Assembly: GCF_027023985.1 (NCBI RefSeq)
Contig: NZ_JALVTW010000015.1
Location: 1 to 64,000 of the forward strand
DNA from: Persephonella sp.
GTDB taxonomy: Bacteria; Aquificota; Aquificia; Aquificales; Hydrogenothermaceae
Length of the DNA stretch: 64,000 nucleotides
Reading direction: 5' to 3'
Shown: positions 1 to 64,000 of the stretch, piece after piece
How the letters are laid out: each line of letters opens with the position of its first letter
Numbering within the stretch: position 1 is the stretch's first letter
Position numbers and translations under genes: made by a program
Notes under the pieces: generated by a model
What the model saw: the letters and a program-made list of their open reading frames with translations, nothing else
Databases searched by the model: none
What the model was told of the DNA's origin: nothing

Positions 1-1
1 A

Positions 2-304
2 GGTAAGATTGAGGAAAGATTGAAAGAACTGATTTTTGAAATAGCTGATGAATATGGATTTGACATATTAGCTTTAGAAATAATGCAAGACCATATACAT
101 TTGTTTGTATCAGCTCCACCTAAATATGCACCTGCAACTTTAGTTAAGTTGTTTAAAGGAATAACTGCAAAGAAACTGTTTAAAGAGTTCCCAGAACTCA
201 AAAAGCAGTTTAGGAAAGGTCATCTATGGACACCATCTTACTATTTAGGGACTGCTGGTAATGTATCAGCAGATACGATTAAAAGGTATATAGACAATTT
301 TTAA
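2..304 (+). CDS. tnpA: IS200/IS605 Y1 transposase TnpA (5' end outside window)
   Basis: Single-strand DNA transposase of the IS200/IS605 family. The visible part carries the metal-binding His-x-His motif (HIH, in DHIHLFV) and, near the C-terminus, the catalytic tyrosine in the KRYI segment, the two hallmarks of Y1 HUH enzymes. The reading frame is open to the left edge of the window (frame starting at base 2), so the TTG at 20 is only an apparent start and the true N-terminus and the left end of the element lie upstream. A variant tnpB follows 27 bp downstream on the same strand, the usual IS605 order. Nothing in the visible part looks broken. Confidence 0.9.
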   Translation, partial: GKIEERLKELIFEIADEYGFDILALEIMQDHIHLFVSAPPKYAPATLVKLFKGITAKKLFKEFPELKKQFRKGHLWTPSYYLGTAGNVSADTIKRYIDNF

Positions 305-331
305 ATTGAGTGAGCCGAAAGGCGAACAGGA

Positions 332-1738
332 ATGTCAAGGAAAGTAAAAAGAAGCTTAAAAATAGAGTTAAATAATACAGACCCAACCACAAACATAGTA
401 TTAGGATATTTAACCTACCACGCAGGAAAACTCTGGAATGAAGCAAACTACCTTGTAAAAAACAAACTGGCAAAACCAAACAAGTTTGACCTATACAACA
501 AACTCAAAGATACTTCCATACATAAAAAATCCCTACAAAGCAGAACAGCACAAATCATATTAGATGAGCTGTCAAGAGGCTGGCATAATTTCTTTAAATA
601 CTTACAGAAACCAGAAAAATACCCATCACCAGTAAAACCACCAAAATACAACAAGAAAAAATCACCACACAGACCAGTAATTTACGATAAAACAGGGTTT
701 ACAGTTGAAGGAAACACAATAAGACTGTCATTGTCTAAAGAATTAAAGCAACATCTAAAAGAAAAACACGGAATAGACATAGACTACCTAAGAATAGAAA
801 CAGGATTAGACTTAAGCCAGTTAAATATACTAAACATACAAATCACACCATACAAAGCATATGGAAACATTACTTACAGGTTAAACATAGTATACGAAAA
901 AGAAATAGAAGAACTTAAACCAAAAACAAATAAAGCACTTGCAATAGACTACGGAGTATCAAACTTTGCAACGATTGTGATAGAGAACCAGCCAATAAGC
1001 TATATAGTAGATGGGAAAGGAATACAGTCAATATTAAGAAAATACCTAAAGAAATTAGCCAAATGGCAAAAGAAAAGAGATAATCTGTTAAATAAAGGAC
1101 TTTCAACAAATAGAGTAGATAAGATACTCCACAGAATACAAAGAAGGATAAATAACCTGATACGAGACTTTAGTCATAAAGTTTCAAATCTAATAGTAGA
1201 GATAGCAAAGAAATACAATGTTTCAACAATTGTGATAGGCAAACTACAAGAAAGTAAAAACAAGGAAAGCAAGCTAACAAGTATAGTAGACCAGATGTTA
1301 AGTTTACTACCACACGGTAGAGTGTCAAAGCAAATAGAATACAAAGCAAGTGAATATGGAATAAAGACAATACTTGTAGATGAAAGCTATACTTCAGGTG
1401 TGGACAGCTTAAAAAATGTAGCTGTCAGCAAAGAAAATTACACACCTGAAGCAAGGAAACACAGGGGACTATTTAAAAGCATATTAGGATTAGTAAACGC
1501 AGATGTAAACGGAGCAAGAAACATACTTAAAAAGTTTAAAAAGAGATTTCACGATTACATTACAGGCTTAAAGAAAGTAATAAGAATTAGAGTATTTGGA
1601 AAGTTAGCAAGTAGCCCCAAGTCTGTCCAAGTATATAGGCAGATAGGGGTAGCAAGGTGTGGTGACCACCTGTCAGGGATAAGGCTATCCTACGATAGCA
1701 AACTTCCTGAGAAGCCACCGACTTTAGTCGGTGTGTAG
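332..1738 (+). CDS. tnpB: TnpB-type RNA-guided nuclease, variant active site
   Basis: OrfB/TnpB protein of the IS605 element, 468 aa, starting at ATG after AGGA. RuvC-I aspartate is visible at D206 (AIDYGVSNF) and the RuvC-III aspartate at D391 (NADVNGARNIL). At the usual RuvC-II position the sequence reads IVIGKLQ, with Gly303 where glutamate is expected. Downstream, where most TnpBs carry a CxxC zinc ribbon, there are no cysteines; instead E351 sits in VDESYTSGVDSL. This matches the TnpB subset in which the RuvC-II glutamate has moved. The C-terminal codons run through the right-end hairpin of the element, so the 3' part of the gene probably overlaps its guide (omega) RNA. The length is normal and the frame is intact, so it may be active. 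Confidence 0.88.
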   Translation: MSRKVKRSLKIELNNTDPTTNIVLGYLTYHAGKLWNEANYLVKNKLAKPNKFDLYNKLKDTSIHKKSLQSRTAQIILDELSRGWHNFFKYLQKPEKYPSPVKPPKYNKKKSPHRPVIYDKTGFTVEGNTIRLSLSKELKQHLKEKHGIDIDYLRIETGLDLSQLNILNIQITPYKAYGNITYRLNIVYEKEIEELKPKTNKALAIDYGVSNFATIVIENQPISYIVDGKGIQSILRKYLKKLAKWQKKRDNLLNKGLSTNRVDKILHRIQRRINNLIRDFSHKVSNLIVEIAKKYNVSTIVIGKLQESKNKESKLTSIVDQMLSLLPHGRVSKQIEYKASEYGIKTILVDESYTSGVDSLKNVAVSKENYTPEARKHRGLFKSILGLVNADVNGARNILKKFKKRFHDYITGLKKVIRIRVFGKLASSPKSVQVYRQIGVARCGDHLSGIRLSYDSKLPEKPPTLVGV

Positions 1739-1743
1739 TTCAC
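1714..1743 (+). other. IS200/IS605 right-end hairpin (probable 3' end of the TnpB guide RNA scaffold)
   Basis: A perfect 8-bp inverted repeat (1716-1723 with 1726-1733, two-base loop) is followed by GTAGTTCAC. This type of subterminal hairpin is the TnpA recognition structure at IS200/IS605 right ends and also forms the 3' end of the omega RNA used by TnpB. Homology to the interrupted opposite-strand tnpB fragment resumes at about 1744, which places the element boundary near 1743. Bases just past 1743 would be the guide. The exact end is inferred, not measured. Confidence 0.65.
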
Positions 1744-1986
1744 TTCTACTTGTTTTAGCTTTTCTGTTTTGGAGTTTAACCTGTTTTGTATATCTGCGAT
1801 AGTGTAGTTGTATAACCATTTTGCTTCTAAGAACACTCTTTCAAGCCAGTGTTTTTGCCCTTTGTTTAGATTAGAGTATGAGATTTTAAGCTGATAGACT
1901 TTAGGGATTTGGTTTTTGCGTTTTTCTTTTGTCCTTTTCAGACTTTCTTTTATTTTTTGTTTTTTATCTAAAACTGTTGTAGTCAT
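1744..1986 (-). pseudogene. N-terminal fragment of a second TnpB, cut by the IS605 insertion
   Basis: The opposite strand encodes the first ~80 residues of another OrfB-type protein: a basic N-terminus (KIKESLKRTKEKRKNQ) followed by the typical start of the TnpB helix-turn-helix region (YQLKISYSNLNKGQK, WLYNYTIADIQNRL). The frame continues into the right end of the plus-strand element, where the residues become meaningless, so only about 1744-1986 belongs to the old gene. The rest of this tnpB is not found in the window. It is a relic of an earlier element into which the present one inserted, and no activity is expected. Confidence 0.75.
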
Positions 1987-2034
1987 TTTGAAAACTTCTA
2001 TAATATTATAGCAAATTAACGATTAAAGGGTTTT

Positions 2035-2086
2035 GAGAGTTTCTGACGAAACTCTCTGCCATTCATCCCAGTTTTAAAAAACTGGG
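2035..2086. repeat. Two perfect 9-bp hairpins upstream of the tnpB fragment (old IS end)
   Basis: Two adjacent inverted repeats are visible: 2035-2043 with 2048-2056 (4-base loop) and 2067-2075 with 2078-2086 (2-base loop). They lie 50-100 bp upstream of the start of the truncated minus-strand tnpB, where the left end of its element should be. Subterminal hairpins are typical of IS200/IS605 ends. A weaker alternative is a transcription terminator. The 14-bp AT palindrome at 1998-2011 just upstream of that tnpB start may contain its -10 region. Confidence 0.5.
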
Positions 2087-2236
2087 CTTTCTGGCAATTT
2101 TTCTGTAAAAGAGGTTATAGCTTTCAGCCTGAGAAATAATATCCCTTTTGAAAATTTAAAAAATTATTATTTTAAATATATAAAGAACATAGGATTTAAA
2201 AACCCAGAATTAGAAAGGATGTTTAAAAATGATTGA
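2078..2236 (+). pseudogene. C-terminal remnant of an unidentified gene upstream of the HAD gene
   Basis: A stop-free frame begins right at the old IS end (first codon after a TAA at 2075-2077) and reads a plausible protein C-terminus (for example SLRNNIPFENLKNYYFKYI, NPELERMFKND) to TGA at 2234-2236. It overlaps the ATG of the HAD gene by 8 nt in the way operon neighbours do here. It has no start codon of its own. The simplest reading is the tail of a gene whose 5' part was replaced by the mobile element. I do not recognise the family. Confidence 0.4.
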
Positions 2237-2993
2237 TTTTAAGAAAATTAAGGGCTTTTTACTTGATTTAGATGGTGTTTTATACATCATTGATAAACCG
2301 ATAGAAGGTGCACAGGAAACCCTAAAAAAGCTAAAAGAAAAATATCCAGTCAGGTTTATCACAAATACAACCACAAAACCCCGTAAAGTCGTTTATGAAA
2401 AGCTAATCAAAATGGGCTTTGATGTTAAAGAAGAAGAAATTTTTTCCGCCCTTGAGGCCACAAAACAGTTTTTAAAGGAAAGAGATGCCGGTGCATTCCT
2501 AATCCTTACAGACCTTGCCCTTGAAGACATGAAAGATATAAAAAGGGAACCTGTTGAGTATGTAGTTATTGGGGATGCACGGGATAATTTTACTTATGAG
2601 AATATGAATAAAGCCTTTAGATATCTAATGGATGGGGCTGAGCTACTGGCAGCTGCTAAAAACAAATATTTCAGGGATAAAGATGGCAAATTATCTTTAG
2701 ATTGCGGAGCATATATAACAGGACTGGAATTTGCAACAGGTAAAAAAGCAAAGCTTATAGGTAAACCTAATAAAGACTTTTTCCTACTTGCTGTTAAATC
2801 AATGGGATTAAAGCCGGAAGAAGTGGCAGTTATAGGTGATGATATAGAGGCAGATGTTAAAGGAGCAATGGACGCCGGATTAAAAGGAATACTGGTAAAA
2901 ACAGGCAAATTTACCCCTCAAGATTTAGAAAAAGGTATAAAACCAGACCTGATAATAGAGAATATAAATCAGATTTTGGAGTATATAGATTAA
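2229..2993 (+). CDS. HAD-IIA family sugar/nucleotide phosphatase (NagD/LHPP-like)
   Basis: Cytoplasmic Mg-dependent phosphatase of the haloacid dehalogenase superfamily, subclass IIA, 254 aa. Motif I is DLDGVLY with the nucleophile and acid/base Asp13 and Asp15, motif II is ITNTTTKP around residues 44-51, and motif IV is GDDIEADVKGA near residue 205, where the IIA cap domain has ended. Relatives dephosphorylate small sugar phosphates or phospho-amino acids, but the substrate cannot be read from the sequence. The start at ATG 2229 follows GAAAGG. It directly abuts the next gene (stop TAA followed at once by ATG), so the two are probably co-transcribed. Confidence 0.85.
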   Translation: MIDFKKIKGFLLDLDGVLYIIDKPIEGAQETLKKLKEKYPVRFITNTTTKPRKVVYEKLIKMGFDVKEEEIFSALEATKQFLKERDAGAFLILTDLALEDMKDIKREPVEYVVIGDARDNFTYENMNKAFRYLMDGAELLAAAKNKYFRDKDGKLSLDCGAYITGLEFATGKKAKLIGKPNKDFFLLAVKSMGLKPEEVAVIGDDIEADVKGAMDAGLKGILVKTGKFTPQDLEKGIKPDLIIENINQILEYID

Positions 2994-3530
2994 ATGAAAA
3001 ATTTAGAAATAGAAACTATTAAAAAGATTTTAGAAGAATTTGTTAAAGATACTGGTGAACAACTTGAATTAATTTTAATCGGTGGTCTTGCTTTGCAGCT
3101 TTACGGATTAGAAGATAGAGCCACCATAGACATAGACGCTGAAGTAGAAAAAGGAGATTTATTTAAGCTTTTCCATTTTCTAAAAGAAAAAGGAATTCCA
3201 GCAGATTTAAGTGAAAATATTGCTGGATGGTCTGTTGTTTCGATGCCTGAAGGATATAGAGAAAGGGCAAAGATTATATTACAGGATACAAATTTAGTCA
3301 TAAAAATATTAGACCCCTATGATTTTGTGATTGCAAAATTAAGAAGAGGAACCCAAGAAGATTTTGAAGATGCATTATTTGTGGCAAAAAGGTTCAACCT
3401 TAATCCTGAGAAGATTTTAGAGTATGGAGAACTTGCAATAAAAAACTCTATAAAAGATACAGCTTTGCTTAATTTTAAAAATAGATTGGATATATTTGTT
3501 AAAAAACTAAAAGAGGAAAAGAAAAGTTGA
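2994..3530 (+). CDS. Nucleotidyltransferase-fold protein, DUF6036/AbiEii-like
   Basis: 178 aa. The N-terminal part has the nucleotidyltransferase signature: IGGLALQLYG (residues 29-38) followed by the acidic pair in TIDIDAEVE (Asp46, Asp48), as in the DUF6036 / AbiEii-like branch of DNA polymerase beta-type nucleotidyltransferases. The middle segment ILDPYDFVIAKLRRG-x-EDFEDALF is also characteristic of that branch. Proteins of this group are often toxins or toxin partners that modify RNA or proteins. It overlaps the following 100-aa gene by 4 nt (TTGA), so the two form a tight pair. The role as a toxin is an inference from family and gene pairing only. Confidence 0.65.
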   Translation: MKNLEIETIKKILEEFVKDTGEQLELILIGGLALQLYGLEDRATIDIDAEVEKGDLFKLFHFLKEKGIPADLSENIAGWSVVSMPEGYRERAKIILQDTNLVIKILDPYDFVIAKLRRGTQEDFEDALFVAKRFNLNPEKILEYGELAIKNSIKDTALLNFKNRLDIFVKKLKEEKKS

Positions 3531-3829
3531 AATTAAAAATAATTCCTGCTTTTACAGGAAGGGAATATAAATCTATAGATGAAATTTTAAAGGATACAAA
3601 AGCAAAAAAACTCCTCTGGGCTGAGATTTTGTTTAATGATGAGATAGACTGGGAAAAATTTAAAGACAAAATAAAAGAAGATTACAAAAAAGCAGCTGTT
3701 TTTTATACAAATTTTAGATATTTGTTTAAAAGCAGAAAACCACTACCAGAAATGAAAGAAAAAGTAGATGAAAAAGAAATTAGAAGATTTGAAGAGGTTT
3801 ATAGATTTTTGAATATAGAACAAAGCTAA
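3527..3829 (+). CDS. Small charged protein paired with the nucleotidyltransferase
   Basis: 100 aa, starting at TTG 3527 within the stop region of the preceding gene (4-nt overlap), preceded by AGAGGAAA. The sequence is rich in Lys, Glu and aromatic residues (KKLLWAEILFNDEIDW, FYTNFRYLFKSRKPLP) and mostly predicted helical, with no signal peptide or membrane segment. I do not recognise a family. The translational coupling suggests it works with the nucleotidyltransferase, possibly as its partner in a toxin-antitoxin-like pair. Confidence 0.55.
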   Translation: MKLKIIPAFTGREYKSIDEILKDTKAKKLLWAEILFNDEIDWEKFKDKIKEDYKKAAVFYTNFRYLFKSRKPLPEMKEKVDEKEIRRFEEVYRFLNIEQS

Positions 3830-3890
3830 AGTCTATATTTCTTTCTTCCAACTTAAAAAGATTTGCTGACTTTGTATATAAAGTGTAGTG

Positions 3891-4325
3891 TTAAACAAAT
3901 ATATCTATTTTCTCGTGTTGATTATTGTTTTCCTGTTGTTGTTTTTGCAGTTCTATTCTTGCTTTCATTTCAAGCATAGCTGCTCTGGCAGCTACGGCTC
4001 TATCTTGTGGAGAAGGGTCTGCAGGTGCAAGGGCTGCTCTTTTTATTTTCTGGGCTATCTCTATAGTTTCCTGTGGAGTTCTACCTTCTTTTATTTTTAT
4101 TGGAACTTCTCCACCAACTATGTATAACTTTCCATCGGGGCCCTTTTTATACTCATAATGAACAGATCCTGCCAGTTCCCCACCGGCAACTTTATGCGCC
4201 ATTTCGTGCGCTTTTACTTTTTGTTCAATCATCCGAAGTTGCTGAATAATCTGCTGTTGCTTTATGTCATCAATGGTTTTATACTCCTGATAATAAGCCC
4301 CTGAATTCCCAACTCCCTCAATCAT
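3891..4325 (-). CDS. SprA-related putative zinc metalloprotease
   Basis: 144 aa, with an HExxH motif (HEMAH, residues 40-44) in the context KAHEMAHKVAGGE, then SVHYEYKKGPDGKLYIVGGEVPI and a long Ala/Gln-rich helical tail (ALAPADPSPQDRAVAARAAM). This is the layout of the SprA-related family, found in many epsilonproteobacteria and Aquificales and annotated as a putative metalloprotease. No signal peptide is visible. It lies 13 bp downstream of the TrpD2-like gene on the same strand and is probably co-transcribed with it, though no functional link is evident. Activity has not been shown for this branch to my knowledge. Confidence 0.7.
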   Translation of the reverse strand: MIEGVGNSGAYYQEYKTIDDIKQQQIIQQLRMIEQKVKAHEMAHKVAGGELAGSVHYEYKKGPDGKLYIVGGEVPIKIKEGRTPQETIEIAQKIKRAALAPADPSPQDRAVAARAAMLEMKARIELQKQQQENNNQHEKIDIFV

Positions 4326-4338
4326 TTCAATTTAAAAA

Positions 4339-5343
4339 TTAATGATACTCATTTGTAATTTCAACATACCTTTTAAACCTTTCATAAGCCTTGCCGAATT
4401 TTAGGGATTCTTTGGCCATTTGTTTTGCAATTTCTAAATCATCGGTCAAGCCATAAGCCATAATTAGAATGGCAGCTGTTAGTATGGCAAAAGGTGTGTT
4501 ATTTTGGTCTTCATTTTTCAGTATATCAAGGCAGATTTTTGCATTTTCTTCAGGAGATATTTTTCTGAGGATAAACTCTTTATTAATACCTTCAGGGTAA
4601 ATTTTAATTTCTTTGCCATTCAAATGTAAGATAGTTTCATGGTTAGGAAATGGTTCTACGCCACCTTCAAGGGCTTTGAATACGGTTATTTTTTCAAATC
4701 TTACATATTTTGCCAGTTCTGTATATTTTTGAATATACGGAGGATGGGATACTCCTGTAATTACTTTGTCTGTTCCAAATGGGTTCAGCATACGCTCCAT
4801 TGTGTTGTGGTATGTTCTCAGTCCAAATTCTTTTCTTTTTGGTAATAAATTGAACAATTTTTGTGCAAACAATCTCTGATGTGCAAATCCAAATCCTATT
4901 TCTTCAAGTGTTCTAATAACAGTATTTAGATTATCAGGAGTTTTGGCTCCCATATATTCAAGTATCTGATGATAGATAATTCCATATTTAGAAGGTATAC
5001 CTTCAGCTCCATGTCCTGCCAGATAAATTCCTGAAGCTACTGCAATAAATATCGCCGCCGGAAGAACATGAACAGACCTATTTTTCCCATCATAATTTAT
5101 AGCTATATCCAGAGGTTTTGTATCAGTTTTTATTCTTGTCATATATTCTCTATGTGCATCTATGAAGCCTTTGAGTTCCTCTATTGATGCATACTTTATT
5201 CTTTCAGCTGCCCAGAAGGCTCCAATCTGCAAGTCTGTAGCTTTTCCATCTTTGATTAATTTCTCAGCATTATAAGCTTCTTCTTGCGTAAGGTCTTTTA
5301 ATCTTTTTTTACCGGTGCCTACTACTTTTAGGTATTCAATCAT
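4339..5343 (-). CDS. TrpD2-like (anthranilate phosphoribosyltransferase family) protein
   Basis: 334 aa, glycosyltransferase family 3 fold: a helical N-terminal domain (EEAYNAEKLIKDGKATDLQIGAF) followed by the phosphoribosyltransferase domain (LPAAIFIAVASGIYLAGHGAEGIPSKYG, then FGFAHQRLFAQKLFNLLPKRKEFGLRTYHNTMERMLNP). The motifs resemble TrpD2/YbiB proteins, which bind nucleic acids, more than true TrpD, because the canonical GTGGD loop is absent. It is divergent from nirA, and orthologs near nitrite reductase genes suggest a conserved neighbourhood, but the role there is unknown. Confidence 0.75.
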   Translation of the reverse strand: MIEYLKVVGTGKKRLKDLTQEEAYNAEKLIKDGKATDLQIGAFWAAERIKYASIEELKGFIDAHREYMTRIKTDTKPLDIAINYDGKNRSVHVLPAAIFIAVASGIYLAGHGAEGIPSKYGIIYHQILEYMGAKTPDNLNTVIRTLEEIGFGFAHQRLFAQKLFNLLPKRKEFGLRTYHNTMERMLNPFGTDKVITGVSHPPYIQKYTELAKYVRFEKITVFKALEGGVEPFPNHETILHLNGKEIKIYPEGINKEFILRKISPEENAKICLDILKNEDQNNTPFAILTAAILIMAYGLTDDLEIAKQMAKESLKFGKAYERFKRYVEITNEYH

Positions 5344-5367
5344 TATGCCTTCTCCTGCACAAATTTT

Positions 5368-7410
5368 GTGAAAATAGTTCCTTTGATTTTACTACAAAAA
5401 ATCTGGAAAAGCTTTATTTTCAAGCCCTATCTGGCAAATCTGATTTTTGGCACACTTCTTGAAAAATATCTGATTAAAAAGATTCCAAAAGGGCTAAAAA
5501 TGGAAAAACTTATAAAAGTTTCTCAGGAAAGAAACAAAAGAATAAATAAGATAGAAAAGTTGAAACAGGAGCATACTCCTCAGGAAGCATGGGAAAAACT
5601 TGAATATTATGCACAGCATGGATTTTCTTCTATCCCTGAGCACGATTTGACCTATTTCTTTAAATGCTTTGGGATTTTTTACAGACCTGCAACTCCAGAA
5701 AGATTTATGCTAAGGGTAAGAATCCCCGGTGGAAAGCTAAATTACCAGCAGGCGAAAAAATTAGGAGAAATAGCAAAACAATACGGAAATGATTATATAG
5801 ACCTCACAACCAGAATGCAGGTTGAACTCCGTTATCTAAGGATTGAGGATATTCCCACAGTTTTAAAAGAGCTGGAAAGCGTTGGAATAACAACTTTCCA
5901 AACAGGAGTAGATAACTTCAGGAATATAGTTCAAGACCCATTAGACGGTGTTGCTTTTGATAATGTTATAGAAACATGGGATATTCTTCTTAATATCCAA
6001 AAGATTTTCCTTAAAAATCCAGAATGGATATGCCAGCTTCCAAGGAAGTTTAATATAGGAATATCAGGTTCTTACTCAAACAGATGTAATATCTACGGGC
6101 ATGACGCCTGTTTTATCCTGGCAGAAAAAGATGGAATATACGGCTTCAATGTGTATCTGGGAGGGAAAGTTGGGGCTGTTGCTAGGCCTGCAGGGGTGTT
6201 TTTGACTGGGGGGGAAGTCCCCCTCTTTTTTGAAGCATTAGCCAAAGTTTTCAAAAAATACGGTTTTAAAGACAGCAGAAACAAAAACAGACTCAAATAT
6301 ATGATTGATGCAGTAGGAATGGAAGAAATTATAGACGCTGTCAAACATGAAGCCGGTAGAGATTTTGAAGAAGCAGGAAGAACCCTTACAGAAATGGAGG
6401 GAGGAGAAAAAACAGGAAAAGTTCAGCTAAAAGACGGGACATTTGCAATGCATATGGTTGTCCCTTCTGGAATCTTTTCAGGAACAGCAATGATTGAAGC
6501 TGCAGAAGCTTCAAAAGAGTTTGGAAATGGAGAAATAAGACTCACTGTTACACAAAATCTTTATATACTTGATGTTCCAAAGGAAAACATTTCTAAACTT
6601 TTATCCCTTCCTATTTACCAAAAATATAAAAATATAAACTCTCCTTACTTTAACGACGTTATAGCCTGTGCAGGAACAGAGCATTGTCCATTTGGAGTTA
6701 TTCCTAATAAACCTGACGCAATAGAGGTAGCAGAATATCTAACCCAAAACTATCCTGTTGATCCTTCAGATGCAAAAGTCAGGATGTATTGGTCTGCCTG
6801 TCAAAAAGGCTGTGGTATCCATGGAAATGGAGATATTGGTTTCGTTGGGGTAAAGTTCAAAAAAGATGGAGAAACTACCGTTGGTGTTGATATGTATTAT
6901 GGGGGAACAATGACCGGGGAGCAGGAGGAGGGGAAACTTCTTATTAAATCTATTCCTTTACCAGAAGTTAAGTATTATGTGGAAGAGCTTATAAAAGAAT
7001 ATCTTCGTCTTAAAAAACCAAAAGAAAGCTTTGAAAGGTTCTACAAAAGAGTTTTATCAAAAATATCAAAAGAAGCCCTTAGATTTCTCATTGTCTTTAA
7101 CAATCTCATGAAAAATCAGAATATCAGACTGGAGATAAACGAGCTTCTCTTAAATAAGTCCAGTGAGGAGGAAGAAATTTTTGCCTTTGGATACCAGCTT
7201 TATAGAAAACTAACAGGAAAATCCCCATATACAAGGCCGGATTTACTCCAGATTTATGACGAGCCTGAACCGGAAAAACCATCAAAACTCAATCCTGAAA
7301 TCCCCAAAGGCCTCAGTGAAATCATTTCAAAAATGATTACAAAAAAACCTGAAAAACGATACAAGGTTTTCACAGAAATTGAAGAAGACTTGAAAAAAAT
7401 CTTTACTTAG
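5368..7410 (+). CDS. nirA: Ferredoxin-type nitrite reductase with a C-terminal kinase-like tail
   Basis: Siroheme/[4Fe-4S] enzyme reducing nitrite to ammonium in the cytoplasm. Two nitrite/sulfite reductase half-domains are visible (FMLRVRIPGGKLNY and the GGKVG segment), and the siroheme-cluster cysteines are C434 and C440 (CAGTEHC) and C478 and C482 (ACQKGCG). After the normal end of the enzyme the protein continues for ~85 residues that match the end of a Ser/Thr kinase (from EEIFAFGYQLYRKLTGKSPY to PEKRYKVFTEIEEDL). The start is uncertain: GTG 5368 gives 680 aa with a hydrophobic extension but no good ribosome site and only 24 bp to the divergent gene; ATG 5500, after AAAAGGG, gives 636 aa. 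narG follows after 69 bp. Confidence 0.9.
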   Translation: MKIVPLILLQKIWKSFIFKPYLANLIFGTLLEKYLIKKIPKGLKMEKLIKVSQERNKRINKIEKLKQEHTPQEAWEKLEYYAQHGFSSIPEHDLTYFFKCFGIFYRPATPERFMLRVRIPGGKLNYQQAKKLGEIAKQYGNDYIDLTTRMQVELRYLRIEDIPTVLKELESVGITTFQTGVDNFRNIVQDPLDGVAFDNVIETWDILLNIQKIFLKNPEWICQLPRKFNIGISGSYSNRCNIYGHDACFILAEKDGIYGFNVYLGGKVGAVARPAGVFLTGGEVPLFFEALAKVFKKYGFKDSRNKNRLKYMIDAVGMEEIIDAVKHEAGRDFEEAGRTLTEMEGGEKTGKVQLKDGTFAMHMVVPSGIFSGTAMIEAAEASKEFGNGEIRLTVTQNLYILDVPKENISKLLSLPIYQKYKNINSPYFNDVIACAGTEHCPFGVIPNKPDAIEVAEYLTQNYPVDPSDAKVRMYWSACQKGCGIHGNGDIGFVGVKFKKDGETTVGVDMYYGGTMTGEQEEGKLLIKSIPLPEVKYYVEELIKEYLRLKKPKESFERFYKRVLSKISKEALRFLIVFNNLMKNQNIRLEINELLLNKSSEEEEIFAFGYQLYRKLTGKSPYTRPDLLQIYDEPEPEKPSKLNPEIPKGLSEIISKMITKKPEKRYKVFTEIEEDLKKIFT

Positions 7411-7479
7411 ATCAATGAAAAAAAAAACTTATAAATCTAAAATTAGCCAAAAACTCATTTAAAAGCGGAGGAATATAAA

Positions 7480-10400
7480 ATGAAACGACGGGTTTCCTAT
7501 TTGCTCAAAAAATTTACATCCTTTGCTCCTAAAGAAACATATTCAAATGGACATTCTGCTCTCACAGAGCAGGACAGGACGTGGGAAGACTTTTATAGAA
7601 AGAGATGGCAATATGACAAAAAAGTTAGAACAACACATGGAGTGAACTGCACAGGTTCCTGTAGTTGGTGGGTTCATGTAAAAAATGGACTTGTGACATG
7701 GGAAACCCAGGCTCTTGATTATCCAACTACCGGCCCAGATTTTCCAGAATATGAACCAAGAGGATGCCAGAGAGGAGCTTCATTTTCGTGGTATGTCTAC
7801 AGTCCTTTAAGAGTTAAATATCCTTATGTAAGAAGCGTTCTATTAGAAGCCTGGAGAAAAGCCAAAGAAAGAAATAATGGAAATCCTGTCAAAGCCTGGG
7901 AAGAAATATTAAACGATCCTAAGAAAACAAAAGAATACAAAACTGCAAGAGGCAGAGGAGGTTTTGTAAGAGCAAATTGGGAAGAAGTAAAGGAATTAAT
8001 TGCTTCTCAACTTATATATACAATCAAGAAATATGGTCCTGACAGAATCGCTGGATTTACTCCAATTCCGGCTATGTCAATGTTAAGTTATGCAGCCGGA
8101 GCCAGATTTATATCTCTCTTAGGTGGAACTATGCTTAGCTTTTATGATTGGTATGCAGACTTACCTCCTGCTTCCCCACAAGTATGGGGAGAACAAACAG
8201 ATGTTCCAGAAAGTGGAGATTGGTATAACTCAACTTACATTATTGTTTGGGGTTCAAACATCCCAATGACAAGGACTCCTGATGCCCACTTCTTTTCAGA
8301 GGTTAGATATAGAGGAGCAAAAGTTGTTTCTGTTAGTCCAGATTATGCCGAATATGTAAAATTTGCAGATGAATGGATGCAACTAAATCCTGGAACAGAT
8401 GCTGCTATAGCCCAAGCAATGACCCATGTAATACTAAAGGAGTTTTATGTAGAAAATCCTGAAGAATACTTTATTAGCTATGCCAAGCAGTTTACAGATT
8501 TACCATTTTTAGTAATACTGAACAAAGAAGAAGATGGATTTATAGTTAATAGATTTTTAAGAGCTTCCGATATTGGTAAAAATGTATCAAATGCAGAATG
8601 GAAACTCATTGTTTTAGATGAAGATACAAATCAGTTAGTAATTCCTAATGGAAGTATAGGCTACAGGTGGGAAGATACAGGAAAATGGAATTTAAAAGTT
8701 GAAGATGAAAACGGAAATAAAATAAACCCTACATTAACAATTCTTGGAAGAGAAGATGAAAAAGGATTTGTTAAACTTCCATATTTTGAAGATGATAAAA
8801 AAGGGATTTTAAAAAGAGAAATTCCTGTTAAGAAGATTGAAATAGATGGAAAGGAATATTATCTAACCACAGTTTTTGATCTATTTCTTGCAAATTATGG
8901 GGTCAAAAGGGAAGGATTAGAAGGATATCCATTCTCTTACAATGAAGATGCTCCATATACACCAAAATGGCAGGAAAAAATAACAGGAACTCCTGCTCAT
9001 CAAGTAGAAAGAATTGCAAGAGAATTTGCCCAAAATGCTGCAGAATCAAAAGGTCGTTCTATGATAATAATGGGTGCCGGTATTAATCACTGGTATAATG
9101 CCGATTTAATATACCGTGCTATTCTTAATCTTGTTATTTTAACTGGTTCTCAAGGTAAAAATGGTGGTGGATGGGCTCACTACGTAGGACAAGAAAAAGT
9201 AAGACCTTTTGAAGGTTGGGCTACCCTTGCATTTGCAAGAGACTGGCAAGCACCACCGAGACTCCAAAATGCAACATCATTCTGGTATTTCACAACAGAG
9301 CAATTCAGATACGAGGATAATAATATAGAAAAATTAGCCTCTCCATTAAAAGAGAAAACAAAATATAAACATCCAGCAGATTATATACTTTTAGCTGTAA
9401 GATTAGGATGGTTACCCTTTTATCCTCAATTCAATAAAAATAGTTTAGAACTTGCAGAAGAAGCTAAAAAAGCAAACAAAAATCCAAAAGAATACATTGT
9501 AGAAAAACTAAAAAATGGAGAACTTGAATTTTCTATACAGGATCCAGAAAATCCAGTAAATTTCCCGAGAAGTCTATTTGTATGGAGATCAAATCTTATC
9601 TCAAGCTCTGCAAAAGGACATGAATATTTCCTAAAGCATATGCTGGGAGTAGAAAATACTGGAGTAATGGCAGAATATTCACCATTAAAACCTGAAGAAA
9701 TAAAACTCAGAGAAGATGCACCGGTAGGAAAGCTTGATTTATTCGTTGTTTTAGATTTTAGGATGACAGGTTCTGCATTGTATGCAGACGTTGTTTTGCC
9801 AACTGCTACATGGTATGAAAAAACAGATCTAAACTCAACAGATATGCATCCATTCATACACCCATTGAACAAAGCAGTAGATCCTCTATGGGAATCAAAA
9901 TCTGACTGGCAAATATATAAAGAAATTGCAAAGACATTTTCTCAACTTGCAGAAAAATATTTAAAAGGGGAGTATGAAGATATAGTAACAGTTCCTTTAA
10001 TGCATGATTCTCCAGCAGAAATCTCGCAGCCTTACGGAAAAGTTTTAGATTGGTCAAAAGGAGAAATTGAACCCATTCCCGGAAAAACAATGCCGAATAT
10101 AGCTGTAGTAAAAAGAGATTATACAAAAATTTATGATAAATACATTGCTCTTGGACCAAATGTCTATGAAAAACCTGTGGGAGCTCATGGTTGGAGCTTT
10201 GATGCGAAAGAGGAATATGAATTTTTAAAAACTATGATAGGAACACATAAAGAAGGCATCAATAAAGGAATGCCAAATATAGAAGAAGATGAAAAAGCCG
10301 TAGAGGCTATTCTTACATTATCAACCTGCACAAATGGAAAACCTGCAAATAAAGCGTGGAAATTCGCAGCTAAAAAAACAGGCTTACCAGAAATTGCAAA

Positions 10401-11154
10401 CATAGCAAAAGATAGAGAAAGTGAACACTTTACACTCAAAGAAATCACCGTTCAGCCAAGAGTATCTATATCTACACCAATATTTACAGGAACTACTCAT
10501 TTTGACAGAAGATTTACAGCATTTTCAAACTCAATAGAATACAAAATGCCATTTAGAACACTATCTGGAAGACAAGAACTATTTATAGACCACGAACTAT
10601 TTACAGAAGTAGGGGAAAATTTACCCGTCTATAAACCACCTTTAGTAACAGATCCTTTTGAAAACTGGGAAACTCCTCCAGACGTAAAAGAAAAAACCAT
10701 AAAAGCACGATGGATTACTCCTCATGGAAAATGGCAAATACACTCTACATACTATGACAATCTGATAATGCTAACTTTATTCAGAGGTGGACAGGTAGTA
10801 TGGATAAGTGATGAAGATGCTAAAGAAGCAGGTATACAGGATAATGATTGGGTAGAAGTTTACAATAGAAATGGTGTAGTAGTTGCAAGAGCTGCAGTAA
10901 GTCACAGAATCCCTAAAGGGACTGTTCTAATGTATCATGTTCAAGATAGGAATATACATGTTCCTTTATCTGAAATAACAAATGAAACAGGTGGTAGCCA
11001 TAATGCTCCAACAAAAATCCATATTAAACCAACTTACGCAGTAGGAGGATACGCACAATTAAGTTACTCCTTTAACTACTATGGTCCTACCGGAACACAA
11101 AGTGATTCTGTTGTTTTAATCAAGAAAAAGAAAAAAGTTGAATGGCCTAACTAA
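7480..11154 (+). CDS. narG: Respiratory nitrate reductase alpha subunit
   Basis: Molybdenum bis-MGD catalytic subunit that reduces nitrate to nitrite on the cytoplasmic side of the membrane, 1224 aa, full length. The N-terminal FS0 cluster ligands are His53, Cys57, Cys61 and Cys96 (HGVNCTGSC ... RGCQRG). The Mo-ligand aspartate is D223 in YDWYADLPPASP. Long stretches match the E. coli enzyme, e.g. WGSNIPMTRTPDAHFF and GGGWAHYVGQEK. There is no twin-arginine signal, as expected for the cytoplasm-facing NarG type. The start follows GCGGAGGA. narH begins 18 bp after the stop behind an almost identical leader (ACGGAGGAGTATAAA). Confidence 0.97.
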   Translation: MKRRVSYLLKKFTSFAPKETYSNGHSALTEQDRTWEDFYRKRWQYDKKVRTTHGVNCTGSCSWWVHVKNGLVTWETQALDYPTTGPDFPEYEPRGCQRGASFSWYVYSPLRVKYPYVRSVLLEAWRKAKERNNGNPVKAWEEILNDPKKTKEYKTARGRGGFVRANWEEVKELIASQLIYTIKKYGPDRIAGFTPIPAMSMLSYAAGARFISLLGGTMLSFYDWYADLPPASPQVWGEQTDVPESGDWYNSTYIIVWGSNIPMTRTPDAHFFSEVRYRGAKVVSVSPDYAEYVKFADEWMQLNPGTDAAIAQAMTHVILKEFYVENPEEYFISYAKQFTDLPFLVILNKEEDGFIVNRFLRASDIGKNVSNAEWKLIVLDEDTNQLVIPNGSIGYRWEDTGKWNLKVEDENGNKINPTLTILGREDEKGFVKLPYFEDDKKGILKREIPVKKIEIDGKEYYLTTVFDLFLANYGVKREGLEGYPFSYNEDAPYTPKWQEKITGTPAHQVERIAREFAQNAAESKGRSMIIMGAGINHWYNADLIYRAILNLVILTGSQGKNGGGWAHYVGQEKVRPFEGWATLAFARDWQAPPRLQNATSFWYFTTEQFRYEDNNIEKLASPLKEKTKYKHPADYILLAVRLGWLPFYPQFNKNSLELAEEAKKANKNPKEYIVEKLKNGELEFSIQDPENPVNFPRSLFVWRSNLISSSAKGHEYFLKHMLGVENTGVMAEYSPLKPEEIKLREDAPVGKLDLFVVLDFRMTGSALYADVVLPTATWYEKTDLNSTDMHPFIHPLNKAVDPLWESKSDWQIYKEIAKTFSQLAEKYLKGEYEDIVTVPLMHDSPAEISQPYGKVLDWSKGEIEPIPGKTMPNIAVVKRDYTKIYDKYIALGPNVYEKPVGAHGWSFDAKEEYEFLKTMIGTHKEGINKGMPNIEEDEKAVEAILTLSTCTNGKPANKAWKFAAKKTGLPEIANIAKDRESEHFTLKEITVQPRVSISTPIFTGTTHFDRRFTAFSNSIEYKMPFRTLSGRQELFIDHELFTEVGENLPVYKPPLVTDPFENWETPPDVKEKTIKARWITPHGKWQIHSTYYDNLIMLTLFRGGQVVWISDEDAKEAGIQDNDWVEVYNRNGVVVARAAVSHRIPKGTVLMYHVQDRNIHVPLSEITNETGGSHNAPTKIHIKPTYAVGGYAQLSYSFNYYGPTGTQSDSVVLIKKKKKVEWPN

Positions 11155-11172
11155 AAAACGGAGGAGTATAAA

Positions 11173-12630
11173 ATGAGAGTAAAAGCACAGATAACAATGG
11201 TTTTAAATTTAGATAAATGTATAGGTTGTCACACATGTAGTGTTACCTGCAAAAATACGTGGACTAAAAGAGAAGGTGTTGAATATGTATGGTTTAACAA
11301 CGTAGAAACAAAGCCAGGTGTTGGTTATCCAGTTCAGTGGGAAAATCAAGAAAAATATAAAGGAGGATGGGAATTAAAACCAAATGGGAAATTACAACTA
11401 AAACAAGGTGGTAGACTATTTGAATTCTTAAATATTTTTCATAATCCAAATCTTCCCACTATAGATGATTATTACGAACCCTGGGCATATGATTATGAAC
11501 ATTTGATGAACGCACCCAAACAGAAACATCAGCCAGTGGCAAGGGCAAAATCTTTACTGACAGGAAAGAAAATAGATATAAAATGGGGACCTAACTGGGA
11601 AGATGATTTAGCAGGGGCTCCGGAACATGCAATAAATGATCCCAATATCCAAAAAATGGCCAAAGAAGTTAAGATGAAATTTGAAGAAACCTTCTTTTTC
11701 TATTTGCCAAGACTTTGTGAGCATTGTTTAAATCCGGCCTGCGTGGCCGCATGTCCCTCAGGGGCTATATATAAGAGAAACGAAGATGGAATTGTTTTAG
11801 TAGATCAAGATAGTTGCAGAGGTTGGAGATATTGTATATCTGCATGCCCTTACAAAAAAGTTTACTTTAATTGGGCTACACAAAAAGCAGAAAAATGCAC
11901 TTTTTGTTTTCCCAGAATAGAAGCAGGATTACCAACCATATGTTCTGAAACATGTGTTGGGAAAATAAGATACATTGGAGTAATTCTTTATGATCCTGAT
12001 AAACTTACAGAACTTTTAAATGAAAAAGATGATAAGAAACTTTACGAGAAACAACTTGAAATATTTTTAGATCCAAATGATCCAAAAGTAATAGAACAGG
12101 CTAAAAAAGAAGGAATTCCTGAAAACTATATTGAATATGCTCAAAAATCTCCAGTTTATAAATTAATGGTAAAATACAAAGTTGCTTTATCTTTACATCC
12201 AGAATTTAGAACATTCCCAATGGTTTGGTATGTCCCTCCTATTAGTCCAATTCTCCAGCTTTTTGAGGATAAAAGCTATGATGAATTATTTTCATCCATA
12301 GATGAAATGAGAATCCCTTTAGAGTATCTAGCAAATCTATTAACAGGTGGAAATGTAAAGGCAATAAAAGGAGCAATAAACAGACTTGTTGCAGTTAGAT
12401 ACTACATGAGAGCAAAAGAACTTGGAAAAGAAATAGACACTAAGAAACTTGAAGAAGTAGGATTAACTCCTGAAGGAGCAGAAGAACTCTATAGGATGCT
12501 CGCTATTGCCAAATTTGAAGAAAGATTCGTAATTCCAACAACCAAAAAAGAATTTGAAAGGGACGTTTATAAAGAACAAGGTTTAACGGGCTTTGATTAC
12601 ACACCAGATTGCGATTTCTGTCTTCCATAG
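11173..12630 (+). CDS. narH: Respiratory nitrate reductase beta subunit
   Basis: Iron-sulfur electron-transfer subunit between NarI and NarG, 485 aa. The first ferredoxin motif is C16-x2-C19-x2-C22-x3-C26 (CIGCHTCSVTC). The second set is around CEHCLNPACVAACP, and the third contains CRGWRYC, where Trp replaces a cysteine as in NarH proteins with one [3Fe-4S] centre. CTFCFPRIEAGLP and ETCVGKIRYIG complete the ligands. The C-terminus (YTPDCDFCLP) is extended compared with ferredoxin-like subunits, as in other NarH. It sits 18 bp after narG and 10 bp before narJ in one operon. Confidence 0.96.
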   Translation: MRVKAQITMVLNLDKCIGCHTCSVTCKNTWTKREGVEYVWFNNVETKPGVGYPVQWENQEKYKGGWELKPNGKLQLKQGGRLFEFLNIFHNPNLPTIDDYYEPWAYDYEHLMNAPKQKHQPVARAKSLLTGKKIDIKWGPNWEDDLAGAPEHAINDPNIQKMAKEVKMKFEETFFFYLPRLCEHCLNPACVAACPSGAIYKRNEDGIVLVDQDSCRGWRYCISACPYKKVYFNWATQKAEKCTFCFPRIEAGLPTICSETCVGKIRYIGVILYDPDKLTELLNEKDDKKLYEKQLEIFLDPNDPKVIEQAKKEGIPENYIEYAQKSPVYKLMVKYKVALSLHPEFRTFPMVWYVPPISPILQLFEDKSYDELFSSIDEMRIPLEYLANLLTGGNVKAIKGAINRLVAVRYYMRAKELGKEIDTKKLEEVGLTPEGAEELYRMLAIAKFEERFVIPTTKKEFERDVYKEQGLTGFDYTPDCDFCLP

Positions 12631-12640
12631 GAGAGATAAA

Positions 12641-13150
12641 ATGGATTTTAAAGAAAAAATTGGAACTATTTCTTTACTACTTAGATATCCTGAAAAAGAT
12701 ATTAAAAAAATTGTTGAAGAAATAGATTTATTAGAACTTGAAGATGAAAACATTGCCAAAGTTATAAACTTCTATAAAACAAATGATTTATTTACAATTC
12801 AGCAAGAATATGTAAAAAGCTTTGATTTAAATGAAAAGGCAAGTTTATATCTTACTTATCATAAATTTAGAGATGATCCTAAAAGAGGAAATTATCTGGC
12901 CAGACTAATCAGTTATTACAGAGAAAAAGGATTTGAATTTATTGATAATGAGCTTCCAGATTTTCTCCCTGTAGTTTTAGAGTTTATTTCTTATATAGAC
13001 GAAAATACAGGTTTAAAAGTATTAAAAGCCTTTTCGAAAGAATTAAAGCAAATATATAAAGGGCTTTTAGATATAGATTCAAAATTTACCCCTTTAATTG
13101 AATTCCTCTTAAAAATCACAGAAAATATGGAGGTTAACCAAAATGATTGA
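12641..13150 (+). CDS. narJ: Nitrate reductase assembly chaperone
   Basis: 169 aa, TorD/NarJ-type cytoplasmic chaperone needed for cofactor insertion into NarG; it is not part of the final enzyme. The start is ATG 12641 after AGGAGAG, which trims the longer open frame that overlaps narH. The N-terminus (ISLLLRYPEKDIKKIVEEI) and the central YVKSFDLNEKASLYLTYH motif are typical of NarJ, where the F/YDL-x-E-x2-SLYL sequence is the family signature. It overlaps narI by 8 nt, indicating translational coupling. It is shorter than E. coli NarJ (236 aa). Confidence 0.9.
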   Translation: MDFKEKIGTISLLLRYPEKDIKKIVEEIDLLELEDENIAKVINFYKTNDLFTIQQEYVKSFDLNEKASLYLTYHKFRDDPKRGNYLARLISYYREKGFEFIDNELPDFLPVVLEFISYIDENTGLKVLKAFSKELKQIYKGLLDIDSKFTPLIEFLLKITENMEVNQND

Positions 13151-13835
13151 TTTAGCCAAATACGGATATGATGCAGTCAATCTATTTTTCTGGGTAATTT
13201 TTCCATATATATCCATCACTATATTTTTCATAGGAAATGCATACAGATTTATTACAGATTCTTTTAGCTGGACTTCAAAATCAAGTGAAATTCTTGAAAA
13301 GAAAACTCTTCGGCCTGCAAGTTTATTATTCCATTATGGAATAATATTTGCCTTTTTCGGACATATCATAGGTATCGTCATCCCAAAATCATGGACTGAA
13401 GAGATGGGCATTTCTGAACACACTTATCATTTAATCGCCCTTTCTGCAGGAAGTATTGCTGGAATAATGGTAGTGATAGGTCTCATTCTATTTATTTACC
13501 GAAGATTAACAAACCCAAGACTTTCAGCAATAACAACTACAATGGATTGGATAACTTTGCTACTTTTACTTGTCATTACATCATTAGGCCTAATAAATAC
13601 TATTTTCGTCCAATACGACTACAGAGACACTGTTGCACCATGGTTTAGAGGACTATGGATATTTACCCCTGACTATACTCTTATGGCTGATGTTCCATTT
13701 TTACTTAAACTCCATATATTTCTTGTATTTGTATTAACCGCAATTTTCCCATTCACTAGATTAGTCCATCTTTTAAGTATTCCCTTCAGCTATATATTTA
13801 GAAAACCTGTTATTTATAGGCAAAGATGTCCGTAA
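13143..13835 (+). CDS. narI: Respiratory nitrate reductase gamma subunit (cytochrome b)
   Basis: Diheme b membrane subunit that oxidises quinol and passes electrons to NarH, 230 aa with five hydrophobic segments. Axial heme histidines are visible in conserved spacing: H64 and H74 (LFHYG ... FFGHIIG, 10 apart) and H191 and H209 (KLHIF ... RLVHLL, 18 apart), the same spacing as in E. coli NarI. The N-terminus is outside-facing by analogy. It starts inside the end of narJ and is followed by narK after 26 bp. All four histidines are present, so a functional cytochrome is expected. Confidence 0.95.
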   Translation: MIDLAKYGYDAVNLFFWVIFPYISITIFFIGNAYRFITDSFSWTSKSSEILEKKTLRPASLLFHYGIIFAFFGHIIGIVIPKSWTEEMGISEHTYHLIALSAGSIAGIMVVIGLILFIYRRLTNPRLSAITTTMDWITLLLLLVITSLGLINTIFVQYDYRDTVAPWFRGLWIFTPDYTLMADVPFLLKLHIFLVFVLTAIFPFTRLVHLLSIPFSYIFRKPVIYRQRCP

Positions 13836-13861
13836 AACATAAATAAAGGAGGGCTTAGAGA

Positions 13862-15196
13862 ATGGAGAAAAAAATAGAGTATAACGGAAAAGTAATTGAG
13901 ATTACAGGAAGTCCCCAAATAGGACTAATAATGGCCACCTGGGGATTTTTCATCGGGTTTGCAGCTGTTTCCCTTTATGGCCCTGTTGCAAAAAATCTTA
14001 AAGAGATTTTAGGTTTATCCGGTTTTTTAATGGGACTGCTTGTCGCTGCCCCAAATCTGACAGGTTCATTACTTCGGATACCATTTGCAGCATGGGTTGA
14101 TAAAGTAGGAGGCAAAATTCCTCTCGCAACCCTTTTAATACTTGCTGTTATTGGAATGGGAGGATTATCAACCCTTTTATATTTATATTATCCCCATCTC
14201 CAACCATGGATGTATTGGTTAATACTATTATTTGGATTTTTAAGCGGATGTGGAATTGCTACTTTTTCTGTTGGTATTGCCCAAACAGCATACTGGTTTC
14301 CTGAAAGTAAGCAAGGTTCAGCTTTAGGAATATATGCAGGTGTTGGAAATCTTGCTCCCGGATTATTTGGAATGATACTTCCGTTTGCCCTTAAAACAAT
14401 AGGATTGACATGGTCATATATAGCATGGTTTGGATTTTTACTTGTTGGAACTGTGATATACATCTTACTGGCTAAAGATGCCCCATACTTTCAGCTTATA
14501 AAAGCTGGTGTTCCACATAACAAAGCCGTTGAACTGGCTAAACAGCTTGGGCAGGAATTAATCCCAACAGGTAGTTTAATAGATTCTCTTAAAAACTCAG
14601 CAAGACATATACAAACTTGGGCACTGGTTGCTTTGTATTTTGTTTCTTTCGGTGGATTTCTAGCATTAACAGGCTGGTTTATAGTTTTCTGGGTTCAAAG
14701 CTATAATATAGAACTTAGAAAAGCAGGACTTTTAATGGCATTTGGATTTTCACTGCTGGCTTCGGTGATTAGAATTTTTGGAGGATGGCTTTCTGACAAA
14801 ATAGGTGGAGAACTTGTTTCTATAATGTCTTTTACCCTAACCCTTATAGGTGCAATTGTTATTATGATAGCAGGTAATCATAGCTTTGGTTTATCTCTTA
14901 CCGGAGAGATTCTTATGGGATCAGGCATGGGAATTGCAAACGGCGCAGTATTTAAACTGGTTCCCAAATATGTTCCCCATGCTACAGGTGGAGCTGCCGG
15001 ATGGGTGGGTGGACTTGGGGCTTTCGGTGGATTTGTAGTTCCTCCAATACTTGGGATATTTGTCCAAAATTACGGAGTTATTGGTTACTCTAAAGGTTTT
15101 ATTGTATACGTTATTTTGGCATTAATTGCAATTATAATTTCTATTATGTTATGGAAATCCTATGGTAAAAAAATAAACAAACCTATTGAAGATTAA
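13862..15196 (+). CDS. narK: Nitrate/nitrite transporter, MFS (NarK type)
   Basis: 444 aa, 12 predicted membrane segments, major facilitator superfamily, nitrate/nitrite porter branch. Signatures include GFFIGFAAVSLYGPVAKNL, the loop 2-3 motif WVDKVGGKIPL, and glycine-rich nitrate signature helices (TFSVGIAQTAYWFPESKQG and GGWLSDKIGG). The start follows AAAGGAGGGC. Between narI and narB, it can feed nitrate to both the respiratory and assimilatory enzymes and may also export nitrite, but direction and coupling ion cannot be read from the sequence. Confidence 0.94.
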   Translation: MEKKIEYNGKVIEITGSPQIGLIMATWGFFIGFAAVSLYGPVAKNLKEILGLSGFLMGLLVAAPNLTGSLLRIPFAAWVDKVGGKIPLATLLILAVIGMGGLSTLLYLYYPHLQPWMYWLILLFGFLSGCGIATFSVGIAQTAYWFPESKQGSALGIYAGVGNLAPGLFGMILPFALKTIGLTWSYIAWFGFLLVGTVIYILLAKDAPYFQLIKAGVPHNKAVELAKQLGQELIPTGSLIDSLKNSARHIQTWALVALYFVSFGGFLALTGWFIVFWVQSYNIELRKAGLLMAFGFSLLASVIRIFGGWLSDKIGGELVSIMSFTLTLIGAIVIMIAGNHSFGLSLTGEILMGSGMGIANGAVFKLVPKYVPHATGGAAGWVGGLGAFGGFVVPPILGIFVQNYGVIGYSKGFIVYVILALIAIIISIMLWKSYGKKINKPIED

Positions 15197-15206
15197 AGAG
15201 GCACTT

Positions 15207-17444
15207 ATGGAGAAAATAACGGCTCAATGTCCATACTGTGGAGTAGGCTGTGGGCTTGAGATATTTGAGGATAAAAAAGGCAGGATAAAAATAAAAGGAG
15301 ATAAAGAGCACCCTGCCACAAAAGGAGATTTATGTCTTAAACCAATTCCACTTCCAAAAGTAATGGATATTGGCCGTGTCCCTGCACCTTTATACAGGGA
15401 AAATAAAAGGGACAAATTCAGGGAAATAACATGGGAAGAAGCAATAAAAATAATTGCGCAAAAGCTAAAGGAAAATCAGCCTGACGAAAATTATTTTTAC
15501 ATCTCCGGACAGTTAACAACAGAAGATAGTTATGTAATAAACAAATTTGTAAAAGGATTCATAGGCACAAACAATATAGATGCAAATTCAAGGCTTTGTA
15601 TGGCTTCTGCAGTTATGGGATATAAAATGGCCTTTGGCTCAGATGGCCCTCCTGGAAGCTATGAGGATATAGATGATGCGGATGCTTTTGTGTTTGCCGG
15701 TTCAAATGCAGCATGGACTCATCCGGTTCTATTCAAAAGGGTTTTAAACAGAAGAAAAGAATATCCAGAAGCAAAAATTATAGTTATTGACCCTGTTTAT
15801 ACTGCAACAGCAGAAAAAGCTGATATATGGATTGATATTAAGCCAGGAACTGACACAGTTCTGTTTAACAGTATTCTTTATCTTTTGAATAAAAAAGGCT
15901 GGCTTGATTATGAGTTTATTGGCAAGCATACAGAGGGATTTTCACAGGCTATAAAAGAAGCAGAAAAGTATCCACCGGAAATAGCTGCCAAGATATGTGA
16001 AATAAAACCAAGCCTGATTTATAAACTGGCAGAAATATATGCCTTTAGTAAAAAGGTTATTTCTTTCTGGACAATGGGATTTAATCAGTCCTCTAATGGA
16101 ACAATGAAAAATCTGGCATTAATAAATGTTCATCTTGCAACTGGAAGAATAAATGAAAAAGGTTGCCCTTTTTCCCTTACAGGTCAGCCAAACGCAATGG
16201 GCGGCAGGGAAGTCGGTTATCTGGTAAATGGTCTTCCCGGATACAGAGATGTTAGGAATCCAGAAGACAAAGCATTTATGGAAAAATTCTGGGGTTTACC
16301 AGAAGGCAGCATAAAAGATAAGCCAGGAATAACAATAGTGGAAGCTATGGACAGTATGATAAACGGAGATATAAAACTCCTGTGGATTGTCTGCACAAAC
16401 CCCGCTGTTACAATGCCAAATCTGAATAAGTTCTGGAGAGCTTTAAGAAATACATTTGTAATTGTTCAGGATGCATATTTAACTGACTCTGTTGATTATG
16501 CAAATCTGGTTTTACCGGCTTCCCAATGGGGAGAAAAAGAAGGAGTTATGACCAGCTCAGATAGGACAATTACCTACAACAAACCTTTCAGACAACCACC
16601 TCAGCAATGCAAACATGACTGGCAGATATTCTGTGAAGTAGCAAAAGAAATGGGCTGGGAAAAACAGTTTTCCTATGAAAATTCCAGAGAAATATTTGAT
16701 GAATATAAACAAACCACAAAAGGAAGATTATGTGATATTTCTGACTGGAGCTATGAAGACCTGCCAAAACAATGGGGTGGAAAATGGCTTTACAAGGATA
16801 AGAAATTCCCTACACCAACAGGAAGAGCAAAATTTAATCCTGCAGTTTACTCAGGAGCTTCTGATAACACAGAATATCCTTATTCCTTTGTTTTGACAAC
16901 AGGAAGAACCAAAAAACAATGGCACACAATGACCAGAACAGGTAAGGCAATGGAACTGGTAAGAGGAGAAGAAGAGCCATTTGTTATGCTCAATGAAGAA
17001 GATGCACTGGAACTGGGAATATTTGACAACGACTATATAAATATCAAATCAACAAGGGGACAGATTTATATAAAAGCAAAAACAGGAAAAATAAAAAGGG
17101 GAGTTGTATTTGCACCATTTGGTTATGGAAAAATCTATCACTTCCCTACAAATATAACAGTAAGTGATGCAATAGACCCTATATCAAAAGAGCCGGAGCT
17201 AAAATTCTCAGCAGTGTTTATAAAACCAAGAAAGAAAAGAATATACAAGCTATCAGATGAGGTTTATCAAAAGGTAAAAGAAACATACCCGGAAGTAGAA
17301 AGATTTTTAGATGATGTTTTGGAAAATAGTTTTACTTCGCTATCAGAAGCAGATATAAAAAATATAAAACCTGACTTTCTAAAGCAGCTTTCACAGGGAA
17401 TTAAAGAACTAATGGATATTTTTATAAACAGACCTGCCGACTGA
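15207..17444 (+). CDS. narB: Assimilatory nitrate reductase with globin-like C-terminal extension
   Basis: Cytoplasmic molybdenum enzyme (NarB/NasA type) reducing nitrate for nitrogen assimilation with ferredoxin-like donors. N-terminal [4Fe-4S] ligands are C8, C11, C15 and C43 (CPYCGVGC ... GDLCLKP), and the Mo-ligand cysteine is C131 in NSRLCMASAV. ATG 15207 was chosen over the upstream TTG because AAAGAGG lies at proper distance. The normal enzyme ends near KPRKKRIY. Residues ~682-745 (from LSDEVYQKVKETYPEV) look like the first half of a globin fold; the frame stops at TGA 17442-17444 and the globin-like sequence continues beyond it in the same frame. It follows narK after 10 bp. Confidence 0.93.
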   Translation: MEKITAQCPYCGVGCGLEIFEDKKGRIKIKGDKEHPATKGDLCLKPIPLPKVMDIGRVPAPLYRENKRDKFREITWEEAIKIIAQKLKENQPDENYFYISGQLTTEDSYVINKFVKGFIGTNNIDANSRLCMASAVMGYKMAFGSDGPPGSYEDIDDADAFVFAGSNAAWTHPVLFKRVLNRRKEYPEAKIIVIDPVYTATAEKADIWIDIKPGTDTVLFNSILYLLNKKGWLDYEFIGKHTEGFSQAIKEAEKYPPEIAAKICEIKPSLIYKLAEIYAFSKKVISFWTMGFNQSSNGTMKNLALINVHLATGRINEKGCPFSLTGQPNAMGGREVGYLVNGLPGYRDVRNPEDKAFMEKFWGLPEGSIKDKPGITIVEAMDSMINGDIKLLWIVCTNPAVTMPNLNKFWRALRNTFVIVQDAYLTDSVDYANLVLPASQWGEKEGVMTSSDRTITYNKPFRQPPQQCKHDWQIFCEVAKEMGWEKQFSYENSREIFDEYKQTTKGRLCDISDWSYEDLPKQWGGKWLYKDKKFPTPTGRAKFNPAVYSGASDNTEYPYSFVLTTGRTKKQWHTMTRTGKAMELVRGEEEPFVMLNEEDALELGIFDNDYINIKSTRGQIYIKAKTGKIKRGVVFAPFGYGKIYHFPTNITVSDAIDPISKEPELKFSAVFIKPRKKRIYKLSDEVYQKVKETYPEVERFLDDVLENSFTSLSEADIKNIKPDFLKQLSQGIKELMDIFINRPAD

Positions 17445-17690
17445 GACAGGGCAAATCTACTTAATGAAAAAGTAGCAAATGATTATATAAAGCTTAAAAT
17501 TCAACCTAAACATCAAAGCTTGTTAACAAGCTCATTCAGGAAAGAATTTGTAAAAATATTTGATTTACCGGAAGATACAGCTCAAGCTTGGGAGTTTGCA
17601 TTTGATTTTATATCACACCGAATTTTTGAATTAGTTAAAAAATACTATGAAGATAAAGCATTTAAAAATAATCAAAAGGAATTAGTTTAA
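17445..17690 (+). pseudogene. Globin-like C-terminal half, in frame with narB behind a TGA stop
   Basis: The narB frame stays open for 81 codons after its TGA, to TAA at 17688-17690. The product has the second half of a globin: KVANDYIKLKIQPKHQSLL lines up with the F helix/FG region of bacterial hemoglobins, and AWEFAFDFISHRIFELV with the G-H helices ending. At the proximal histidine (F8) position there is tyrosine. No ATG or GTG occurs in the frame (first candidate TTG 17520), and no ribosome site is seen, so separate expression is unlikely. A thermoglobin gene is known in the nitrate cluster of Aquifex aeolicus, which supports the assignment. It is either a broken NarB-globin fusion, a readthrough extension, or a base-call error at the TGA. 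Confidence 0.5.
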
Positions 17691-17727
17691 TAGATTTAAA
17701 GCTATTTAATGATTTAAAATTAAGTTT

Positions 17728-18666
17728 ATGGACGAAATAGATAGATATATCCTTGAGAAAATAAGTAAAAATAGAGTTTCCGGAGAAGAGCTTTCTAAAC
17801 TTTTAGGAATTTCCAGAACTGCCATCTGGAAAAGAATAAAAAAACTTGAAAGTCTCGGATACAAAATATCCCATGATAAGAAAGGATATTTTCTTGAAGA
17901 AAGAACCGAGTTTTTATTGCCTTATGAACTCAATCTGAAAACACAATGGCTAGGGGAAAACTACATCTTTTTCCATACTGTAAACTCAACTAATACCTAT
18001 GCAAAGGAAAATAACCTGCCAGATGGCACGGTTATTCTGGCAGAAAACCAGACAGCAGGCAGAGGCAGAAAAGGAAGAAAATGGATTTCCACCGAAGGAA
18101 AAGGATTATATTTTTCAATAGTTTTGAAAAAGGATATCTCTCCGGCAGATTTGCTTATCTACTCTCTGTTATTCCCTGTTGCTGTCCGAAAAGCCATCGT
18201 CCAGAAAATAGACCTACCTATTAAAATAAAATGGCCTAATGATTTGTATCTAAATGGTAAAAAGCTTGCAGGATTTTTGATTGAAACTGAGATAGAAGGG
18301 AACACCGCCACAAAGCTCATAGCAGGAATAGGTATAAATATCAATCAGACAGAAAAAGATTTAGGAGAAATAAAGGATATAGCCACTTCATTAAAACTGG
18401 AGTATGGAAAAAATATAAACAGAAAAGAACTTTTTATATATATACTCCAGAGCATTGAAGAAGAGATTGATAATCTCGATAAAAACAAGATTATTAAAGA
18501 GGTAGAGAAAAATCTACTATGGAAAGGAGAAAAAATAAAACTGATTGATGAAAATATTGAAGGCACTTTGATTGGTCTTAATGAACTTGGAGGAATTCGT
18601 ATTCTTACCGATAAAGGATTAAAGGATTTTTATTCAGGAGATATTACAGTAAGGAGGGTAGAATGA
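17728..18666 (+). CDS. birA: Biotin operon repressor / biotin-protein ligase
   Basis: 312 aa bifunctional BirA. Residues 1-60 form a winged helix (SGEELSKLLGISRTAIWKRIKKLESLGYKI), and the rest is the ligase that makes biotinyl-AMP and transfers biotin to the carboxyl carrier protein of acetyl-CoA carboxylase. Visible motifs are the biotinyl-AMP loop GRGRKGRKW (about residue 111) and KWPNDLYLNGKKLAGFLIE. A short SH3-like C-terminal domain follows. With the DNA-binding domain present, it may regulate biotin genes, but none are in this window; accD at the right edge is part of the target pathway. It overlaps the next gene by 4 nt (ATGA). Confidence 0.95.
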   Translation: MDEIDRYILEKISKNRVSGEELSKLLGISRTAIWKRIKKLESLGYKISHDKKGYFLEERTEFLLPYELNLKTQWLGENYIFFHTVNSTNTYAKENNLPDGTVILAENQTAGRGRKGRKWISTEGKGLYFSIVLKKDISPADLLIYSLLFPVAVRKAIVQKIDLPIKIKWPNDLYLNGKKLAGFLIETEIEGNTATKLIAGIGININQTEKDLGEIKDIATSLKLEYGKNINRKELFIYILQSIEEEIDNLDKNKIIKEVEKNLLWKGEKIKLIDENIEGTLIGLNELGGIRILTDKGLKDFYSGDITVRRVE

Positions 18667-19004
18667 AGGTATCAGAGTATCATAAACAGGGTTTAAAAAA
18701 TTTTGTTGACCAAAAACCTGAAGGATATGAAGTCTTGGGTTCTGCAAAGGAAGGAGTTCATAAAGTTGAGTTTTATATAAAAACGGATGGAGACAAGATA
18801 GCTGATGTGAAATTTAATTCCTCAAAAAGATGTAAAAAATTGATGGCTATAGCAGATTTAGTCGCAGAAAAGTTAAAAGGGCAGAATGTAAAGAATATAA
18901 AAATTAACCCTCAAGAGATATTAGATTTCTTCAAAGAAGAAAAAGAAAAGGACAAAATGGAAAACAGACTGTCAATAGTCCTTAAAGCCATAGGTCATAC
19001 ATAA
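18663..19004 (+). CDS. Small protein, degenerate NifU/IscU-like
   Basis: 113 aa, starting inside the stop of birA after AAGGAGGGTAGA. The central part (TDGDKIADVKFNSSKRCKKLMAIADLVAEKLKGQNVKNIK) follows the pattern of the NifU/IscU scaffold domain: a beta strand, then a cysteine at the start of a helix, then the ...LKG... segment. Only one cysteine is present and the other cluster ligands are missing, so it should not be an iron-sulfur scaffold. Function unknown. Coupling to birA hints at a link to biotin or lipoyl-type metabolism, which is only a guess from position. Confidence 0.45.
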   Translation: MKVSEYHKQGLKNFVDQKPEGYEVLGSAKEGVHKVEFYIKTDGDKIADVKFNSSKRCKKLMAIADLVAEKLKGQNVKNIKINPQEILDFFKEEKEKDKMENRLSIVLKAIGHT

Positions 19005-19186
19005 ATAGAAACTTTTGTTCCTTCTATAATATTTTCACGGGCAGTTTTGGTAGCTTCCTCAACCTGAGGCTGCTGTGATGCCAGATTTTGCCCTAAATTC
19101 TGTTGTATAAGCATTTCCATAAGTTTTTTCTGTAGTTCCAGAGCATCTTTATAAACTGAAACTGCAACTTCATTTCTTACTTCCAT
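18995..19186 (-). CDS. YjfB-like putative motility protein
   Basis: 63 aa. The sequence (SVYKDALELQKKLMEMLIQQNL followed by a Gln-rich stretch and a short tail) has the size and helical pattern of the YjfB family of small putative motility proteins. A good ribosome site (CGGAGGTTATTAAA) precedes the ATG. Its end overlaps the convergent preceding gene by 10 nt. Evidence for the family is pattern-based because the protein is so short. Confidence 0.55.
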   Translation of the reverse strand: MEVRNEVAVSVYKDALELQKKLMEMLIQQNLGQNLASQQPQVEEATKTARENIIEGTKVSIYV

Positions 19187-19243
19187 TTTAATAACCTCCG
19201 ATTATAATTTAAGTGTAAAAAATTCAAATATCAAGGATATAAG

Positions 19244-20080
19244 ATGAAAAAGCTAATAACACTGTTTGTTTTTGCTACTGTGATGAGTTCCTGTTTACAA
19301 ATCACCATAGGCGATAATGACGAAAACAATAATGAAAAACCAAATCCAAGAGTTTTAACAGTTAATACAACATGGTATTGGCAGTTAAACGGTAGCCTCA
19401 GAACAGATATACCTGCTGACTTATATGATGTTGACCTGTTTGATACACCTTCCGAGACTATAGCTAAGCTTAAAAAGCAGGGGAAAATAGTCATCTGTTA
19501 TTTCAGTGCAGGCAGTTATGAGGAATGGCGACCTGATGCATACAAATTTCCGCCAGAAGCAATAGGTAATTCTCTTGATGACTGGGCTGGTGAATACTGG
19601 ATAGATATAAGAAATCCCGAAATCTGGAATATTATGAGAGACAGACTTGACCTTGCCGTTGCAAAAGGATGCGATGGAGTTGAGCCGGATAATGTAGATG
19701 GATACACAAATGATACAGGTTTTAATTTAAGCTACAATGACCAGCTGAGATACAACAGATTTCTTGCAAATGAAGCTAAAAGTAGAGGCCTTTTAATTGG
19801 GCTAAAAAATGACCTTGAACAGATACCTGACCTTATTAATTATTTTGATTTTGCTTTAAATGAAGAATGCCATAAATATAATGAGTGTGATTTATTAGAA
19901 CCGTTTATAAGACAGGGTAAGCCTGTTTTCAATGCCGAGTATGATGATATATATATTTATGATGAAAGAGCCTTCAGAAATTTATGTAATGACGCTAAAA
20001 AAAGAAATTTCAGGACAAATGTCTATCCTGTTGAGCTTGATGGTAGTTTTGTAAAAAGCTGTGATTACGGGGAGTATTGA
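19244..20080 (+). CDS. GH114-type endo-alpha-1,4-polygalactosaminidase, lipoprotein
   Basis: 278 aa. The N-terminus is a lipoprotein signal (MKKLITLFVFATVMSSC, lipid-modified Cys17), then a polar linker and a TIM-barrel domain of the GH114 family: TTWYWQLNG, VICYFSAGSYEEWRPD, YWIDIRNPEIW, KGCDGVEPDNVDGY and GLKNDLEQI are typical blocks, with acidic catalytic candidates in CDGVEPDNVD. Family members cleave galactosaminogalactan-like polysaccharides, so a role in own or foreign exopolysaccharide turnover at the envelope is likely. Its stop TGA overlaps the ATG of a PP2C phosphatase gene, an unusual partner. Confidence 0.88.
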   Translation: MKKLITLFVFATVMSSCLQITIGDNDENNNEKPNPRVLTVNTTWYWQLNGSLRTDIPADLYDVDLFDTPSETIAKLKKQGKIVICYFSAGSYEEWRPDAYKFPPEAIGNSLDDWAGEYWIDIRNPEIWNIMRDRLDLAVAKGCDGVEPDNVDGYTNDTGFNLSYNDQLRYNRFLANEAKSRGLLIGLKNDLEQIPDLINYFDFALNEECHKYNECDLLEPFIRQGKPVFNAEYDDIYIYDERAFRNLCNDAKKRNFRTNVYPVELDGSFVKSCDYGEY

Positions 20081-20826
20081 TGATAAAAGTGGCATTCTGT
20101 ATGAACAGGGGATTAAGAGGATATCAGCAGGATTGCATTTATATAGATGGAGAGATTTATCAAGTAGATTTTATGAAATGTCCCCGGGAAAAAATGTTAG
20201 ATAAAGATGAGGGAATATTTGCTGTATGCGATGGTATGGGAGGACTTGCTGAAGGGGATAAGGCAAGCAAATTTGTGTGTGAAAAGTTAAAGAAGATTAA
20301 TATAGATTTTTCCGTTAACGCAGTTGAAGAAGCCCTTTTTCAGATACAAAAAAAGTTTGAAAAAACAGACATAAAATGGAGCGGAACTACCGTTGCCGGA
20401 GTTTATTTAAAAGGAAATAAATCCATAGTATTTAATGCAGGAGACAGCAGGGTTTATAAGTATACTTCTGAAGGGCTTGTTTATCTATCCCATGACCACA
20501 GTTATGTTCAGGAGCTTGTGGATGAGGGAATTATCTCTTATAAAGAGGCTTTTTATCATCCGGAAAGATATGTAGTTACCTTTGGAATTGGTGATGTGTT
20601 TTCTGAAGAGTGGAAAAGTGGTAAAAAACCATATATAGTTGAGGATGAACTAAAAGAAAATGAGCTTTATATAATATGTTCAGATGGTCTGTCAGATTAT
20701 TTAACAGATGAGGAGATATACTATCACCTGTATCCTGAACCTTTTGAAAATTTTCCTATACTAATTGAAATGCTTGAAAAGGTAAAGAGTGATAACTACT
20801 CAATAATTCTTGTAAAATCAGAATAG
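20080..20826 (+). CDS. PP2C-type Ser/Thr protein phosphatase
   Basis: 248 aa from ATG 20080 (a TTG one codon earlier is also possible). PP2C/PPM motifs are in order: GYQQDCIYID, AVCDGMGGLAEGDKAS, FNAGDSRVYKY, LSHDHSYVQELVDEGII and CSDGLSDYLTDEEI, giving the Mn/Mg-binding aspartates. No membrane segment is present. Such enzymes oppose Hanks-type Ser/Thr kinases. No complete kinase lies in the window, but a kinase C-lobe is fused to NirA. It is translationally coupled to the GH114 gene (shared TGATG) and convergent with the dehydrogenase gene, with no gap. Confidence 0.92.
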   Translation: MIKVAFCMNRGLRGYQQDCIYIDGEIYQVDFMKCPREKMLDKDEGIFAVCDGMGGLAEGDKASKFVCEKLKKINIDFSVNAVEEALFQIQKKFEKTDIKWSGTTVAGVYLKGNKSIVFNAGDSRVYKYTSEGLVYLSHDHSYVQELVDEGIISYKEAFYHPERYVVTFGIGDVFSEEWKSGKKPYIVEDELKENELYIICSDGLSDYLTDEEIYYHLYPEPFENFPILIEMLEKVKSDNYSIILVKSE

Positions 20827-21792
20827 CTAAACTTTCAGATCCACCCTGTTTCTAACTGCCCCGTTTAAAAATGCCCTTATATTTTCGACTATTTCATTAA
20901 CAAGTCTTTTTCTTGCTTCTATACTGGTCCATGCAATATGTGGAGTTATAAGAAGTTTTTCTTTATTTTTTATTTTGAGAAGTGGATTTTCAGGGTCAAC
21001 AGGCTCTTTTTCAAGAACATCAAGTCCTGCACCACCTATCATATCGCTGTCAAGGGCAATTGCAAGGTCTTTTTCGTTAACAATGCCACCTCTACCAAGA
21101 TTAAGGAGTATTGCATTTTCTTTCATGAGTCTGAGTTCATTAATTGTTATAAGATTTTTTGTTTTCTCATTAAGGGGTGCATGTATAGAAACTATATCCG
21201 AAGTTTTTAAAAGCTCATCAAGGGGATATCTGGGATATTTTTCTTGTCTTTCAACACCTGAGGTGGAGTAATAAATCACATCACAACCGAAACTTTCTGC
21301 CACCTCTGCAACTCTTCTTCCAATTGTTCCAAGTCCTATAATACCCCATCTCTTTCCATGGATTTCCCAGAAAGGTCTGCCTAAATGTGTGAAGATATCA
21401 CTTTTGGCATATTCTCCGGATTTTACATAGTCATCATAGTATCTAAGGTGCATCAGTAAATAAAAAAGCATTCCAAAGGTAGTCTGAACAACACTTTCGG
21501 TAGAATATCCTGCGACATTTGTAACAGCTATACCTTTTTCTTTAGCGTATAAAACATCAATATTGTTGTAGCCTGTGGCAGCTTCACATATAAGCTTTAG
21601 GTTCTTTGCAGCATTTATCGCATCTTTATCAATCACCACCTTGTTAGTTATTATAATATCTGCATTTTCTATTCTTTCGTATAGTTCTACTGGTGAGGTT
21701 GTAGGGTATATTTCCACATCTCCAAACTGGGAAAATATTTCAAGGTCTATGTCATCACCAAGGGTTTTTGCATCTAATATAACGATTTTCAT
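20827..21792 (-). CDS. D-isomer-specific 2-hydroxyacid dehydrogenase
   Basis: 321 aa NAD-dependent dehydrogenase of the glycerate/hydroxypyruvate/D-lactate family. The dinucleotide motif is GIIGLGTIGRRVAE, and the catalytic trio can be seen as Arg in NLGRGGIVNE, Glu in LEKEPVDPENP and His in TPHIAWTS. The catalytic domain begins MKIVILDAKTLGDDIDLEIF, close to the hydroxypyruvate reductase / glycerate dehydrogenase group, but the substrate cannot be fixed from sequence. It is last in the minus-strand series, 12 bp after the GGDEF-EAL gene. Confidence 0.9.
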   Translation of the reverse strand: MKIVILDAKTLGDDIDLEIFSQFGDVEIYPTTSPVELYERIENADIIITNKVVIDKDAINAAKNLKLICEAATGYNNIDVLYAKEKGIAVTNVAGYSTESVVQTTFGMLFYLLMHLRYYDDYVKSGEYAKSDIFTHLGRPFWEIHGKRWGIIGLGTIGRRVAEVAESFGCDVIYYSTSGVERQEKYPRYPLDELLKTSDIVSIHAPLNEKTKNLITINELRLMKENAILLNLGRGGIVNEKDLAIALDSDMIGGAGLDVLEKEPVDPENPLLKIKNKEKLLITPHIAWTSIEARKRLVNEIVENIRAFLNGAVRNRVDLKV

Positions 21793-21804
21793 ATTATTTC
21801 TCCT

Positions 21805-23700
21805 TCAAGCTATTTTTCTTTTTTTTATAGGTTGCGGTTTTTTAAGATAATATCCCTGTCCATAAATTATACCCAGTTCTAAAACCTTTCTTAAAACAGA
21901 TTCAGAATGAATATACTCAGCTATTACCTTTATACCAATATCATCAGCAAATGATTTTATTGCTTTAACTATAGCAAGAGAGCGAGAATTTGTGTCTATA
22001 TCCTTGATAATGCTACCGTCAATCTTAAGGTAGTCAGGTGCAAGTTCTACAAGATGTGAAAAATTAGAATAACCGCTTCCAAAATCGTCTATGGAGATCT
22101 TACATCCTATTTCTTTGATATGCTCAATTTTTGTCTTAAATGATTGATAGTCATCAATATCTTCAGATTCTAAAAGTTCAATTGTAAGTCTACCGGCAAG
22201 ATCTTTATCAAGAACATTTTCAAGATGTTCTATTATGTTATCATCATAAACATCAAGGGCAGACAAATTCATTGATATCCTCATCCATGGGTTTTCTCTA
22301 AGAACTTTTGCATTATACTCAATAACTTTCTTGGTAAGGTCAATATGAACATATGTTCGGCGTATTGTGTTTAGAAACTGATATGGATATATAACTTTTC
22401 CATCACTGGATATTAACCTGACCAGAGCTTCATACTTGAGAACTTCTCCTGTTTTAAGATTTACTATAGGCTGATACCAGCAAACAATATTATTATTGTC
22501 AATGGCTTCTTTTATAACGTAAATCTCCTCATGACTTACTTCCAGAGGCCCTGAATAAATTTCTATTTTGTTTCTACCGTTTTTCTTTGCTCTGTAAAGA
22601 GCCATATCAGCCATTTTTATAGCTTCTTCTATACTTCCTTTTTCAACATAAGGTGCTATCCCAATAGACACAGTAACTTTCATACTTATATTTTCATACG
22701 TAATAACTTTTTTACAGATTCCGGTTTTTATTCTGGTTGCAAGGCAAAGAACATTATATCTGTAATTCTCAGAATAGGGATTAATTTTGGCAAATAATAA
22801 AAATTCCTCTCCACCATATCTTATGAGGATATCCTCTTCTCTAATACAATTTTTAATTCTTTCTGTAACTTCTTTTAGAACATAATCCCCTGCCTCATGA
22901 CCAAAGCTATCGTTTATCTTTTTGAAATGGTCTATATCAATTACAAATGTGGTATAAAATCCTTTTTTTAGTTTTTCAAGGTTTTCATAGAGATATAGTC
23001 TGTTATACGCCCCAGTTAACGGATCTATATACATTTTTTTGACATTTTCCCTGTATTTTACAAACTGAATTAAGGATATGATTATGGATATTACGATAAA
23101 GAGGGATATTATCAGGACAAATTCCTGTATTTTGCTTATTATTGCCTGTATTTCCTTAAGTTTTTTTACTGAAAATTCTATAACAGCAATTCCGGCAACC
23201 TGATGTTTTATTTTTATGGGTTTTAAAAGAGTTATCCATAAGCCTGTATAATCCGATTGTTTTATAACAACGCTTTTACCATCTTTTAGAATTTTATCCC
23301 AGTAGTCACCGTATATATTAAATCCTTCTCTAAATCTGGCTCTATCTTCTTTTGAAAGGTCTATAAGATATCTGAGCTTACCATCTTTGTCTTTATAAAG
23401 GAGATAAGCATATTTTACGTCGTCTGTGACTATTACAGAAAACAGCTCTCTTATTCTTTCTCTAAATTTAGGATCAGAGAAAAGTGTTTCAAGGTCTTTA
23501 TCTTTGGCATTAATCTGGATTGTTCTAATTATTTTATCAAGACTCTGGGCTACTCCTGGAACAACTGCCTCTTTTATTATGCTGTTTTCTATAGTTTTCT
23601 TAATCTTAGGTGCTAATATATATATAGACACAAGCAACCCTAGCAATGTTATAAAGAACGGCATATAATCAAATAGTAGCTTTTTGTCCTTCTTTACCAC
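21805..23700 (-). CDS. Membrane-bound GGDEF-EAL c-di-GMP enzyme with periplasmic sensor
   Basis: 631 aa. One membrane segment at residues 13-32, a periplasmic region of ~160 aa with a sensor-type fold (SVIVTDDVKYAYLLYKDKDGKLRYLIDLS), a second membrane segment at 193-214, then a GGDEF domain with active GGEEF (296-300) and the inhibitory RxxD site (REED, 287-290) five residues before it, and an EAL domain with EAL at 424-426 and DDFGSGYSN. Both active sites look complete, so it may make or break down cyclic di-GMP. It starts at GTG, overlapping the end of the YfiR-like gene by 7 nt. The receptor, YfiR-like protein and this enzyme form a coupled set. Confidence 0.92.
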   Translation of the reverse strand: MVKKDKKLLFDYMPFFITLLGLLVSIYILAPKIKKTIENSIIKEAVVPGVAQSLDKIIRTIQINAKDKDLETLFSDPKFRERIRELFSVIVTDDVKYAYLLYKDKDGKLRYLIDLSKEDRARFREGFNIYGDYWDKILKDGKSVVIKQSDYTGLWITLLKPIKIKHQVAGIAVIEFSVKKLKEIQAIISKIQEFVLIISLFIVISIIISLIQFVKYRENVKKMYIDPLTGAYNRLYLYENLEKLKKGFYTTFVIDIDHFKKINDSFGHEAGDYVLKEVTERIKNCIREEDILIRYGGEEFLLFAKINPYSENYRYNVLCLATRIKTGICKKVITYENISMKVTVSIGIAPYVEKGSIEEAIKMADMALYRAKKNGRNKIEIYSGPLEVSHEEIYVIKEAIDNNNIVCWYQPIVNLKTGEVLKYEALVRLISSDGKVIYPYQFLNTIRRTYVHIDLTKKVIEYNAKVLRENPWMRISMNLSALDVYDDNIIEHLENVLDKDLAGRLTIELLESEDIDDYQSFKTKIEHIKEIGCKISIDDFGSGYSNFSHLVELAPDYLKIDGSIIKDIDTNSRSLAIVKAIKSFADDIGIKVIAEYIHSESVLRKVLELGIIYGQGYYLKKPQPIKKRKIA

Positions 23701-24131
23701 AGGTTCTTTTCCCTCTCCAGATATTTTCTGTATCTGTCCGGTAATCTAATCTTAAACATCTCAAGTCTGTCTTTGACGAAAACTACATTTGGCCGGCCTT
23801 TCTTCCAGTAAATAGCCCCTATGGCGTTTTTATATTTCTTTAAGAGATAATATCGCGTTACAATTGCAGGTTTATTACATCGCTTCAACAGTTTTTCGTC
23901 TCCGGTAATTAGAATTTGAGCTTTTTTACAGTTATTTACCTGAGAAAGTATTTTAGAATATTTGATGATGTATTTTAAATCTGGAGAAGTAGCTACTTTG
24001 ACTTTTTTACTTTTTTTTGCAAGGATATGTGCCATTTCAGAAAGGATTTTTGCTTCTACTTTGTGGATTTCTTCTTCATATCCAAAAGCCAATGAAAAAA
24101 CAAGAAGAAGAAAAAATACACTTCTAAACAT
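23694..24131 (-). CDS. YfiR-like (DUF4154-like) periplasmic protein
   Basis: 145 aa with a cleavable signal peptide (MFRSVFFLLLVFSLAFG). The mature part follows the YfiR pattern: NCKKAQILITGDE, then CNKPAIVTR, then GAIYWKKGRPNVVFVKDRLEMFKIRLPDRYRKYL, where the final strand-helix unit is the most family-like part. In Pseudomonas YfiR is a periplasmic inhibitor of a diguanylate cyclase. The gene lies 3 bp after a TonB-dependent receptor gene and overlaps a GGDEF-EAL gene, which fits that role. Two cysteines are present and could form a disulfide. The family match is by eye and moderate. Confidence 0.6.
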   Translation of the reverse strand: MFRSVFFLLLVFSLAFGYEEEIHKVEAKILSEMAHILAKKSKKVKVATSPDLKYIIKYSKILSQVNNCKKAQILITGDEKLLKRCNKPAIVTRYYLLKKYKNAIGAIYWKKGRPNVVFVKDRLEMFKIRLPDRYRKYLEREKNLW

Positions 24132-24134
24132 TTA

Positions 24135-25988
24135 TTAAAAATCCCTTTCCAGTGTGATTAAAACCCTTCTATCTTCTTGATAAATCTGCACATTTTTGTC
24201 ATTTAACAAAGGTGTTTTAATTCCTTTACCTAAAAGATTATAACCTTTAATTGCCACTTTCGTATTATCAAGTAGATCTACCTTAAGTCCTGCATTTAGT
24301 TCAAACCCTGATTTAATCCACTTTCCATAAAAACCATAACCTTTTCTGTATATGTTTTCCACAAAAGCCGAATAATTTTTTTGTTGCACTCCTATCCTAA
24401 ATAAACCCCCTTCAGAAGATGCTGTTTTATATTCCCTTTTTTCAGGATAAACTTTAAAATATCCGGCATTTATATAAACTCCATTATTAAAAGCTTTCTG
24501 ACATTCAACTGACCAGAAGTAGTATCTGAGTTTTTTATTGATATTCACATAGGAATATGTAGAGGGAGAAATCATAATATTATCTTTAATAATAAATGTT
24601 CCCCCTGTTATTGTGATTTTACCTACCGGATATATACCTGAATATTCAAATGTAAGCCCCTTGTTTTTCTGTTTTTTTAAGGCTGGATTTGAGCGCACCT
24701 CAACAAAAAATGGAGGTGTGTAATATTTAGACAAAAACAGTTTTATGTAATCAGATTTATTTAAGAAATACACAGTTCCAACACGCCATATTAAACCTTC
24801 AACATCCCGACCGTATCCCCTTTCTGTATTCTCATATTTAAGACCTGCTATAAATCCAAACTGTGGTTTTAGGTTGTATATATCTTCAATGTAAAATGAG
24901 CGATAGCTTTCCCAGTTTTTGTCTTTCAGACTACCGGGGAATAATTGCTGGGTTAATTTGTATCTGGAATACTGAATCTTAATACCGTAAAAAAGTTTAT
25001 TCCTTTTAGCTCTATTTTCTCCAACAATCTCCGTTCCTGTTTTCATTGAATTTATATGTTGTAAATATGAAACGACAGGTATACGAGGATATCTAATCAC
25101 AACAGGATTTGCAGGATTCCCCCTTTCGTATTTGTCTACACTCATTTTATCAGCATAAAGCCTAAATTTAAGGTTTAAATCCTGTGAAAGTATTTTTGAT
25201 ATTGAAACATAGCCATGTGAAGCCTGATGATTAGAGTAATCCGGTTTACTCCTTAATGTATCTCCCCTGAAATCCCCTGAGTCCTTTACAACCAGTCCCG
25301 TTTCTAAAGACCATTCGTCAAAATAAAATCCTCCGTTTATGTAATAGAACCTATCATCAATTTTTAAATTTTCCGGATATTTCTGGGATTTATAAGTTGT
25401 CCGGTTTATAAGTAAAAATGCAGAACTTTCAGAACTCGTTTCCCCTGCAAGATACACAGAAAAAGAATAATCCTTTCTTGTGGAGGTTGATAATCTTACC
25501 GTTTTGACATTTTCTAATTCAGGTTTTTTAGTATAAACCTTTATAATCATTCCGGCTGCTTCATTATTAAACTTAAGGGCACTTTCCCCTTGATAAATCT
25601 CTATATGGTCTATATGGTCAAGAGGCATATCAGCCCACAAAGAGAGGGGGGTTTTTCTGTAAACACCGCTAATCTCATGATCATTTATAAATAATCTTAT
25701 TGTTGAGTTTTCAAGGGGATATATAGAAGCATAAGAGAGGGCATTTTCACTATATTGATTTCTTAGTAGAGTAAAATATCTTACATATCTAAGAATATCT
25801 GAAAGTTTATAGCCTTGAAGTTTTTGTATATCCTCTCGGGTAAATAGGATCAAATGACCTTCTGTTTCCTGAACTGTTTTTCTGTATAACTGATTAAGTT
25901 CCCTGTATTTTTCCAGTAGTTTTTCCAGATTTTCTCCATAAGATACATAACTAAAAATAAAAAAAATTAGCAGTGCTCTTTTTGCCAT
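24135..25988 (-). CDS. TonB-dependent outer-membrane receptor
   Basis: 617 aa. Signal peptide (MAKRALLIFFIFSYVSYG), then a plug domain (EGHLILFTREDIQKLQGYKL, IRLFINDHEISGVY, IDHIEIYQGESALKFNNEAAGMI) and a long beta-barrel ending in an aromatic (VLITLERDF). It is rather short for the family and the plug has a lot of polar replacement, but the barrel strands are regular. The ligand is unknown. Proximity to fur and mobA could suggest metal or molybdate/tungstate-related uptake, while coupling to a YfiR-like protein and a GGDEF-EAL enzyme suggests signalling. It overlaps mobA by 22 nt. Confidence 0.87.
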   Translation of the reverse strand: MAKRALLIFFIFSYVSYGENLEKLLEKYRELNQLYRKTVQETEGHLILFTREDIQKLQGYKLSDILRYVRYFTLLRNQYSENALSYASIYPLENSTIRLFINDHEISGVYRKTPLSLWADMPLDHIDHIEIYQGESALKFNNEAAGMIIKVYTKKPELENVKTVRLSTSTRKDYSFSVYLAGETSSESSAFLLINRTTYKSQKYPENLKIDDRFYYINGGFYFDEWSLETGLVVKDSGDFRGDTLRSKPDYSNHQASHGYVSISKILSQDLNLKFRLYADKMSVDKYERGNPANPVVIRYPRIPVVSYLQHINSMKTGTEIVGENRAKRNKLFYGIKIQYSRYKLTQQLFPGSLKDKNWESYRSFYIEDIYNLKPQFGFIAGLKYENTERGYGRDVEGLIWRVGTVYFLNKSDYIKLFLSKYYTPPFFVEVRSNPALKKQKNKGLTFEYSGIYPVGKITITGGTFIIKDNIMISPSTYSYVNINKKLRYYFWSVECQKAFNNGVYINAGYFKVYPEKREYKTASSEGGLFRIGVQQKNYSAFVENIYRKGYGFYGKWIKSGFELNAGLKVDLLDNTKVAIKGYNLLGKGIKTPLLNDKNVQIYQEDRRVLITLERDF

Positions 25989-26602
25989 ATATTCAGCAAC
26001 CTCTCATAATCTTCCGGTCTGTTAATACTCCAGTAAGACCACAGGGAGCCATCCACCTGTTTTAGCTCTTCTTCAGGAACTTCATTTATATTTAGTTCAT
26101 TTATCCATGCATAAAGGGAATTCTTGCCCTCCTTATATACCTTATCGGCAATATTAAGGGCATCTTTTGTATATAAGGTGTTTAAAAACTGCTTTTTGTT
26201 GTTTACCACAGGAATAACAGCATCATATCCTTTTATTTTCTTTGATAAAAAAGGAATTAGTCTCGGGTTAAGCAGTGGAGTGTCACAGGTTGCTATAAAA
26301 ACAAGCTGGTTTTTGATATACGGTATACAGCTAACAATTCCATTTAATGGGCCTGCATAGGAGTCTTTATCTTTTACAAAAACAGGGTTTATATCCGTGT
26401 CTTCCAATTGGGAGATATACAAGCTTTTATCTTTGTTAATGGAAACAATTATCTGTTCAGAGTATATGGCAAGTTTCTCTATTATTATTCTGAAAAAAGT
26501 TTTGTCTCCCAGCTTCAAAAATGCTTTATCCCTTCCCATACGTTTGCTCTGGCCACCTGACAAGAGGATAGCCGATATTTTTAATTTTTCTTTTTCTGGC
26601 AT
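25967..26602 (-). CDS. mobA: Molybdenum cofactor guanylyltransferase
   Basis: 211 aa. The N-terminal nucleotide-binding signature ILLSGGQSKRMGRDKAFLKLGDKTFF and the metal site region ATCDTPLLNP are typical for MobA, which attaches GMP to molybdopterin to make the bis-MGD cofactor. Both nitrate reductases encoded at 7480-17444 need this cofactor. It overlaps fur upstream (22 nt) and the receptor gene downstream (22 nt), so the three are translated in a coupled manner. Confidence 0.92.
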   Translation of the reverse strand: MPEKEKLKISAILLSGGQSKRMGRDKAFLKLGDKTFFRIIIEKLAIYSEQIIVSINKDKSLYISQLEDTDINPVFVKDKDSYAGPLNGIVSCIPYIKNQLVFIATCDTPLLNPRLIPFLSKKIKGYDAVIPVVNNKKQFLNTLYTKDALNIADKVYKEGKNSLYAWINELNINEVPEEELKQVDGSLWSYWSINRPEDYERLLNIWQKEHC

Positions 26603-27021
26603 CTTTCACACAGACCAAAAATTTCTAATCTATGGAATTCAGGCTGGAATTTATATTTTTTGCAAATCTTGTCTTGCAACTCTTCTATTTTGTCTGAATG
26701 GAATTCTATTATTTTTCCACAACTTCTACATATCAGGTGGTCATGGTGTTCCTTGAGATTAACTTCATAAATAGTTTTATTTTTGAATTTTATTACTTCT
26801 CTCACATAGCCAAGTTCCTTTAATATATCAAGAGTTCTGTATACTGTAGCTCTTGAAACATTTATATTTTTTGACTGTATTTTATGCACTAATTGTTCAA
26901 TCTCAAAATGACCTTTTGTGTTAAGAATGGCTCTAAAAACTTTTTCCCTCTGGGGAGTATATTTAAGTCCCAGATTTTTTATTGTTTGCTTAAACTCTTT
27001 TAAAGCCTGTCTTTTATTCAT
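26581..27021 (-). CDS. Fur-family metal-responsive repressor
   Basis: 146 aa. N-terminal winged helix (LKYTPQREKVFRAIL, VSRATVYRTLDILKELG) and dimerisation/metal domain with HHDHLICRSCGKIIEF and CERCQ, giving both CxxC zinc pairs. Which metal or peroxide it senses (Fur, Zur or PerR type) is not clear from the ligands. It lies between a flavin reductase gene (3 bp) and mobA (overlap), so it probably controls its own operon, including the TonB-dependent receptor; no clear Fur box was found upstream of the visible genes. Confidence 0.92.
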   Translation of the reverse strand: MNKRQALKEFKQTIKNLGLKYTPQREKVFRAILNTKGHFEIEQLVHKIQSKNINVSRATVYRTLDILKELGYVREVIKFKNKTIYEVNLKEHHDHLICRSCGKIIEFHSDKIEELQDKICKKYKFQPEFHRLEIFGLCERCQKKKN

Positions 27022-27024
27022 AAT

Positions 27025-27633
27025 TTACCTCTTATCTGGCCTTCTAAGTTCAAATGTGTTTTCTTTACTTACAAGGCAATAATTTGCCCCTCCAAGTCTA
27101 CCTATTATCTCTAACTTAGTAGTATCCACATAACCTTTTTCATTTAGTATATCTTCTTTTACATGAACTTTTAATACCTCCCCAAGAATTATTCCCATTT
27201 TTCCTATCTGTATAATTTCAAATCTTTTGCATTCAATATTTACAGGAGATTCTTTTACTCTTGGGGCTTTTACAATTGATGATGGGACAGGGGTCAAACC
27301 TGCTTTTTCAAACTCATCAACTTCTTTATCAAATGGCAGTGCCGTTATGTTCATTTTCTCCAGAGTATCTTTTGTAACTATGTTAACTACAAATTCTCCT
27401 GTATCCTCTATATTCTGCCAGGTATCCTTTTTTTCTTTTGTTTCTTTGCTACCGACAGATATAAGCAGGAGTGGAGGGTCAGATGAAATACCGGCAAAAT
27501 AACTGAAAGGTGCAAGATTATAAATTCCATCTCTGCTAACCGTAGATACCCATGCTATTGGACGGGGAACTATTATGCTGGTCATTAGTTTGTATATCTG
27601 TTTAGGTTCCAAACTTTTTATATCTATTTCCAT
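27025..27633 (-). CDS. Flavin reductase / flavoredoxin-like FMN-binding protein
   Basis: 202 aa, flavin reductase-like split-barrel domain: YKLMTSIIVPRPIAWVSTV, NLAPFSYFAGISSDPPLLLISVG and VNIVTKDTLEKMN are typical of the flavoredoxin/DIM6 branch that binds FMN tightly. The usual end motif IIGRLGGANYC is also there. Strong ribosome site (AAAAGGAGGATAAAA). The electron donor and acceptor are not known. It is the first gene of the unit that continues with fur, mobA and the receptor, suggesting a possible iron-reduction role, which is only an inference from position. Confidence 0.88.
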   Translation of the reverse strand: MEIDIKSLEPKQIYKLMTSIIVPRPIAWVSTVSRDGIYNLAPFSYFAGISSDPPLLLISVGSKETKEKKDTWQNIEDTGEFVVNIVTKDTLEKMNITALPFDKEVDEFEKAGLTPVPSSIVKAPRVKESPVNIECKRFEIIQIGKMGIILGEVLKVHVKEDILNEKGYVDTTKLEIIGRLGGANYCLVSKENTFELRRPDKR

Positions 27634-27647
27634 TTTTATCCTCCTTT

Positions 27648-28496
27648 TCAGGCTGTAACAACTTTATTTTTACCTGATTTTTTAGCCATATAAAGTGCCG
27701 TATCAACCCTTCTTATTATAGATTTTAAGGTATCACTTTTTCTATACATTGTAACTCCTGCACTTATTGTTACCTTTTTAACTTTCGGGAATTTATGTTC
27801 TTCTATCTTTTTTCTCAGTTTTTCTGCAACTTTGAAAGCCTCCTCAATACTTTTTACAGGAAGAATTATCATAAATTCTTCACCTCCCCATCTACCGAAA
27901 ATATCTGATTTTCTTATATTTTCTTTAACTAATCTGGTTATTTTCCTTAAAACCATATCTCCTGTCTGGTGACCATAGGTATCATTTATCTTTTTAAAAT
28001 TATCAATATCAAACATGATTAGGGCAAAATCTGTTCCGTATCTTTCTGCCCTGCTTATCTCTTCTTCAAGAAATTTTTCAAATGCATATCTATTGTAAAT
28101 ACCGGTAAGTCTGTCTATTGTTGCCAGTTTTCTCAGTTGTCTTTCCAAATTCTTTTTATCTGTTATATCAATAAGACCGCTGATACTGCATCTTTTTCCA
28201 TCAAGATTAATTTCTTCTGTAATTACTTCAACCCAGAGGATTTTACCTGAAAGGGTTTTTATTCTTAATTCCCTTTTATCACTGTGATTTTTCAATATAG
28301 TTCTGTAAATCTGTAGCAGCTCTTTTCGGCTTTCTGGGGGAATAATATCCCTGAGCTGTAAACTATGTAAACTTGTAATCCCAAGCATTTCTTTTAGGGT
28401 TTTGTTTATAAAAACCACTTTTCCATCACACTGAACCAGAATTCCTATAGGAACTTTTTCAATAAACTGCTGGAATAAATCTTTTTCAATATTCAT
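27648..28496 (-). CDS. PAS-GGDEF diguanylate cyclase
   Basis: 282 aa from ATG 28496 (a TTG four codons earlier is the alternative). A PAS domain comes first (FIEKVPIGILVQCDGKVVFINKTLKEMLGI, ending VEVITEEINLDGKRCSISGLIDITDKK), then a GGDEF domain with active GGEEF in GRWGGEEF and the inhibitory RxxD site (RKSD) five residues before it. No membrane segment, so it is cytoplasmic and probably senses a small ligand or redox state via PAS. It follows tatC by ~60 bp on the same strand. Confidence 0.92.
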   Translation of the reverse strand: MNIEKDLFQQFIEKVPIGILVQCDGKVVFINKTLKEMLGITSLHSLQLRDIIPPESRKELLQIYRTILKNHSDKRELRIKTLSGKILWVEVITEEINLDGKRCSISGLIDITDKKNLERQLRKLATIDRLTGIYNRYAFEKFLEEEISRAERYGTDFALIMFDIDNFKKINDTYGHQTGDMVLRKITRLVKENIRKSDIFGRWGGEEFMIILPVKSIEEAFKVAEKLRKKIEEHKFPKVKKVTISAGVTMYRKSDTLKSIIRRVDTALYMAKKSGKNKVVTA

Positions 28497-28555
28497 AACT
28501 ATTTTCAATTAGTTTTTGAGAAATAAATATACAGCCCAAATAGGAAAAAGGCCAG

Positions 28556-29323
28556 TTATACCTGATTTTCCTTGCTTCTTTCGCTTCGGGGATAAAGGAT
28601 TTTTGCCATTATAATAGAAATCTCATAAAACACAATAAGAGGCATTGCAAGGAATACCTGACTGACCACATCAGGAGGAGTTAAAAGTGCTGCAAGGGTA
28701 AAAGCAGCAACAACAAAATATGGGCGGAATTTTGATAATGCTTCAGGAGTAACAAGACCGAGTCTTGCAAGTAGCGAGAGGATAACAGGAAGTTCAAAAG
28801 TAATACCAAAAGCCAGAATAAGCCGGACTACAAAAGATATATATGAGCTTACAGATATCATTGCTTCAACATCAAGCTGAGTATAACCGAATGTCAGCAA
28901 AAACTTAATTGCCAGCGGTAAAACACCAAAATATGCAAATAATGCTCCTGAAATAAAGAAAACCGTTGTAAAAAATACAAATGGAACAACAAGCTTTTTC
29001 TCTTCTTCATAAAGGGCAGGTTCAATAAATTTCCATATCTGATAAAAGACAAAAGGAGAAGCAACCACAAAACCAACGAGGAGCGCTATTTTAAAAGCAG
29101 TAAAAAATGATTCTGTAGGTGTAAGGGCAACAAGCTTCAGGTCAGGGAAAACCTTTCTAAGAGGTTCCTTAAACAGTTCAAAGAATATATCAACCTTAAC
29201 AAATACAACTAATGTTGCTATGATAACTGCTACTAAACTTCTAAACAGCCTTATTCTTAGTTCTGCCAGATGTTCTGTAATAGGTGCTTCAAATTCTTCA
29301 GGATTCTTTACTTTCTGGCTCAT
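28556..29323 (-). CDS. tatC: Sec-independent protein translocase TatC
   Basis: 255 aa, six membrane segments; receptor of the twin-arginine system, which exports folded, cofactor-bearing proteins. Typical parts are EAPITEHLAELRIRLFRSL, ALTPTESFFTAFKIAL, SPFVFYQIWKFIEPALYEEEKK and FGITFELPVIL. The gene overlaps the end of tatB by 26 nt, so the two are coupled. The cytoplasmic NarG found here does not need Tat; the substrates lie elsewhere. Confidence 0.95.
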   Translation of the reverse strand: MSQKVKNPEEFEAPITEHLAELRIRLFRSLVAVIIATLVVFVKVDIFFELFKEPLRKVFPDLKLVALTPTESFFTAFKIALLVGFVVASPFVFYQIWKFIEPALYEEEKKLVVPFVFFTTVFFISGALFAYFGVLPLAIKFLLTFGYTQLDVEAMISVSSYISFVVRLILAFGITFELPVILSLLARLGLVTPEALSKFRPYFVVAAFTLAALLTPPDVVSQVFLAMPLIVFYEISIIMAKILYPRSERSKENQV

Positions 29324-29633
29324 TTATTTCATTCTCCTGTTTTTTCTTGAATGAGATTTTTTCTCCTTTTAGGCTCTCTTTCAGTTTTTCCTTTTTATCT
29401 TCTTCAGTTTCAACCTCAACTTCCTCATTTACACTTGGTGGAATATAATGATGGCTATGTTTTGGTTTTTGAGGTTCTTCAACAATTACTTCCTTTACCT
29501 CATCAACTGTAGACCTGATTTCCCTATAAAATCTTCCCAGTGTTTTTGCTACTTCTGGAAGTCTTTTAGGTCCCAGAACAAGTAATGCAACAATAAAAAT
29601 CAATACAAGCTCAGAAAATCCTATACCAAACAT
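29298..29633 (-). CDS. tatB: TatA/TatB-family twin-arginine translocase protein
   Basis: 111 aa with one N-terminal membrane segment (FGIGFSELVLIFIVALLVLGPKRLPEVAKTLGR), an amphipathic helix and a long acidic/lysine-rich tail. The glutamate in the membrane segment (SEL) and the GPKRLPE hinge are typical of TatB, while the tail (KHSHHYIPPSV, EVEVETEEDKKEKL) is variable. The histidine-containing stretch is unusual but not diagnostic. It is the first gene before tatC. Confidence 0.9.
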   Translation of the reverse strand: MFGIGFSELVLIFIVALLVLGPKRLPEVAKTLGRFYREIRSTVDEVKEVIVEEPQKPKHSHHYIPPSVNEEVEVETEEDKKEKLKESLKGEKISFKKKQENEINEPESKES

Positions 29634-29671
29634 GGTTAGTCTCCGTTCTGATAAATAAATTCAATTATATC

Positions 29672-32209
29672 TTAAAATAAGGTATTAATACTAAATTCTA
29701 TTCTGTAAAGACTTTCTCCGGATTTCCTGTCCAGTTTAAATGCCACATCAAGCAGAAATGAACCAACAGGGGTAGGCATATAAACCCCTGTTCCTGCCGT
29801 TTTTCTAAATCTACTACCTATCTGGTCAAAATCCTCATAAACATTTCCAACATCAACGAATGTAAATCCAAACAGATTAAAGGAAGGGAATATAGGATAT
29901 CTAACCTCGTTATTTATAAGGAGTAATGTGTTTCCACCCTGACCGTTCTTACCTGCAATATCCTCGTAACCAAATCCTCTAAAACTGGAAACTCCACCTA
30001 AGAAAAATCTCTCTGAAGGTGGAAGCTGGTTATTCTTTTTGAATACATGTCCAAAACTTATTTTTTGAGTCCAGGTTAAAAATGAGTAAGACAGGTAATA
30101 TCTGCCTGTTGTGTATATCTTGAAGTAATTTATATCTCTGAATTCCTTAGTCAAAGCACCTGTCAGGAAATAGCCCTGACGGGGATTTGTATCAGGTCTT
30201 TTATGGTCATCTGTGAAAGCAAACATTATTTTTAATGTTTTAAAGGAATCATCAGGGTAGATATTTTGATTTTTCAGTTTATTTCTCATGTATTGAAGGG
30301 ATATAGTCTGCTCTACCCATCTATTTGGTTTTCTTTGAGCTTTAAGTTCAAAACCTTGTGTTTCAAGGTCAAATATGCTGTGATACTCGTAGTTTTTCAG
30401 ATAAGAAAGGAATAGCCCTGTTCTTTTGGGAAGAAGTCTGTTTCCGAAAGTAAATCTGTAATACCAGCCAAGGTCGTTTCTTTCAACATAGGCTGAGGTC
30501 TCAAATCCATATTTAAATAGATTTTTTAGGTTAAGGGCAGCCGTTAGCTTAAGCTTTTGCTCAGAGTTATAACCAAAGCTACCCTGAAAAGAGCCCCTTT
30601 TATCCTCATGAAGTATATATGCCTTATCCACCTCTTTCCTTTTTTTATCCACCCTTAAGTAAGGATTTATTGCATCAAATAAAGATGTGTAATACATAAA
30701 GTCCAGTTCATTATCAAAATCTTTTTTAGAGTAATACTCATCATGGGAAAGATTGTTCATAAGCATTTTAGGGTATAAATGGCGGGTTCCATAGATAAAA
30801 GTAATTCCTTGTTTATATCTAACCCCTTTTTTCACATTTATTATCACAGTTGATTCAATAAAACCATCAGACGGTTTCATTTTTACATCAAGAAATGCAT
30901 CCCCATCAAAGTAACCTTCATCTTTGAGTTTACTTTTTACTTTGTCAAGGAGCACCAGAATTTTATGGGGATCATAGGGCATAGGGAGTTTTATCCTTGG
31001 TTTGTAAGAGAAATTCTTAACCTGGATACTTTTAATTACAAATTTTTTACCTTTGTTAAAAGTTATATTTAATAATACGGTCTTGTTTTCTTTTTTGACT
31101 TGTTCTTTGATTGAATAATGGACATTCAGATAACCTTCTTTGTAATACTTTTCCTTAAGTTGTTTAAGGAAATCTAAAATTTTCTCTTTTTTATAAAACT
31201 GGCCTTTAATTTTTTCAAAGAAATTACTTAATCCTTCTGTATCAGAGTTTATTTTTATTTCGGCAACCTTGTATCTATCCCCTTCATAAATTGAAAAGAA
31301 TATATCCGTTCTGTTTTCCTCAAAATATTCTTTATACGAAGGAATTACCATAACATCAAGGAAACCATTTTCCCTGTATAGATTTTCAATATTTTTTGTA
31401 GATTGGACTATCTGATAATAATTAAAACCATTTTGAGCAAAGGTGAGCTGCTTTTTCAGTTGTTTTTCATTAAAAAATTTATTACCTGAAAAATGTATGT
31501 TATATTTCATTCCAAGGTCTGCAAATAAAATAATATCAACTTTATTTCTACCTGAAGGTCTAAAATTTACAAGATTTACAAAAGAGTCATAATAATCATT
31601 TTCATAAAGGAATTTTTGGAGTCTATCTAAACCTGCTGTTATGGCAGACAGATTAAACATATCTCCCTTTTCAATACCTATAGCTTTTATCATCTTCTTT
31701 TTAAATTCTTCAGAAACAGGCACAGATGTGTATATACGGAAACTGTTTATATCTTTTTCTCCTCCCTCATCTATATCCAGCGTAATATAAACATTTCCCT
31801 CCTCATCTATATCTGCTTTTACAGAAACCTGTGCAAATGGAAATCCATTATCCATATAAAACTTTTTTAGCCTTATGTAGATATTATGTAAAATTTTAGG
31901 GTCTATAGAGGAACCCTCAATTAAACCAGTGATTGCAAGAATTTCCCTCCGCCAGAATGACCTGTTCCCATGGATTGTTACATCCTTTACATATAGCTTC
32001 CTTTTTAGATATACAGTATTACCCTTTACATATATTTTTAAGAAATCATCTGTTTTTTTAAGCAGTTCAACAATTAGATTAATGTCTTTAGTTTTGTTAT
32101 ATATTTCCTGCAGATTGTTATAAGGAAGCGGATAATCAGATACTATTTTCAGCCCCTCCCCATAAGCATATAAGAAAGTTAAAAGGAAAAATATAAAAAT
32201 CTTCCTCAT
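29672..32209 (-). CDS. bamA: Outer-membrane protein assembly factor BamA/Omp85
   Basis: 845 aa. Signal peptide (MRKIFIFFLLTFLYAYG), several POTRA repeats (e.g. GNKFFNEKQLKKQL, EGDRYKVAEIKINS, YYKEGYLNVHYSI), then a C-terminal 16-strand barrel with the Omp85 hallmark FFLGGVSSFRGFGYEDIAG and the loop L6-like RGF motif; the last residues FSINTLF end in phenylalanine. The number of POTRA domains is probably five. It is needed for inserting barrel proteins such as the receptor at 24135. The gene is divergent from thiD. Confidence 0.9.
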   Translation of the reverse strand: MRKIFIFFLLTFLYAYGEGLKIVSDYPLPYNNLQEIYNKTKDINLIVELLKKTDDFLKIYVKGNTVYLKRKLYVKDVTIHGNRSFWRREILAITGLIEGSSIDPKILHNIYIRLKKFYMDNGFPFAQVSVKADIDEEGNVYITLDIDEGGEKDINSFRIYTSVPVSEEFKKKMIKAIGIEKGDMFNLSAITAGLDRLQKFLYENDYYDSFVNLVNFRPSGRNKVDIILFADLGMKYNIHFSGNKFFNEKQLKKQLTFAQNGFNYYQIVQSTKNIENLYRENGFLDVMVIPSYKEYFEENRTDIFFSIYEGDRYKVAEIKINSDTEGLSNFFEKIKGQFYKKEKILDFLKQLKEKYYKEGYLNVHYSIKEQVKKENKTVLLNITFNKGKKFVIKSIQVKNFSYKPRIKLPMPYDPHKILVLLDKVKSKLKDEGYFDGDAFLDVKMKPSDGFIESTVIINVKKGVRYKQGITFIYGTRHLYPKMLMNNLSHDEYYSKKDFDNELDFMYYTSLFDAINPYLRVDKKRKEVDKAYILHEDKRGSFQGSFGYNSEQKLKLTAALNLKNLFKYGFETSAYVERNDLGWYYRFTFGNRLLPKRTGLFLSYLKNYEYHSIFDLETQGFELKAQRKPNRWVEQTISLQYMRNKLKNQNIYPDDSFKTLKIMFAFTDDHKRPDTNPRQGYFLTGALTKEFRDINYFKIYTTGRYYLSYSFLTWTQKISFGHVFKKNNQLPPSERFFLGGVSSFRGFGYEDIAGKNGQGGNTLLLINNEVRYPIFPSFNLFGFTFVDVGNVYEDFDQIGSRFRKTAGTGVYMPTPVGSFLLDVAFKLDRKSGESLYRIEFSINTLF

Positions 32210-32268
32210 TAAATCCCCATTTATAGTAGTATCATAAAATTATATACTCGGATAGAGCAGGTTAAGTT

Positions 32269-33054
32269 ATGAAAAAAGCTTTAACAATAGCAGGTTCAGA
32301 TAATAGTGGTGGTGCAGGAATTCAGGCTGATTTAAAAGTTTTTTCAGCCTTTGGTGTTTATGGAATGTCAGCCATAACAGCTATTACTGTTCAAAATAGT
32401 CTTGGTGTGATTAGCACTTATCCTGTTGAACCGGAAATCCTTTATTCCCAAATATCATCTGTAGCTGAAGATATCGGGATTGATGCTGCAAAAACAGGGA
32501 TGTTAATGAACAAAGAAAATGTTGAGGTTGTTTACAAAACCCAGCAAAAATATAAATTTCCTCTAATCGTTGACACTGTAATAAAATCCAAAAATGGCCG
32601 ATTTCTCCTTGAAGAAGATGCTATAGAAATGCTCATTAAAAAAATAATACCCATAAGCCTGATAATCACACCTAACAAAGATGAAGCAGAAGTAATAACC
32701 GGAAAAGAAATATCCTCTATAGAAGATATGAAAAGGGCAGCTATAGAAATTAAAAAAATGGGAGTAGATATAGTCATAATAAAAGGTGGACATCTTCCAC
32801 AGGATAAGACAGTTACAGATGTTGTTTTACATGAAGATGAGTTTATTTTCCTTACCTATCCTTTTGTTGATACAAAAAACACCCATGGAACAGGTTGCAC
32901 TTTTTCAGCAGCAATAACGGCTTTAATAGCAAAAGGTGTAAAGCCTCTAAAAGCCATACGAATAGCCAGAGCCTATGTGCAGGGAGCTATAGAGAACTCC
33001 CTGAAAACAGGCCAAGGCACAGGTAGTTTAAACCATTTCTGGACAGTGATGTGA
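32269..33054 (+). CDS. thiD: Hydroxymethylpyrimidine/phosphomethylpyrimidine kinase
   Basis: 261 aa ribokinase-family enzyme of thiamine synthesis, phosphorylating HMP twice. Motifs: TIAGSDNSGGAGIQADLKVF at the N-terminus, then TPNKDEAEVITG and the anion hole/catalytic segment DTKNTHGTGCTFSAAITA. Full length. The 59-bp gap to divergent bamA is too short for a thiamine riboswitch. It overlaps the next gene (comF-like) by 4 nt. Confidence 0.95.
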   Translation: MKKALTIAGSDNSGGAGIQADLKVFSAFGVYGMSAITAITVQNSLGVISTYPVEPEILYSQISSVAEDIGIDAAKTGMLMNKENVEVVYKTQQKYKFPLIVDTVIKSKNGRFLLEEDAIEMLIKKIIPISLIITPNKDEAEVITGKEISSIEDMKRAAIEIKKMGVDIVIIKGGHLPQDKTVTDVVLHEDEFIFLTYPFVDTKNTHGTGCTFSAAITALIAKGVKPLKAIRIARAYVQGAIENSLKTGQGTGSLNHFWTVM

Positions 33055-33716
33055 ATATATTAAATGCTATATTCCCTGCAAAATGTGTTCTGTGTAATGA
33101 ATTGTTTGTTTATAAAACTCAAAATCTTTTTTGTGAAAATTGTTTAAAACGAATTAAAAAAGAAGACCTTAAATACTGCCACAGCTGCGGTAAAAAAACA
33201 GAAAACTGTCAGGAATGCTTCAAACAAAGGAAATTTAATGATATTCAGGTTTTCAAATCAAAAGACAAAGCAATAACAGAAATTATTTATCAGTTAAAAA
33301 TAAATGGCTACAGGAATTTAGCTTTAGAAATTGCAGAAATTATAAAGGAAGATATCACAAGCTATGTAAAAACAAATAAAATAGATATTATTACCTATGT
33401 GCCTGTTGACAAAGAAACTCAAAAAGAAAGGGAGTTTAATCATCTTGAGGAAATCCTGAGATATATATTCCCAAAATATCTAATTGTTCCCCTCATTGAA
33501 AAAATAAGAAAGACACCACTGCAAATGGAACTTACAGCAGAGGAAAGATGGAAAAATCTAAAAGGTGTATTTAAACTGAAAAACCATGATATAAAAGACA
33601 AAAATATTCTTATTTTTGATGATATCCTGACAACAGGAGCAACTATGTTGAATATGTATAGAGCTATTAAAAAAGGACGTCCCAAAAGAATTTATGGTTA
33701 TGTAATTGCAAGATAG
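33051..33716 (+). CDS. ComF-family phosphoribosyltransferase-like protein
   Basis: 221 aa. N-terminal zinc finger with CxxC pairs (CVLCNE, FCENCLKRI, YCHSCGKK, CQECF), then a phosphoribosyltransferase domain with the PRPP loop LIFDDILTTGATM. In competent bacteria ComFC helps bring DNA into the cytoplasm; together with the ComM-like gene at 37484 it fits a natural transformation role. The start at 33051 (GTG, overlapping thiD's stop) is the only good choice. It meets the convergent AI-2E gene with no spacer. Confidence 0.85.
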   Translation: MNILNAIFPAKCVLCNELFVYKTQNLFCENCLKRIKKEDLKYCHSCGKKTENCQECFKQRKFNDIQVFKSKDKAITEIIYQLKINGYRNLALEIAEIIKEDITSYVKTNKIDIITYVPVDKETQKEREFNHLEEILRYIFPKYLIVPLIEKIRKTPLQMELTAEERWKNLKGVFKLKNHDIKDKNILIFDDILTTGATMLNMYRAIKKGRPKRIYGYVIAR

Positions 33717-34739
33717 TTAACTTTTTTCTCTAACCTCGCTGTCCATCAGAACAGCAATCCATCTGGTTTCCTCTTTAAGTTCAAAAGCCATTTTTGCTAT
33801 TATGGTGAGAGGAATTGATAAAAACATTCCAACTGTTCCCAGAACCCATCCCCAAAATACCAAAGAAAGAAGAACAATCAATGGGGAAAGTCCTACACCT
33901 TTACCCATAAGCTTAGGTTCAATAATATTTCCTATAACCATATTTATCATGATATACCAGATAGCAACCACTACAGCCTGCCATACACCACAATCTATAA
34001 GAGCAATAATAACAGGTGGAATTGCCGCAATAATAGAACCAATTGTAGGTATATAGTTTAATAAAAATGTAAGTATCCCCCAAAGAAGCGCAAAATCAAC
34101 ACCTAAAACCGCAAGAACAATCCATGCCAGAAATCCTGTTAAAAACGACATTATGGTTTTTATTTTCATATACTCAATAACACTATCAAAAAACTGGTCA
34201 ACAAGTTTATGTGTATCTTTCCCTTTTGCTATTACCTTCAGTTTTCTTGAAAAAATATCACTTTCAAGCAAAATAAATGCCGCCAGAATAAGAATAAATG
34301 CTGCATTTGCCAGAATATTCCCAAAGCTAAGTAAAGAATTGGAAATAAACTGGAATATAAAAGAAGGATTCAAAAATTTGAGCTTTATAGAAGGGGGATT
34401 TGGAATCCCTGCTTTTTCAAAAATTACGCTTCCATATTCTATATAGTGGCTTAGCTTTTGCTGATACAGTCCCAAATTTTCTTTGAACTCATTTACAGAA
34501 CTAACCACCGTCAAAGCAAGAATATAAACAAAAAATAGATTTATAAGTAGAACAAGGGTGAGGGATAGCCATTCGGGGAATTTTTTATTAAAAAACTTAA
34601 AAAGGGGCAAAAACATAATAGCAAAGAAAAAAGCCAGAAGAAACTGGACGACCATATCTTGAGCCGCTTTTAGCCCGGCTATGATAATAACTATAGAAGC
34701 AAGGGATACTAAAGCAATAGGTATTTTGTATTTTTCCAT
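33717..34739 (-). CDS. AI-2E family transporter (PerM-like)
   Basis: 340 aa from ATG 34739 (after AAAAGGATTTT). The open frame upstream to 34787 lacks a good ribosome site. Eight predicted membrane segments with the family signature near the C-terminus: LLNYIPTIGSIIAAIPPVIIALI and VIGNIIEPKLMGKGVGLSPLIVLLSLVFWGW. Family members export autoinducer-2 or exchange ions (Na+/H+), so the substrate cannot be deduced. It is convergent with comF. Confidence 0.9.
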   Translation of the reverse strand: MEKYKIPIALVSLASIVIIIAGLKAAQDMVVQFLLAFFFAIMFLPLFKFFNKKFPEWLSLTLVLLINLFFVYILALTVVSSVNEFKENLGLYQQKLSHYIEYGSVIFEKAGIPNPPSIKLKFLNPSFIFQFISNSLLSFGNILANAAFILILAAFILLESDIFSRKLKVIAKGKDTHKLVDQFFDSVIEYMKIKTIMSFLTGFLAWIVLAVLGVDFALLWGILTFLLNYIPTIGSIIAAIPPVIIALIDCGVWQAVVVAIWYIMINMVIGNIIEPKLMGKGVGLSPLIVLLSLVFWGWVLGTVGMFLSIPLTIIAKMAFELKEETRWIAVLMDSEVREKS

Positions 34740-34795
34740 AAAATCCTTTTTTCTTAAATAATAACAATTTAAAAGAATTATAAGCAAGTATTATT

Positions 34796-35491
34796 TCAGT
34801 AACCACCTTCAATAGCAGCCATAAACACCGCATAAATAATGCTAATAATTATTGCTATACCAAATAAAATGAAAAGATTAGCAATGCTGGTGCCCCCTTT
34901 ACCTGCTAATATAATTCTCGGATCAGTATTTAGGTATTTACTCTGGACAATAGCCTTTTGAACTTCTTCATTCACTTTTTTGTAATATATATAGTTTCCA
35001 TATATACCGGATAAAATTGATACTATCAATCCAACAAGAGGAATAATACTAAGAACCATTACCAGAACACCATATCCAAGCATTTTTCTGTATGCAAACC
35101 ATAATGGAGTAAAGAAAAAAGCAGGCCAATTCCAGCTGGCCTTTTTATCAAGAGTTCTAAATTCAACAAATTTTGGTATGTAATAATCTAATTTTGTTTG
35201 GACATAAGCACTCCATAACTCTATGTCTTGTGCCAACTGTGGACTTGTTTCTATTAAGTTTTTTAATATATAGTTTTGTTGAAAATTTACAGGTATATTC
35301 TGATAATTACTTGAAACTTGCTGATTTTTAGAATTATCTATTTCCTCTGATTGATTTTGGTGAATATCTTGATTTTGTGGATTTTCCATCCCTGAATTCC
35401 TAACTTCTCCTAAATTAAAACCACAATTTAGGCAAAATTTCGCATTTTCAGGATTTTCTGTTTTACATTGAGGACAGATTATATTCGCCAT
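34796..35491 (-). CDS. Zinc-ribbon membrane protein, DUF2628-like
   Basis: 231 aa from ATG 35491 (GGAGGG at 10 nt). An N-terminal zinc ribbon (CPQCKTENPENAKFCLNCG), a polar Asn/Gln-rich linker, then a domain with SWNWPAFFFTPLWFAYRKM typical of DUF2628 proteins, followed by two to three membrane segments. This group is uncharacterised. Its neighbour is a PrsW protease also carrying zinc ribbons (two at the C-terminus), so the two may act together. Confidence 0.8.
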   Translation of the reverse strand: MANIICPQCKTENPENAKFCLNCGFNLGEVRNSGMENPQNQDIHQNQSEEIDNSKNQQVSSNYQNIPVNFQQNYILKNLIETSPQLAQDIELWSAYVQTKLDYYIPKFVEFRTLDKKASWNWPAFFFTPLWFAYRKMLGYGVLVMVLSIIPLVGLIVSILSGIYGNYIYYKKVNEEVQKAIVQSKYLNTDPRIILAGKGGTSIANLFILFGIAIIISIIYAVFMAAIEGGY

Positions 35492-35534
35492 AAAGAGAAA
35501 TCCCTCCATTTTTCATTTTTTATATTTTACACAA

Positions 35535-36452
35535 TTATTTCCAGTGTATTTTCATTCCACAACTGGTGCAGTAATTTTGTCCGAAATTTAATCTACTTTT
35601 ACAATTTCCACAAAAATATTTCAATTGAATTTTATTTTCTTTTTCTACCCAATATGTAGATTTCCCACAGTTTATACAATACTGTGCTTTAGCAGGAAAT
35701 AAACCATTACAATATTTACAGCTTATAAAGTAATTCAAATTATTAAATGGAGATATTCTCAACAGAAAACTAACTTTTTTCATAAGTAAAATTATAGTAA
35801 CTAATATCACAGCCGCTGCCCCTATAGAACCTATTTCTCCAAGAAAAGCAAAAAAATCATAAAGCCCATGTAAAAAGGCAGCCACAAAAAATCCTTTTAT
35901 GACATCACTTTTTCTTGCAGGATTCTGCTTGTAAAGCCCAAGAGCAATTCCCCAATAAGATGCGAATAATATATGAACAGGAGAAGTTAAAATCCTAACC
36001 CATGTTATAAATATCCCTTCTACAAATCCAGCTTTAAACCCATAATAGATATAAAGTAAATCCTCTACAAAAGCAAAACCAGCAGCTGTTGCTGAAGCAT
36101 AAATTAAACCATCAATAGGTTCATTAATCTGTTTAAAAGCATAAAATCTAACTGGAATAAGCTTTACAAACTCTTCTACAATCCCTACTACTACCACAAG
36201 ATAAAGAAAAAATAAAAGCAAATTACTATTAAAGGGATTTTGTATAACATCATCTATAGATAAACCAAAAAACTCCAGTCCTAATTCTTCAAAAAAACTT
36301 GCAATTAAAGTAAGAAAAGCACCAAATACGAATGTAATTAAAAGTAGATGAAACGGTTCCTGTTCATATTTATCTAATTTCCAAAAGTAATAAACCCACC
36401 CTAAGCAAGCAAGCATAGAGATAAAAAATGAAATTACGATAAATAAGTTCAT
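35535..36452 (-). CDS. PrsW-like intramembrane metalloprotease with two C-terminal zinc ribbons
   Basis: 305 aa from ATG 36452 (after TTGAGGATTTTT; a TTG four codons before is possible). Eight or so membrane segments and the PrsW motifs GIVEEFVKLIPVR (EExxK), FAFVEDLLYIYYG and FLHGLYDFFA with the metal-binding histidine. C-terminally a double zinc ribbon: CKYCNGLFPAKAQYCINCG and CGNCKSRLNFGQNYCTSCG. In Bacillus PrsW cleaves an anti-sigma factor; here the target is unknown. The extra ribbons suggest interaction with a protein or nucleic acid partner. Confidence 0.88.
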   Translation of the reverse strand: MNLFIVISFFISMLACLGWVYYFWKLDKYEQEPFHLLLITFVFGAFLTLIASFFEELGLEFFGLSIDDVIQNPFNSNLLLFFLYLVVVVGIVEEFVKLIPVRFYAFKQINEPIDGLIYASATAAGFAFVEDLLYIYYGFKAGFVEGIFITWVRILTSPVHILFASYWGIALGLYKQNPARKSDVIKGFFVAAFLHGLYDFFAFLGEIGSIGAAAVILVTIILLMKKVSFLLRISPFNNLNYFISCKYCNGLFPAKAQYCINCGKSTYWVEKENKIQLKYFCGNCKSRLNFGQNYCTSCGMKIHWK

Positions 36453-36546
36453 AAAAATCCTCAAAATGTTACCAGAAATCTACAGAATATAATAACTTAC
36501 AAATATGGATTTTGTTTGAAATTTAATGAGGCTAAAAAATCTTTTT

Positions 36547-36641
<95 letters not shown>

Positions 36642-36688
36642 TTCCGAGGAGATTATATTATATCTCAGTAGACTTTTTTTTCAAATTT

Positions 36689-37456
36689 TTATCTTAGAAA
36701 AATCAGGAAATAAAGAATTCCAATTATTATTCTGTAAATCCCAAATGGAATAAATGTATGATTTTTAATAAATCCAAGTAATAGTTTTATGGAAATCACT
36801 GCAAATATAAAAGCCGTTATAAAACCTGTTATCAACGTTATCCAGTTATTCAGTTGAAATACCTGATAGTTTTTATACACATCATATCCTGTTGCCACAA
36901 ACATTGTAGGAACAGCCAGCAAAAATGAAAATTCTGCTGCAACTTTACGATCTAAGCCAAGAAGTAAACCTCCTATAATAGAAGCTCCCGACCTTGAAGT
37001 TCCCGGTATCATAGCAAAAGATTGGAAAACTCCGATTAAAAAAGCCTTTGGATATGACACATCCTCAAGGGATTTTATTGGATAGTCCTTATTTCTGTGT
37101 AGATACTCAATAATAATGAATATAATCCCTCCAATAACAAGCATCACAGAAACTATATACGGGCTAAAAAGGGATTTTATCAGTTTATAAAGTAAAAATC
37201 CCAGAGCACCTGTCGGTATAAATGCTACTATCAGCTTTTTCCACAGCTCTATATCCCTAAAAAGTCTGTCCTTATACAAAAACACAACCGCAAGGATTGA
37301 TCCAAGCTGAATAGCCACTTCAAATGTCTTATGGGCTGCTGTTTGCTTTATGCCAAGTAGATGAGATACCAGTATCAAATGTCCTGTGGAGGAAATTGGA
37401 AGAAATTCTGTAAGACCTTCAACAATACCTAAGATAATACTTTCTACAACAGTCAA
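36689..37456 (-). CDS. uppP: Undecaprenyl-diphosphatase (BacA/UppP)
   Basis: 255 aa, eight membrane segments. Recycles the C55 lipid carrier of peptidoglycan synthesis by removing a phosphate. The two active-site regions are present: GIVEGLTEFLPISSTGHLIL near the N-terminus and IPGTSRSGASIIGGLLLGL in the middle. Stand-alone gene between tRNA-Ser and the ComM-like gene, all on the minus strand; the gap to the latter is 27 bp. Confidence 0.95.
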   Translation of the reverse strand: MTVVESIILGIVEGLTEFLPISSTGHLILVSHLLGIKQTAAHKTFEVAIQLGSILAVVFLYKDRLFRDIELWKKLIVAFIPTGALGFLLYKLIKSLFSPYIVSVMLVIGGIIFIIIEYLHRNKDYPIKSLEDVSYPKAFLIGVFQSFAMIPGTSRSGASIIGGLLLGLDRKVAAEFSFLLAVPTMFVATGYDVYKNYQVFQLNNWITLITGFITAFIFAVISIKLLLGFIKNHTFIPFGIYRIIIGILYFLIFLR

Positions 37457-37483
37457 TCTATTCTCCTTTTTTCTTTTATTTTA

Positions 37484-39004
37484 TCAAGACAGCATTTCCT
37501 CTGTTAATCTGTAGTTTAAAGCTTCTACTATATGTTTAGTTTTTACATTTTTTGAAGCCTCAAGGTCAGCAATGGTTCGGCTAACCTTTAGTATCCTGTG
37601 GAAGCCCCTTGCAGTTATTCCGTATTTTTTGGCAGCAAGTCTAAGGGTATTTTCTGCCTCATCTTCTAAAATAACAAATTTTTCAATCATAGATGGGCTC
37701 ATCTCACTGTTAAAGTTTACAGGCAGCTCTTTAAATCTTTTTTTCTGTATATCAACAGCCTTTAAAACCCTTTCTCTGATTTGCTGCGAACTTTCTCCTG
37801 CTGACATTTTAGATAATTCTTCAGGCGGAACTGAATTGACCCAGGTTATCATATCAATCCTGTCAACGATGGGCCCCGATAGCTTATTCCTGTATCTTCT
37901 TATCTCTGCAGGCGTGCATCTGCACTCTCTAATAGGGTCATTTTTATATCCACAGGGGCAAGGATTAGCAGCTGCAAGAAGCTGGAATTTTGCAGGGAAT
38001 TTGTATCTGCCGCTGGCACGGGATATGACGACTTCCCTGTCCTCCATAGGTTGACGGAGAACTTCAAGGGAAGAGCGTTTAAATTCTGGAAATTCATCTA
38101 AAAATAAAACACCATTATGGGCAAGGGATACCTCTCCAGGCTTTGGAATACTTCCTCCACCTATTAATGCCACATCAGAAATTGTATGATGGGGGTTCCT
38201 ATAGGGCCTGTTTTTGACTATATATCCATCAAGTATTCCGGCCACGCTGTGTATCTTTGTTGTTTCTATTGCCTCCTCAAAGCTCATAGGGGGCAGTATA
38301 GAAGGAAAAGCTTTTGCCATCATAGATTTTCCAGAACCGGGAGAACCAATCATAAGAAGGTTATGAAATCCTGCAGCTGCAATTTCCAGTGCCCTTTTTA
38401 CAGCATACTGTCCCTTGATTTCTGAAAAATCCGGATATCCTGAATAATCTGTGAACGTTCCCTCAATATCCGGTTTCACAGGCTTTTTATTAATATCCCC
38501 TGTTAAAAATCCAATTATCTCCTTTAGATGTTGAAACCCATAAACCTCAAGCTCTGATATCAGTGATGCTTCAGGGGCATTTTCCTCAGGAAGTATCAGT
38601 TTTTTGACACCTATCTGTTTAAGCCCATAAGCTATAGGTAGAACTCCTTTTATTTTCCTGATTGAACCATCAAGGGCAAGTTCTCCAATAAAAGCTGTAT
38701 TTTCAATTGAATTTGGAGAAAAAATCCCTGCAAGATTTAATATTCCAATTGCAACAGGCAGGTCATAAAGTGTTCCCTGCTTTTGAATATCAGCAGGAGC
38801 CAGATTAACCGTTATTTTCCTTAAAGGAAAAGAAAATCCGCTGTTTATTATTGCTGATTTTACCCTTTCTTTACTTTCCTTAACAGCTGTATCAGGAAGA
38901 CCTACAATTATAAATTGTGGAAGTCCCTGGGATATATTTACTTCTACTTCCACCTTAAATCCATCAATACCAATAAATCCCCCGCTCGTTATATTTGTAA
39001 GCAT
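37484..39004 (-). CDS. comM: ComM/YifB-family Mg-chelatase-like AAA+ ATPase
   Basis: 506 aa. N-terminal LonC-like domain (GLPQFIIVGLPDTAVKESKERVKSAI), a Walker A GSPGSGKSMMAKAF, a Walker B LFLDEFPEF, the characteristic zinc-like cluster NPCPCGYKNDPIRECRCTP, and a C-terminal Mg-chelatase domain (ARGFHRILKVSRTIADLE). ComM acts in branch migration in natural transformation. Presence of a comF gene nearby supports this. Confidence 0.92.
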   Translation of the reverse strand: MLTNITSGGFIGIDGFKVEVEVNISQGLPQFIIVGLPDTAVKESKERVKSAIINSGFSFPLRKITVNLAPADIQKQGTLYDLPVAIGILNLAGIFSPNSIENTAFIGELALDGSIRKIKGVLPIAYGLKQIGVKKLILPEENAPEASLISELEVYGFQHLKEIIGFLTGDINKKPVKPDIEGTFTDYSGYPDFSEIKGQYAVKRALEIAAAGFHNLLMIGSPGSGKSMMAKAFPSILPPMSFEEAIETTKIHSVAGILDGYIVKNRPYRNPHHTISDVALIGGGSIPKPGEVSLAHNGVLFLDEFPEFKRSSLEVLRQPMEDREVVISRASGRYKFPAKFQLLAAANPCPCGYKNDPIRECRCTPAEIRRYRNKLSGPIVDRIDMITWVNSVPPEELSKMSAGESSQQIRERVLKAVDIQKKRFKELPVNFNSEMSPSMIEKFVILEDEAENTLRLAAKKYGITARGFHRILKVSRTIADLEASKNVKTKHIVEALNYRLTEEMLS

Positions 39005-39116
39005 AATCCCTCCCTGAATTTATATTCCTATAAATTTTAGCAGATATGATTTTGGTTCTAATCGGCAAAGGCAAAATGGAATAAACTTTCAAAAAAGCTT
39101 AAAAGGAGAGATAACA

Positions 39117-41156
39117 ATGCCAAATAGACTAATAAACGAAAAAAGCCCATATCTCAGGCAGCATGCATATAACCCTGTGGACTGGTATCCATGGGGAGAA
39201 GAAGCCTTTGAAAAGGCCAAAAAAGAGGACAAACCCATATTCCTGTCAATAGGCTATTCCACATGCCACTGGTGTCATGTTATGGAAAAGGAAAGTTTTG
39301 AGGATGAAGAAATAGCAGAAATCCTTAACAAATATTTTGTTTCTATAAAGGTTGACAGAGAAGAACGCCCAGATGTTGATAGTATCTATATGAATGTCTG
39401 TATGATGATGACAGGTAGAGGCGGCTGGCCTTTAACAATTTTTATGACCCCTGATAAAAAACCTTTTTATGCAGGAACATATTTTCCAAAAGAAGGTTCT
39501 CATACAAGAATAGGACTAAAAGAACTACTGCTAAATATTGCAAAGCTATGGCAAGAAGACAGAACAAAACTACTGGAAAGGGCTGACAAAATCTTAAATC
39601 ATCTAAAAGAATATTCTAAAACTACTTCCGAAGACATAGTTCCACCAAATATATCAGAAATCTTATATGAAACCTTGAAAGATATGTTTGACCCATACTA
39701 CGGTGGATTTGGAAGAAGACCTAAATTCCCTGTTCCCCATAATCTTATGTTTTTAATGAGATACTACTCCAAAACAAAGCTACAAAGTGCCATTGATATG
39801 ATAAAGCATACCCTTACAGAAATGAGACTTGGAGGAATTTATGACCATATCGGTTATGGCTTACATAGATACTCAACAGATGAAAGGTGGTTTCTGCCCC
39901 ATTTTGAAAAAATGTTATACGACCAGGCAATGCTTATGATTGCATATACAGAAGCTTTCCAGATAACAGGAGAAAAGCTATATAAAGAAACTGTCCAGCA
40001 GATAGCAGAATATCTCCAGAGGGATATGCTTTCACCAGAAGGCGGCTTTTACTCAGCTGAGGATGCAGACAGTGAAGGAGAAGAAGGAAAATTTTATGTT
40101 TGGAGTTATGAGGAAATAGAAAAAATAATCGGAAAAGAGGATATAAAACTGTTTGAAAAAGTTTTTAATATCACACCTGAGGGAAACTACCGTGAGGAGC
40201 ACACAGGAAGATTAACAGGGAAGAATATTCTTTATTTGAAAAAAACTATTCCAGAACTGGCTAAGGAGTTAGGAATATCTGAAAATCAGCTTAAGGAAAA
40301 AATTATCATATGGAGGGAAAAATTATTTACCGAAAGGGAAAAAAGGGTTCATCCATTAAAGGATACCAAAATACTGACTGACTGGAATGGTCTTATTATT
40401 GCGGCACTTTCAAAGGCGTCTGTTATAGACCCTGAATATGCACAGCTGGCCAAAAATGTAGCAGATTTTGTTTTAAAAACAATGAAAAAATCAGATGGAA
40501 CACTTCTCCACAGATATAAGGATGGCGAAGCTGAGATTGATGGCTTTTTATCTGATTATGCCTTTTTGGTATGGGGATTAATAGAGCTTTATCAGGCTAC
40601 AGCTGAAGAAAAATATCTAATAGAAGCTATAAACCTGACAGAAACAATGATTAAGCATTTCTGGGATGAAAAAGGCGGATTTTTTGACACTCCTGACTTT
40701 GGGGAAAATCTGATTGTCAAGCCAAAGGAAAGTTATGATGGGGCAATTCCGTCCGGAAACTCAGTTGCAGTTTATAACCTGTATAGGCTGTTTAGAATGA
40801 CAGGGGATTTCAGATACAGGGATTATGCAGACAAAACCATAGAAGCCTTTTCTTCAAAAATAAAATCAATTCCGGCAGGATACAGTATGATGATACTGGG
40901 ATATGACTTTGGAAATAATAAAGGCAAGGATATCGTTATTGCAGGAAAGGATTATAAAGAGGTTTTAGAAAAAATAAATCAAAAATTCATGCCTTACAGC
41001 TCTGTCCTTGTGAAAAAAGGAGATATTTTAGATGAAAAGATACCATTTTTAAAACAGCTGCCTGTAGATGATAAACCTGCTGTTTATATATGTGAGGACT
41101 TTACCTGTGGACTACCTATCACAGATATATCCCAGTTAGACGAAAAATTAGGGTAG
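39117..41156 (+). CDS. Thioredoxin-domain N-acyl-glucosamine epimerase-like protein (YyaL/DUF255 family)
   Basis: 679 aa. The N-terminal thioredoxin-like domain has [19 protein letters not shown] and [20 protein letters not shown] (a CxxC motif), followed by an alpha/alpha barrel resembling glycoside enzymes ([49 protein letters not shown]). The YyaL/SPATA20 family is conserved widely, but the biochemical role is not settled. Start after AAAGGAGAG. It is a single gene with a divergent upstream neighbour. Confidence 0.92.
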
Positions 41157-41215
41157 TTAAATCGGTTAATAAAGACTTATAATAAAGAAATAAAAACCTA
41201 TTCACAGGTGGAAAT

Positions 41216-42016
41216 TTGCTTAAGATACTGCTGATTGTTATTTTGATGTCTTATTTTGTGTCGTCTATAGGTTTTTGGGTTTATTTATTTACCAAAAAAG
41301 ATACTGGAAAAAAGTTTGGGTTTAGTTTTTATGGAATAGCATTTTTATTGCAGCTGCTATACATAGGAATAAAAGATATACAGGCAAAAAGTTTTGCACT
41401 GGCAACCCAGCAGGAACTTCCATTTTTTCTCGCATTTTTAATCGGTGCTGTTTTTCTGGGACTTTCTTTTAAATACAAAACACAGCTAAGGGATTTTGGT
41501 TCATTGTTTGCACCTATAAATGTTTTCTTAGTGGCTCTTACTCTACCTCATTATGAAAAAGTAGAAATTGGCTACAAAAATATATGGTTCTATGCCCATG
41601 TGATTTTTTCAATGGTTGCTTATGCTTTAATCATAGCCGGTGCAGTGGTTGCAGCGGTTTATATTCTTACCCAAAGAGATTTAAAAAGGAAAAAACTGGA
41701 TTCATTTCTGGTTTCCAAATTTTCTTCATCTCTGGTTTTACTTCAGGATATTGAATACAAAACAAATGTTGCTGCATTTATAATGCTGTCCCTTGCCTTA
41801 ATTGCCTCTTCTGTCTGGTCAAGTGTGTATTTGGGAAAACACTGGATTTGGGATATTAAGCAGATAGCACTATCTTTATTATGGGTTTATTATGGATTTT
41901 TAATTCATATTATGGTTATAAAACATGAAAAAGGGAAAAAAGCCTCCTATCTGACTGTTGCAGGAGGCATTATGGCATTTATTATCTACTGGTTCATAAA
42001 ACACCCTAACTATTAG
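41216..42016 (+). CDS. CcsA/HemX-like cytochrome c assembly membrane protein
   Basis: 266 aa, eight membrane segments, starting at TTG after CAGGTGG. Conserved features are the tryptophan-rich motif variant GKHWIWDIKQIALSLLW and histidines likely to bind heme (YAHVIFSMVAYALI, FLIHIMVIKHEKGKK). CcsA/CcmC-type proteins handle heme for c-type cytochrome maturation; HemX relatives are near heme synthesis genes. Which of the two applies is unclear. Its 3' end overlaps the convergent pyrE by 11 nt. Confidence 0.85.
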   Translation: MLKILLIVILMSYFVSSIGFWVYLFTKKDTGKKFGFSFYGIAFLLQLLYIGIKDIQAKSFALATQQELPFFLAFLIGAVFLGLSFKYKTQLRDFGSLFAPINVFLVALTLPHYEKVEIGYKNIWFYAHVIFSMVAYALIIAGAVVAAVYILTQRDLKRKKLDSFLVSKFSSSLVLLQDIEYKTNVAAFIMLSLALIASSVWSSVYLGKHWIWDIKQIALSLLWVYYGFLIHIMVIKHEKGKKASYLTVAGGIMAFIIYWFIKHPNY

Positions 42017-42563
42017 TTTTTAAGAATTCTGATACTTTAAAAATAGGGAAAAACTCAAAACCTTCCTTTTTAATATTTTCTGCTCCACCTTCTTCTCTAT
42101 CAACAATAGCTATAATACCCATTATCTCCAGACCAAAGTCCCTTGCAACTTTTGCTGCTTTAAGTGAAGAACCTGCTGTTGTTACAACATCTTCCACTAT
42201 AAAAACCTTTTCTCCCGGTTGAACATTTCCCTCAATCTGTTTTCCTGTTCCGTGTCCTTTAGGCTCTTTTCTAACGACAAATGGTTTTATAGGCTGTTTA
42301 TTCAGATAAGAAACAAGTGCCGTTGCATAAGATATAGGGTCAGCCCCAAGTGTCAGTCCTCCTATTGCATCAGGGGATTTATCCTTTATCATTTCAAAAA
42401 TCAGATTTCCTATTATGTATCCGCCTTCAGGATCAAGGGTTATTGTCCTTAAGTCCATATAATATGTGCTCATTTTACCTGAAGAGAGTTTAAATATTGG
42501 CTTATCTGCAACCTTTAATGCCCTTTCTAATATCATCTGTTTAAGCTTCTCCCTGTAATCCAA
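42006..42563 (-). CDS. pyrE: Orotate phosphoribosyltransferase
   Basis: 185 aa, pyrimidine biosynthesis enzyme that joins orotate and PRPP. Motifs: KLSSGKMSTYYMDLR, IGGLTLGADPISYATAL, FVVRKEPKGHGTGKQIEG and the PRPP loop VFIVEDVVTTAGSSLKAA. It is followed upstream on the minus strand by DUF202 and nitrilase genes with short gaps (17 bp and 2 bp), suggesting an operon. Confidence 0.95.
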   Translation of the reverse strand: MDYREKLKQMILERALKVADKPIFKLSSGKMSTYYMDLRTITLDPEGGYIIGNLIFEMIKDKSPDAIGGLTLGADPISYATALVSYLNKQPIKPFVVRKEPKGHGTGKQIEGNVQPGEKVFIVEDVVTTAGSSLKAAKVARDFGLEIMGIIAIVDREEGGAENIKKEGFEFFPIFKVSEFLKTNS

Positions 42564-42580
42564 TTTCTAATCCTCCGGTT

Positions 42581-42973
42581 TCATATTGTAGTCATTGTTA
42601 AAATTAGTAAGATACCTATTATAGATATAAATATTGATAATGCTAAATAAATTTGTTTGTCTTTTTCAATCTGACCTTTTTCCAAATTTGATATCCATCT
42701 TGTATAATAAAAGTATGTATAAATAGCCAAAAAAACTCCTGCCAGTATAATTACAATCCCCAGATATGCATAAAAATTAAGGTAACTTTCATGAATAAGT
42801 TTTACTTTAAAATTATTTTTAACTTCTATTGAAACCAAATGAAGGAATAGTTCAAATTTCTCAACAACGAAACCCAGCACAATCAAAGAGATAGATGTGC
42901 TAAATAATGCAGTAGTTGCTCTCTCAACCGCCATTAAATCTTTAGGATCTATCTTTGGTTTTTTCTCCTCCAT
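42581..42973 (-). CDS. Small DUF202-family membrane protein
   Basis: 130 aa with three membrane segments. The start PKDLMAVERATTALFSTSISLIVLGF corresponds to the DUF202 signature (RT-x-LA-x-x-R type segment) and the second half has YLGIVIILAGVFLAIYTYFYYTRW. Function unknown. It lies 2 bp after the nitrilase gene and 17 bp before pyrE. Confidence 0.7.
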   Translation of the reverse strand: MEEKKPKIDPKDLMAVERATTALFSTSISLIVLGFVVEKFELFLHLVSIEVKNNFKVKLIHESYLNFYAYLGIVIILAGVFLAIYTYFYYTRWISNLEKGQIEKDKQIYLALSIFISIIGILLILTMTTI

Positions 42974-42975
42974 TT

Positions 42976-43716
42976 TTATATATCCATTTTTATTTTTTTC
43001 CTGACTCTGTAAACGTCATTCAGATTTATGTCTGCCTGTATTAAGCCTTCTTCTTCGTCTATAAATGCCAGCGTTTCTCCCCATGGGTCGTAAATCCCTG
43101 AACTTCCTGCATACTCAATATTTCCAATTTTACCTGTGGTATTACTGACTATAACAAAAGACTGGTCTTCAATTGCCCTTGCTTTTGAAAGCACTTCAAG
43201 ATGGTATTTTCTCGGCTTTCCCCATTGGGCAGGAACAAGGATTATTTCTGCACCTTTTTTTCTTAAAGTGTATGAGATATTAGGAAATCTAAGTTCAAAG
43301 CAAATCATTATCCCAAGATTTCCATTTGAGCTTTCTGCCACATCAAAATTTTTTCCAGCTTTGAAATATTTGTGTTCCCCTGTTGGTCTAAATAGTTTAA
43401 CTTTTGCCTGTTTGTAAACAATTTCCCCGTTATCTATAACAAATGCCTTGTTATAAATGGCATTTCTGGATTTTTCCGGAAGTGTGCCTGCAATAACCAA
43501 GTGCTTTTTATGGGACATTTCTTTTAAATATTTATGTATAGCAGGAGTTTCTTTTGCATGCCTTTCAAGATTTTCATTATCAAAACCACAGCTAAACATT
43601 TCAGGAAGTAGCACAAGGGAGTTTTTTTCAACTTTGTCTATATAGGAAAATATTTTCTCCAGATTTTTTTCTGTATTTCCCAGCTCCAGATTAACCTGCA
43701 AAGAATAAACAAGCAT
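42976..43716 (-). CDS. Carbon-nitrogen hydrolase (nitrilase superfamily, omega-amidase-like)
   Basis: 246 aa. The Glu-Lys-Cys catalytic triad is visible: Glu in LLPEMFSCGF, Lys in KVKLFRPTGEHKYF and Cys in IMICFELRFPN. The sequence resembles the YafV/omega-amidase group that hydrolyses alpha-ketoglutaramate or ketosuccinamate. The exact substrate cannot be told. It starts the minus-strand pyrE unit. Confidence 0.9.
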   Translation of the reverse strand: MLVYSLQVNLELGNTEKNLEKIFSYIDKVEKNSLVLLPEMFSCGFDNENLERHAKETPAIHKYLKEMSHKKHLVIAGTLPEKSRNAIYNKAFVIDNGEIVYKQAKVKLFRPTGEHKYFKAGKNFDVAESSNGNLGIMICFELRFPNISYTLRKKGAEIILVPAQWGKPRKYHLEVLSKARAIEDQSFVIVSNTTGKIGNIEYAGSSGIYDPWGETLAFIDEEEGLIQADINLNDVYRVRKKIKMDI

Positions 43717-43817
43717 TATATACCTCTTAGTTTGGTTTGCAGATAAAGAATTTTATCATAAGATATTCTGTATGAGATTTTTACTGATAGGACTTTTGGT
43801 ATATTTTCGAGGTTCTT

Positions 43818-44193
43818 GTGAATAATATTTATAAAAAGAAATCTTTAGAAAGGTTAGAAACGGCAAAATGGCAAATAGAAACAAAAATTACATCAACTTT
43901 GGGTTCTACACTATACTTTGCATTATTTAATTTTATGCAATCAGTTCTCGGAAAGCCTCCTGAAAATAAATGGAAACATATAGGAATAAACAAACACTTT
44001 TCTAAATATTGCAAAGATAATAACTTAACAGATAATCTATACTTTGAGGAACATATACAAAACATATGAAAGACTATATATTTATAGAATAAAATCAGAT
44101 TATACCAACGAAGTTTATACCAATGAAGAAATAAAAGAGTTAAAAATTATTTTTGAGTTTTTGAACGAGGTAATAAGAAAATGGCAAAGTTAA
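43818..44193 (+). pseudogene. Frameshifted HEPN (UPF0332-like) protein, cassette copy A
   Basis: The first 83 codons (GTG 43818, FEEH... stop 44069) match the N-terminal part of the intact HEPN protein at 61020-61394: KSLERL, ALFNFMQSVL versus VFNYMQSIL, and NKWKHIGINKHFSKYC versus GKWKHLGIVSYFSRYC. The rest is in the +1 frame after about 44046-44056 (YERLYIYRIKSDY ... FEFLNEVIRK, stop 44191-44193), matching YRELYELRRKADY ... FEEVIKN of the intact copy. A single small indel accounts for the break. It may be a decayed toxin gene or a sequencing error. The partner gene starts inside its end. Confidence 0.75.
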
Positions 44194-44423
44194 AAGAAAT
44201 AGAAACAATAGCTAATTATCTGTCCCAAATAAAAAATATTGAAGGTATAGAAAATATAGAAATAACAAATATTCCTGAGGATGTAGACGCAGATATAGGC
44301 ATAAAAATAAGATTAGAAAAAGGATACTCATGGCAAGAAGTCTTAAATCAGTTAAATGACATAGAATGGGAGCTGTATGAAAGAGAAGGAGAACTTTTAT
44401 CAGTATATAAAGAATTTACTTAA
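44181..44423 (+). CDS. Small nucleotidyltransferase-like partner of HEPN, copy A
   Basis: 80 aa. Paralogue of the protein at 60779-61033: IPEDVDADIGIKIR and LNDIEWELYEREGELLSVYKEF align with VPEDVEADIGLKIK and INNLEWEIYDKYGVLPTIYWEF. The part DADIGIKI followed by a helix and a WELY strand resembles the second half of small MNT nucleotidyltransferases, but the GSxARG motif is missing, so it is probably not an active nucleotidyltransferase. By position behind HEPN it is the likely antitoxin. It overlaps the HEPN gene by 13 nt. Confidence 0.65.
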   Translation: MAKLKEIETIANYLSQIKNIEGIENIEITNIPEDVDADIGIKIRLEKGYSWQEVLNQLNDIEWELYEREGELLSVYKEFT

Positions 44424-44847
44424 TAAAGACTTGTTTTGTATTAAGCTCTTACTAATTATTGGATTTTTTATTTTTATTACTGGTTGTGAGAATTTTTATT
44501 CAAAGGTTTATGACAAAAGCATAAAAGAAAAAAATATCCATTGCGTAAGAATTTCTTATCAAAACCCTTTTATAAAAACCAAAATCATAAAAGCATTTAA
44601 AGAAGAAGGAATAAAAGTTCAGGATAACTGTCCTTATACTATAAATGTAAAAGCCAAATTCCTCTCACAATGCACATCTCCACAGGCAAAATCCATCGGT
44701 GCTGATTTTGATGGCTTTATGAGATTTGACCTTTTAGAAAAAGGAAAACTGGTTTATAGATGCCAGATGGACTGGAAAGGAAAGTTTTCAGAAGACAGGG
44801 TCAAAGATTTAATCAAAAAGATGAAAGAAGATATCGGGTTTAAATAA
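44377..44847 (+). CDS. Lipoprotein of unknown function
   Basis: 156 aa with a lipoprotein signal: hydrophobic stretch LLLIIGFFIFITGC, lipid-modified Cys at position 36. The mature part (SYQNPFIKTKIIKAFKEEGIKVQDNC, then a C-terminal RCQMDWKGKFSEDRVK) has two further cysteines and looks like a small soluble domain. The start is uncertain: ATG 44377 (after GGGAG) overlaps the upstream gene by 47 nt, and TTG 44431 is possible. No known family is recognised. Confidence 0.5.
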   Translation: MKEKENFYQYIKNLLNKDLFCIKLLLIIGFFIFITGCENFYSKVYDKSIKEKNIHCVRISYQNPFIKTKIIKAFKEEGIKVQDNCPYTINVKAKFLSQCTSPQAKSIGADFDGFMRFDLLEKGKLVYRCQMDWKGKFSEDRVKDLIKKMKEDIGFK

Positions 44848-44879
44848 GTAGTTGTCTTGCAAAATTTCCCTTTAAGAAG

Positions 44880-44895
44880 TAATGTATATATACAT
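44880..44895. promoter_or_regulatory. Palindromic operator over the -10 of the vapBC-like operon
   Basis: A perfect 14-bp palindrome (ATGTATATATACAT, 44882-44895) lies 17 bp upstream of the ribbon-helix-helix antitoxin start. A possible promoter has -35 TTGCAA (44857-44862), 17-bp spacer and -10 TAATGT (44880-44885), so the palindrome would cover the -10 and start region. Antitoxins of this type usually bind such palindromes to repress their own operon. The palindrome is seen; the promoter assignment is tentative. Confidence 0.6.
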
Positions 44896-44912
44896 CATAA
44901 GCGAGGTAAAGT

Positions 44913-45155
44913 ATGAAAAGAACTCAAATTTATTTAGATGAAGAAATTTATAAATATTTAAAGGCAGAAAGTAAAAGAACAGGTAAAAGTTTATCTGAAA
45001 TAATAAGAGAAAAATTAAGAACAGATCTAAAAAAATCAAAAGAAAATCTATTGAAAGCAATAGAAGAAACTGCAGGTATCTGGCAATATAAAACTGATAA
45101 TGTTGAGGAAGCCCTCAGGAATCTAAGGAAAGGTAAAAGAATTGATAGTATTTGA
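44913..45155 (+). CDS. Ribbon-helix-helix antitoxin (VapB-like)
   Basis: 80 aa. N-terminal ribbon-helix-helix: KRTQIYLDEEIYKYLKAESKRTGKSLSEIIREKL, followed by a C-terminal tail that would wrap the toxin (EETAGIWQYKTDNVEEALRNLRKGKR). It overlaps the PIN toxin gene by 14 nt, starts after GAGGTAAAGT, and a palindromic operator lies just upstream. Classic VapBC arrangement. Confidence 0.85.
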   Translation: MKRTQIYLDEEIYKYLKAESKRTGKSLSEIIREKLRTDLKKSKENLLKAIEETAGIWQYKTDNVEEALRNLRKGKRIDSI

Positions 45156-45513
45156 TACGGATGTTTTAATCTGGATTTTGAGGGGAAATCCAGAAGTTAT
45201 TGAAAAAGCTAAACAAATCATAGAAGATACCAATGGATACGTGTATATAACACCTGTTCAAATTGCAGAAATATATGCCGGTGCAAGAAAAAAAGAAATT
45301 CCAAAAATACAAAAGCTTTTAAATAGTTTTAAACTTATAGAAATAAATAGTGAGATAGGAAAAGTAGCAGGAGAATTTATGAATAAATATAGGAAATCTC
45401 ACAATGTTGAGCTTGCAGATAGTTTAATAGCTGCCTGTTGCACAGTCTATAATTTTAAACTTTGGACTTTCAATAAAAAGCATTATCCTATGATTAAAAA
45501 CAATTTAATTTAA
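45142..45513 (+). CDS. PIN-domain toxin (VapC-like ribonuclease)
   Basis: 123 aa from TTG 45142. PIN catalytic acids: Asp in VFDTDVLIWIL, Glu in YITPVQIAEIYAGA and Asp in NVELADSLIAA. This VapC-type ribonuclease is expected to cleave tRNA or rRNA when not bound by its antitoxin. Complete and in frame; C-terminus NFKLWTFNKKHYPMI is typical. Confidence 0.9.
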   Translation: MIVFDTDVLIWILRGNPEVIEKAKQIIEDTNGYVYITPVQIAEIYAGARKKEIPKIQKLLNSFKLIEINSEIGKVAGEFMNKYRKSHNVELADSLIAACCTVYNFKLWTFNKKHYPMIKNNLI

Positions 45514-45521
45514 CTTTTTAT

Positions 45522-45818
45522 TTAAAGCCATCTTTTACCTTTTTCCTTTATTACCTGTTTCAGGTATGGAGCACTCTTTAAATCTACTATATCTACCTTA
45601 TAAGGAAGGTTACTTTCCTCTAGAATATACCTTAGTTGAGACAATTTTCCACTTATATCCTTATCTAAATCAAAGGCTAAGTCTATATCTGAATACTGGG
45701 TATTTCTTCCTTCTGCCCGTGAACCAAAAAGATATACCTTTACATTTTCCCCTTTAAAAAATTGCTGCAAAAACTCTTTTAAATCTTCAATGGTTTTTAC
45801 TTTTTGTGCTTTAAACAT
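45522..45818 (-). CDS. Orphan MNT-type minimal nucleotidyltransferase
   Basis: 98 aa with the nucleotidyltransferase signature VYLFGSRAEGRNTQYSDIDLAFDLD and the later acid in KVDIVDLKSA. MntA proteins of this type add AMP to HEPN toxins and act as antitoxins. No HEPN gene is adjacent; the nearest is the frameshifted one at 43818 on the other strand, with a VapBC pair between. So it is an orphan, or it has a partner elsewhere. Confidence 0.9.
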   Translation of the reverse strand: MFKAQKVKTIEDLKEFLQQFFKGENVKVYLFGSRAEGRNTQYSDIDLAFDLDKDISGKLSQLRYILEESNLPYKVDIVDLKSAPYLKQVIKEKGKRWL

Positions 45819-45874
45819 GCCGAAAGTTTCCAGTTTTAAGAATTATTTCACAGCATCAAAGTAATAATGTCAAC

Positions 45875-45897
45875 AAAAAAAGGGGCAAAAGCCCCTT
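45875..45897 (-). terminator. Rho-independent terminator for the DUF505-like gene
   Basis: On the minus strand, GAAGGGGC-TTTT-GCCCC followed by a run of T (AAGGGGC stem, loop of 4) lies 6 bp beyond the stop of the 45903-47855 gene. A perfect 7-bp stem with downstream T-run fits an intrinsic terminator. It also ends before the MNT gene at 45818. Confidence 0.85.
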
Positions 45898-45902
45898 CAG
45901 AA

Positions 45903-47855
45903 TTATTTATTCATCAGTTCAACAGCTTCCAGAACCTCAAGTCCAGATTCATGGATAGAAGTTTTACCGATAAATCCTGCAAGTCTTGCAACAGCTATCT
46001 CTTTTTCAAATGTTTCTTTATCAAGTCCGGACAGCTTAATTGCTTCTTCCCAGTTTTTAGGAAGTATTCTTACTCTTTTTTCTTTAACATACAGATTTCC
46101 AACCTGTTTTATAGCCTGTAGAATTCTAACTATAACAGGGTTTATTGGGTTTGCTATTCCTTCTGGGACTCCGGAGAGAGCTTTCTTAAGCAGTTTTCCC
46201 GCTTCTGTAAGTCTAATTCCATTGTTTGGAAGAACATCAAGGATATATCTTGCTTCTAATTTGTTAACAGCATATTGAACTTCTTCTTTGAGGGTTTCAT
46301 CAAATTCTTTGAATAGCTCATCAAGGAACATTCCGTATTCTGGAATTTTATGGAGAACCATAAGCTCAAATCTTGTAAGGTTTGGTAGTCTTCTTACTGT
46401 GTAAGCAAGTTCTTCATAAAGTTGACCGGATTTTGTTGGGTATCCACCACCAACCAGATGTTCATTGACAGCCTCTTCATACCAGTGGTAGTTTGGTGCT
46501 CCAAATTCTGTTTTGGTAATAGATATAGCTTTTACACCTGTTGAGGTTATTTCTCTAACACCTTTTTCTTTTATATCCTGAAGAACTCTTTTTCCGTGGT
46601 TTGTCAGTTTATAAACAGTTTTTCCTGTTTTTTCATCTATTTCAGATTTAACAAGTTCAAAAGCTTCGAGGGAGTAAAGACTTTCTTTTACCGTGTCATA
46701 AAGCTTTTCATACCATTGGTTTCCTTTTTCCCAGAAATGTTTGAACAGGTCTTCTATCGTAAACAGTTCAGCCCATTTTTTCTTAAGCTCTTCTTTTTTC
46801 TGATATCCCATAGCCTGATTAATCATTCTGCCGTAAAACTCAATCAGGTGTTTATACTCTTTAAGAGGCTTTTCCATGAGATAGTGGACTATCTCTTCTG
46901 CTGTTGGAACAACTTCAGGGTTAGTTTTGTTTTTTTCCCATACTTTTTCAATTCCGATTAATAGTTCTTCGTCTAATGTCTCAAGGTTAAATGTTTTAAC
47001 AGGTCTGTATTCCCTTTCACTCCAGAGTTTATAAACCTCAAGTAAAGCTTCTCCAGCCGGAAGAATATTTCCTTCTGCATCAATAAATGCCAGTTCTTCC
47101 AGAACTTCAGCTTCCTGTGGAGTTAAGGCTTCCATCCCACTATCAAGGACTTTTAGCAGTGCATACATATAATCTTCATTTATTATTGTTTCAAGGGATG
47201 GTGCCATTGTTTGAACTACCTTCTGGACAGCCTGTCCAAGTCCTGAAAGTGTATAAACATCAGAGTTTGGAACTGAGAATGAGATAAGTCTCATACTTTC
47301 AAGAACAAGTGGAAATCTACTATGTTCAGGAAGCATTTTTGTTTCTGCTGGACCTGTTGGCATAGAAGCAATATAGTTTCCAAGTTCTTTTGAAATCACA
47401 AGTCTTGGTTTTGCTTTTGTGTAAATGTCATAAACAGCTTTTGCATACTCATTTATTTCTTTGAACCAGCCTTTTTTCTCTTCATGAACTTCCTGCGCAA
47501 AACCTCTTTCTCTAAGTGGTTCAAATGTTTCTTCTCCTGTTAATCCACCACTTAAGATAGCAGCTTCTATCATTGCAATAACTTCAGAACCTATCCATCT
47601 AAATCTATCGTCCCACTCAGAAGGATGTTTGATAAGACCCTTTTTAATCATTTCTTCAAGGATATAAACAAGATTTCTTCCCCAATATGTCAGTGTATAT
47701 TCAATTGGGGAATTGCCCTGTTCCAGCAGATTTTGAAGTTCCAGTTCAACATAAGGGTCTTCTTCTGCTTTGATTGTAATCTGGCAGGCAAGACCTTTTT
47801 CTTCCTGTGATTTTGCGTTTAAAAGTGCAAGTGCATGCTCTTTTCTAATAACCAT
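45903..47855 (-). CDS. DUF505-like protein, multiple winged-helix-type repeats
   Basis: 650 aa, cytoplasmic, no signal or membrane segments. It is built of similar helical/winged-helix-type units, for example EYTLTYWGRNLVYILEEMIKKGLI, TVYKLTNHGKRVLQDIKEKG, NNGIRLTEAGKLLKKAL and SGLGQAVQKVVQ, each having the T/L-x-x-G-R/K-x-L pattern of a wing. The family is DUF505-like, known from thermophilic archaea and Aquificales; the role is unknown, possibly DNA or RNA binding. Stand-alone gene with its own terminator; divergent from purL. Confidence 0.6.
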   Translation of the reverse strand: MVIRKEHALALLNAKSQEEKGLACQITIKAEEDPYVELELQNLLEQGNSPIEYTLTYWGRNLVYILEEMIKKGLIKHPSEWDDRFRWIGSEVIAMIEAAILSGGLTGEETFEPLRERGFAQEVHEEKKGWFKEINEYAKAVYDIYTKAKPRLVISKELGNYIASMPTGPAETKMLPEHSRFPLVLESMRLISFSVPNSDVYTLSGLGQAVQKVVQTMAPSLETIINEDYMYALLKVLDSGMEALTPQEAEVLEELAFIDAEGNILPAGEALLEVYKLWSEREYRPVKTFNLETLDEELLIGIEKVWEKNKTNPEVVPTAEEIVHYLMEKPLKEYKHLIEFYGRMINQAMGYQKKEELKKKWAELFTIEDLFKHFWEKGNQWYEKLYDTVKESLYSLEAFELVKSEIDEKTGKTVYKLTNHGKRVLQDIKEKGVREITSTGVKAISITKTEFGAPNYHWYEEAVNEHLVGGGYPTKSGQLYEELAYTVRRLPNLTRFELMVLHKIPEYGMFLDELFKEFDETLKEEVQYAVNKLEARYILDVLPNNGIRLTEAGKLLKKALSGVPEGIANPINPVIVRILQAIKQVGNLYVKEKRVRILPKNWEEAIKLSGLDKETFEKEIAVARLAGFIGKTSIHESGLEVLEAVELMNK

Positions 47856-48029
47856 AATAGCCCTCCTATTATTTTTTTCTTCATTATTTAAGATAATCCT
47901 TTATTAAAATTTTGTCAAATAATTTTAGTGAAACTTTTATAAATTTTCAGTTTGGCAACAAATACGGGATAAGTCATTTAATAATAAGATAAAATATTTG
48001 TTAAACATTTTAAGCCATAGGAGATATAA

Positions 48030-50282
48030 ATGGACGAAAAAATCCTTTCTGCCCATGGATTAACTGTTGAGGAATACAAAAAAATTGTTGAACTTATAGG
48101 TAGAGAGCCTAACGAGGTTGAACTTGGAATATTTGGGGCTTTATGGAGTGAACACTGTTCTTATAAATCATCTAAACCTTTTTTGAAGGTTTTTCCAACA
48201 GATGCACCATGGGTTTTGCAGGGCCCCGGTGAAAATGCCGGAATTGTTGAGATAGATGATAAATATGCTGTTGCATTCAAAATAGAAAGTCATAACCACC
48301 CCTCATATATAGAACCGTTTCATGGGGCAGCAACAGGAGTCGGTGGAATTATCAGAGATATTCTCTCAATGGGAGCAAGACCTGTCTGTGCTTTTGATAG
48401 CCTTAGATTTGGCGATCCAAGAAAAGATGGAACAAGAAAAAATATAAAAGATGCAAAGCCTATTGTTCATGGAGTTGTTGAAGGAATTGGGTTTTATGGA
48501 AACTGTATAGGTGTTCCAACAATAGGTGGTGAAATTGTATTTGATGAGGTTTACGCAGGAAACCCTCTTGTAAATGCCTTCTGCCTTGGAATACTTGAAA
48601 AAGACAAAATTTTCAGAGCAAGAGCCACAAAAGTGGGTCAAAAAATGGTTATGGTAGGCTCTGCCACAGGTAGAGATGGAATACATGGAGCCACAATGGC
48701 GTCTGCAGAATTCTCTGAAGAGTCTGAAAGCAAAAGACCAAATGTCCAGATAGGTGACCCATTTTTTGGAAAAAGACTTGTTGAATGCACCCTTGAGGTA
48801 ATGCAAAAAGACCTGATTGTCGGCTGTCAGGACTTTGGAGCTGCAGGGTTGGCAGGTTCAACATCAGAGTTTGGTTCAAAGTCAGGAATGGGTGTTCGGG
48901 TTTATCTTGAAAATGTTCCCCTCAGGGAAGAAGGAATGACCCCTTATGAGATACTCCTCTCCGAATCTCAAGAGAGAATGCTTTATGCTGTAGATGAGGA
49001 AAATGTTGATGAAATTATAAAAATTGCAAAATCTTACGGACTTGAGGCGGCAGTAATAGGAGAAACAACAGACACAAAAAGAATGGAAGTCTTCTATAAA
49101 GGCGAAAAGGTTGCAGACTTGCCTATCTCTGCAATAGTTGATGATGCCCCTGTTTACAACAGACCAAGAAAAGAGCCTGAATATCTAAAAGAAACAAGAG
49201 CCTTTGACCAGAATAATCTTCCGGAAATTGATATAAAAGAAGCCATAGAAAAAGTTTTATCTTCCCCAACCATTGCCAAAAAAGAATGGGTTTACAGACA
49301 ATATGACCACGAGGTTGGTATAAATACCGTTGTAAAACCTGGAAGTGATGCAGCTGTTTTAAGGGTTAAATGGGCTGTAAAACCTGAAATCAATAGTGAA
49401 AAAGCAGTGGCAATATCCTCAGACGGAAACGGTAGATGGGTTTATCTTGACCCTTATGAAGGTGGTAAAAGGGTTGTCATTGAAGCTGTTAGAAATGTTT
49501 ATATCTCAGGTGCAAAACCACTTGCAATAACAGACTGTCTCAACTGGGGAAATCCTGAAAACCCAGAAATTATGTGGCAGTTTGAACAGGCAACAAAAGG
49601 AATGGCAGATGCCTGTAGACAGCTAAATACACCTGTTATTAGTGGTAATGTGTCCCTGTATAATGAAACGGTTCTACCAGACAAAAGAATAAATGTTTAT
49701 CCTACTCCTACTGTAGTTGCTGTTGGAGTATTAGATAGACCTGAAGATGCGATTCCATCTTTTTATCAAGAAGAAGGAGATGTTATTGTCCTGATTGGAG
49801 AAGTAAATAAACAGCCTACAGTAAGCGGCAGCGAATATCTCAAAGAAGTCCACGGAATAGTATCAGGGGCAATTTCACCTGTTGATATAGAAATAGAAAA
49901 GAAACTTATGGAGTTTATTCATTCAAACAGGGAAAAGATAAAATCTGCCCATGATGTATCAGACGGTGGACTTATTACAGCTATTTTAGAGCCTGCATTT
50001 GCAGAAGAAAAAACATTTGGACTTGATATTGAGATAAATACAGAACATAGACCAGATTTTGAACTATTCGATGAGATGAGAAGTATTATTGTGATAAGTG
50101 CTGCTGAAGAAGATATTCCTCAGCTTGAGGCGAAAGCAAAAGAATTAGGCATAGGATTTAAAGTTGTTGGAAAAGTCAAAAATGAACCTGAATTAAATCT
50201 AAAAATTGGAAATGTTTCCATAACAGAAGATATAAACAATCTCAGAACTCTATGGGAAAACAGCCTGCCTAAGATTTTATAA
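48030..50282 (+). CDS. purL: Phosphoribosylformylglycinamidine synthase, large subunit
   Basis: 750 aa small-type PurL of purine synthesis; makes FGAM from FGAR together with PurS and PurQ, ammonia coming from PurQ. Motifs: [70 protein letters not shown] and [10 protein letters not shown]. Start after TAGGAGATATAA. It ends within a strong bidirectional terminator. Confidence 0.96.
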
Positions 50283-50307
50283 AAAGGGGGATACTCCCCC
50301 TTTTTTT
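50281..50307. terminator. Bidirectional intrinsic terminator between purL and the lipoprotein gene
   Basis: AAAAAGGGGG-ATACT-CCCCCTTTTTTT: a perfect stem with 5-base loop, poly-A on the left and poly-T on the right, so it can terminate transcription from both converging genes. The stem overlaps the last bases of the purL stop codon region and the end of the lipoprotein gene. Confidence 0.92.
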
Positions 50308-51371
50308 CAACAACGATTAATTTCTACATAAAGAGCCGGAACTGTTACGATAGAGGAAGGGGCATTAGGAGGAGCAGCTACAGAATTACTTCCGTTATCA
50401 AAATAAAGATAAAATGGAATTTCTGTCATAAATACCTTTGTTTTAGCACCTGAATTACATGCACCCTCCCAAAATGCAGTTCCCATCAAACTTGTTCCAT
50501 TGTTATGATAGACATCCTCCGAACCACCATCAGCAAAAAATATAGTAGATGTTGAAAAATCCCCATAAGCAGCAACTTTATTAGGGTCAGTGCTAAAATC
50601 CGTAAGACCTGTAATATTCACCTGACGGCTGTTATAAGATGTATCAAGGCCTATGTAATAGGGAGGATTATACAAGTTATCGTCATTTACATACCAGTAA
50701 ACACCTTTATCTCCGGAAGAGATATCAATTATACTTGCTACGGTATATTCTTTATGATTAACATTATCTCTAACTTCCCAGATACATATCCACCAATCAT
50801 TATATGTAGTTCCGTTTATCTTCACATCAACAAAAGGAACCATTGTGATAAATGAAGCCAGAATTTTCCCTGCAGAATCACCAGGATTATCAGCTATAGC
50901 TCTACTCAAATTACGGGCAAAAGCATCAACCAGATTTTTATCAGCCCAGTTACAGCTACTTTTTGATGTTTTCCTTACATCCAGATCAAAATTTGAGCTA
51001 TTTTTTGTAAGTATTCCGGTCATCCTATTGGCTACAACATTTGCATTGATATTTACATCTACATGATTATTAAATGTATCATTTCCGCTTAGAGACATAT
51101 CCACAGAATTTCCGGATATACTACCTGTTATATCCTCTTTCCATAAACTACCTCCTATCCAGCCTTTGCCGGATAGGGAACCGCCGGACTGGTTTATCTC
51201 CAAACATACAGGATACTTAACCACACCAGAATAAGTAGAAACCTGATAGCTACCTTCCCATACACCGCTTACACCTGAAGAACCACTACTGCCACCTCCG
51301 CCTCCACCACAGGAAACGAAAAAGGCAACAGCAAAGGAGAAAAATGTTCTGAAAACTACCCTGCCAAACAT
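50307..51371 (-). CDS. Lipoprotein with poly-glycine linker
   Basis: 354 aa from ATG 51371, which lies after a strong AAGGAGGTGG; the GTG three codons earlier overlaps that site. A lipoprotein signal (RTFFSFAVAFFVSC) is followed by a run of glycines and serines (CGGGGGGSSGSSG), then a beta-rich domain with internal repetition (GVWEGSYQVSTYSGVV, GWIGGSLWKEDITGSISGNSVDMSLSG) and a C-terminal domain with aromatic-rich strands. No known family is recognised. A surface-exposed, anchored protein is likely. Confidence 0.75.
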   Translation of the reverse strand: MFGRVVFRTFFSFAVAFFVSCGGGGGGSSGSSGVSGVWEGSYQVSTYSGVVKYPVCLEINQSGGSLSGKGWIGGSLWKEDITGSISGNSVDMSLSGNDTFNNHVDVNINANVVANRMTGILTKNSSNFDLDVRKTSKSSCNWADKNLVDAFARNLSRAIADNPGDSAGKILASFITMVPFVDVKINGTTYNDWWICIWEVRDNVNHKEYTVASIIDISSGDKGVYWYVNDDNLYNPPYYIGLDTSYNSRQVNITGLTDFSTDPNKVAAYGDFSTSTIFFADGGSEDVYHNNGTSLMGTAFWEGACNSGAKTKVFMTEIPFYLYFDNGSNSVAAPPNAPSSIVTVPALYVEINRC

Positions 51372-51544
51372 TTTGACCACCTCCTTATATACATATGGCA
51401 GGAGAAAAAGCAGATCTCATTCATTAAGTTGATGATTTTTATAGCCTAAAGCAATATTTTTATAAATATTGGGAATAAACATTTATATAAGCATATATGT
51501 GGAACATTGTTTTAAAATAATTAGAAAAAGCAGCGGGTAGAGTA

Positions 51545-52174
51545 ATGGAATGTAATTGTAAGAGCAAATTTAACGCAGTTTTTATGAAAAATCTGGAATG
51601 GTATCTAAACTATGTTTATGACGGGTATAAAAAGGGTTTGTTCTCAAAAGCAGGGAAAGATGTTCTTGAAATTGGAGCAGGAACAGGTATAAATCTCAAA
51701 TACTATAAACCGGGGACAAATCTGACAGTTATTGAACCTTCCAGAGAAATGCTTGATTATTTTTTAGAAAAAGCAAAAAAATATCCGTTGAATATACATG
51801 TAAAGCAAGGTTTCGCAGAAGAATTACCTTTTGAGGATGAAAGTTTTGATACTGTAGTTTCTACTCTTGTTTTATGTAGTGTCAAATCTCCAAGAAAGGC
51901 TATAGAGGAAATAAAAAGGGTTCTTAAAAAAGATGGATATTTTATTTTTATTGAGCATGTAAAAGCCCCTAAAAACACAATCACTCATAAAGTCCAGAAA
52001 TTTGTCCAGCCTGTATGGAAATGGACATTTGAAGGCTGCGATGTCCAGAGAGATACAGGAAAGCTAATAGAAGCCTATTTTCCGGAAGTTCAATACAAAA
52101 CACTCAGATTTAACAGTCCATTTATACCGGTAAATTACCATATAATAGGGTATGCTAAAAAAAGCCAGTCCTGA
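51545..52174 (+). CDS. Class I SAM-dependent methyltransferase
   Basis: 209 aa. The SAM motif I is DVLEIGAGTGINLKYYKPG, motif post-I VIEPSREML, then EELPFEDESFDTVVSTLVLCSV and the VLKKDGYFIFIEHV segment. It is close to the UbiE/METTL7-like group, with no substrate identified. The N-terminus holds two cysteines (MECNCKSKF). It overlaps the M28 peptidase gene by 23 nt. Confidence 0.88.
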   Translation: MECNCKSKFNAVFMKNLEWYLNYVYDGYKKGLFSKAGKDVLEIGAGTGINLKYYKPGTNLTVIEPSREMLDYFLEKAKKYPLNIHVKQGFAEELPFEDESFDTVVSTLVLCSVKSPRKAIEEIKRVLKKDGYFIFIEHVKAPKNTITHKVQKFVQPVWKWTFEGCDVQRDTGKLIEAYFPEVQYKTLRFNSPFIPVNYHIIGYAKKSQS

Positions 52175-53012
52175 AAATCTTTATAAACATGTTGAGTTTC
52201 TCACATCAATAAAGCCTTTTAGGAATTATTTACTTCCAGAATCTTTGGACAAAGCGGCAGAATACATAAAAAATCAGTTTTCTATTTATACCTCTCATAT
52301 AACAGAACAAAAATTTCGTGTGGAACACAATGAATACAAAAATATAATAGCCTCAATAAACACAGATAAAAAAGAAAGAATAATAATTGGAGCCCATTAT
52401 GATGTAGCTGGAGATACTCCGGGGGCAGATGATAATGCCAGTGGAATAGCAGGTTTAATTGAATTACTTAGATTACTGTATCAGGAAGAACTCCCTTATA
52501 GAATAGACTTTGCAGCATATTCTCTGGAAGAACCGCCATTTTTTGAAACAGAATATATGGGCAGTTATATCCATGCCCATTCCCTTCACAAAAAAAATGC
52601 AAAAATCAAAGTTATGATATGCCTTGAGATGATAGGATATTTCTCTGACCAAAAAGGTTCACAACAATTCCCATTGCCATTTTTTAAACTGCTTTATCCA
52701 GATACAGGAAATTTTATAGGTGTCGTTGGCAAAATAGGACAAAAAAAGATAACAATAAAAATAAGAGAACTTATGAAAAAAGGCGGTAAAATTCCTGTTT
52801 ACTCAATAAATGCTCCTTCAATAATCCCCGGGGTTGACCTCTCAGACCACAAAAATTTCTGGAAATTCGGATATCAGGCTGTTATGATTACAGACACAGC
52901 ATTTTATAGAAATCCGAATTATCATAAAAGAACAGACACAGTTAACACACTGGATTATAAAAGAATGGCAGAAGTGATAAACGGTCTTTACTACGCACTA
53001 AAAAATATATAA
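52152..53012 (+). CDS. M28-family zinc aminopeptidase
   Basis: 286 aa. Metal ligands and catalytic residues of the M28 fold are visible: His in IIGAHYDVAGDTPGADDN with Asp of DDNASG, Glu of SLEEPPFFETEY, and the final His in PNYHKRTDTVNTLDY. No obvious signal peptide is present, so it may be cytoplasmic. It overlaps the methyltransferase gene and is 10 bp before the RNase Z-like gene, in one operon. Confidence 0.88.
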   Translation: MLKKASPENLYKHVEFLTSIKPFRNYLLPESLDKAAEYIKNQFSIYTSHITEQKFRVEHNEYKNIIASINTDKKERIIIGAHYDVAGDTPGADDNASGIAGLIELLRLLYQEELPYRIDFAAYSLEEPPFFETEYMGSYIHAHSLHKKNAKIKVMICLEMIGYFSDQKGSQQFPLPFFKLLYPDTGNFIGVVGKIGQKKITIKIRELMKKGGKIPVYSINAPSIIPGVDLSDHKNFWKFGYQAVMITDTAFYRNPNYHKRTDTVNTLDYKRMAEVINGLYYALKNI

Positions 53013-53022
53013 AGGCTTTAAG

Positions 53023-54006
53023 ATGGCTAAACCAAGGGTTAAACACTATTTAATAAATGAAAAGCACGAAGATCCAGGAATAGTAATAGAGATTGATTCT
53101 ATCGGAGAGTATATTCTGTTTGATGTTGGGAATATTAGAAGACTGGACAGACATCTGATTAAAAAAATAAACAAGATTTTTATAACCCATACCCATATGG
53201 ATCATTTTATCGGCTTTGATAATCTTCTGAGAAATAAAATTGGGAAAGAACAAACAGTTGAAATATTTGGGATAGCTCCTCTTGCTGATAATGTTTATTG
53301 CAAACTACAGGGATACACATGGAATTTGGTGGAAACAGAACCACAACTTATTTTCAGACTAAAACAGTATAACGACGGCCTTTTTGAAACATTCCAGTAT
53401 GATATAAAAAGAAAATTTGCAAAAGATTTTATACGTGAAGAAAAGGCAAAAACAGATGTAATTTATGAAAATCAGTATTACCGCGTTAGATTTGCTGTTT
53501 TAGACCATAAAATTCCTGTTATGGGATACAGTTTTGAGTATAAGGATAGATTTTTGTTAAAAAAAGAAAAAATAAATGAGCTCCCGCTAAAAGGTAGAGA
53601 AATAGGAGAGTTTAAAGAGTTTTTACAAAATCAAGAAAACAAAGGCAAAAAATTCAAAATTGGGAATAAAGAGTTTGACTGGGAGTATCTAAGGGAAGAA
53701 TACGGTTATATCCAGAAGGGAATAAAAATCTCATATATAACAGACGTTGTTTTTTCTGAGGAAAATGTTGAGAAAATAGTCCAGCTTATAAAGGGTTCTG
53801 ATGTTTTATATTGCGAATCAGTTTTTCTATCAGAAGACAAAGAACAGGCAAGAAAGGTTTATCACCTAACCACAGACCAAACGGCATACATAGCAGAAAA
53901 AGCAAATGTTAAGAAACTAATCGTTTTCCACTTCTCCCGCCGCTATGGAAACAATAAGGAAAAAATCCTAAACGAAATCAAACAACTATTTCCAGAGGTA
54001 GAGTAA
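53023..54006 (+). CDS. RNase Z-like metallo-beta-lactamase-fold hydrolase
   Basis: 327 aa. The metal motif is FITHTHMDHFIGFDNLL (HxHxDH), with further ligands in AVLDHKIPVMGYSFEY and the C-terminal FHFSRRYGNN. These are the marks of the RNase Z / ElaC-like branch, which processes tRNA 3' ends. The central part is longer than in typical RNase Z (insertion YDIKRKFAKDFIREEK...), so the substrate may differ. Confidence 0.85.
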   Translation: MAKPRVKHYLINEKHEDPGIVIEIDSIGEYILFDVGNIRRLDRHLIKKINKIFITHTHMDHFIGFDNLLRNKIGKEQTVEIFGIAPLADNVYCKLQGYTWNLVETEPQLIFRLKQYNDGLFETFQYDIKRKFAKDFIREEKAKTDVIYENQYYRVRFAVLDHKIPVMGYSFEYKDRFLLKKEKINELPLKGREIGEFKEFLQNQENKGKKFKIGNKEFDWEYLREEYGYIQKGIKISYITDVVFSEENVEKIVQLIKGSDVLYCESVFLSEDKEQARKVYHLTTDQTAYIAEKANVKKLIVFHFSRRYGNNKEKILNEIKQLFPEVE

Positions 54007-54192
54007 AAATCCTTTGCTACTTACAGACCGTATATTAAAATTTGATTATAATATGTGTCAGAAAAGGTCTTTGACTTATTGCACAAACATTCTTAGTTTT
54101 ATTTCAGGATTATCCAAAAATAGTCTATTACTTGAAAGTTTATTATTTTTAGACTAACTTAATACTATAAGGAAAGAATTGTAGGTGCTTAC

Positions 54193-54543
54193 ATGAAAAC
54201 CATAAAGTCTATGAATGCTTTTAAAACAAGCTACATAGCAGATATTAAGGAAAGGTTGGGTTTTAAAGTAAGGGTTTCTCCCCGAAGAAAAAACTCTGAA
54301 AGAAAAATAAAATGCCCAGATTTTCATGCAAAATTTATCAGTGAAGCCATAAAAATTCTGCAAAAAGAAGGGAAACCATTAACATACAGGAACATACAGG
54401 AAAAAGCATTCAAACTGTATCAAAAAGCACAATCAGAGAATAAAGTAAAAAAATATTTTAACTCTATCAAAGTAAGCAAATCATTATCTAAAGAGGACAT
54501 AAAAGATATATTAGACTCAGAGGTTTTTGAACTTGAAAGTTAA
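54193..54543 (+). CDS. Probable antitoxin upstream of a PIN toxin
   Basis: 116 aa, lysine-rich, predicted helical (HAKFISEAIKILQKEGKPLTYRNIQEKAFKLYQKAQ). No known antitoxin family is recognised. It overlaps the PIN toxin gene (54533 start). In the gap upstream there is a 7-bp inverted repeat pair (54121-54127 and 54150-54156), which might be an operator. Assignment as antitoxin rests on the position and size only. Confidence 0.6.
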   Translation: MKTIKSMNAFKTSYIADIKERLGFKVRVSPRRKNSERKIKCPDFHAKFISEAIKILQKEGKPLTYRNIQEKAFKLYQKAQSENKVKKYFNSIKVSKSLSKEDIKDILDSEVFELES

Positions 54544-54988
54544 AGTAATGGTCGACACAAACGTTTTAATTTACTTTTTAACAGACATAGAGACTGAACA
54601 CAAAGAAAAAATAAAAAAGCTTTTTGAACAAGAAAACAAATACCAGTTTGTAATAACTACACGGATATTAGATGAGCTTATTTTCAAACTAATTATCATT
54701 CAGAGCGGGAAAAATTTCAAATATTTAAAAGATAACAAAGACGTTTTGAAAAAATACAGTTCTACAATAGACATTGTAAAAAACTTTTTCAAAGAGTTTA
54801 GTTTTAAAATCTACGAGATAAAAGAAAAACACTACTGGAAATTAAAGAATGTTATTGACAAATATGGATTGATAGGTAATGATGCCCTGACTTTTATTGT
54901 AATGAAGGAGAATAACCTGAAATACATTGCGACTACAGATAAAGATTTTGAACACATTCCCGCAGTAAACGTCCTAACTAATCTTTAA
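54533..54988 (+). CDS. PIN-domain protein (VapC-like toxin)
   Basis: 151 aa from TTG 54533 (9 nt after GAGG); TTG 54527 or ATG 54548 are alternatives. PIN acids: Asp in VMVDTNVLIYFL, Glu in TTRILDELIFKL, Asp in LIGNDALTFIVMKENNL and Asp of ATTDKDFEHI. The spacing fits the PIN fold; a longer insertion (SGKNFKYLKDNKDVLKKY) distinguishes it from the VapC at 45142. Probably a ribonuclease toxin. Confidence 0.82.
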   Translation: MKVKVMVDTNVLIYFLTDIETEHKEKIKKLFEQENKYQFVITTRILDELIFKLIIIQSGKNFKYLKDNKDVLKKYSSTIDIVKNFFKEFSFKIYEIKEKHYWKLKNVIDKYGLIGNDALTFIVMKENNLKYIATTDKDFEHIPAVNVLTNL

Positions 54989-55029
54989 ACCTTGTCATCC
55001 AGATTTACCTATAATAATCAGTTTTTTTT

Positions 55030-57833
<2,804 letters not shown>

Positions 57834-58634
57834 ACCATAAATCTCCTTCCCTTCCTTGTTCACTCTGGGTTATTTCTTTTATCTTCTTTAGATTATTTTT
57901 TTCGGCCATTTCAAGTAATTCATGTTTCTCTTTTTCTTTGTAAATACCTGATATAAGTAGATATTTATTAAATAGTTTTGCTATATGGTCAAAATATTTT
58001 CGGAAGATATCTATCTGGAGATTTGCAAGGATTATATCGTATTTGCCCTCTATTTCATCGGCTGAGGCTTTTTTACATTTTATCTGGACTTCATTTTCCC
58101 ATGCGTTGTCTTTACATTCTTTTACTGCTTCATCCTGTATATCAACAGCAACCACATCTACCCCTAATTTTGCTGCTGCTATTGCTAATATTCCGCTACC
58201 TGTGCCTATATCGAGAACAGTATCTCCTTTTTTTACAAATTCAGGAATAAGCTTTAGCATTATCTGGGTTGTTGGATGTAAACCTGTTCCAAAGGCCATT
58301 CCTATTTTAAGTTTTATCGGAATTAGAGAACCGGTATAAATCTCCCATTCTGGAACAATAACAAATGGAGGAATTTCTATAGGTTTAAAGTTTTCTTTCC
58401 ATTTTTCTTCCCAGTTTTCTTCAGGAATATCCTCTTCTAAGATTAAGGTTCCGCTACCTAAATCCTCAAATATTTCCTGAACTGCATTTTTCAACCCTTC
58501 CAGTTCCTCATCCTGAACATAAAGGGCAAAAACTACTTCCCTTTCATCTCTGTTTAAAATTTCTATTCCGTATCCATTTAATTCCACAACAAAGACTTCA
58601 AATAAAGGTGCCGGTAAGGAATAGATTAACTTTT

Positions 58635-59060
58635 TCATTTATCACTCTCAAGGTTAAATATTAAATTTCCATATGTATCATACTCTATTTTTATTTTTAC
58701 TTCCTTGCCGTTTATCTGTCTATAGGTTTTTATATAATTTGATATTTCTACCTTACCGTTGCTTTTAATTTTTATTTTTCTAACCTGCTTAGCTTCATCA
58801 ACAGTGAGAGAGTAAATGATTTTCAGATGAATTCCATCGTTATGGGGGATTTCTTCAATTTTCTCTATTTCAGGGAGAGGGGCATTTTCTATCTTGTCTA
58901 TCCAGTCTTCATATAAATCTTCCTGCTCAACAACGATTTTTGCCCCTTCCTCTATCTTTTCAACAGGCAAAGTAGCAAGTTCTTCATCAAGTATAGCTTT
59001 TATATAGCTGAAAATTTCTCTAAAATTATTCTCTACTTCTTTCCGAAGACCTTCTTCCAA
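58635..59060 (-). CDS. Uncharacterised protein between hspR and prmA
   Basis: 141 aa, acidic and soluble. N-terminal half is helical (EVENNFREIFSYIKAILDEEL), and the C-terminal half is beta-rich (IHLKIIYSLTVDEAKQVRKI, GKVEISNYIKTYRQINGKEV). No signal peptide or membrane segment. No family recognised. It is in the dnaJ-hspR-prmA-deoC-ligA unit (3-bp gap to hspR). Confidence 0.7.
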   Translation of the reverse strand: MEEGLRKEVENNFREIFSYIKAILDEELATLPVEKIEEGAKIVVEQEDLYEDWIDKIENAPLPEIEKIEEIPHNDGIHLKIIYSLTVDEAKQVRKIKIKSNGKVEISNYIKTYRQINGKEVKIKIEYDTYGNLIFNLESDK

Positions 59061-59063
59061 AAT

Positions 59064-59495
59064 TTACTCCTCTTCTTCTTTTCTGTATCTATTATAAATA
59101 TAATCATCAACTCTAGTTATCTCTACTTTAGGTATTCTCATAAGGGCGTTTTGCTGTTCTTCTGCACTTTCTGCATATCTTCTCTTTATTTCTTCATGGA
59201 TAAACTCCAGCAGATATTCTATCTGCTTCTGCATCTGCATCATCTGTTCTCTCATCCTCAAAATTGCATCAACACCTGCAAGATTTACCCCAAGTTCCCT
59301 TGTTAGAAATAATATAAACTCAAGTTTTTCAATATCTTCCTGTGAATAGAGCCTTGTTTTACCTTCTGTTCTGGAAGGTGTTAAAAGACCTTCCCTTTCA
59401 TATAGCCTAAGTGTCTGCGGATGAATGTTAAACATCCTTGAAACTGCACCTATCATATATAAAGGTTCTTTTTTACTTTTTTTGCTTTTTTTCAT
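59064..59495 (-). CDS. hspR: MerR-type heat-shock regulator HspR
   Basis: 143 aa. MerR-type helix-turn-helix (YMIGAVSRMFNIHPQTLRLYEREGLLTPSRTEGKTRLYS) followed by a coiled-coil (AILRMREQMMQMQKQIEYLLE). The sequence order with dnaJ directly upstream (17-bp gap) is typical for HspR, which represses chaperone genes. No clear HAIR-type inverted repeat was found upstream of dnaJ. Confidence 0.9.
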   Translation of the reverse strand: MKKSKKSKKEPLYMIGAVSRMFNIHPQTLRLYEREGLLTPSRTEGKTRLYSQEDIEKLEFILFLTRELGVNLAGVDAILRMREQMMQMQKQIEYLLEFIHEEIKRRYAESAEEQQNALMRIPKVEITRVDDYIYNRYRKEEEE

Positions 59496-59512
59496 GGCTT
59501 ACCACCCCTCTA

Positions 59513-60649
59513 TTATGGTTTTTCAAATCTTGTTGAAGGTTTTGGTAATTCTTTAGCTAAATCCTCAACAAGTTTTTTAGCTTTTCTGGAAAGCTCTTTT
59601 TTAGACGGAATAATCACATTAACAACAACTACCAAATCCCCGTATCCTGAAGATTTCAGGCGTGGCATACCTTTTCCATGGATTCTTATCTGCTGTCCGC
59701 TTTGTGTTCCTTCAGGTATTTTTATTTTCTCTGTTTTACCGTCTATTGTTGGTATTTCAAGTTCTGTTCCTGTAATTGCTTCGGCAACATTTATATTAAC
59801 CTTTACATACAGATTGTCTCCTTTTCTTTCAAATAGCCAGTGTGGTTGAACATTAACTATTATCCATAAATCCCCTGGAGGTCCTCCAAATCTGCCTGAG
59901 TGTCCTTTGCCTGGAACCCTTAATTTTGTTCCATTATCAACTCCAGGAGGAATTCTGACCTTTACTGTTTCTGTTTTCATTACAAGACCACGGCCATTAC
60001 ATGCATCACAGGGCTCCTGTATGTAGCCTTCTCCCTGACATCTTGGACATGTCTGAGTTATATGCATAAATCCAGAGGAATAAACTATCTGTCCTGTTCC
60101 ACCACATTCCGGACATGGAATTGGCTGGCTTCCAGGTTTTTTACCTGTTCCGGCACATTTTTCACATATTACATACCTGGGAACTTCTATAGTTAATGTT
60201 GTTCCTTTGTATGCATCTTCCAGAGAAATAGTTACTGTTTGATATATATCTTCTCCTCTTTCGCTTCTGTATGCTCTTCTTCTCTCTTCTTGGGTTCTCC
60301 TTCTCCTGCTACCACCACCGAAAAAGTCTGTAAAGTTAAACAGGTCTTCAAGTATGTCATCTATATTCATTCCAAAGCCGCCAAAACCGCTGAAGCCTTC
60401 TTCTGCTCCAGCTCCAGAAGCGCCTGAAAATGCAGCATGGCCAAACTGGTCATACAGTTTTCTTTTTTCTGGGTCAGAAAGAACCTGATATGCTTCGCTT
60501 ATCTCTTTAAATTTTTCTTCCGCTTCTTTGTTATTTGGATTAAGGTCCGGGTGATATTTTCTTGCCAGTCTTCTGTATGCCTTTTTTATTTCATCCTGGG
60601 TTGCGTTTCTGCTTACCCCGAGTATCTCATAGTAGTCTTTTTTTGCCAT
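59513..60649 (-). CDS. dnaJ: Chaperone DnaJ
   Basis: 378 aa, type I Hsp40. J domain with HPD motif ([22 protein letters not shown]), Gly/Phe-rich region, four CxxCxGxG zinc repeats ([32 protein letters not shown]) and the C-terminal substrate-binding domains. Full length. First gene of the unit with hspR. Confidence 0.97.
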
Positions 60650-60778
60650 TTATTTCTCCCCGGAATGATTTTTATTATCAGTTTAAATATATAACTTTAG
60701 TGAGGTATTGTCAAATTTTTGGGAGGATTATTGTTAGATTTTTGAAAAGAGTTTTATAATTTCTGTCAAAGCTGGCAA

Positions 60779-61033
60779 TTATTTATTTTTGTAATCAAAC
60801 TCCCAGTAAATCGTAGGTAATACACCATATTTATCATAAATTTCCCATTCCAAGTTGTTAATTTCTTCAAGTATTTTATATCTGTCTTTGGGAGTCTTGG
60901 GTTTAATTTTTAATCCTATATCAGCCTCTACATCTTCTGGGACTTCGATAATTTCTGCTTTTTCAATTCCACTTATACTATCTATCTTTTTTAAAATCTC
61001 TCCGATATATTTTATTTCCCTAACAGCAGCCAT
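60779..61033 (-). CDS. Small nucleotidyltransferase-like partner of HEPN, copy B
   Basis: 84 aa. The paralogue of the protein at 44181-44423. Order of elements: a helix (IKYIGEILKKIDSISGI), IIEVPEDVEADIGLKIKP, then ILEEINNLEWEIYDKYGVLPTIYWEFDYK, which resembles the second half of MNT nucleotidyltransferases (…DIDLLV… then E.L..E.YG....). The GSxARG motif is missing. It starts within the end of the intact HEPN gene (14-nt overlap), so it is probably its antitoxin or regulator. Confidence 0.65.
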   Translation of the reverse strand: MAAVREIKYIGEILKKIDSISGIEKAEIIEVPEDVEADIGLKIKPKTPKDRYKILEEINNLEWEIYDKYGVLPTIYWEFDYKNK

Positions 61034-61394
61034 TTTTAATCACCTCTTCAAAGTATGAAAAGAGTTCATTTATTTTTAATTTATCTTCTTTATCAAATTC
61101 CATATTTAAATAATCAGCCTTTCTTCTTAATTCGTATAATTCCCTATAATTCTTTGAAAAAATTTTCAATTCTTTTTTTGAATATATGTCATTTTCCATA
61201 CAATAACGAGAGAAATACGAAACTATTCCCAAATGTTTCCATTTACCGTGTGGAGGCTCCTTTAAGATAGACTGCATATAATTAAAAACAGAAAAATACA
61301 AATTAGAAGCCAAAGAATATAATAAACCCTCTTTATCTGATAATTTTGCTATATATAATCTCTCTAAAGATTTTTGTTGATATATATTTTCCAT
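61020..61394 (-). CDS. HEPN-domain protein (UPF0332-like), intact copy B
   Basis: 124 aa, all helical. Fits UPF0332/HEPN: SLASNLYFSVFNYMQSILKEPPHGKWKHLGIVSYFSRYC resembles the usual AxYxAxFxxxxALLxxxG...KTHxGVxxxF and YRELYELRRKADYLN the LYxLRxxADY segment, with an Arg upstream of Asp/Tyr. HEPN proteins of this kind are often RNases or RNA-binding toxins. It starts 6 nt after the stop of hisD, so it is likely co-transcribed with it. Its frameshifted sister is at 43818. Confidence 0.75.
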   Translation of the reverse strand: MENIYQQKSLERLYIAKLSDKEGLLYSLASNLYFSVFNYMQSILKEPPHGKWKHLGIVSYFSRYCMENDIYSKKELKIFSKNYRELYELRRKADYLNMEFDKEDKLKINELFSYFEEVIKNGCC

Positions 61395-61400
61395 AATCGT

Positions 61401-62693
61401 CTATTTATTTTCCTTTTTTAACCTTACCTCCACCCCAAGTCTATGGGCTTCCAGTCCTTCTGCAGTTGCAAGCTGTCTTGCATATTTTTCAACTCTATTA
61501 AAGCCTTCTTCTGTAACATAGATAATGGAGGATTTCTTCACAAAATCATAAACCCCCAGAGGTGAGGAAAATCTGGCAGCCCTTCCTGTTGGTAAAACAT
61601 GGTTAGGCCCCAGTATGTAATCTCCAAGGGGCTCTGTTGCATACTCGCCGAGGAAGATAGCGCCGGCATGTTTTATTTTATCAAGTAGCTTAAATGGTTC
61701 CTGTGTAATAATCTCAAGATGTTCAGGCGCTATATAGTTTGATACTTCTGTTGCTGTTTCAAGGTTATCAACAATAAAAGCATGACCATAATTTTCCAGA
61801 GATTTCCTTGCTATAGCCTCCCTTGAAAAGTTCACAAGATATTTATTGTAAATAATATCTTTTACTTCCTGAGCCAGTTTTTCTGATGTTGTAACCAGTA
61901 TTGCTGCAGCAAGTTCATCATGCTCAGCCTGGGATAAAAGGTCTGCTGCAACCCATTCAGGTTTTGCTGTTTCATCAGCTATAACAAGAATTTCTGAGGG
62001 ACCTGCTATAGAATCTATATCCACATATCCATAAACATTTTTTTTGGCAAGGGCAACAAATATATTTCCTGGGCCTACAATTTTATCAACTTTTTTTACT
62101 GTTTCTGTCCCATAGGCCATTGCACCTATAGCCTGTGCACCGCCAATTCTGTAAACAGTCTCTATTCCGCATATATATGCAGCTGCAAGGGTATAAATAT
62201 TAGGATTAGGAGAACACATTACAATTTCTTTAACGCCTGCAACAATGGCAGGGGCTGCGTTCATAATCACTGTTGAAGGATAAGCAGCTTTCCCTCCGGG
62301 AACATATAGACCTGCCCTCTCCATTGGGATAACTTTCTGGCCAAGAAGCATCCCCTCTTCTTCTACAAAAAATGAGTTCTCCTTCTGGGCTTCGTGGAAT
62401 TTTCTTACTCTTTCATAAGCCACTTCAAGAGCCCATCTTGTATCCTCATCTATGCTTTCGTAAGCCTTTTCCAGTTCAGAAAAAGGAACAATTAATTCTT
62501 CAGGAGTTAGTTTTACACCATCAAATTTTTCTGTATATTCAAGAACGGCTTCATCTCCTCTTTCTTTTACATTTTTTAGTATCTCTTTGACAGAATCTTC
62601 AAACTGTTCAACTTCCATCTCACTTCTTTTTATAAGATTATCCAGTTCCTTGCTGTGAAGATAATTTTTCCCTCTTAAATCAACTATTCTCAT
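61401..62693 (-). CDS. hisD: Histidinol dehydrogenase
   Basis: 430 aa. Last two oxidation steps of histidine synthesis. Motifs: [70 protein letters not shown] and the C-terminal zinc-ligand region EHDELAAAI. Full length. No other his genes are adjacent. It is followed by the HEPN cassette. Confidence 0.97.
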
Positions 62694-62743
62694 GGCTACC
62701 CTCTATTTACTGAAAGTATTTCAAATATGATAACATTTTTACC

Positions 62744-63370
62744 ATGAAGCATATAAAAGTTAAAAATCTTAATATTGTGTTCACAGAAAAAAACGACGGT
62801 AATATGAGAGAACCTTCCAATAGGAAAAAATTAGTTAATAAATTTCCCATTAAAAGTCTGCTAATCCCTAATCAAAAACACACAGCAAATATAGTATTTC
62901 CTGAATATATAAACCAGGAAGCTGACGGGGTTGTGATAGATGAAAATAATATAGCCGGAGGTGTTCTTACAGCAGACTGTATGCCTATAGTTTTAACAGA
63001 TTTTAATAGGCTTGTTGTTATCCATGCAGGCTGGAAAGGGCTTTTATCAGGGATAATCCAAAAGGGTATTGAATTTTTTGAAAAAAAGGAAAATATTTAT
63101 GCCTTCATAGGAGCCCACGCAAGAAAATGCTGTTATGAAATTCAACAGGATTTCATTGAAAAAAATAGTATTGAAAAAAAATATATTTACAAAGAAAATA
63201 ATAAACTTACATTTGCCATGGCAGAGCTTGTAGCCGATATATTAAAAAAGTATGGCATAAAGCAAATAGAGGACATATCTATGTGCACCATTTGCAGTGG
63301 TAATTTGTTTTCATATAGATTAGGAAATTTTAATGAAAGAATCTTAACATTTGCATGGTTGGAGGAGTAG
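62744..63370 (+). CDS. YfiH-family (laccase-domain) purine nucleoside-processing enzyme
   Basis: 208 aa. Metal ligands of the family are visible: H46 (NQKHTANIV), C79 (LTADCMPIV) and H94 (VIHAGWKGL). YfiH/LACC1-type enzymes are multifunctional purine nucleoside enzymes (adenosine deaminase and phosphorylase activities), formerly called polyphenol oxidases. It ends directly before accD (stop TAG, ATG follows at once). Confidence 0.9.
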   Translation: MKHIKVKNLNIVFTEKNDGNMREPSNRKKLVNKFPIKSLLIPNQKHTANIVFPEYINQEADGVVIDENNIAGGVLTADCMPIVLTDFNRLVVIHAGWKGLLSGIIQKGIEFFEKKENIYAFIGAHARKCCYEIQQDFIEKNSIEKKYIYKENNKLTFAMAELVADILKKYGIKQIEDISMCTICSGNLFSYRLGNFNERILTFAWLEE

Positions 63371-64000
63371 ATGGGATTAAAGGAGCTTATAAACAAATTT
63401 ACAGGAAAAAGGAAATTACAGATTGAAAAAGGTGAATGGATTAAATGTGATAAATGTAAAACCCTTTTGTATAGCGAAGACCTGAAAAAAAATATGAAAA
63501 TCTGCCCACATTGTGGATTTAATTTCCGTATGAATTCACGGGAAAGGGTTGAAATGTTTCTTGATGAGATTTATTCCTATGACCTTTTCCCTAAAATAAA
63601 ACCTGTTGATATTCTGGGTTTCAAAGACACAAAAAGATATAAAGACAGACTAAAAGAAGCACAAAGTAAAACAGGGTTAAATGATGCCATAATAATCGCA
63701 AACGGTAAGATATATGACCGAGAAGTAGTCCTTGCTCCTATGGATTTTAGATTTATGGGCGGAAGTATGGGCAGTGTTGTAGGGGCTAAATTTGTCAGAG
63801 GAGCCGAATATGCAATTGAGAAAAAAATTCCATTTATCACCATAACAGCTTCCGGCGGTGCCAGAATGCAGGAGAGTATAATTTCCCTTATGCAAATGGC
63901 AAAAACATCAATAGCCGTTGATAAGATGAATAAAGCAGGTATTTTGTATATCTCCATCCTAACAGACCCTACAATGGGTGGTGTTTCTGCCAGTTTTGCA
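63371..64000 (+). CDS. accD: Acetyl-CoA carboxylase carboxyltransferase beta subunit (3' end outside window)
   Basis: First 210 codons of AccD, running off the right edge. N-terminal zinc ribbon C26-C29/C45-C48 (CDKCKTLLY and CPHCGFN), then the crotonase-fold domain (MGGSMGSVVGAKFVRGAEYAI, ITASGGARMQESI, ISILTDPTMGGVSASFA). With AccA it carboxylates acetyl-CoA for fatty acids. The start is after GGAGGAG and touches the yfiH stop. Confidence 0.96.
   Translation, partial: MGLKELINKFTGKRKLQIEKGEWIKCDKCKTLLYSEDLKKNMKICPHCGFNFRMNSRERVEMFLDEIYSYDLFPKIKPVDILGFKDTKRYKDRLKEAQSKTGLNDAIIIANGKIYDREVVLAPMDFRFMGGSMGSVVGAKFVRGAEYAIEKKIPFITITASGGARMQESIISLMQMAKTSIAVDKMNKAGILYISILTDPTMGGVSASFA

Follow-up and report, generated by a model that had tools for sequence, protein, structure and literature searches.

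The window, the 64,000-nucleotide stretch of a Persephonella sp. contig (NZ_JALVTW010000015.1) analysed here, carries nirA, a gene for a NirA-type siroheme nitrite reductase, together with downstream genes for nitrate reduction and transport (Table 1). Close relatives have the gene order nirA-narK-nasA (locus L112), and in the window (5500-17444) a membrane-type narGHJI is interposed in this order. The nasA-type gene has an in-frame TGA at 17442-17444 where relative G006 has a tryptophan (PAD-W-DRANLL), and beyond this codon the reading frame runs on without a stop, with continued similarity, over about 80 residues; the gene may be truncated or suppressed, or the TGA may be a base error. The stretch 20-1986 holds an element of IS200/IS605 type, named from sequence only, whose ORFs are a small transposase and a TnpB-like protein, along with the start of a second TnpB-like ORF on the opposite strand.

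Table 1. Features of nirA and the adjacent nitrate genes in the window
Feature	Position	Strand	Basis
nirA ORF	5368-7410	+	open reading frame
NirA body, siroheme/4Fe-4S nitrite reductase, residues 1-534, including the family's ordinary C-terminal helices	5500..7101	+	Pfam, Cys motif, Foldseek
Variable linker, residues 535-553	7102..7158	+	mean pairwise identity 0.45
Kinase-derived tail, residues 554-636, spanning helices F through I of a PknB-like C-lobe	7159-7407	+	profiles, AF2, VIA-align
Helix F segment, EEEEIFxxGxQLYRKxTGKxPY, residues 556-577	7165..7230	+	26/26 sequences
Helix G-replacing segment, T/S-RPNILEIYDEPxPEKPSKL, residues 578-597	7231..7290	+	column identity, DSSP of both models
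Helices H and I with subdomain XI Arg (R620, PEKRY) and VFTEIE motif, residues 598-636	7291..7407	+	
narG	7480-11154	+	ORF, named by sequence reading
narH	11173-12630	+	ORF, named by sequence reading
narJ	12593-13150	+	ORF, Pfam
narI	13143-13835	+	ORF, named by sequence reading
narK	13862-15196	+	ORF, Pfam MFS transporter
nasA-type nitrate reductase	15186-17444	+	ORF, Pfam molybdopterin enzyme

Translation of nirA most likely starts at ATG 5500, since relatives share the N-terminus MEKLxKVSQERNKR; this conserved start gives a NirA of 636 amino acids. The body matches Pfam NIR_SIR (1.8e-38) and NIR_SIR_ferr (6.5e-35), each in two copies above the curated cut-off, and its cluster cysteines (C390-x5-C396 and C434-x3-C438) are invariant family-wide. 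The top-scoring NCBIfam family for the body is the ferredoxin-nitrite reductase equivalog NF007125, yet the score of 347.6 bits does not reach the cut-off of 594, and the protein is therefore described as NirA-type and not as certified for the equivalog. Foldseek searches with the full-length model place tobacco and spinach NiR and Mycobacterium tuberculosis NirA best, over 516-541 columns; sulfite reductases are also among the first matches, and PknB follows afterwards, with 86-103 columns in its best rows. The enzyme thus resembles NirA-type siroheme nitrite reductases (plant NiR, 2akj and 3b0g; M. tuberculosis NirA, 1zj8) in its whole body fold, its 4Fe-4S/siroheme Cys motif, and a gene context of nitrate transport and reduction. 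This context is the sole support for nitrite as the substrate and ammonium as the product. Unlike these enzymes, which stop after the ordinary C-terminal helices, NirA in the window continues into an 80-residue kinase-like tail. In one relative (G008), nirA is broken into two overlapping frames.

The first-pass annotation had read the end of NirA, at 7177-7410, as a protein kinase C-lobe. The location holds, as does the similarity itself, which is borne out by NCBIfam, PDB profiles, and the predicted structure; the exact limits do not, the boundaries being slightly wider (7159-7407). The profile search that it proposed returns kinases: the C-terminal 121 amino acids match NCBIfam PknB_PASTA at 6e-11 and PknD at 2e-11. 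With the NirA C-terminus as a single sequence, a PDB search retrieves M. tuberculosis PknB chains at 2.4e-6. A profile of 26 NirA tails (alignment A2) reaches 2.3e-7 against the same database, with 44 distinct sequences at E<=0.01, each one a kinase or a pseudokinase. The motifs quoted in the annotation (EEIFAFGYQLYRKLTGKSPY, LNPEIPKGLSEIISKMI, and PEKRY) are present, and its reading of the subdomain IX aspartate of helix αF as changed to glutamate is upheld by Glu559, which all 26 sequences share. R620 preserves the arginine of subdomain XI and is invariant along with V623, F624, and E626. Pfam Pkinase matches the tail weakly (E 0.001, under the cut-off) and over profile positions 172-254 of 263 only, which corresponds to subdomains IX to XI only.

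This sub-cut-off Pfam match would suit a chance or convergent likeness between a helical extension and a kinase C-lobe. A candidate second kinase fragment (G002, C85) with a similarly weak Pkinase match (E 0.0035) turned out to encode a flagellar protein resembling FliG, and Pkinase E values near 0.003 are therefore uninformative on their own. Chance likeness is contradicted, however, by independent profile, pairwise, and structural evidence, all of which chooses PknB-type kinases for the same stretch, making it the least probable explanation considered here.

No Gly-rich loop, VAIK lysine, αC glutamate, HRD, DFG, APE, or N-lobe is found upstream of the tail, where the sequence is that of nitrite reductase. 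The restricted Pkinase match agrees with the earlier statement that N-lobe, HRD, and DFG are missing there. Because the ATP-binding and catalytic subdomains are absent, the tail cannot be a kinase; a pseudokinase has a bilobal fold with lost catalytic residues, and the tail comprises about one third of the kinase fold. It shares helices F, H, and I, the TGK-PY and PEKRY motifs, and 25-28% identity with PknB/Stk1-type Hanks Ser/Thr kinases. Unlike them, it lacks the N-lobe, catalytic loop, Mg2+ loop, and APE, carries glutamate for the αF aspartate, and has a shortened helix G with a nearly invariant, family-specific segment in its place. Pseudokinase protein-binding scaffolds such as MLKL, PEAK3, and Rv3910 are likewise kinase-derived and non-catalytic, with a plausible protein-contact role, but they keep both lobes of the fold, whereas the tail corresponds to about the last third. 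A split kinase with its N-lobe in a separate ORF was rejected by a Pkinase scan of the window's own genome, which returns the tail, ORFs of 528 and 209 amino acids that match weakly and only in part (E 0.01 and 4e-4), and a further weak stretch at 12695-12844 that falls within narJ.

Structure prediction, also proposed in the first pass, yields a tail with the kinase C-lobe arrangement of helices F to I. The AlphaFold model of full-length NirA, computed with 25 homologues, has pLDDT >90 over most of the tail, and AF2 of the tail alone gives pLDDT 93.1 and pTM 0.82; this confidence in a kinase fold is not independent of the homology, as AlphaFold has already seen many kinases. VIA-align superimposes the tail model on PknB (2fum, residues 193-277) with a Z-score of 10.6 and an rmsd of 2.4 Å over 79 of 83 residues. 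All 50 VIA-align matches listed are kinases or pseudokinases, and Foldseek with the tail alone gives only kinases among the matches listed. Helix G is cut to about one turn by DSSP in both models. Sequence and models together show the tail as a compact helical domain, predicted to fold autonomously, with no ATP-binding or phosphotransfer parts, and they confirm, at the level of profiles and predicted structure, its derivation from the C-terminal third (subdomains IX-XI) of a PknB-like Ser/Thr kinase.

The tail is present in all 29 Hydrogenothermaceae genomes with a readable NirA C-terminal end, which span nine genera and include two (G021 and G108) with the C-terminal end only, at a contig start. 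When the tail profile is run across the 136 genomes of the phylum, each of those 29 has a single strong match (E 1e-34 to 1e-47), always terminal on NirA and never free or on another protein. NirA enzymes of the same type among 61 relatives (66-100% identity) all extend to the tail end. NirA-type enzymes of neighbouring families have no tail, their matches stopping near residue 520, and plant and Mycobacterium NirA have none either; the tail is therefore a lineage-specific added domain of Hydrogenothermaceae and not the ordinary NirA C-terminus. The alternative that all relatives carry the same tail is thus true within the family but not of neighbouring families, plants, or Mycobacterium. A scan of ~85,000 species genomes, which relied on two short peptide patterns that more divergent tails could escape, finds 22 loci, of which 21 are titled Aquificota, Hydrogenothermaceae, or its genera and one is a fragmentary proteobacterial match. 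No description of such a NirA tail was found in the open papers searched.

Other matches of the tail profile in the phylum are weak (E 3e-10 and above), and the five such loci that were read encode complete kinases of 270-423 amino acids, at least three of them adjoining a PP2C gene. The top non-NirA match is a 423-amino-acid kinase of an Aquificaceae-level relative (G083; E 2.9e-10), which is at most a candidate donor of the tail, as ubiquitous PknB-like kinases score about equally. Many of the tailless NirA-type enzymes of neighbouring families are NADH-type fusions: in Aquificaceae-level relatives (L026-L030, L104) an N-terminal NAD(P)H oxidoreductase is fused to the NirA-like enzyme, giving a NirB-like protein of about 950 amino acids with no kinase tail.

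Mean pairwise identity is 0.79 in the NirA body, 0.66 in its ordinary C-terminal helices, and 0.69 in the tail, in which 18 of 83 columns are invariant. Ten close pairs give tail dN values of 0.01-0.11 versus dS values of 0.09-1.8, and by this codon-level estimate the tail is under strong purifying selection. Distances in the tail and the body are correlated (Mantel r 0.55; 0 of 2000 permutations), indicating that the tail has been inherited together with the body, and their similar G+C contents (0.361 and 0.371, respectively) agree with an old joining. Within the tail, mean column identity is 0.83 in the helix G-replacing segment, 0.85 in the helix F core, and 0.65 in helix H. A neutral, functionless fusion relic that has not been lost yet would be expected to look like a partial domain with no catalytic parts, as the tail does, but the intact state of all readable orthologues, the invariant columns, and the low dN/dS contradict it and leave it extremely improbable. 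As a description of the present state, the earlier suggestion of a relic of a deletion fails in view of the same intactness and purifying selection, and no cognate kinase adjoins nirA in the flanks that were read.

These flanks hold trpD-like, narK or narG, nasA, and birA genes, so the separate neighbouring kinase that had been envisaged is not found there. The window's own genome contains no full Hanks kinase above the Pfam cut-off, and the tail therefore does not serve a resident one. A complete Hanks kinase occurs in a minority of 41 Hydrogenothermaceae genomes, and ORFs fetched around these full kinases have no match to the tail profile. Kinase-like matches in such genomes call for caution, as they can be parts of a nitrite reductase.

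Because the tail is universal in readable orthologues, conserved, and without a full Hanks kinase to serve, it is read here as a fixed domain fusion. That it has been kept as a functional module without catalysis has good support; contact with another chain would be only the likeliest form that this function takes. The reading that joins these points, an ancestral fusion in Hydrogenothermaceae whose product is retained through contact as a functional, non-catalytic structural or interaction module, is given a probability of roughly 0.55. In the Hydrogenothermaceae ancestor, nirA would have been fused with part of a gene for a PknB-like kinase, a fragment encoding helices F to I only. The homology, distribution, and vertical co-inheritance of this fragment are observed, and from them we infer a single ancestral joining. 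The fragment would fold alone and now form a permanent non-catalytic domain of NirA, in which the old substrate-docking face, the helix G segment, may have been rebuilt as the nearly invariant RPNILEIYDEPxPEKPSKL surface. This surface is a candidate for a fixed protein contact, either in a NirA homo-oligomer or with a nitrate-assimilation partner (an electron donor or NasA/NarK).

The helix G-replacing segment equals the fold core in conservation, a sign that it makes a fixed contact, be it to a partner or to the body of NirA. The contact idea draws on this conservation and, by analogy, on kinases, in which helix G is a known protein-docking element, for example in PKR with eIF2alpha (PMC11556786). 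The conservation could equally be explained by packing on NirA itself, and the lower conservation of the tail than of the catalytic body (0.69 versus 0.79) counts against contact. Of the two origins offered in the first-pass annotation, the reused interaction module is the better one, with the contact itself still putative.

The main rival to contact is an intramolecular cap, in which the tail lies against the NirA body and, without the participation of any other protein, makes it more stable, for instance to heat, or gives the donor-binding face its shape. Such a cap is possible but less probable than contact: every member comes from a thermophilic family, the fusion to NirA is constant in these genomes, and the tail is predicted to be ordered in the full-length model. 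Other thermophilic Aquificales, however, have NirA without a tail, with matches ending near residue 520, and the variable linker is equally compatible with a packed and a tethered domain. A further and rather doubtful possibility is that the helix F-I third is an autonomous unit reused as an assembly platform, clamping NirA to a nitrate-reducing or electron-donating partner, with nitrite handed on and not released.

The tail is a clean natural case of a kinase-domain fragment, not a whole pseudokinase, that has become fixed throughout a bacterial family as a stable domain of a metabolic enzyme. One prediction from it is that helices F to I of the kinase C-lobe can fold and bind alone, and it may show how NirA is organised in the chemolithoautotrophs of the Hydrogenothermaceae.

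The tail could also have a regulatory role, with a full Ser/Thr kinase or a downstream PP2C docking on it and placing NirA under phosphorylation control. PknB kinases form dimers by way of their own domains (PMC6428115), and a PP2C-type phosphatase gene (20077-20826; Pfam PP2C 1.7e-8) lies 12.7 kb downstream of nirA, adjoining a GH114 gene; in several members of the genus, a PP2C gene lies within about 7-12 kb of nirA. This regulatory role is nevertheless quite improbable, given the scarcity of Hanks kinases described above and the lack of a PP2C homologue at E<=1e-6 in several tailed genomes (e.g., G014, G019, G024, G030, and G109). A link between the phosphatase and the tail was rejected, as PP2C occurrence does not track tail occurrence, and the PP2C of the window is an orphan phosphatase, as its genome has no full Hanks kinase. 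One Aquificaceae-level relative (L100, 1589-3054) encodes a 278-amino-acid Ser/Thr kinase and a PP2C beside a membrane protein resembling NnrS and a hemerythrin-like protein, in a setting possibly related to nitrosative stress.

Follow-up and report, generated by a model that had tools for sequence, protein, structure and literature searches.

The window, a 64,000-nt stretch of a contig (NZ_JALVTW010000015.1) from the hot-vent bacterium Persephonella sp., carries genes for a NirA-type nitrite reductase, a respiratory nitrate reductase, a NarK-type transporter and an assimilatory-type NarB (Table 1). The nirA–narK–narB-globin order is found in relatives and marks the locus as an assimilation cluster. 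Together with the Pfam domains of the product, this order identifies narB as an assimilatory nitrate reductase gene of the NarB/NasA kind. Matches of the protein to the NCBIfam models for NasC, NasA and Fdh-alpha stay below the cut-offs, so its exact substrate is presumptive. Because the Pfam enzyme domains span residues 2–666 of the 745-residue NarB, the sequence from ~17232 onward is extra. A preliminary description of this DNA had placed the stop of narB at TGA 17442 with 81 codons of the same frame continuing beyond it, and both the coordinates and the frame hold. It had also counted ~64 extra residues resembling a globin; the resemblance stands, and the length becomes ~70 codons before the stop. 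No second globin and no second narB was found in the window genome.

Table 1 Features of the narB-globin locus and its cluster in the window
Feature	Position	Strand	Remarks
NirA-type nitrite reductase	5368–7410	+	Same assimilation cluster; kinase-C-lobe-like tail
narGHJI respiratory nitrate reductase operon	7480–13835	+	Between nirA and narK; missing at that place in G006
NarK-type nitrate/nitrite transporter	13862–15196	+	Precedes narB-globin in the relatives examined
NarB open reading frame	15207–17444	+	ATG start at 15207, TGA stop 17442–17444
Catalytic part of assimilatory-type NarB	15207–17231	+	Pfam Fe4S4, molybdopterin and molydop-binding domains; omega 0.037 against G006
Pre-stop half of globin tail (helices A–E region)	17232–17441	+	phmmer to 7dih and 2wy4, profile, and AlphaFold2/Foldseek, all on the joined tail
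In-frame TGA at Trp codon position	17442–17444	+	Trp in 13 other Tyr-type relatives; TGG in G006
Post-stop half of globin tail (helices F–H)	17445–17687	+	81 open codons, no usable restart
Proximal (F8) Tyr codon	17484–17486	+	Tyr in 14/14 Tyr-type tails
TAA closing the full NarB-globin frame	17688–17690	+	Frame reading
BirA biotin ligase	17728–18666	+	Downstream of narB, likewise in several relatives

The NarB tail as a degenerate globin

When the tail is read through the TGA (17232–17687), a single-sequence phmmer search of the PDB matches it to Aquifex thermoglobin 7dih (E = 2.6e-6, residues 4–138), and single-sequence phmmer likewise finds the Campylobacter single-domain hemoglobin 2wy4 (1.7e-4); both alignments cross the stop uninterrupted. 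A profile built from the 14 tails of the window's kind (Tyr-type, described below) matches 7dih at E = 2.6e-10, and hhalign relates these tails to the His-type tails of other family members with a probability of 98.3. Modeled with AlphaFold2 from the window and named loci alone, the window tail has a pLDDT of 89.3. Foldseek places this predicted fold closest in the PDB to 7dih (TM 0.70/0.76), and all matches in the top 50 listed are globins. The single-domain Aquifex aeolicus thermoglobin is thus nearest to the tail in both sequence and fold. Searches of the window tail with Pfam and NCBIfam gave chance matches only, and the AlphaFold model of full-length NarB-globin (pLDDT 56) is too low in confidence to place the tail on NarB.

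By homology and predicted fold, the tail is a degenerate globin. The globin likeness first noted on both sides of the stop is therefore upheld, including by the profile search that had been proposed for the joined segment. That the tail is an unrelated helical bundle merely resembling a globin, as the lack of a Pfam globin match in all 14 Tyr-type tails might suggest, is extremely improbable given the thermoglobin matches by single sequence and by profile, the homology to undoubted globins at the same position of the same protein, and the run of globins among the top structural matches.

Three kinds of tail in Hydrogenothermaceae

A local fusion had been called plausible; the fusion is instead family-wide. 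A search of 101 genomes located the same tail in further genomes of the genus and family, and a scan of genome contigs found carriers that include Persephonella sp., Hydrogenothermaceae, Hydrogenothermus and Sulfurihydrogenibium. A phylum-wide profile search combined with an order-wide NarB search yielded 31 NarB-bearing Hydrogenothermaceae genomes, and 29 of them hold a NarB-globin frame: 14 of the Tyr-type (the window included), 7 of the His-type and 8 of a third type. Complete NarB genes of the family are open frames of ~820–838 aa, which supplies the uninterrupted relatives that the preliminary description had suggested looking for and leaves the stop private to the window genome. The exceptions are the tail-less NarBs of G019 (703 aa) and G020 (693 aa). 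NarBs belonging to the order's other families did not match the tail.

The His-type tails match Pfam Globin (PF00042) in all six distinct sequences from the seven genomes (best 1.8e-15), and their profile matches 7dih at 8e-27. By sequence they are true globins that carry the CD1 Phe and the F8 His. Third-type tails, found in Hydrogenothermus, Sulfurihydrogenibium and others, have Phe or Tyr at F8, mostly Phe, and match 7dih at 3e-7.

Loss of the heme site

A Tyr occupies the proximal position F8 in 14/14 Tyr-type tails, the window included, and His occupies it in 6/6 aligned His-type (heme-type) tails and 6/6 thermoglobins. The CD1 Phe is missing from all 14 Tyr-type tails and kept in all six His-type tails and all six thermoglobins; the CD region is gapped in the alignment, so CD1 is less certain than F8. 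The window tail therefore lacks both the F8 His and, subject to the same gapped alignment, the CD1 Phe that typify the globin superfamily. In addition, the G5 Tyr is replaced by Gln in 13/14 Tyr-type tails, and B10 varies among them (F/Y/L). The 7dih thermoglobin stands alone and has the F8 His, the CD1 Phe and a B10 Tyr; the window domain, which is joined to NarB, has neither the F8 His nor the CD1 Phe. These losses confirm the Tyr first seen at the proximal site and, less firmly, the altered CD1 region, and they support the doubt already raised about heme binding.

From these residues we infer that the Tyr-type tail lacks heme. An alternative is that the domain still binds heme, through the F8 Tyr or another ligand, and serves to bind NO or O2. 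Other proteins show that Tyr can act as a ligand of heme iron, and its invariance at F8 in 14/14 tails would suit such a role. Against this stand the loss of the CD1 Phe in every Tyr-type tail, the variable B10 and the near-uniform change of G5, as well as the third kind, in which F8 is mostly Phe, a residue that cannot ligate iron. We regard retained heme as unlikely.

Origin, constraint and recombination

In the NarB tree the Tyr-type sequences form one supported clade and the His-type sequences are paraphyletic. The tail tree, rooted with thermoglobins, resolves the Tyr-type and the third type as one clade each, on long branches. Since thermoglobins carry the F8 His, this residue is ancestral. 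A single clade joining the Tyr-type and third-type tails is accepted by the AU test (p = 0.34), which is compatible with one or two losses of the His. Loss of the heme site is old, because Tyr at F8 is common to 14/14 Tyr-type tails and the third type has Phe or Tyr there. The altered, heme-less domain, judged by its codons, is still under purifying selection: omega is 0.06–0.13 for heme-less tails in pairs with measurable Ks. The heme-site loss is thus an old, conserved state in 14 genomes and does not point to decay of the window copy, one of the explanations first put forward.

The link to Aquifex thermoglobin drawn in the preliminary description proved sound. Five Aquificaceae genomes (G072, G062, G047, G066 and G049) have a stand-alone globin gene ~3–7 kb from narB, which suggests the source of the fused domain. 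The globin would have joined the NarB C terminus early in Hydrogenothermaceae, probably from a thermoglobin gene beside narB. One set of genomes would then have kept the residues for holding heme; in the window lineage the site would have been dismantled, with the F8 His changed to Tyr and the CD1 Phe lost, and the fold retained.

The narB genes of G004 and G009 (L040/L041) are ~95% identical to about base 1500 and ~60% identical in the tail, and narB of G005 (L049) begins with ~500 window-like bases and continues as a His-type gene. Such mosaics, with their sharp 3′ drop in identity, indicate that recombination exchanges the globin end between species.

A recent or misread in-frame stop

The stop falls at tail residue Trp71, which all 13 of the other Tyr-type sequences share (the window row being aligned with its TGA read as W); in G006, the nearest relative, the codon is TGG. 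Over the first 72 codons past the stop, 15 of the changes that separate the window from G006 are synonymous and 1 is nonsynonymous, where ~40 nonsynonymous changes would be expected, by a hand estimate, had the window branch always been unconstrained. The stop is therefore very young, an error, or ineffective. A pseudogene produced by old decay is rejected, as constraint after the stop is not relaxed.

We consider it likely that the fusion is old in the family, that its heme site was dismantled with the fold kept, and that the stop arose very recently by nonsense mutation. A single G-to-A change in the window genome would have turned the conserved Trp codon into TGA. The product would then be a NarB of ~745 residues with whole catalytic domains and a half-made globin tail. 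Among the causes of the stop, we rank a real and recent nonsense change first, a base error second and readthrough third. Of the three options originally raised for the stop, decay, readthrough or error, old decay thus falls to the persisting constraint, and the other two stay below the nonsense mutation.

A base-call or assembly error, with TGG as the true codon and an intact NarB-globin as the product, is a serious possibility, though not the favored one. One substitution would suffice, Trp stands at the site in each of the other 13 Tyr-type genomes, and the remaining frame is conserved as though translated. The site is, on the other hand, no homopolymer indel, and a comparison with G006 of ~47 window genes (15,700 codons) found no other intragenic stop, which implies a low rate of local error. 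The other flags in that comparison were an upstream extension of 4339–5343 and an antisense frame at 50704–51189.

Very unlikely, in our judgment, is that UGA is sometimes decoded as Trp, so that NarB is made in a short form and, with the globin, in a long one. The frame past the stop is intact and constrained, and a near-cognate tRNA-Trp would insert Trp at UGA, the very residue expected here. Nevertheless, no relative has UGA at the site (13/13 have a Trp codon, unlike the pattern of a readthrough or selenocysteine gene), TGA is an ordinary stop in the window genome, and no structured RNA was detected 3′ of the stop (z = 0.02). A changed genetic code is rejected in view of nine compared conserved genes that end in TGA and 154 Trp codons that are TGG. 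Selenocysteine is ruled out in practice, since no tRNA-Sec scored over the family cut-off in the window genome and weak matches also occurred in all 14 control genomes. An internal restart was also rejected, the sole in-frame candidate being a TTG at 17520, ~55 codons before the end, which is not usable.

Functional implications and related systems

The truncated NarB of the window is probably active, because the tail begins only after its catalytic domains and because the NarBs of G019, G020 and Aquificaceae have no tail. Should the stop be real, it may provide a natural tail-less NarB for comparison.

Globin fusions to nitrate reductase in algae and to NO synthase are already known, as are non-heme globins. 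The hybrid nitrate reductase NR2-2/2HbN of raphidophyte algae (Stewart and Coyne 2011, cited in PMC3820574), reported to metabolise NO, resembles the window NarB in joining a globin to an assimilatory nitrate reductase; it is eukaryotic and combines a truncated 2/2 hemoglobin with a flavin reductase domain (PMC3820574). The window protein is instead a molybdopterin NarB with a C-terminal domain derived from a 3/3-type globin and no flavin domain, and the two architectures are therefore convergent. A globin–NO synthase fusion likewise places a globin on an enzyme of nitrogen oxide metabolism; its globin is N-terminal and keeps the F8 His and CD1 Phe, unlike the window tail (PMC6104048). The stressosome protein RsbR has a non-heme globin domain and, like the Tyr-type NarB, holds a heme-less globin fold inside a larger protein; in RsbR the globin is the N-terminal turret of a STAS stress sensor, whereas in the window it is the tail of an enzyme (PMC6614362). 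In the window tail a predicted globin fold goes with loss of the heme ligand; the host protein is an enzyme, and likeness to the RsbR-type signaling domains is tentative.

By analogy with the raphidophyte enzyme, domains of the His-type could serve to bind NO or O2 close to where nitrate is reduced. Those of the Tyr-type and the third type presumably cannot easily bind either gas; in principle they come closest to the RsbR non-heme globin and would be protein-binding or regulatory folds. For the window lineage, the heme-free fold would most likely serve as a docking or regulatory domain of nitrate reductase.

Our search of open-licence literature turned up neither a bacterial NarB-globin fusion nor heme-less versions of one, and nothing relevant on narB or globin fusions in Persephonella. 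Heme-type and heme-less versions of one fusion coexist in Hydrogenothermaceae, so these side-by-side natural versions make the roles of the heme, and of the fold without it, testable by domain comparison.

The NirA tail and neighboring genes

The nitrite reductase of the cluster ends in a tail of ~80 residues (7060–7410) whose match to PknB-like Ser/Thr kinases is confined to the end of the C-lobe (phmmer to 3f61, E = 2e-6, chain residues 200–279; Pkinase, 0.0014). It lacks the N-lobe and the catalytic loop and is conserved in the 14 relatives whose C terminus was read, Sulfurihydrogenibium among them. Both nitrate assimilation enzymes of Hydrogenothermaceae would then have a dismantled sensor-type domain as their C terminus, a heme-less globin in NarB and a catalytically incomplete kinase C-lobe in NirA. 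The two may be docking parts of one regulated nitrate-to-ammonium complex whose globin end recombines between species, an idea that we advance as speculative and hold to be rather unlikely.

The whole narGHJI operon is missing from this site in G006, although the genes flanking it are 85–90% identical to those of the window, which points to respiratory nitrate reduction having been gained or lost between closely related species. A few genes downstream of nirA, at 20077–20826, lies a PP2C-type protein phosphatase gene that is kept in several relatives. A TnpB-family RNA-guided endonuclease gene at 332–1738 (NF040570, 3.3e-41) adjoins the nitrate cluster, and G006 has a similar sequence elsewhere.
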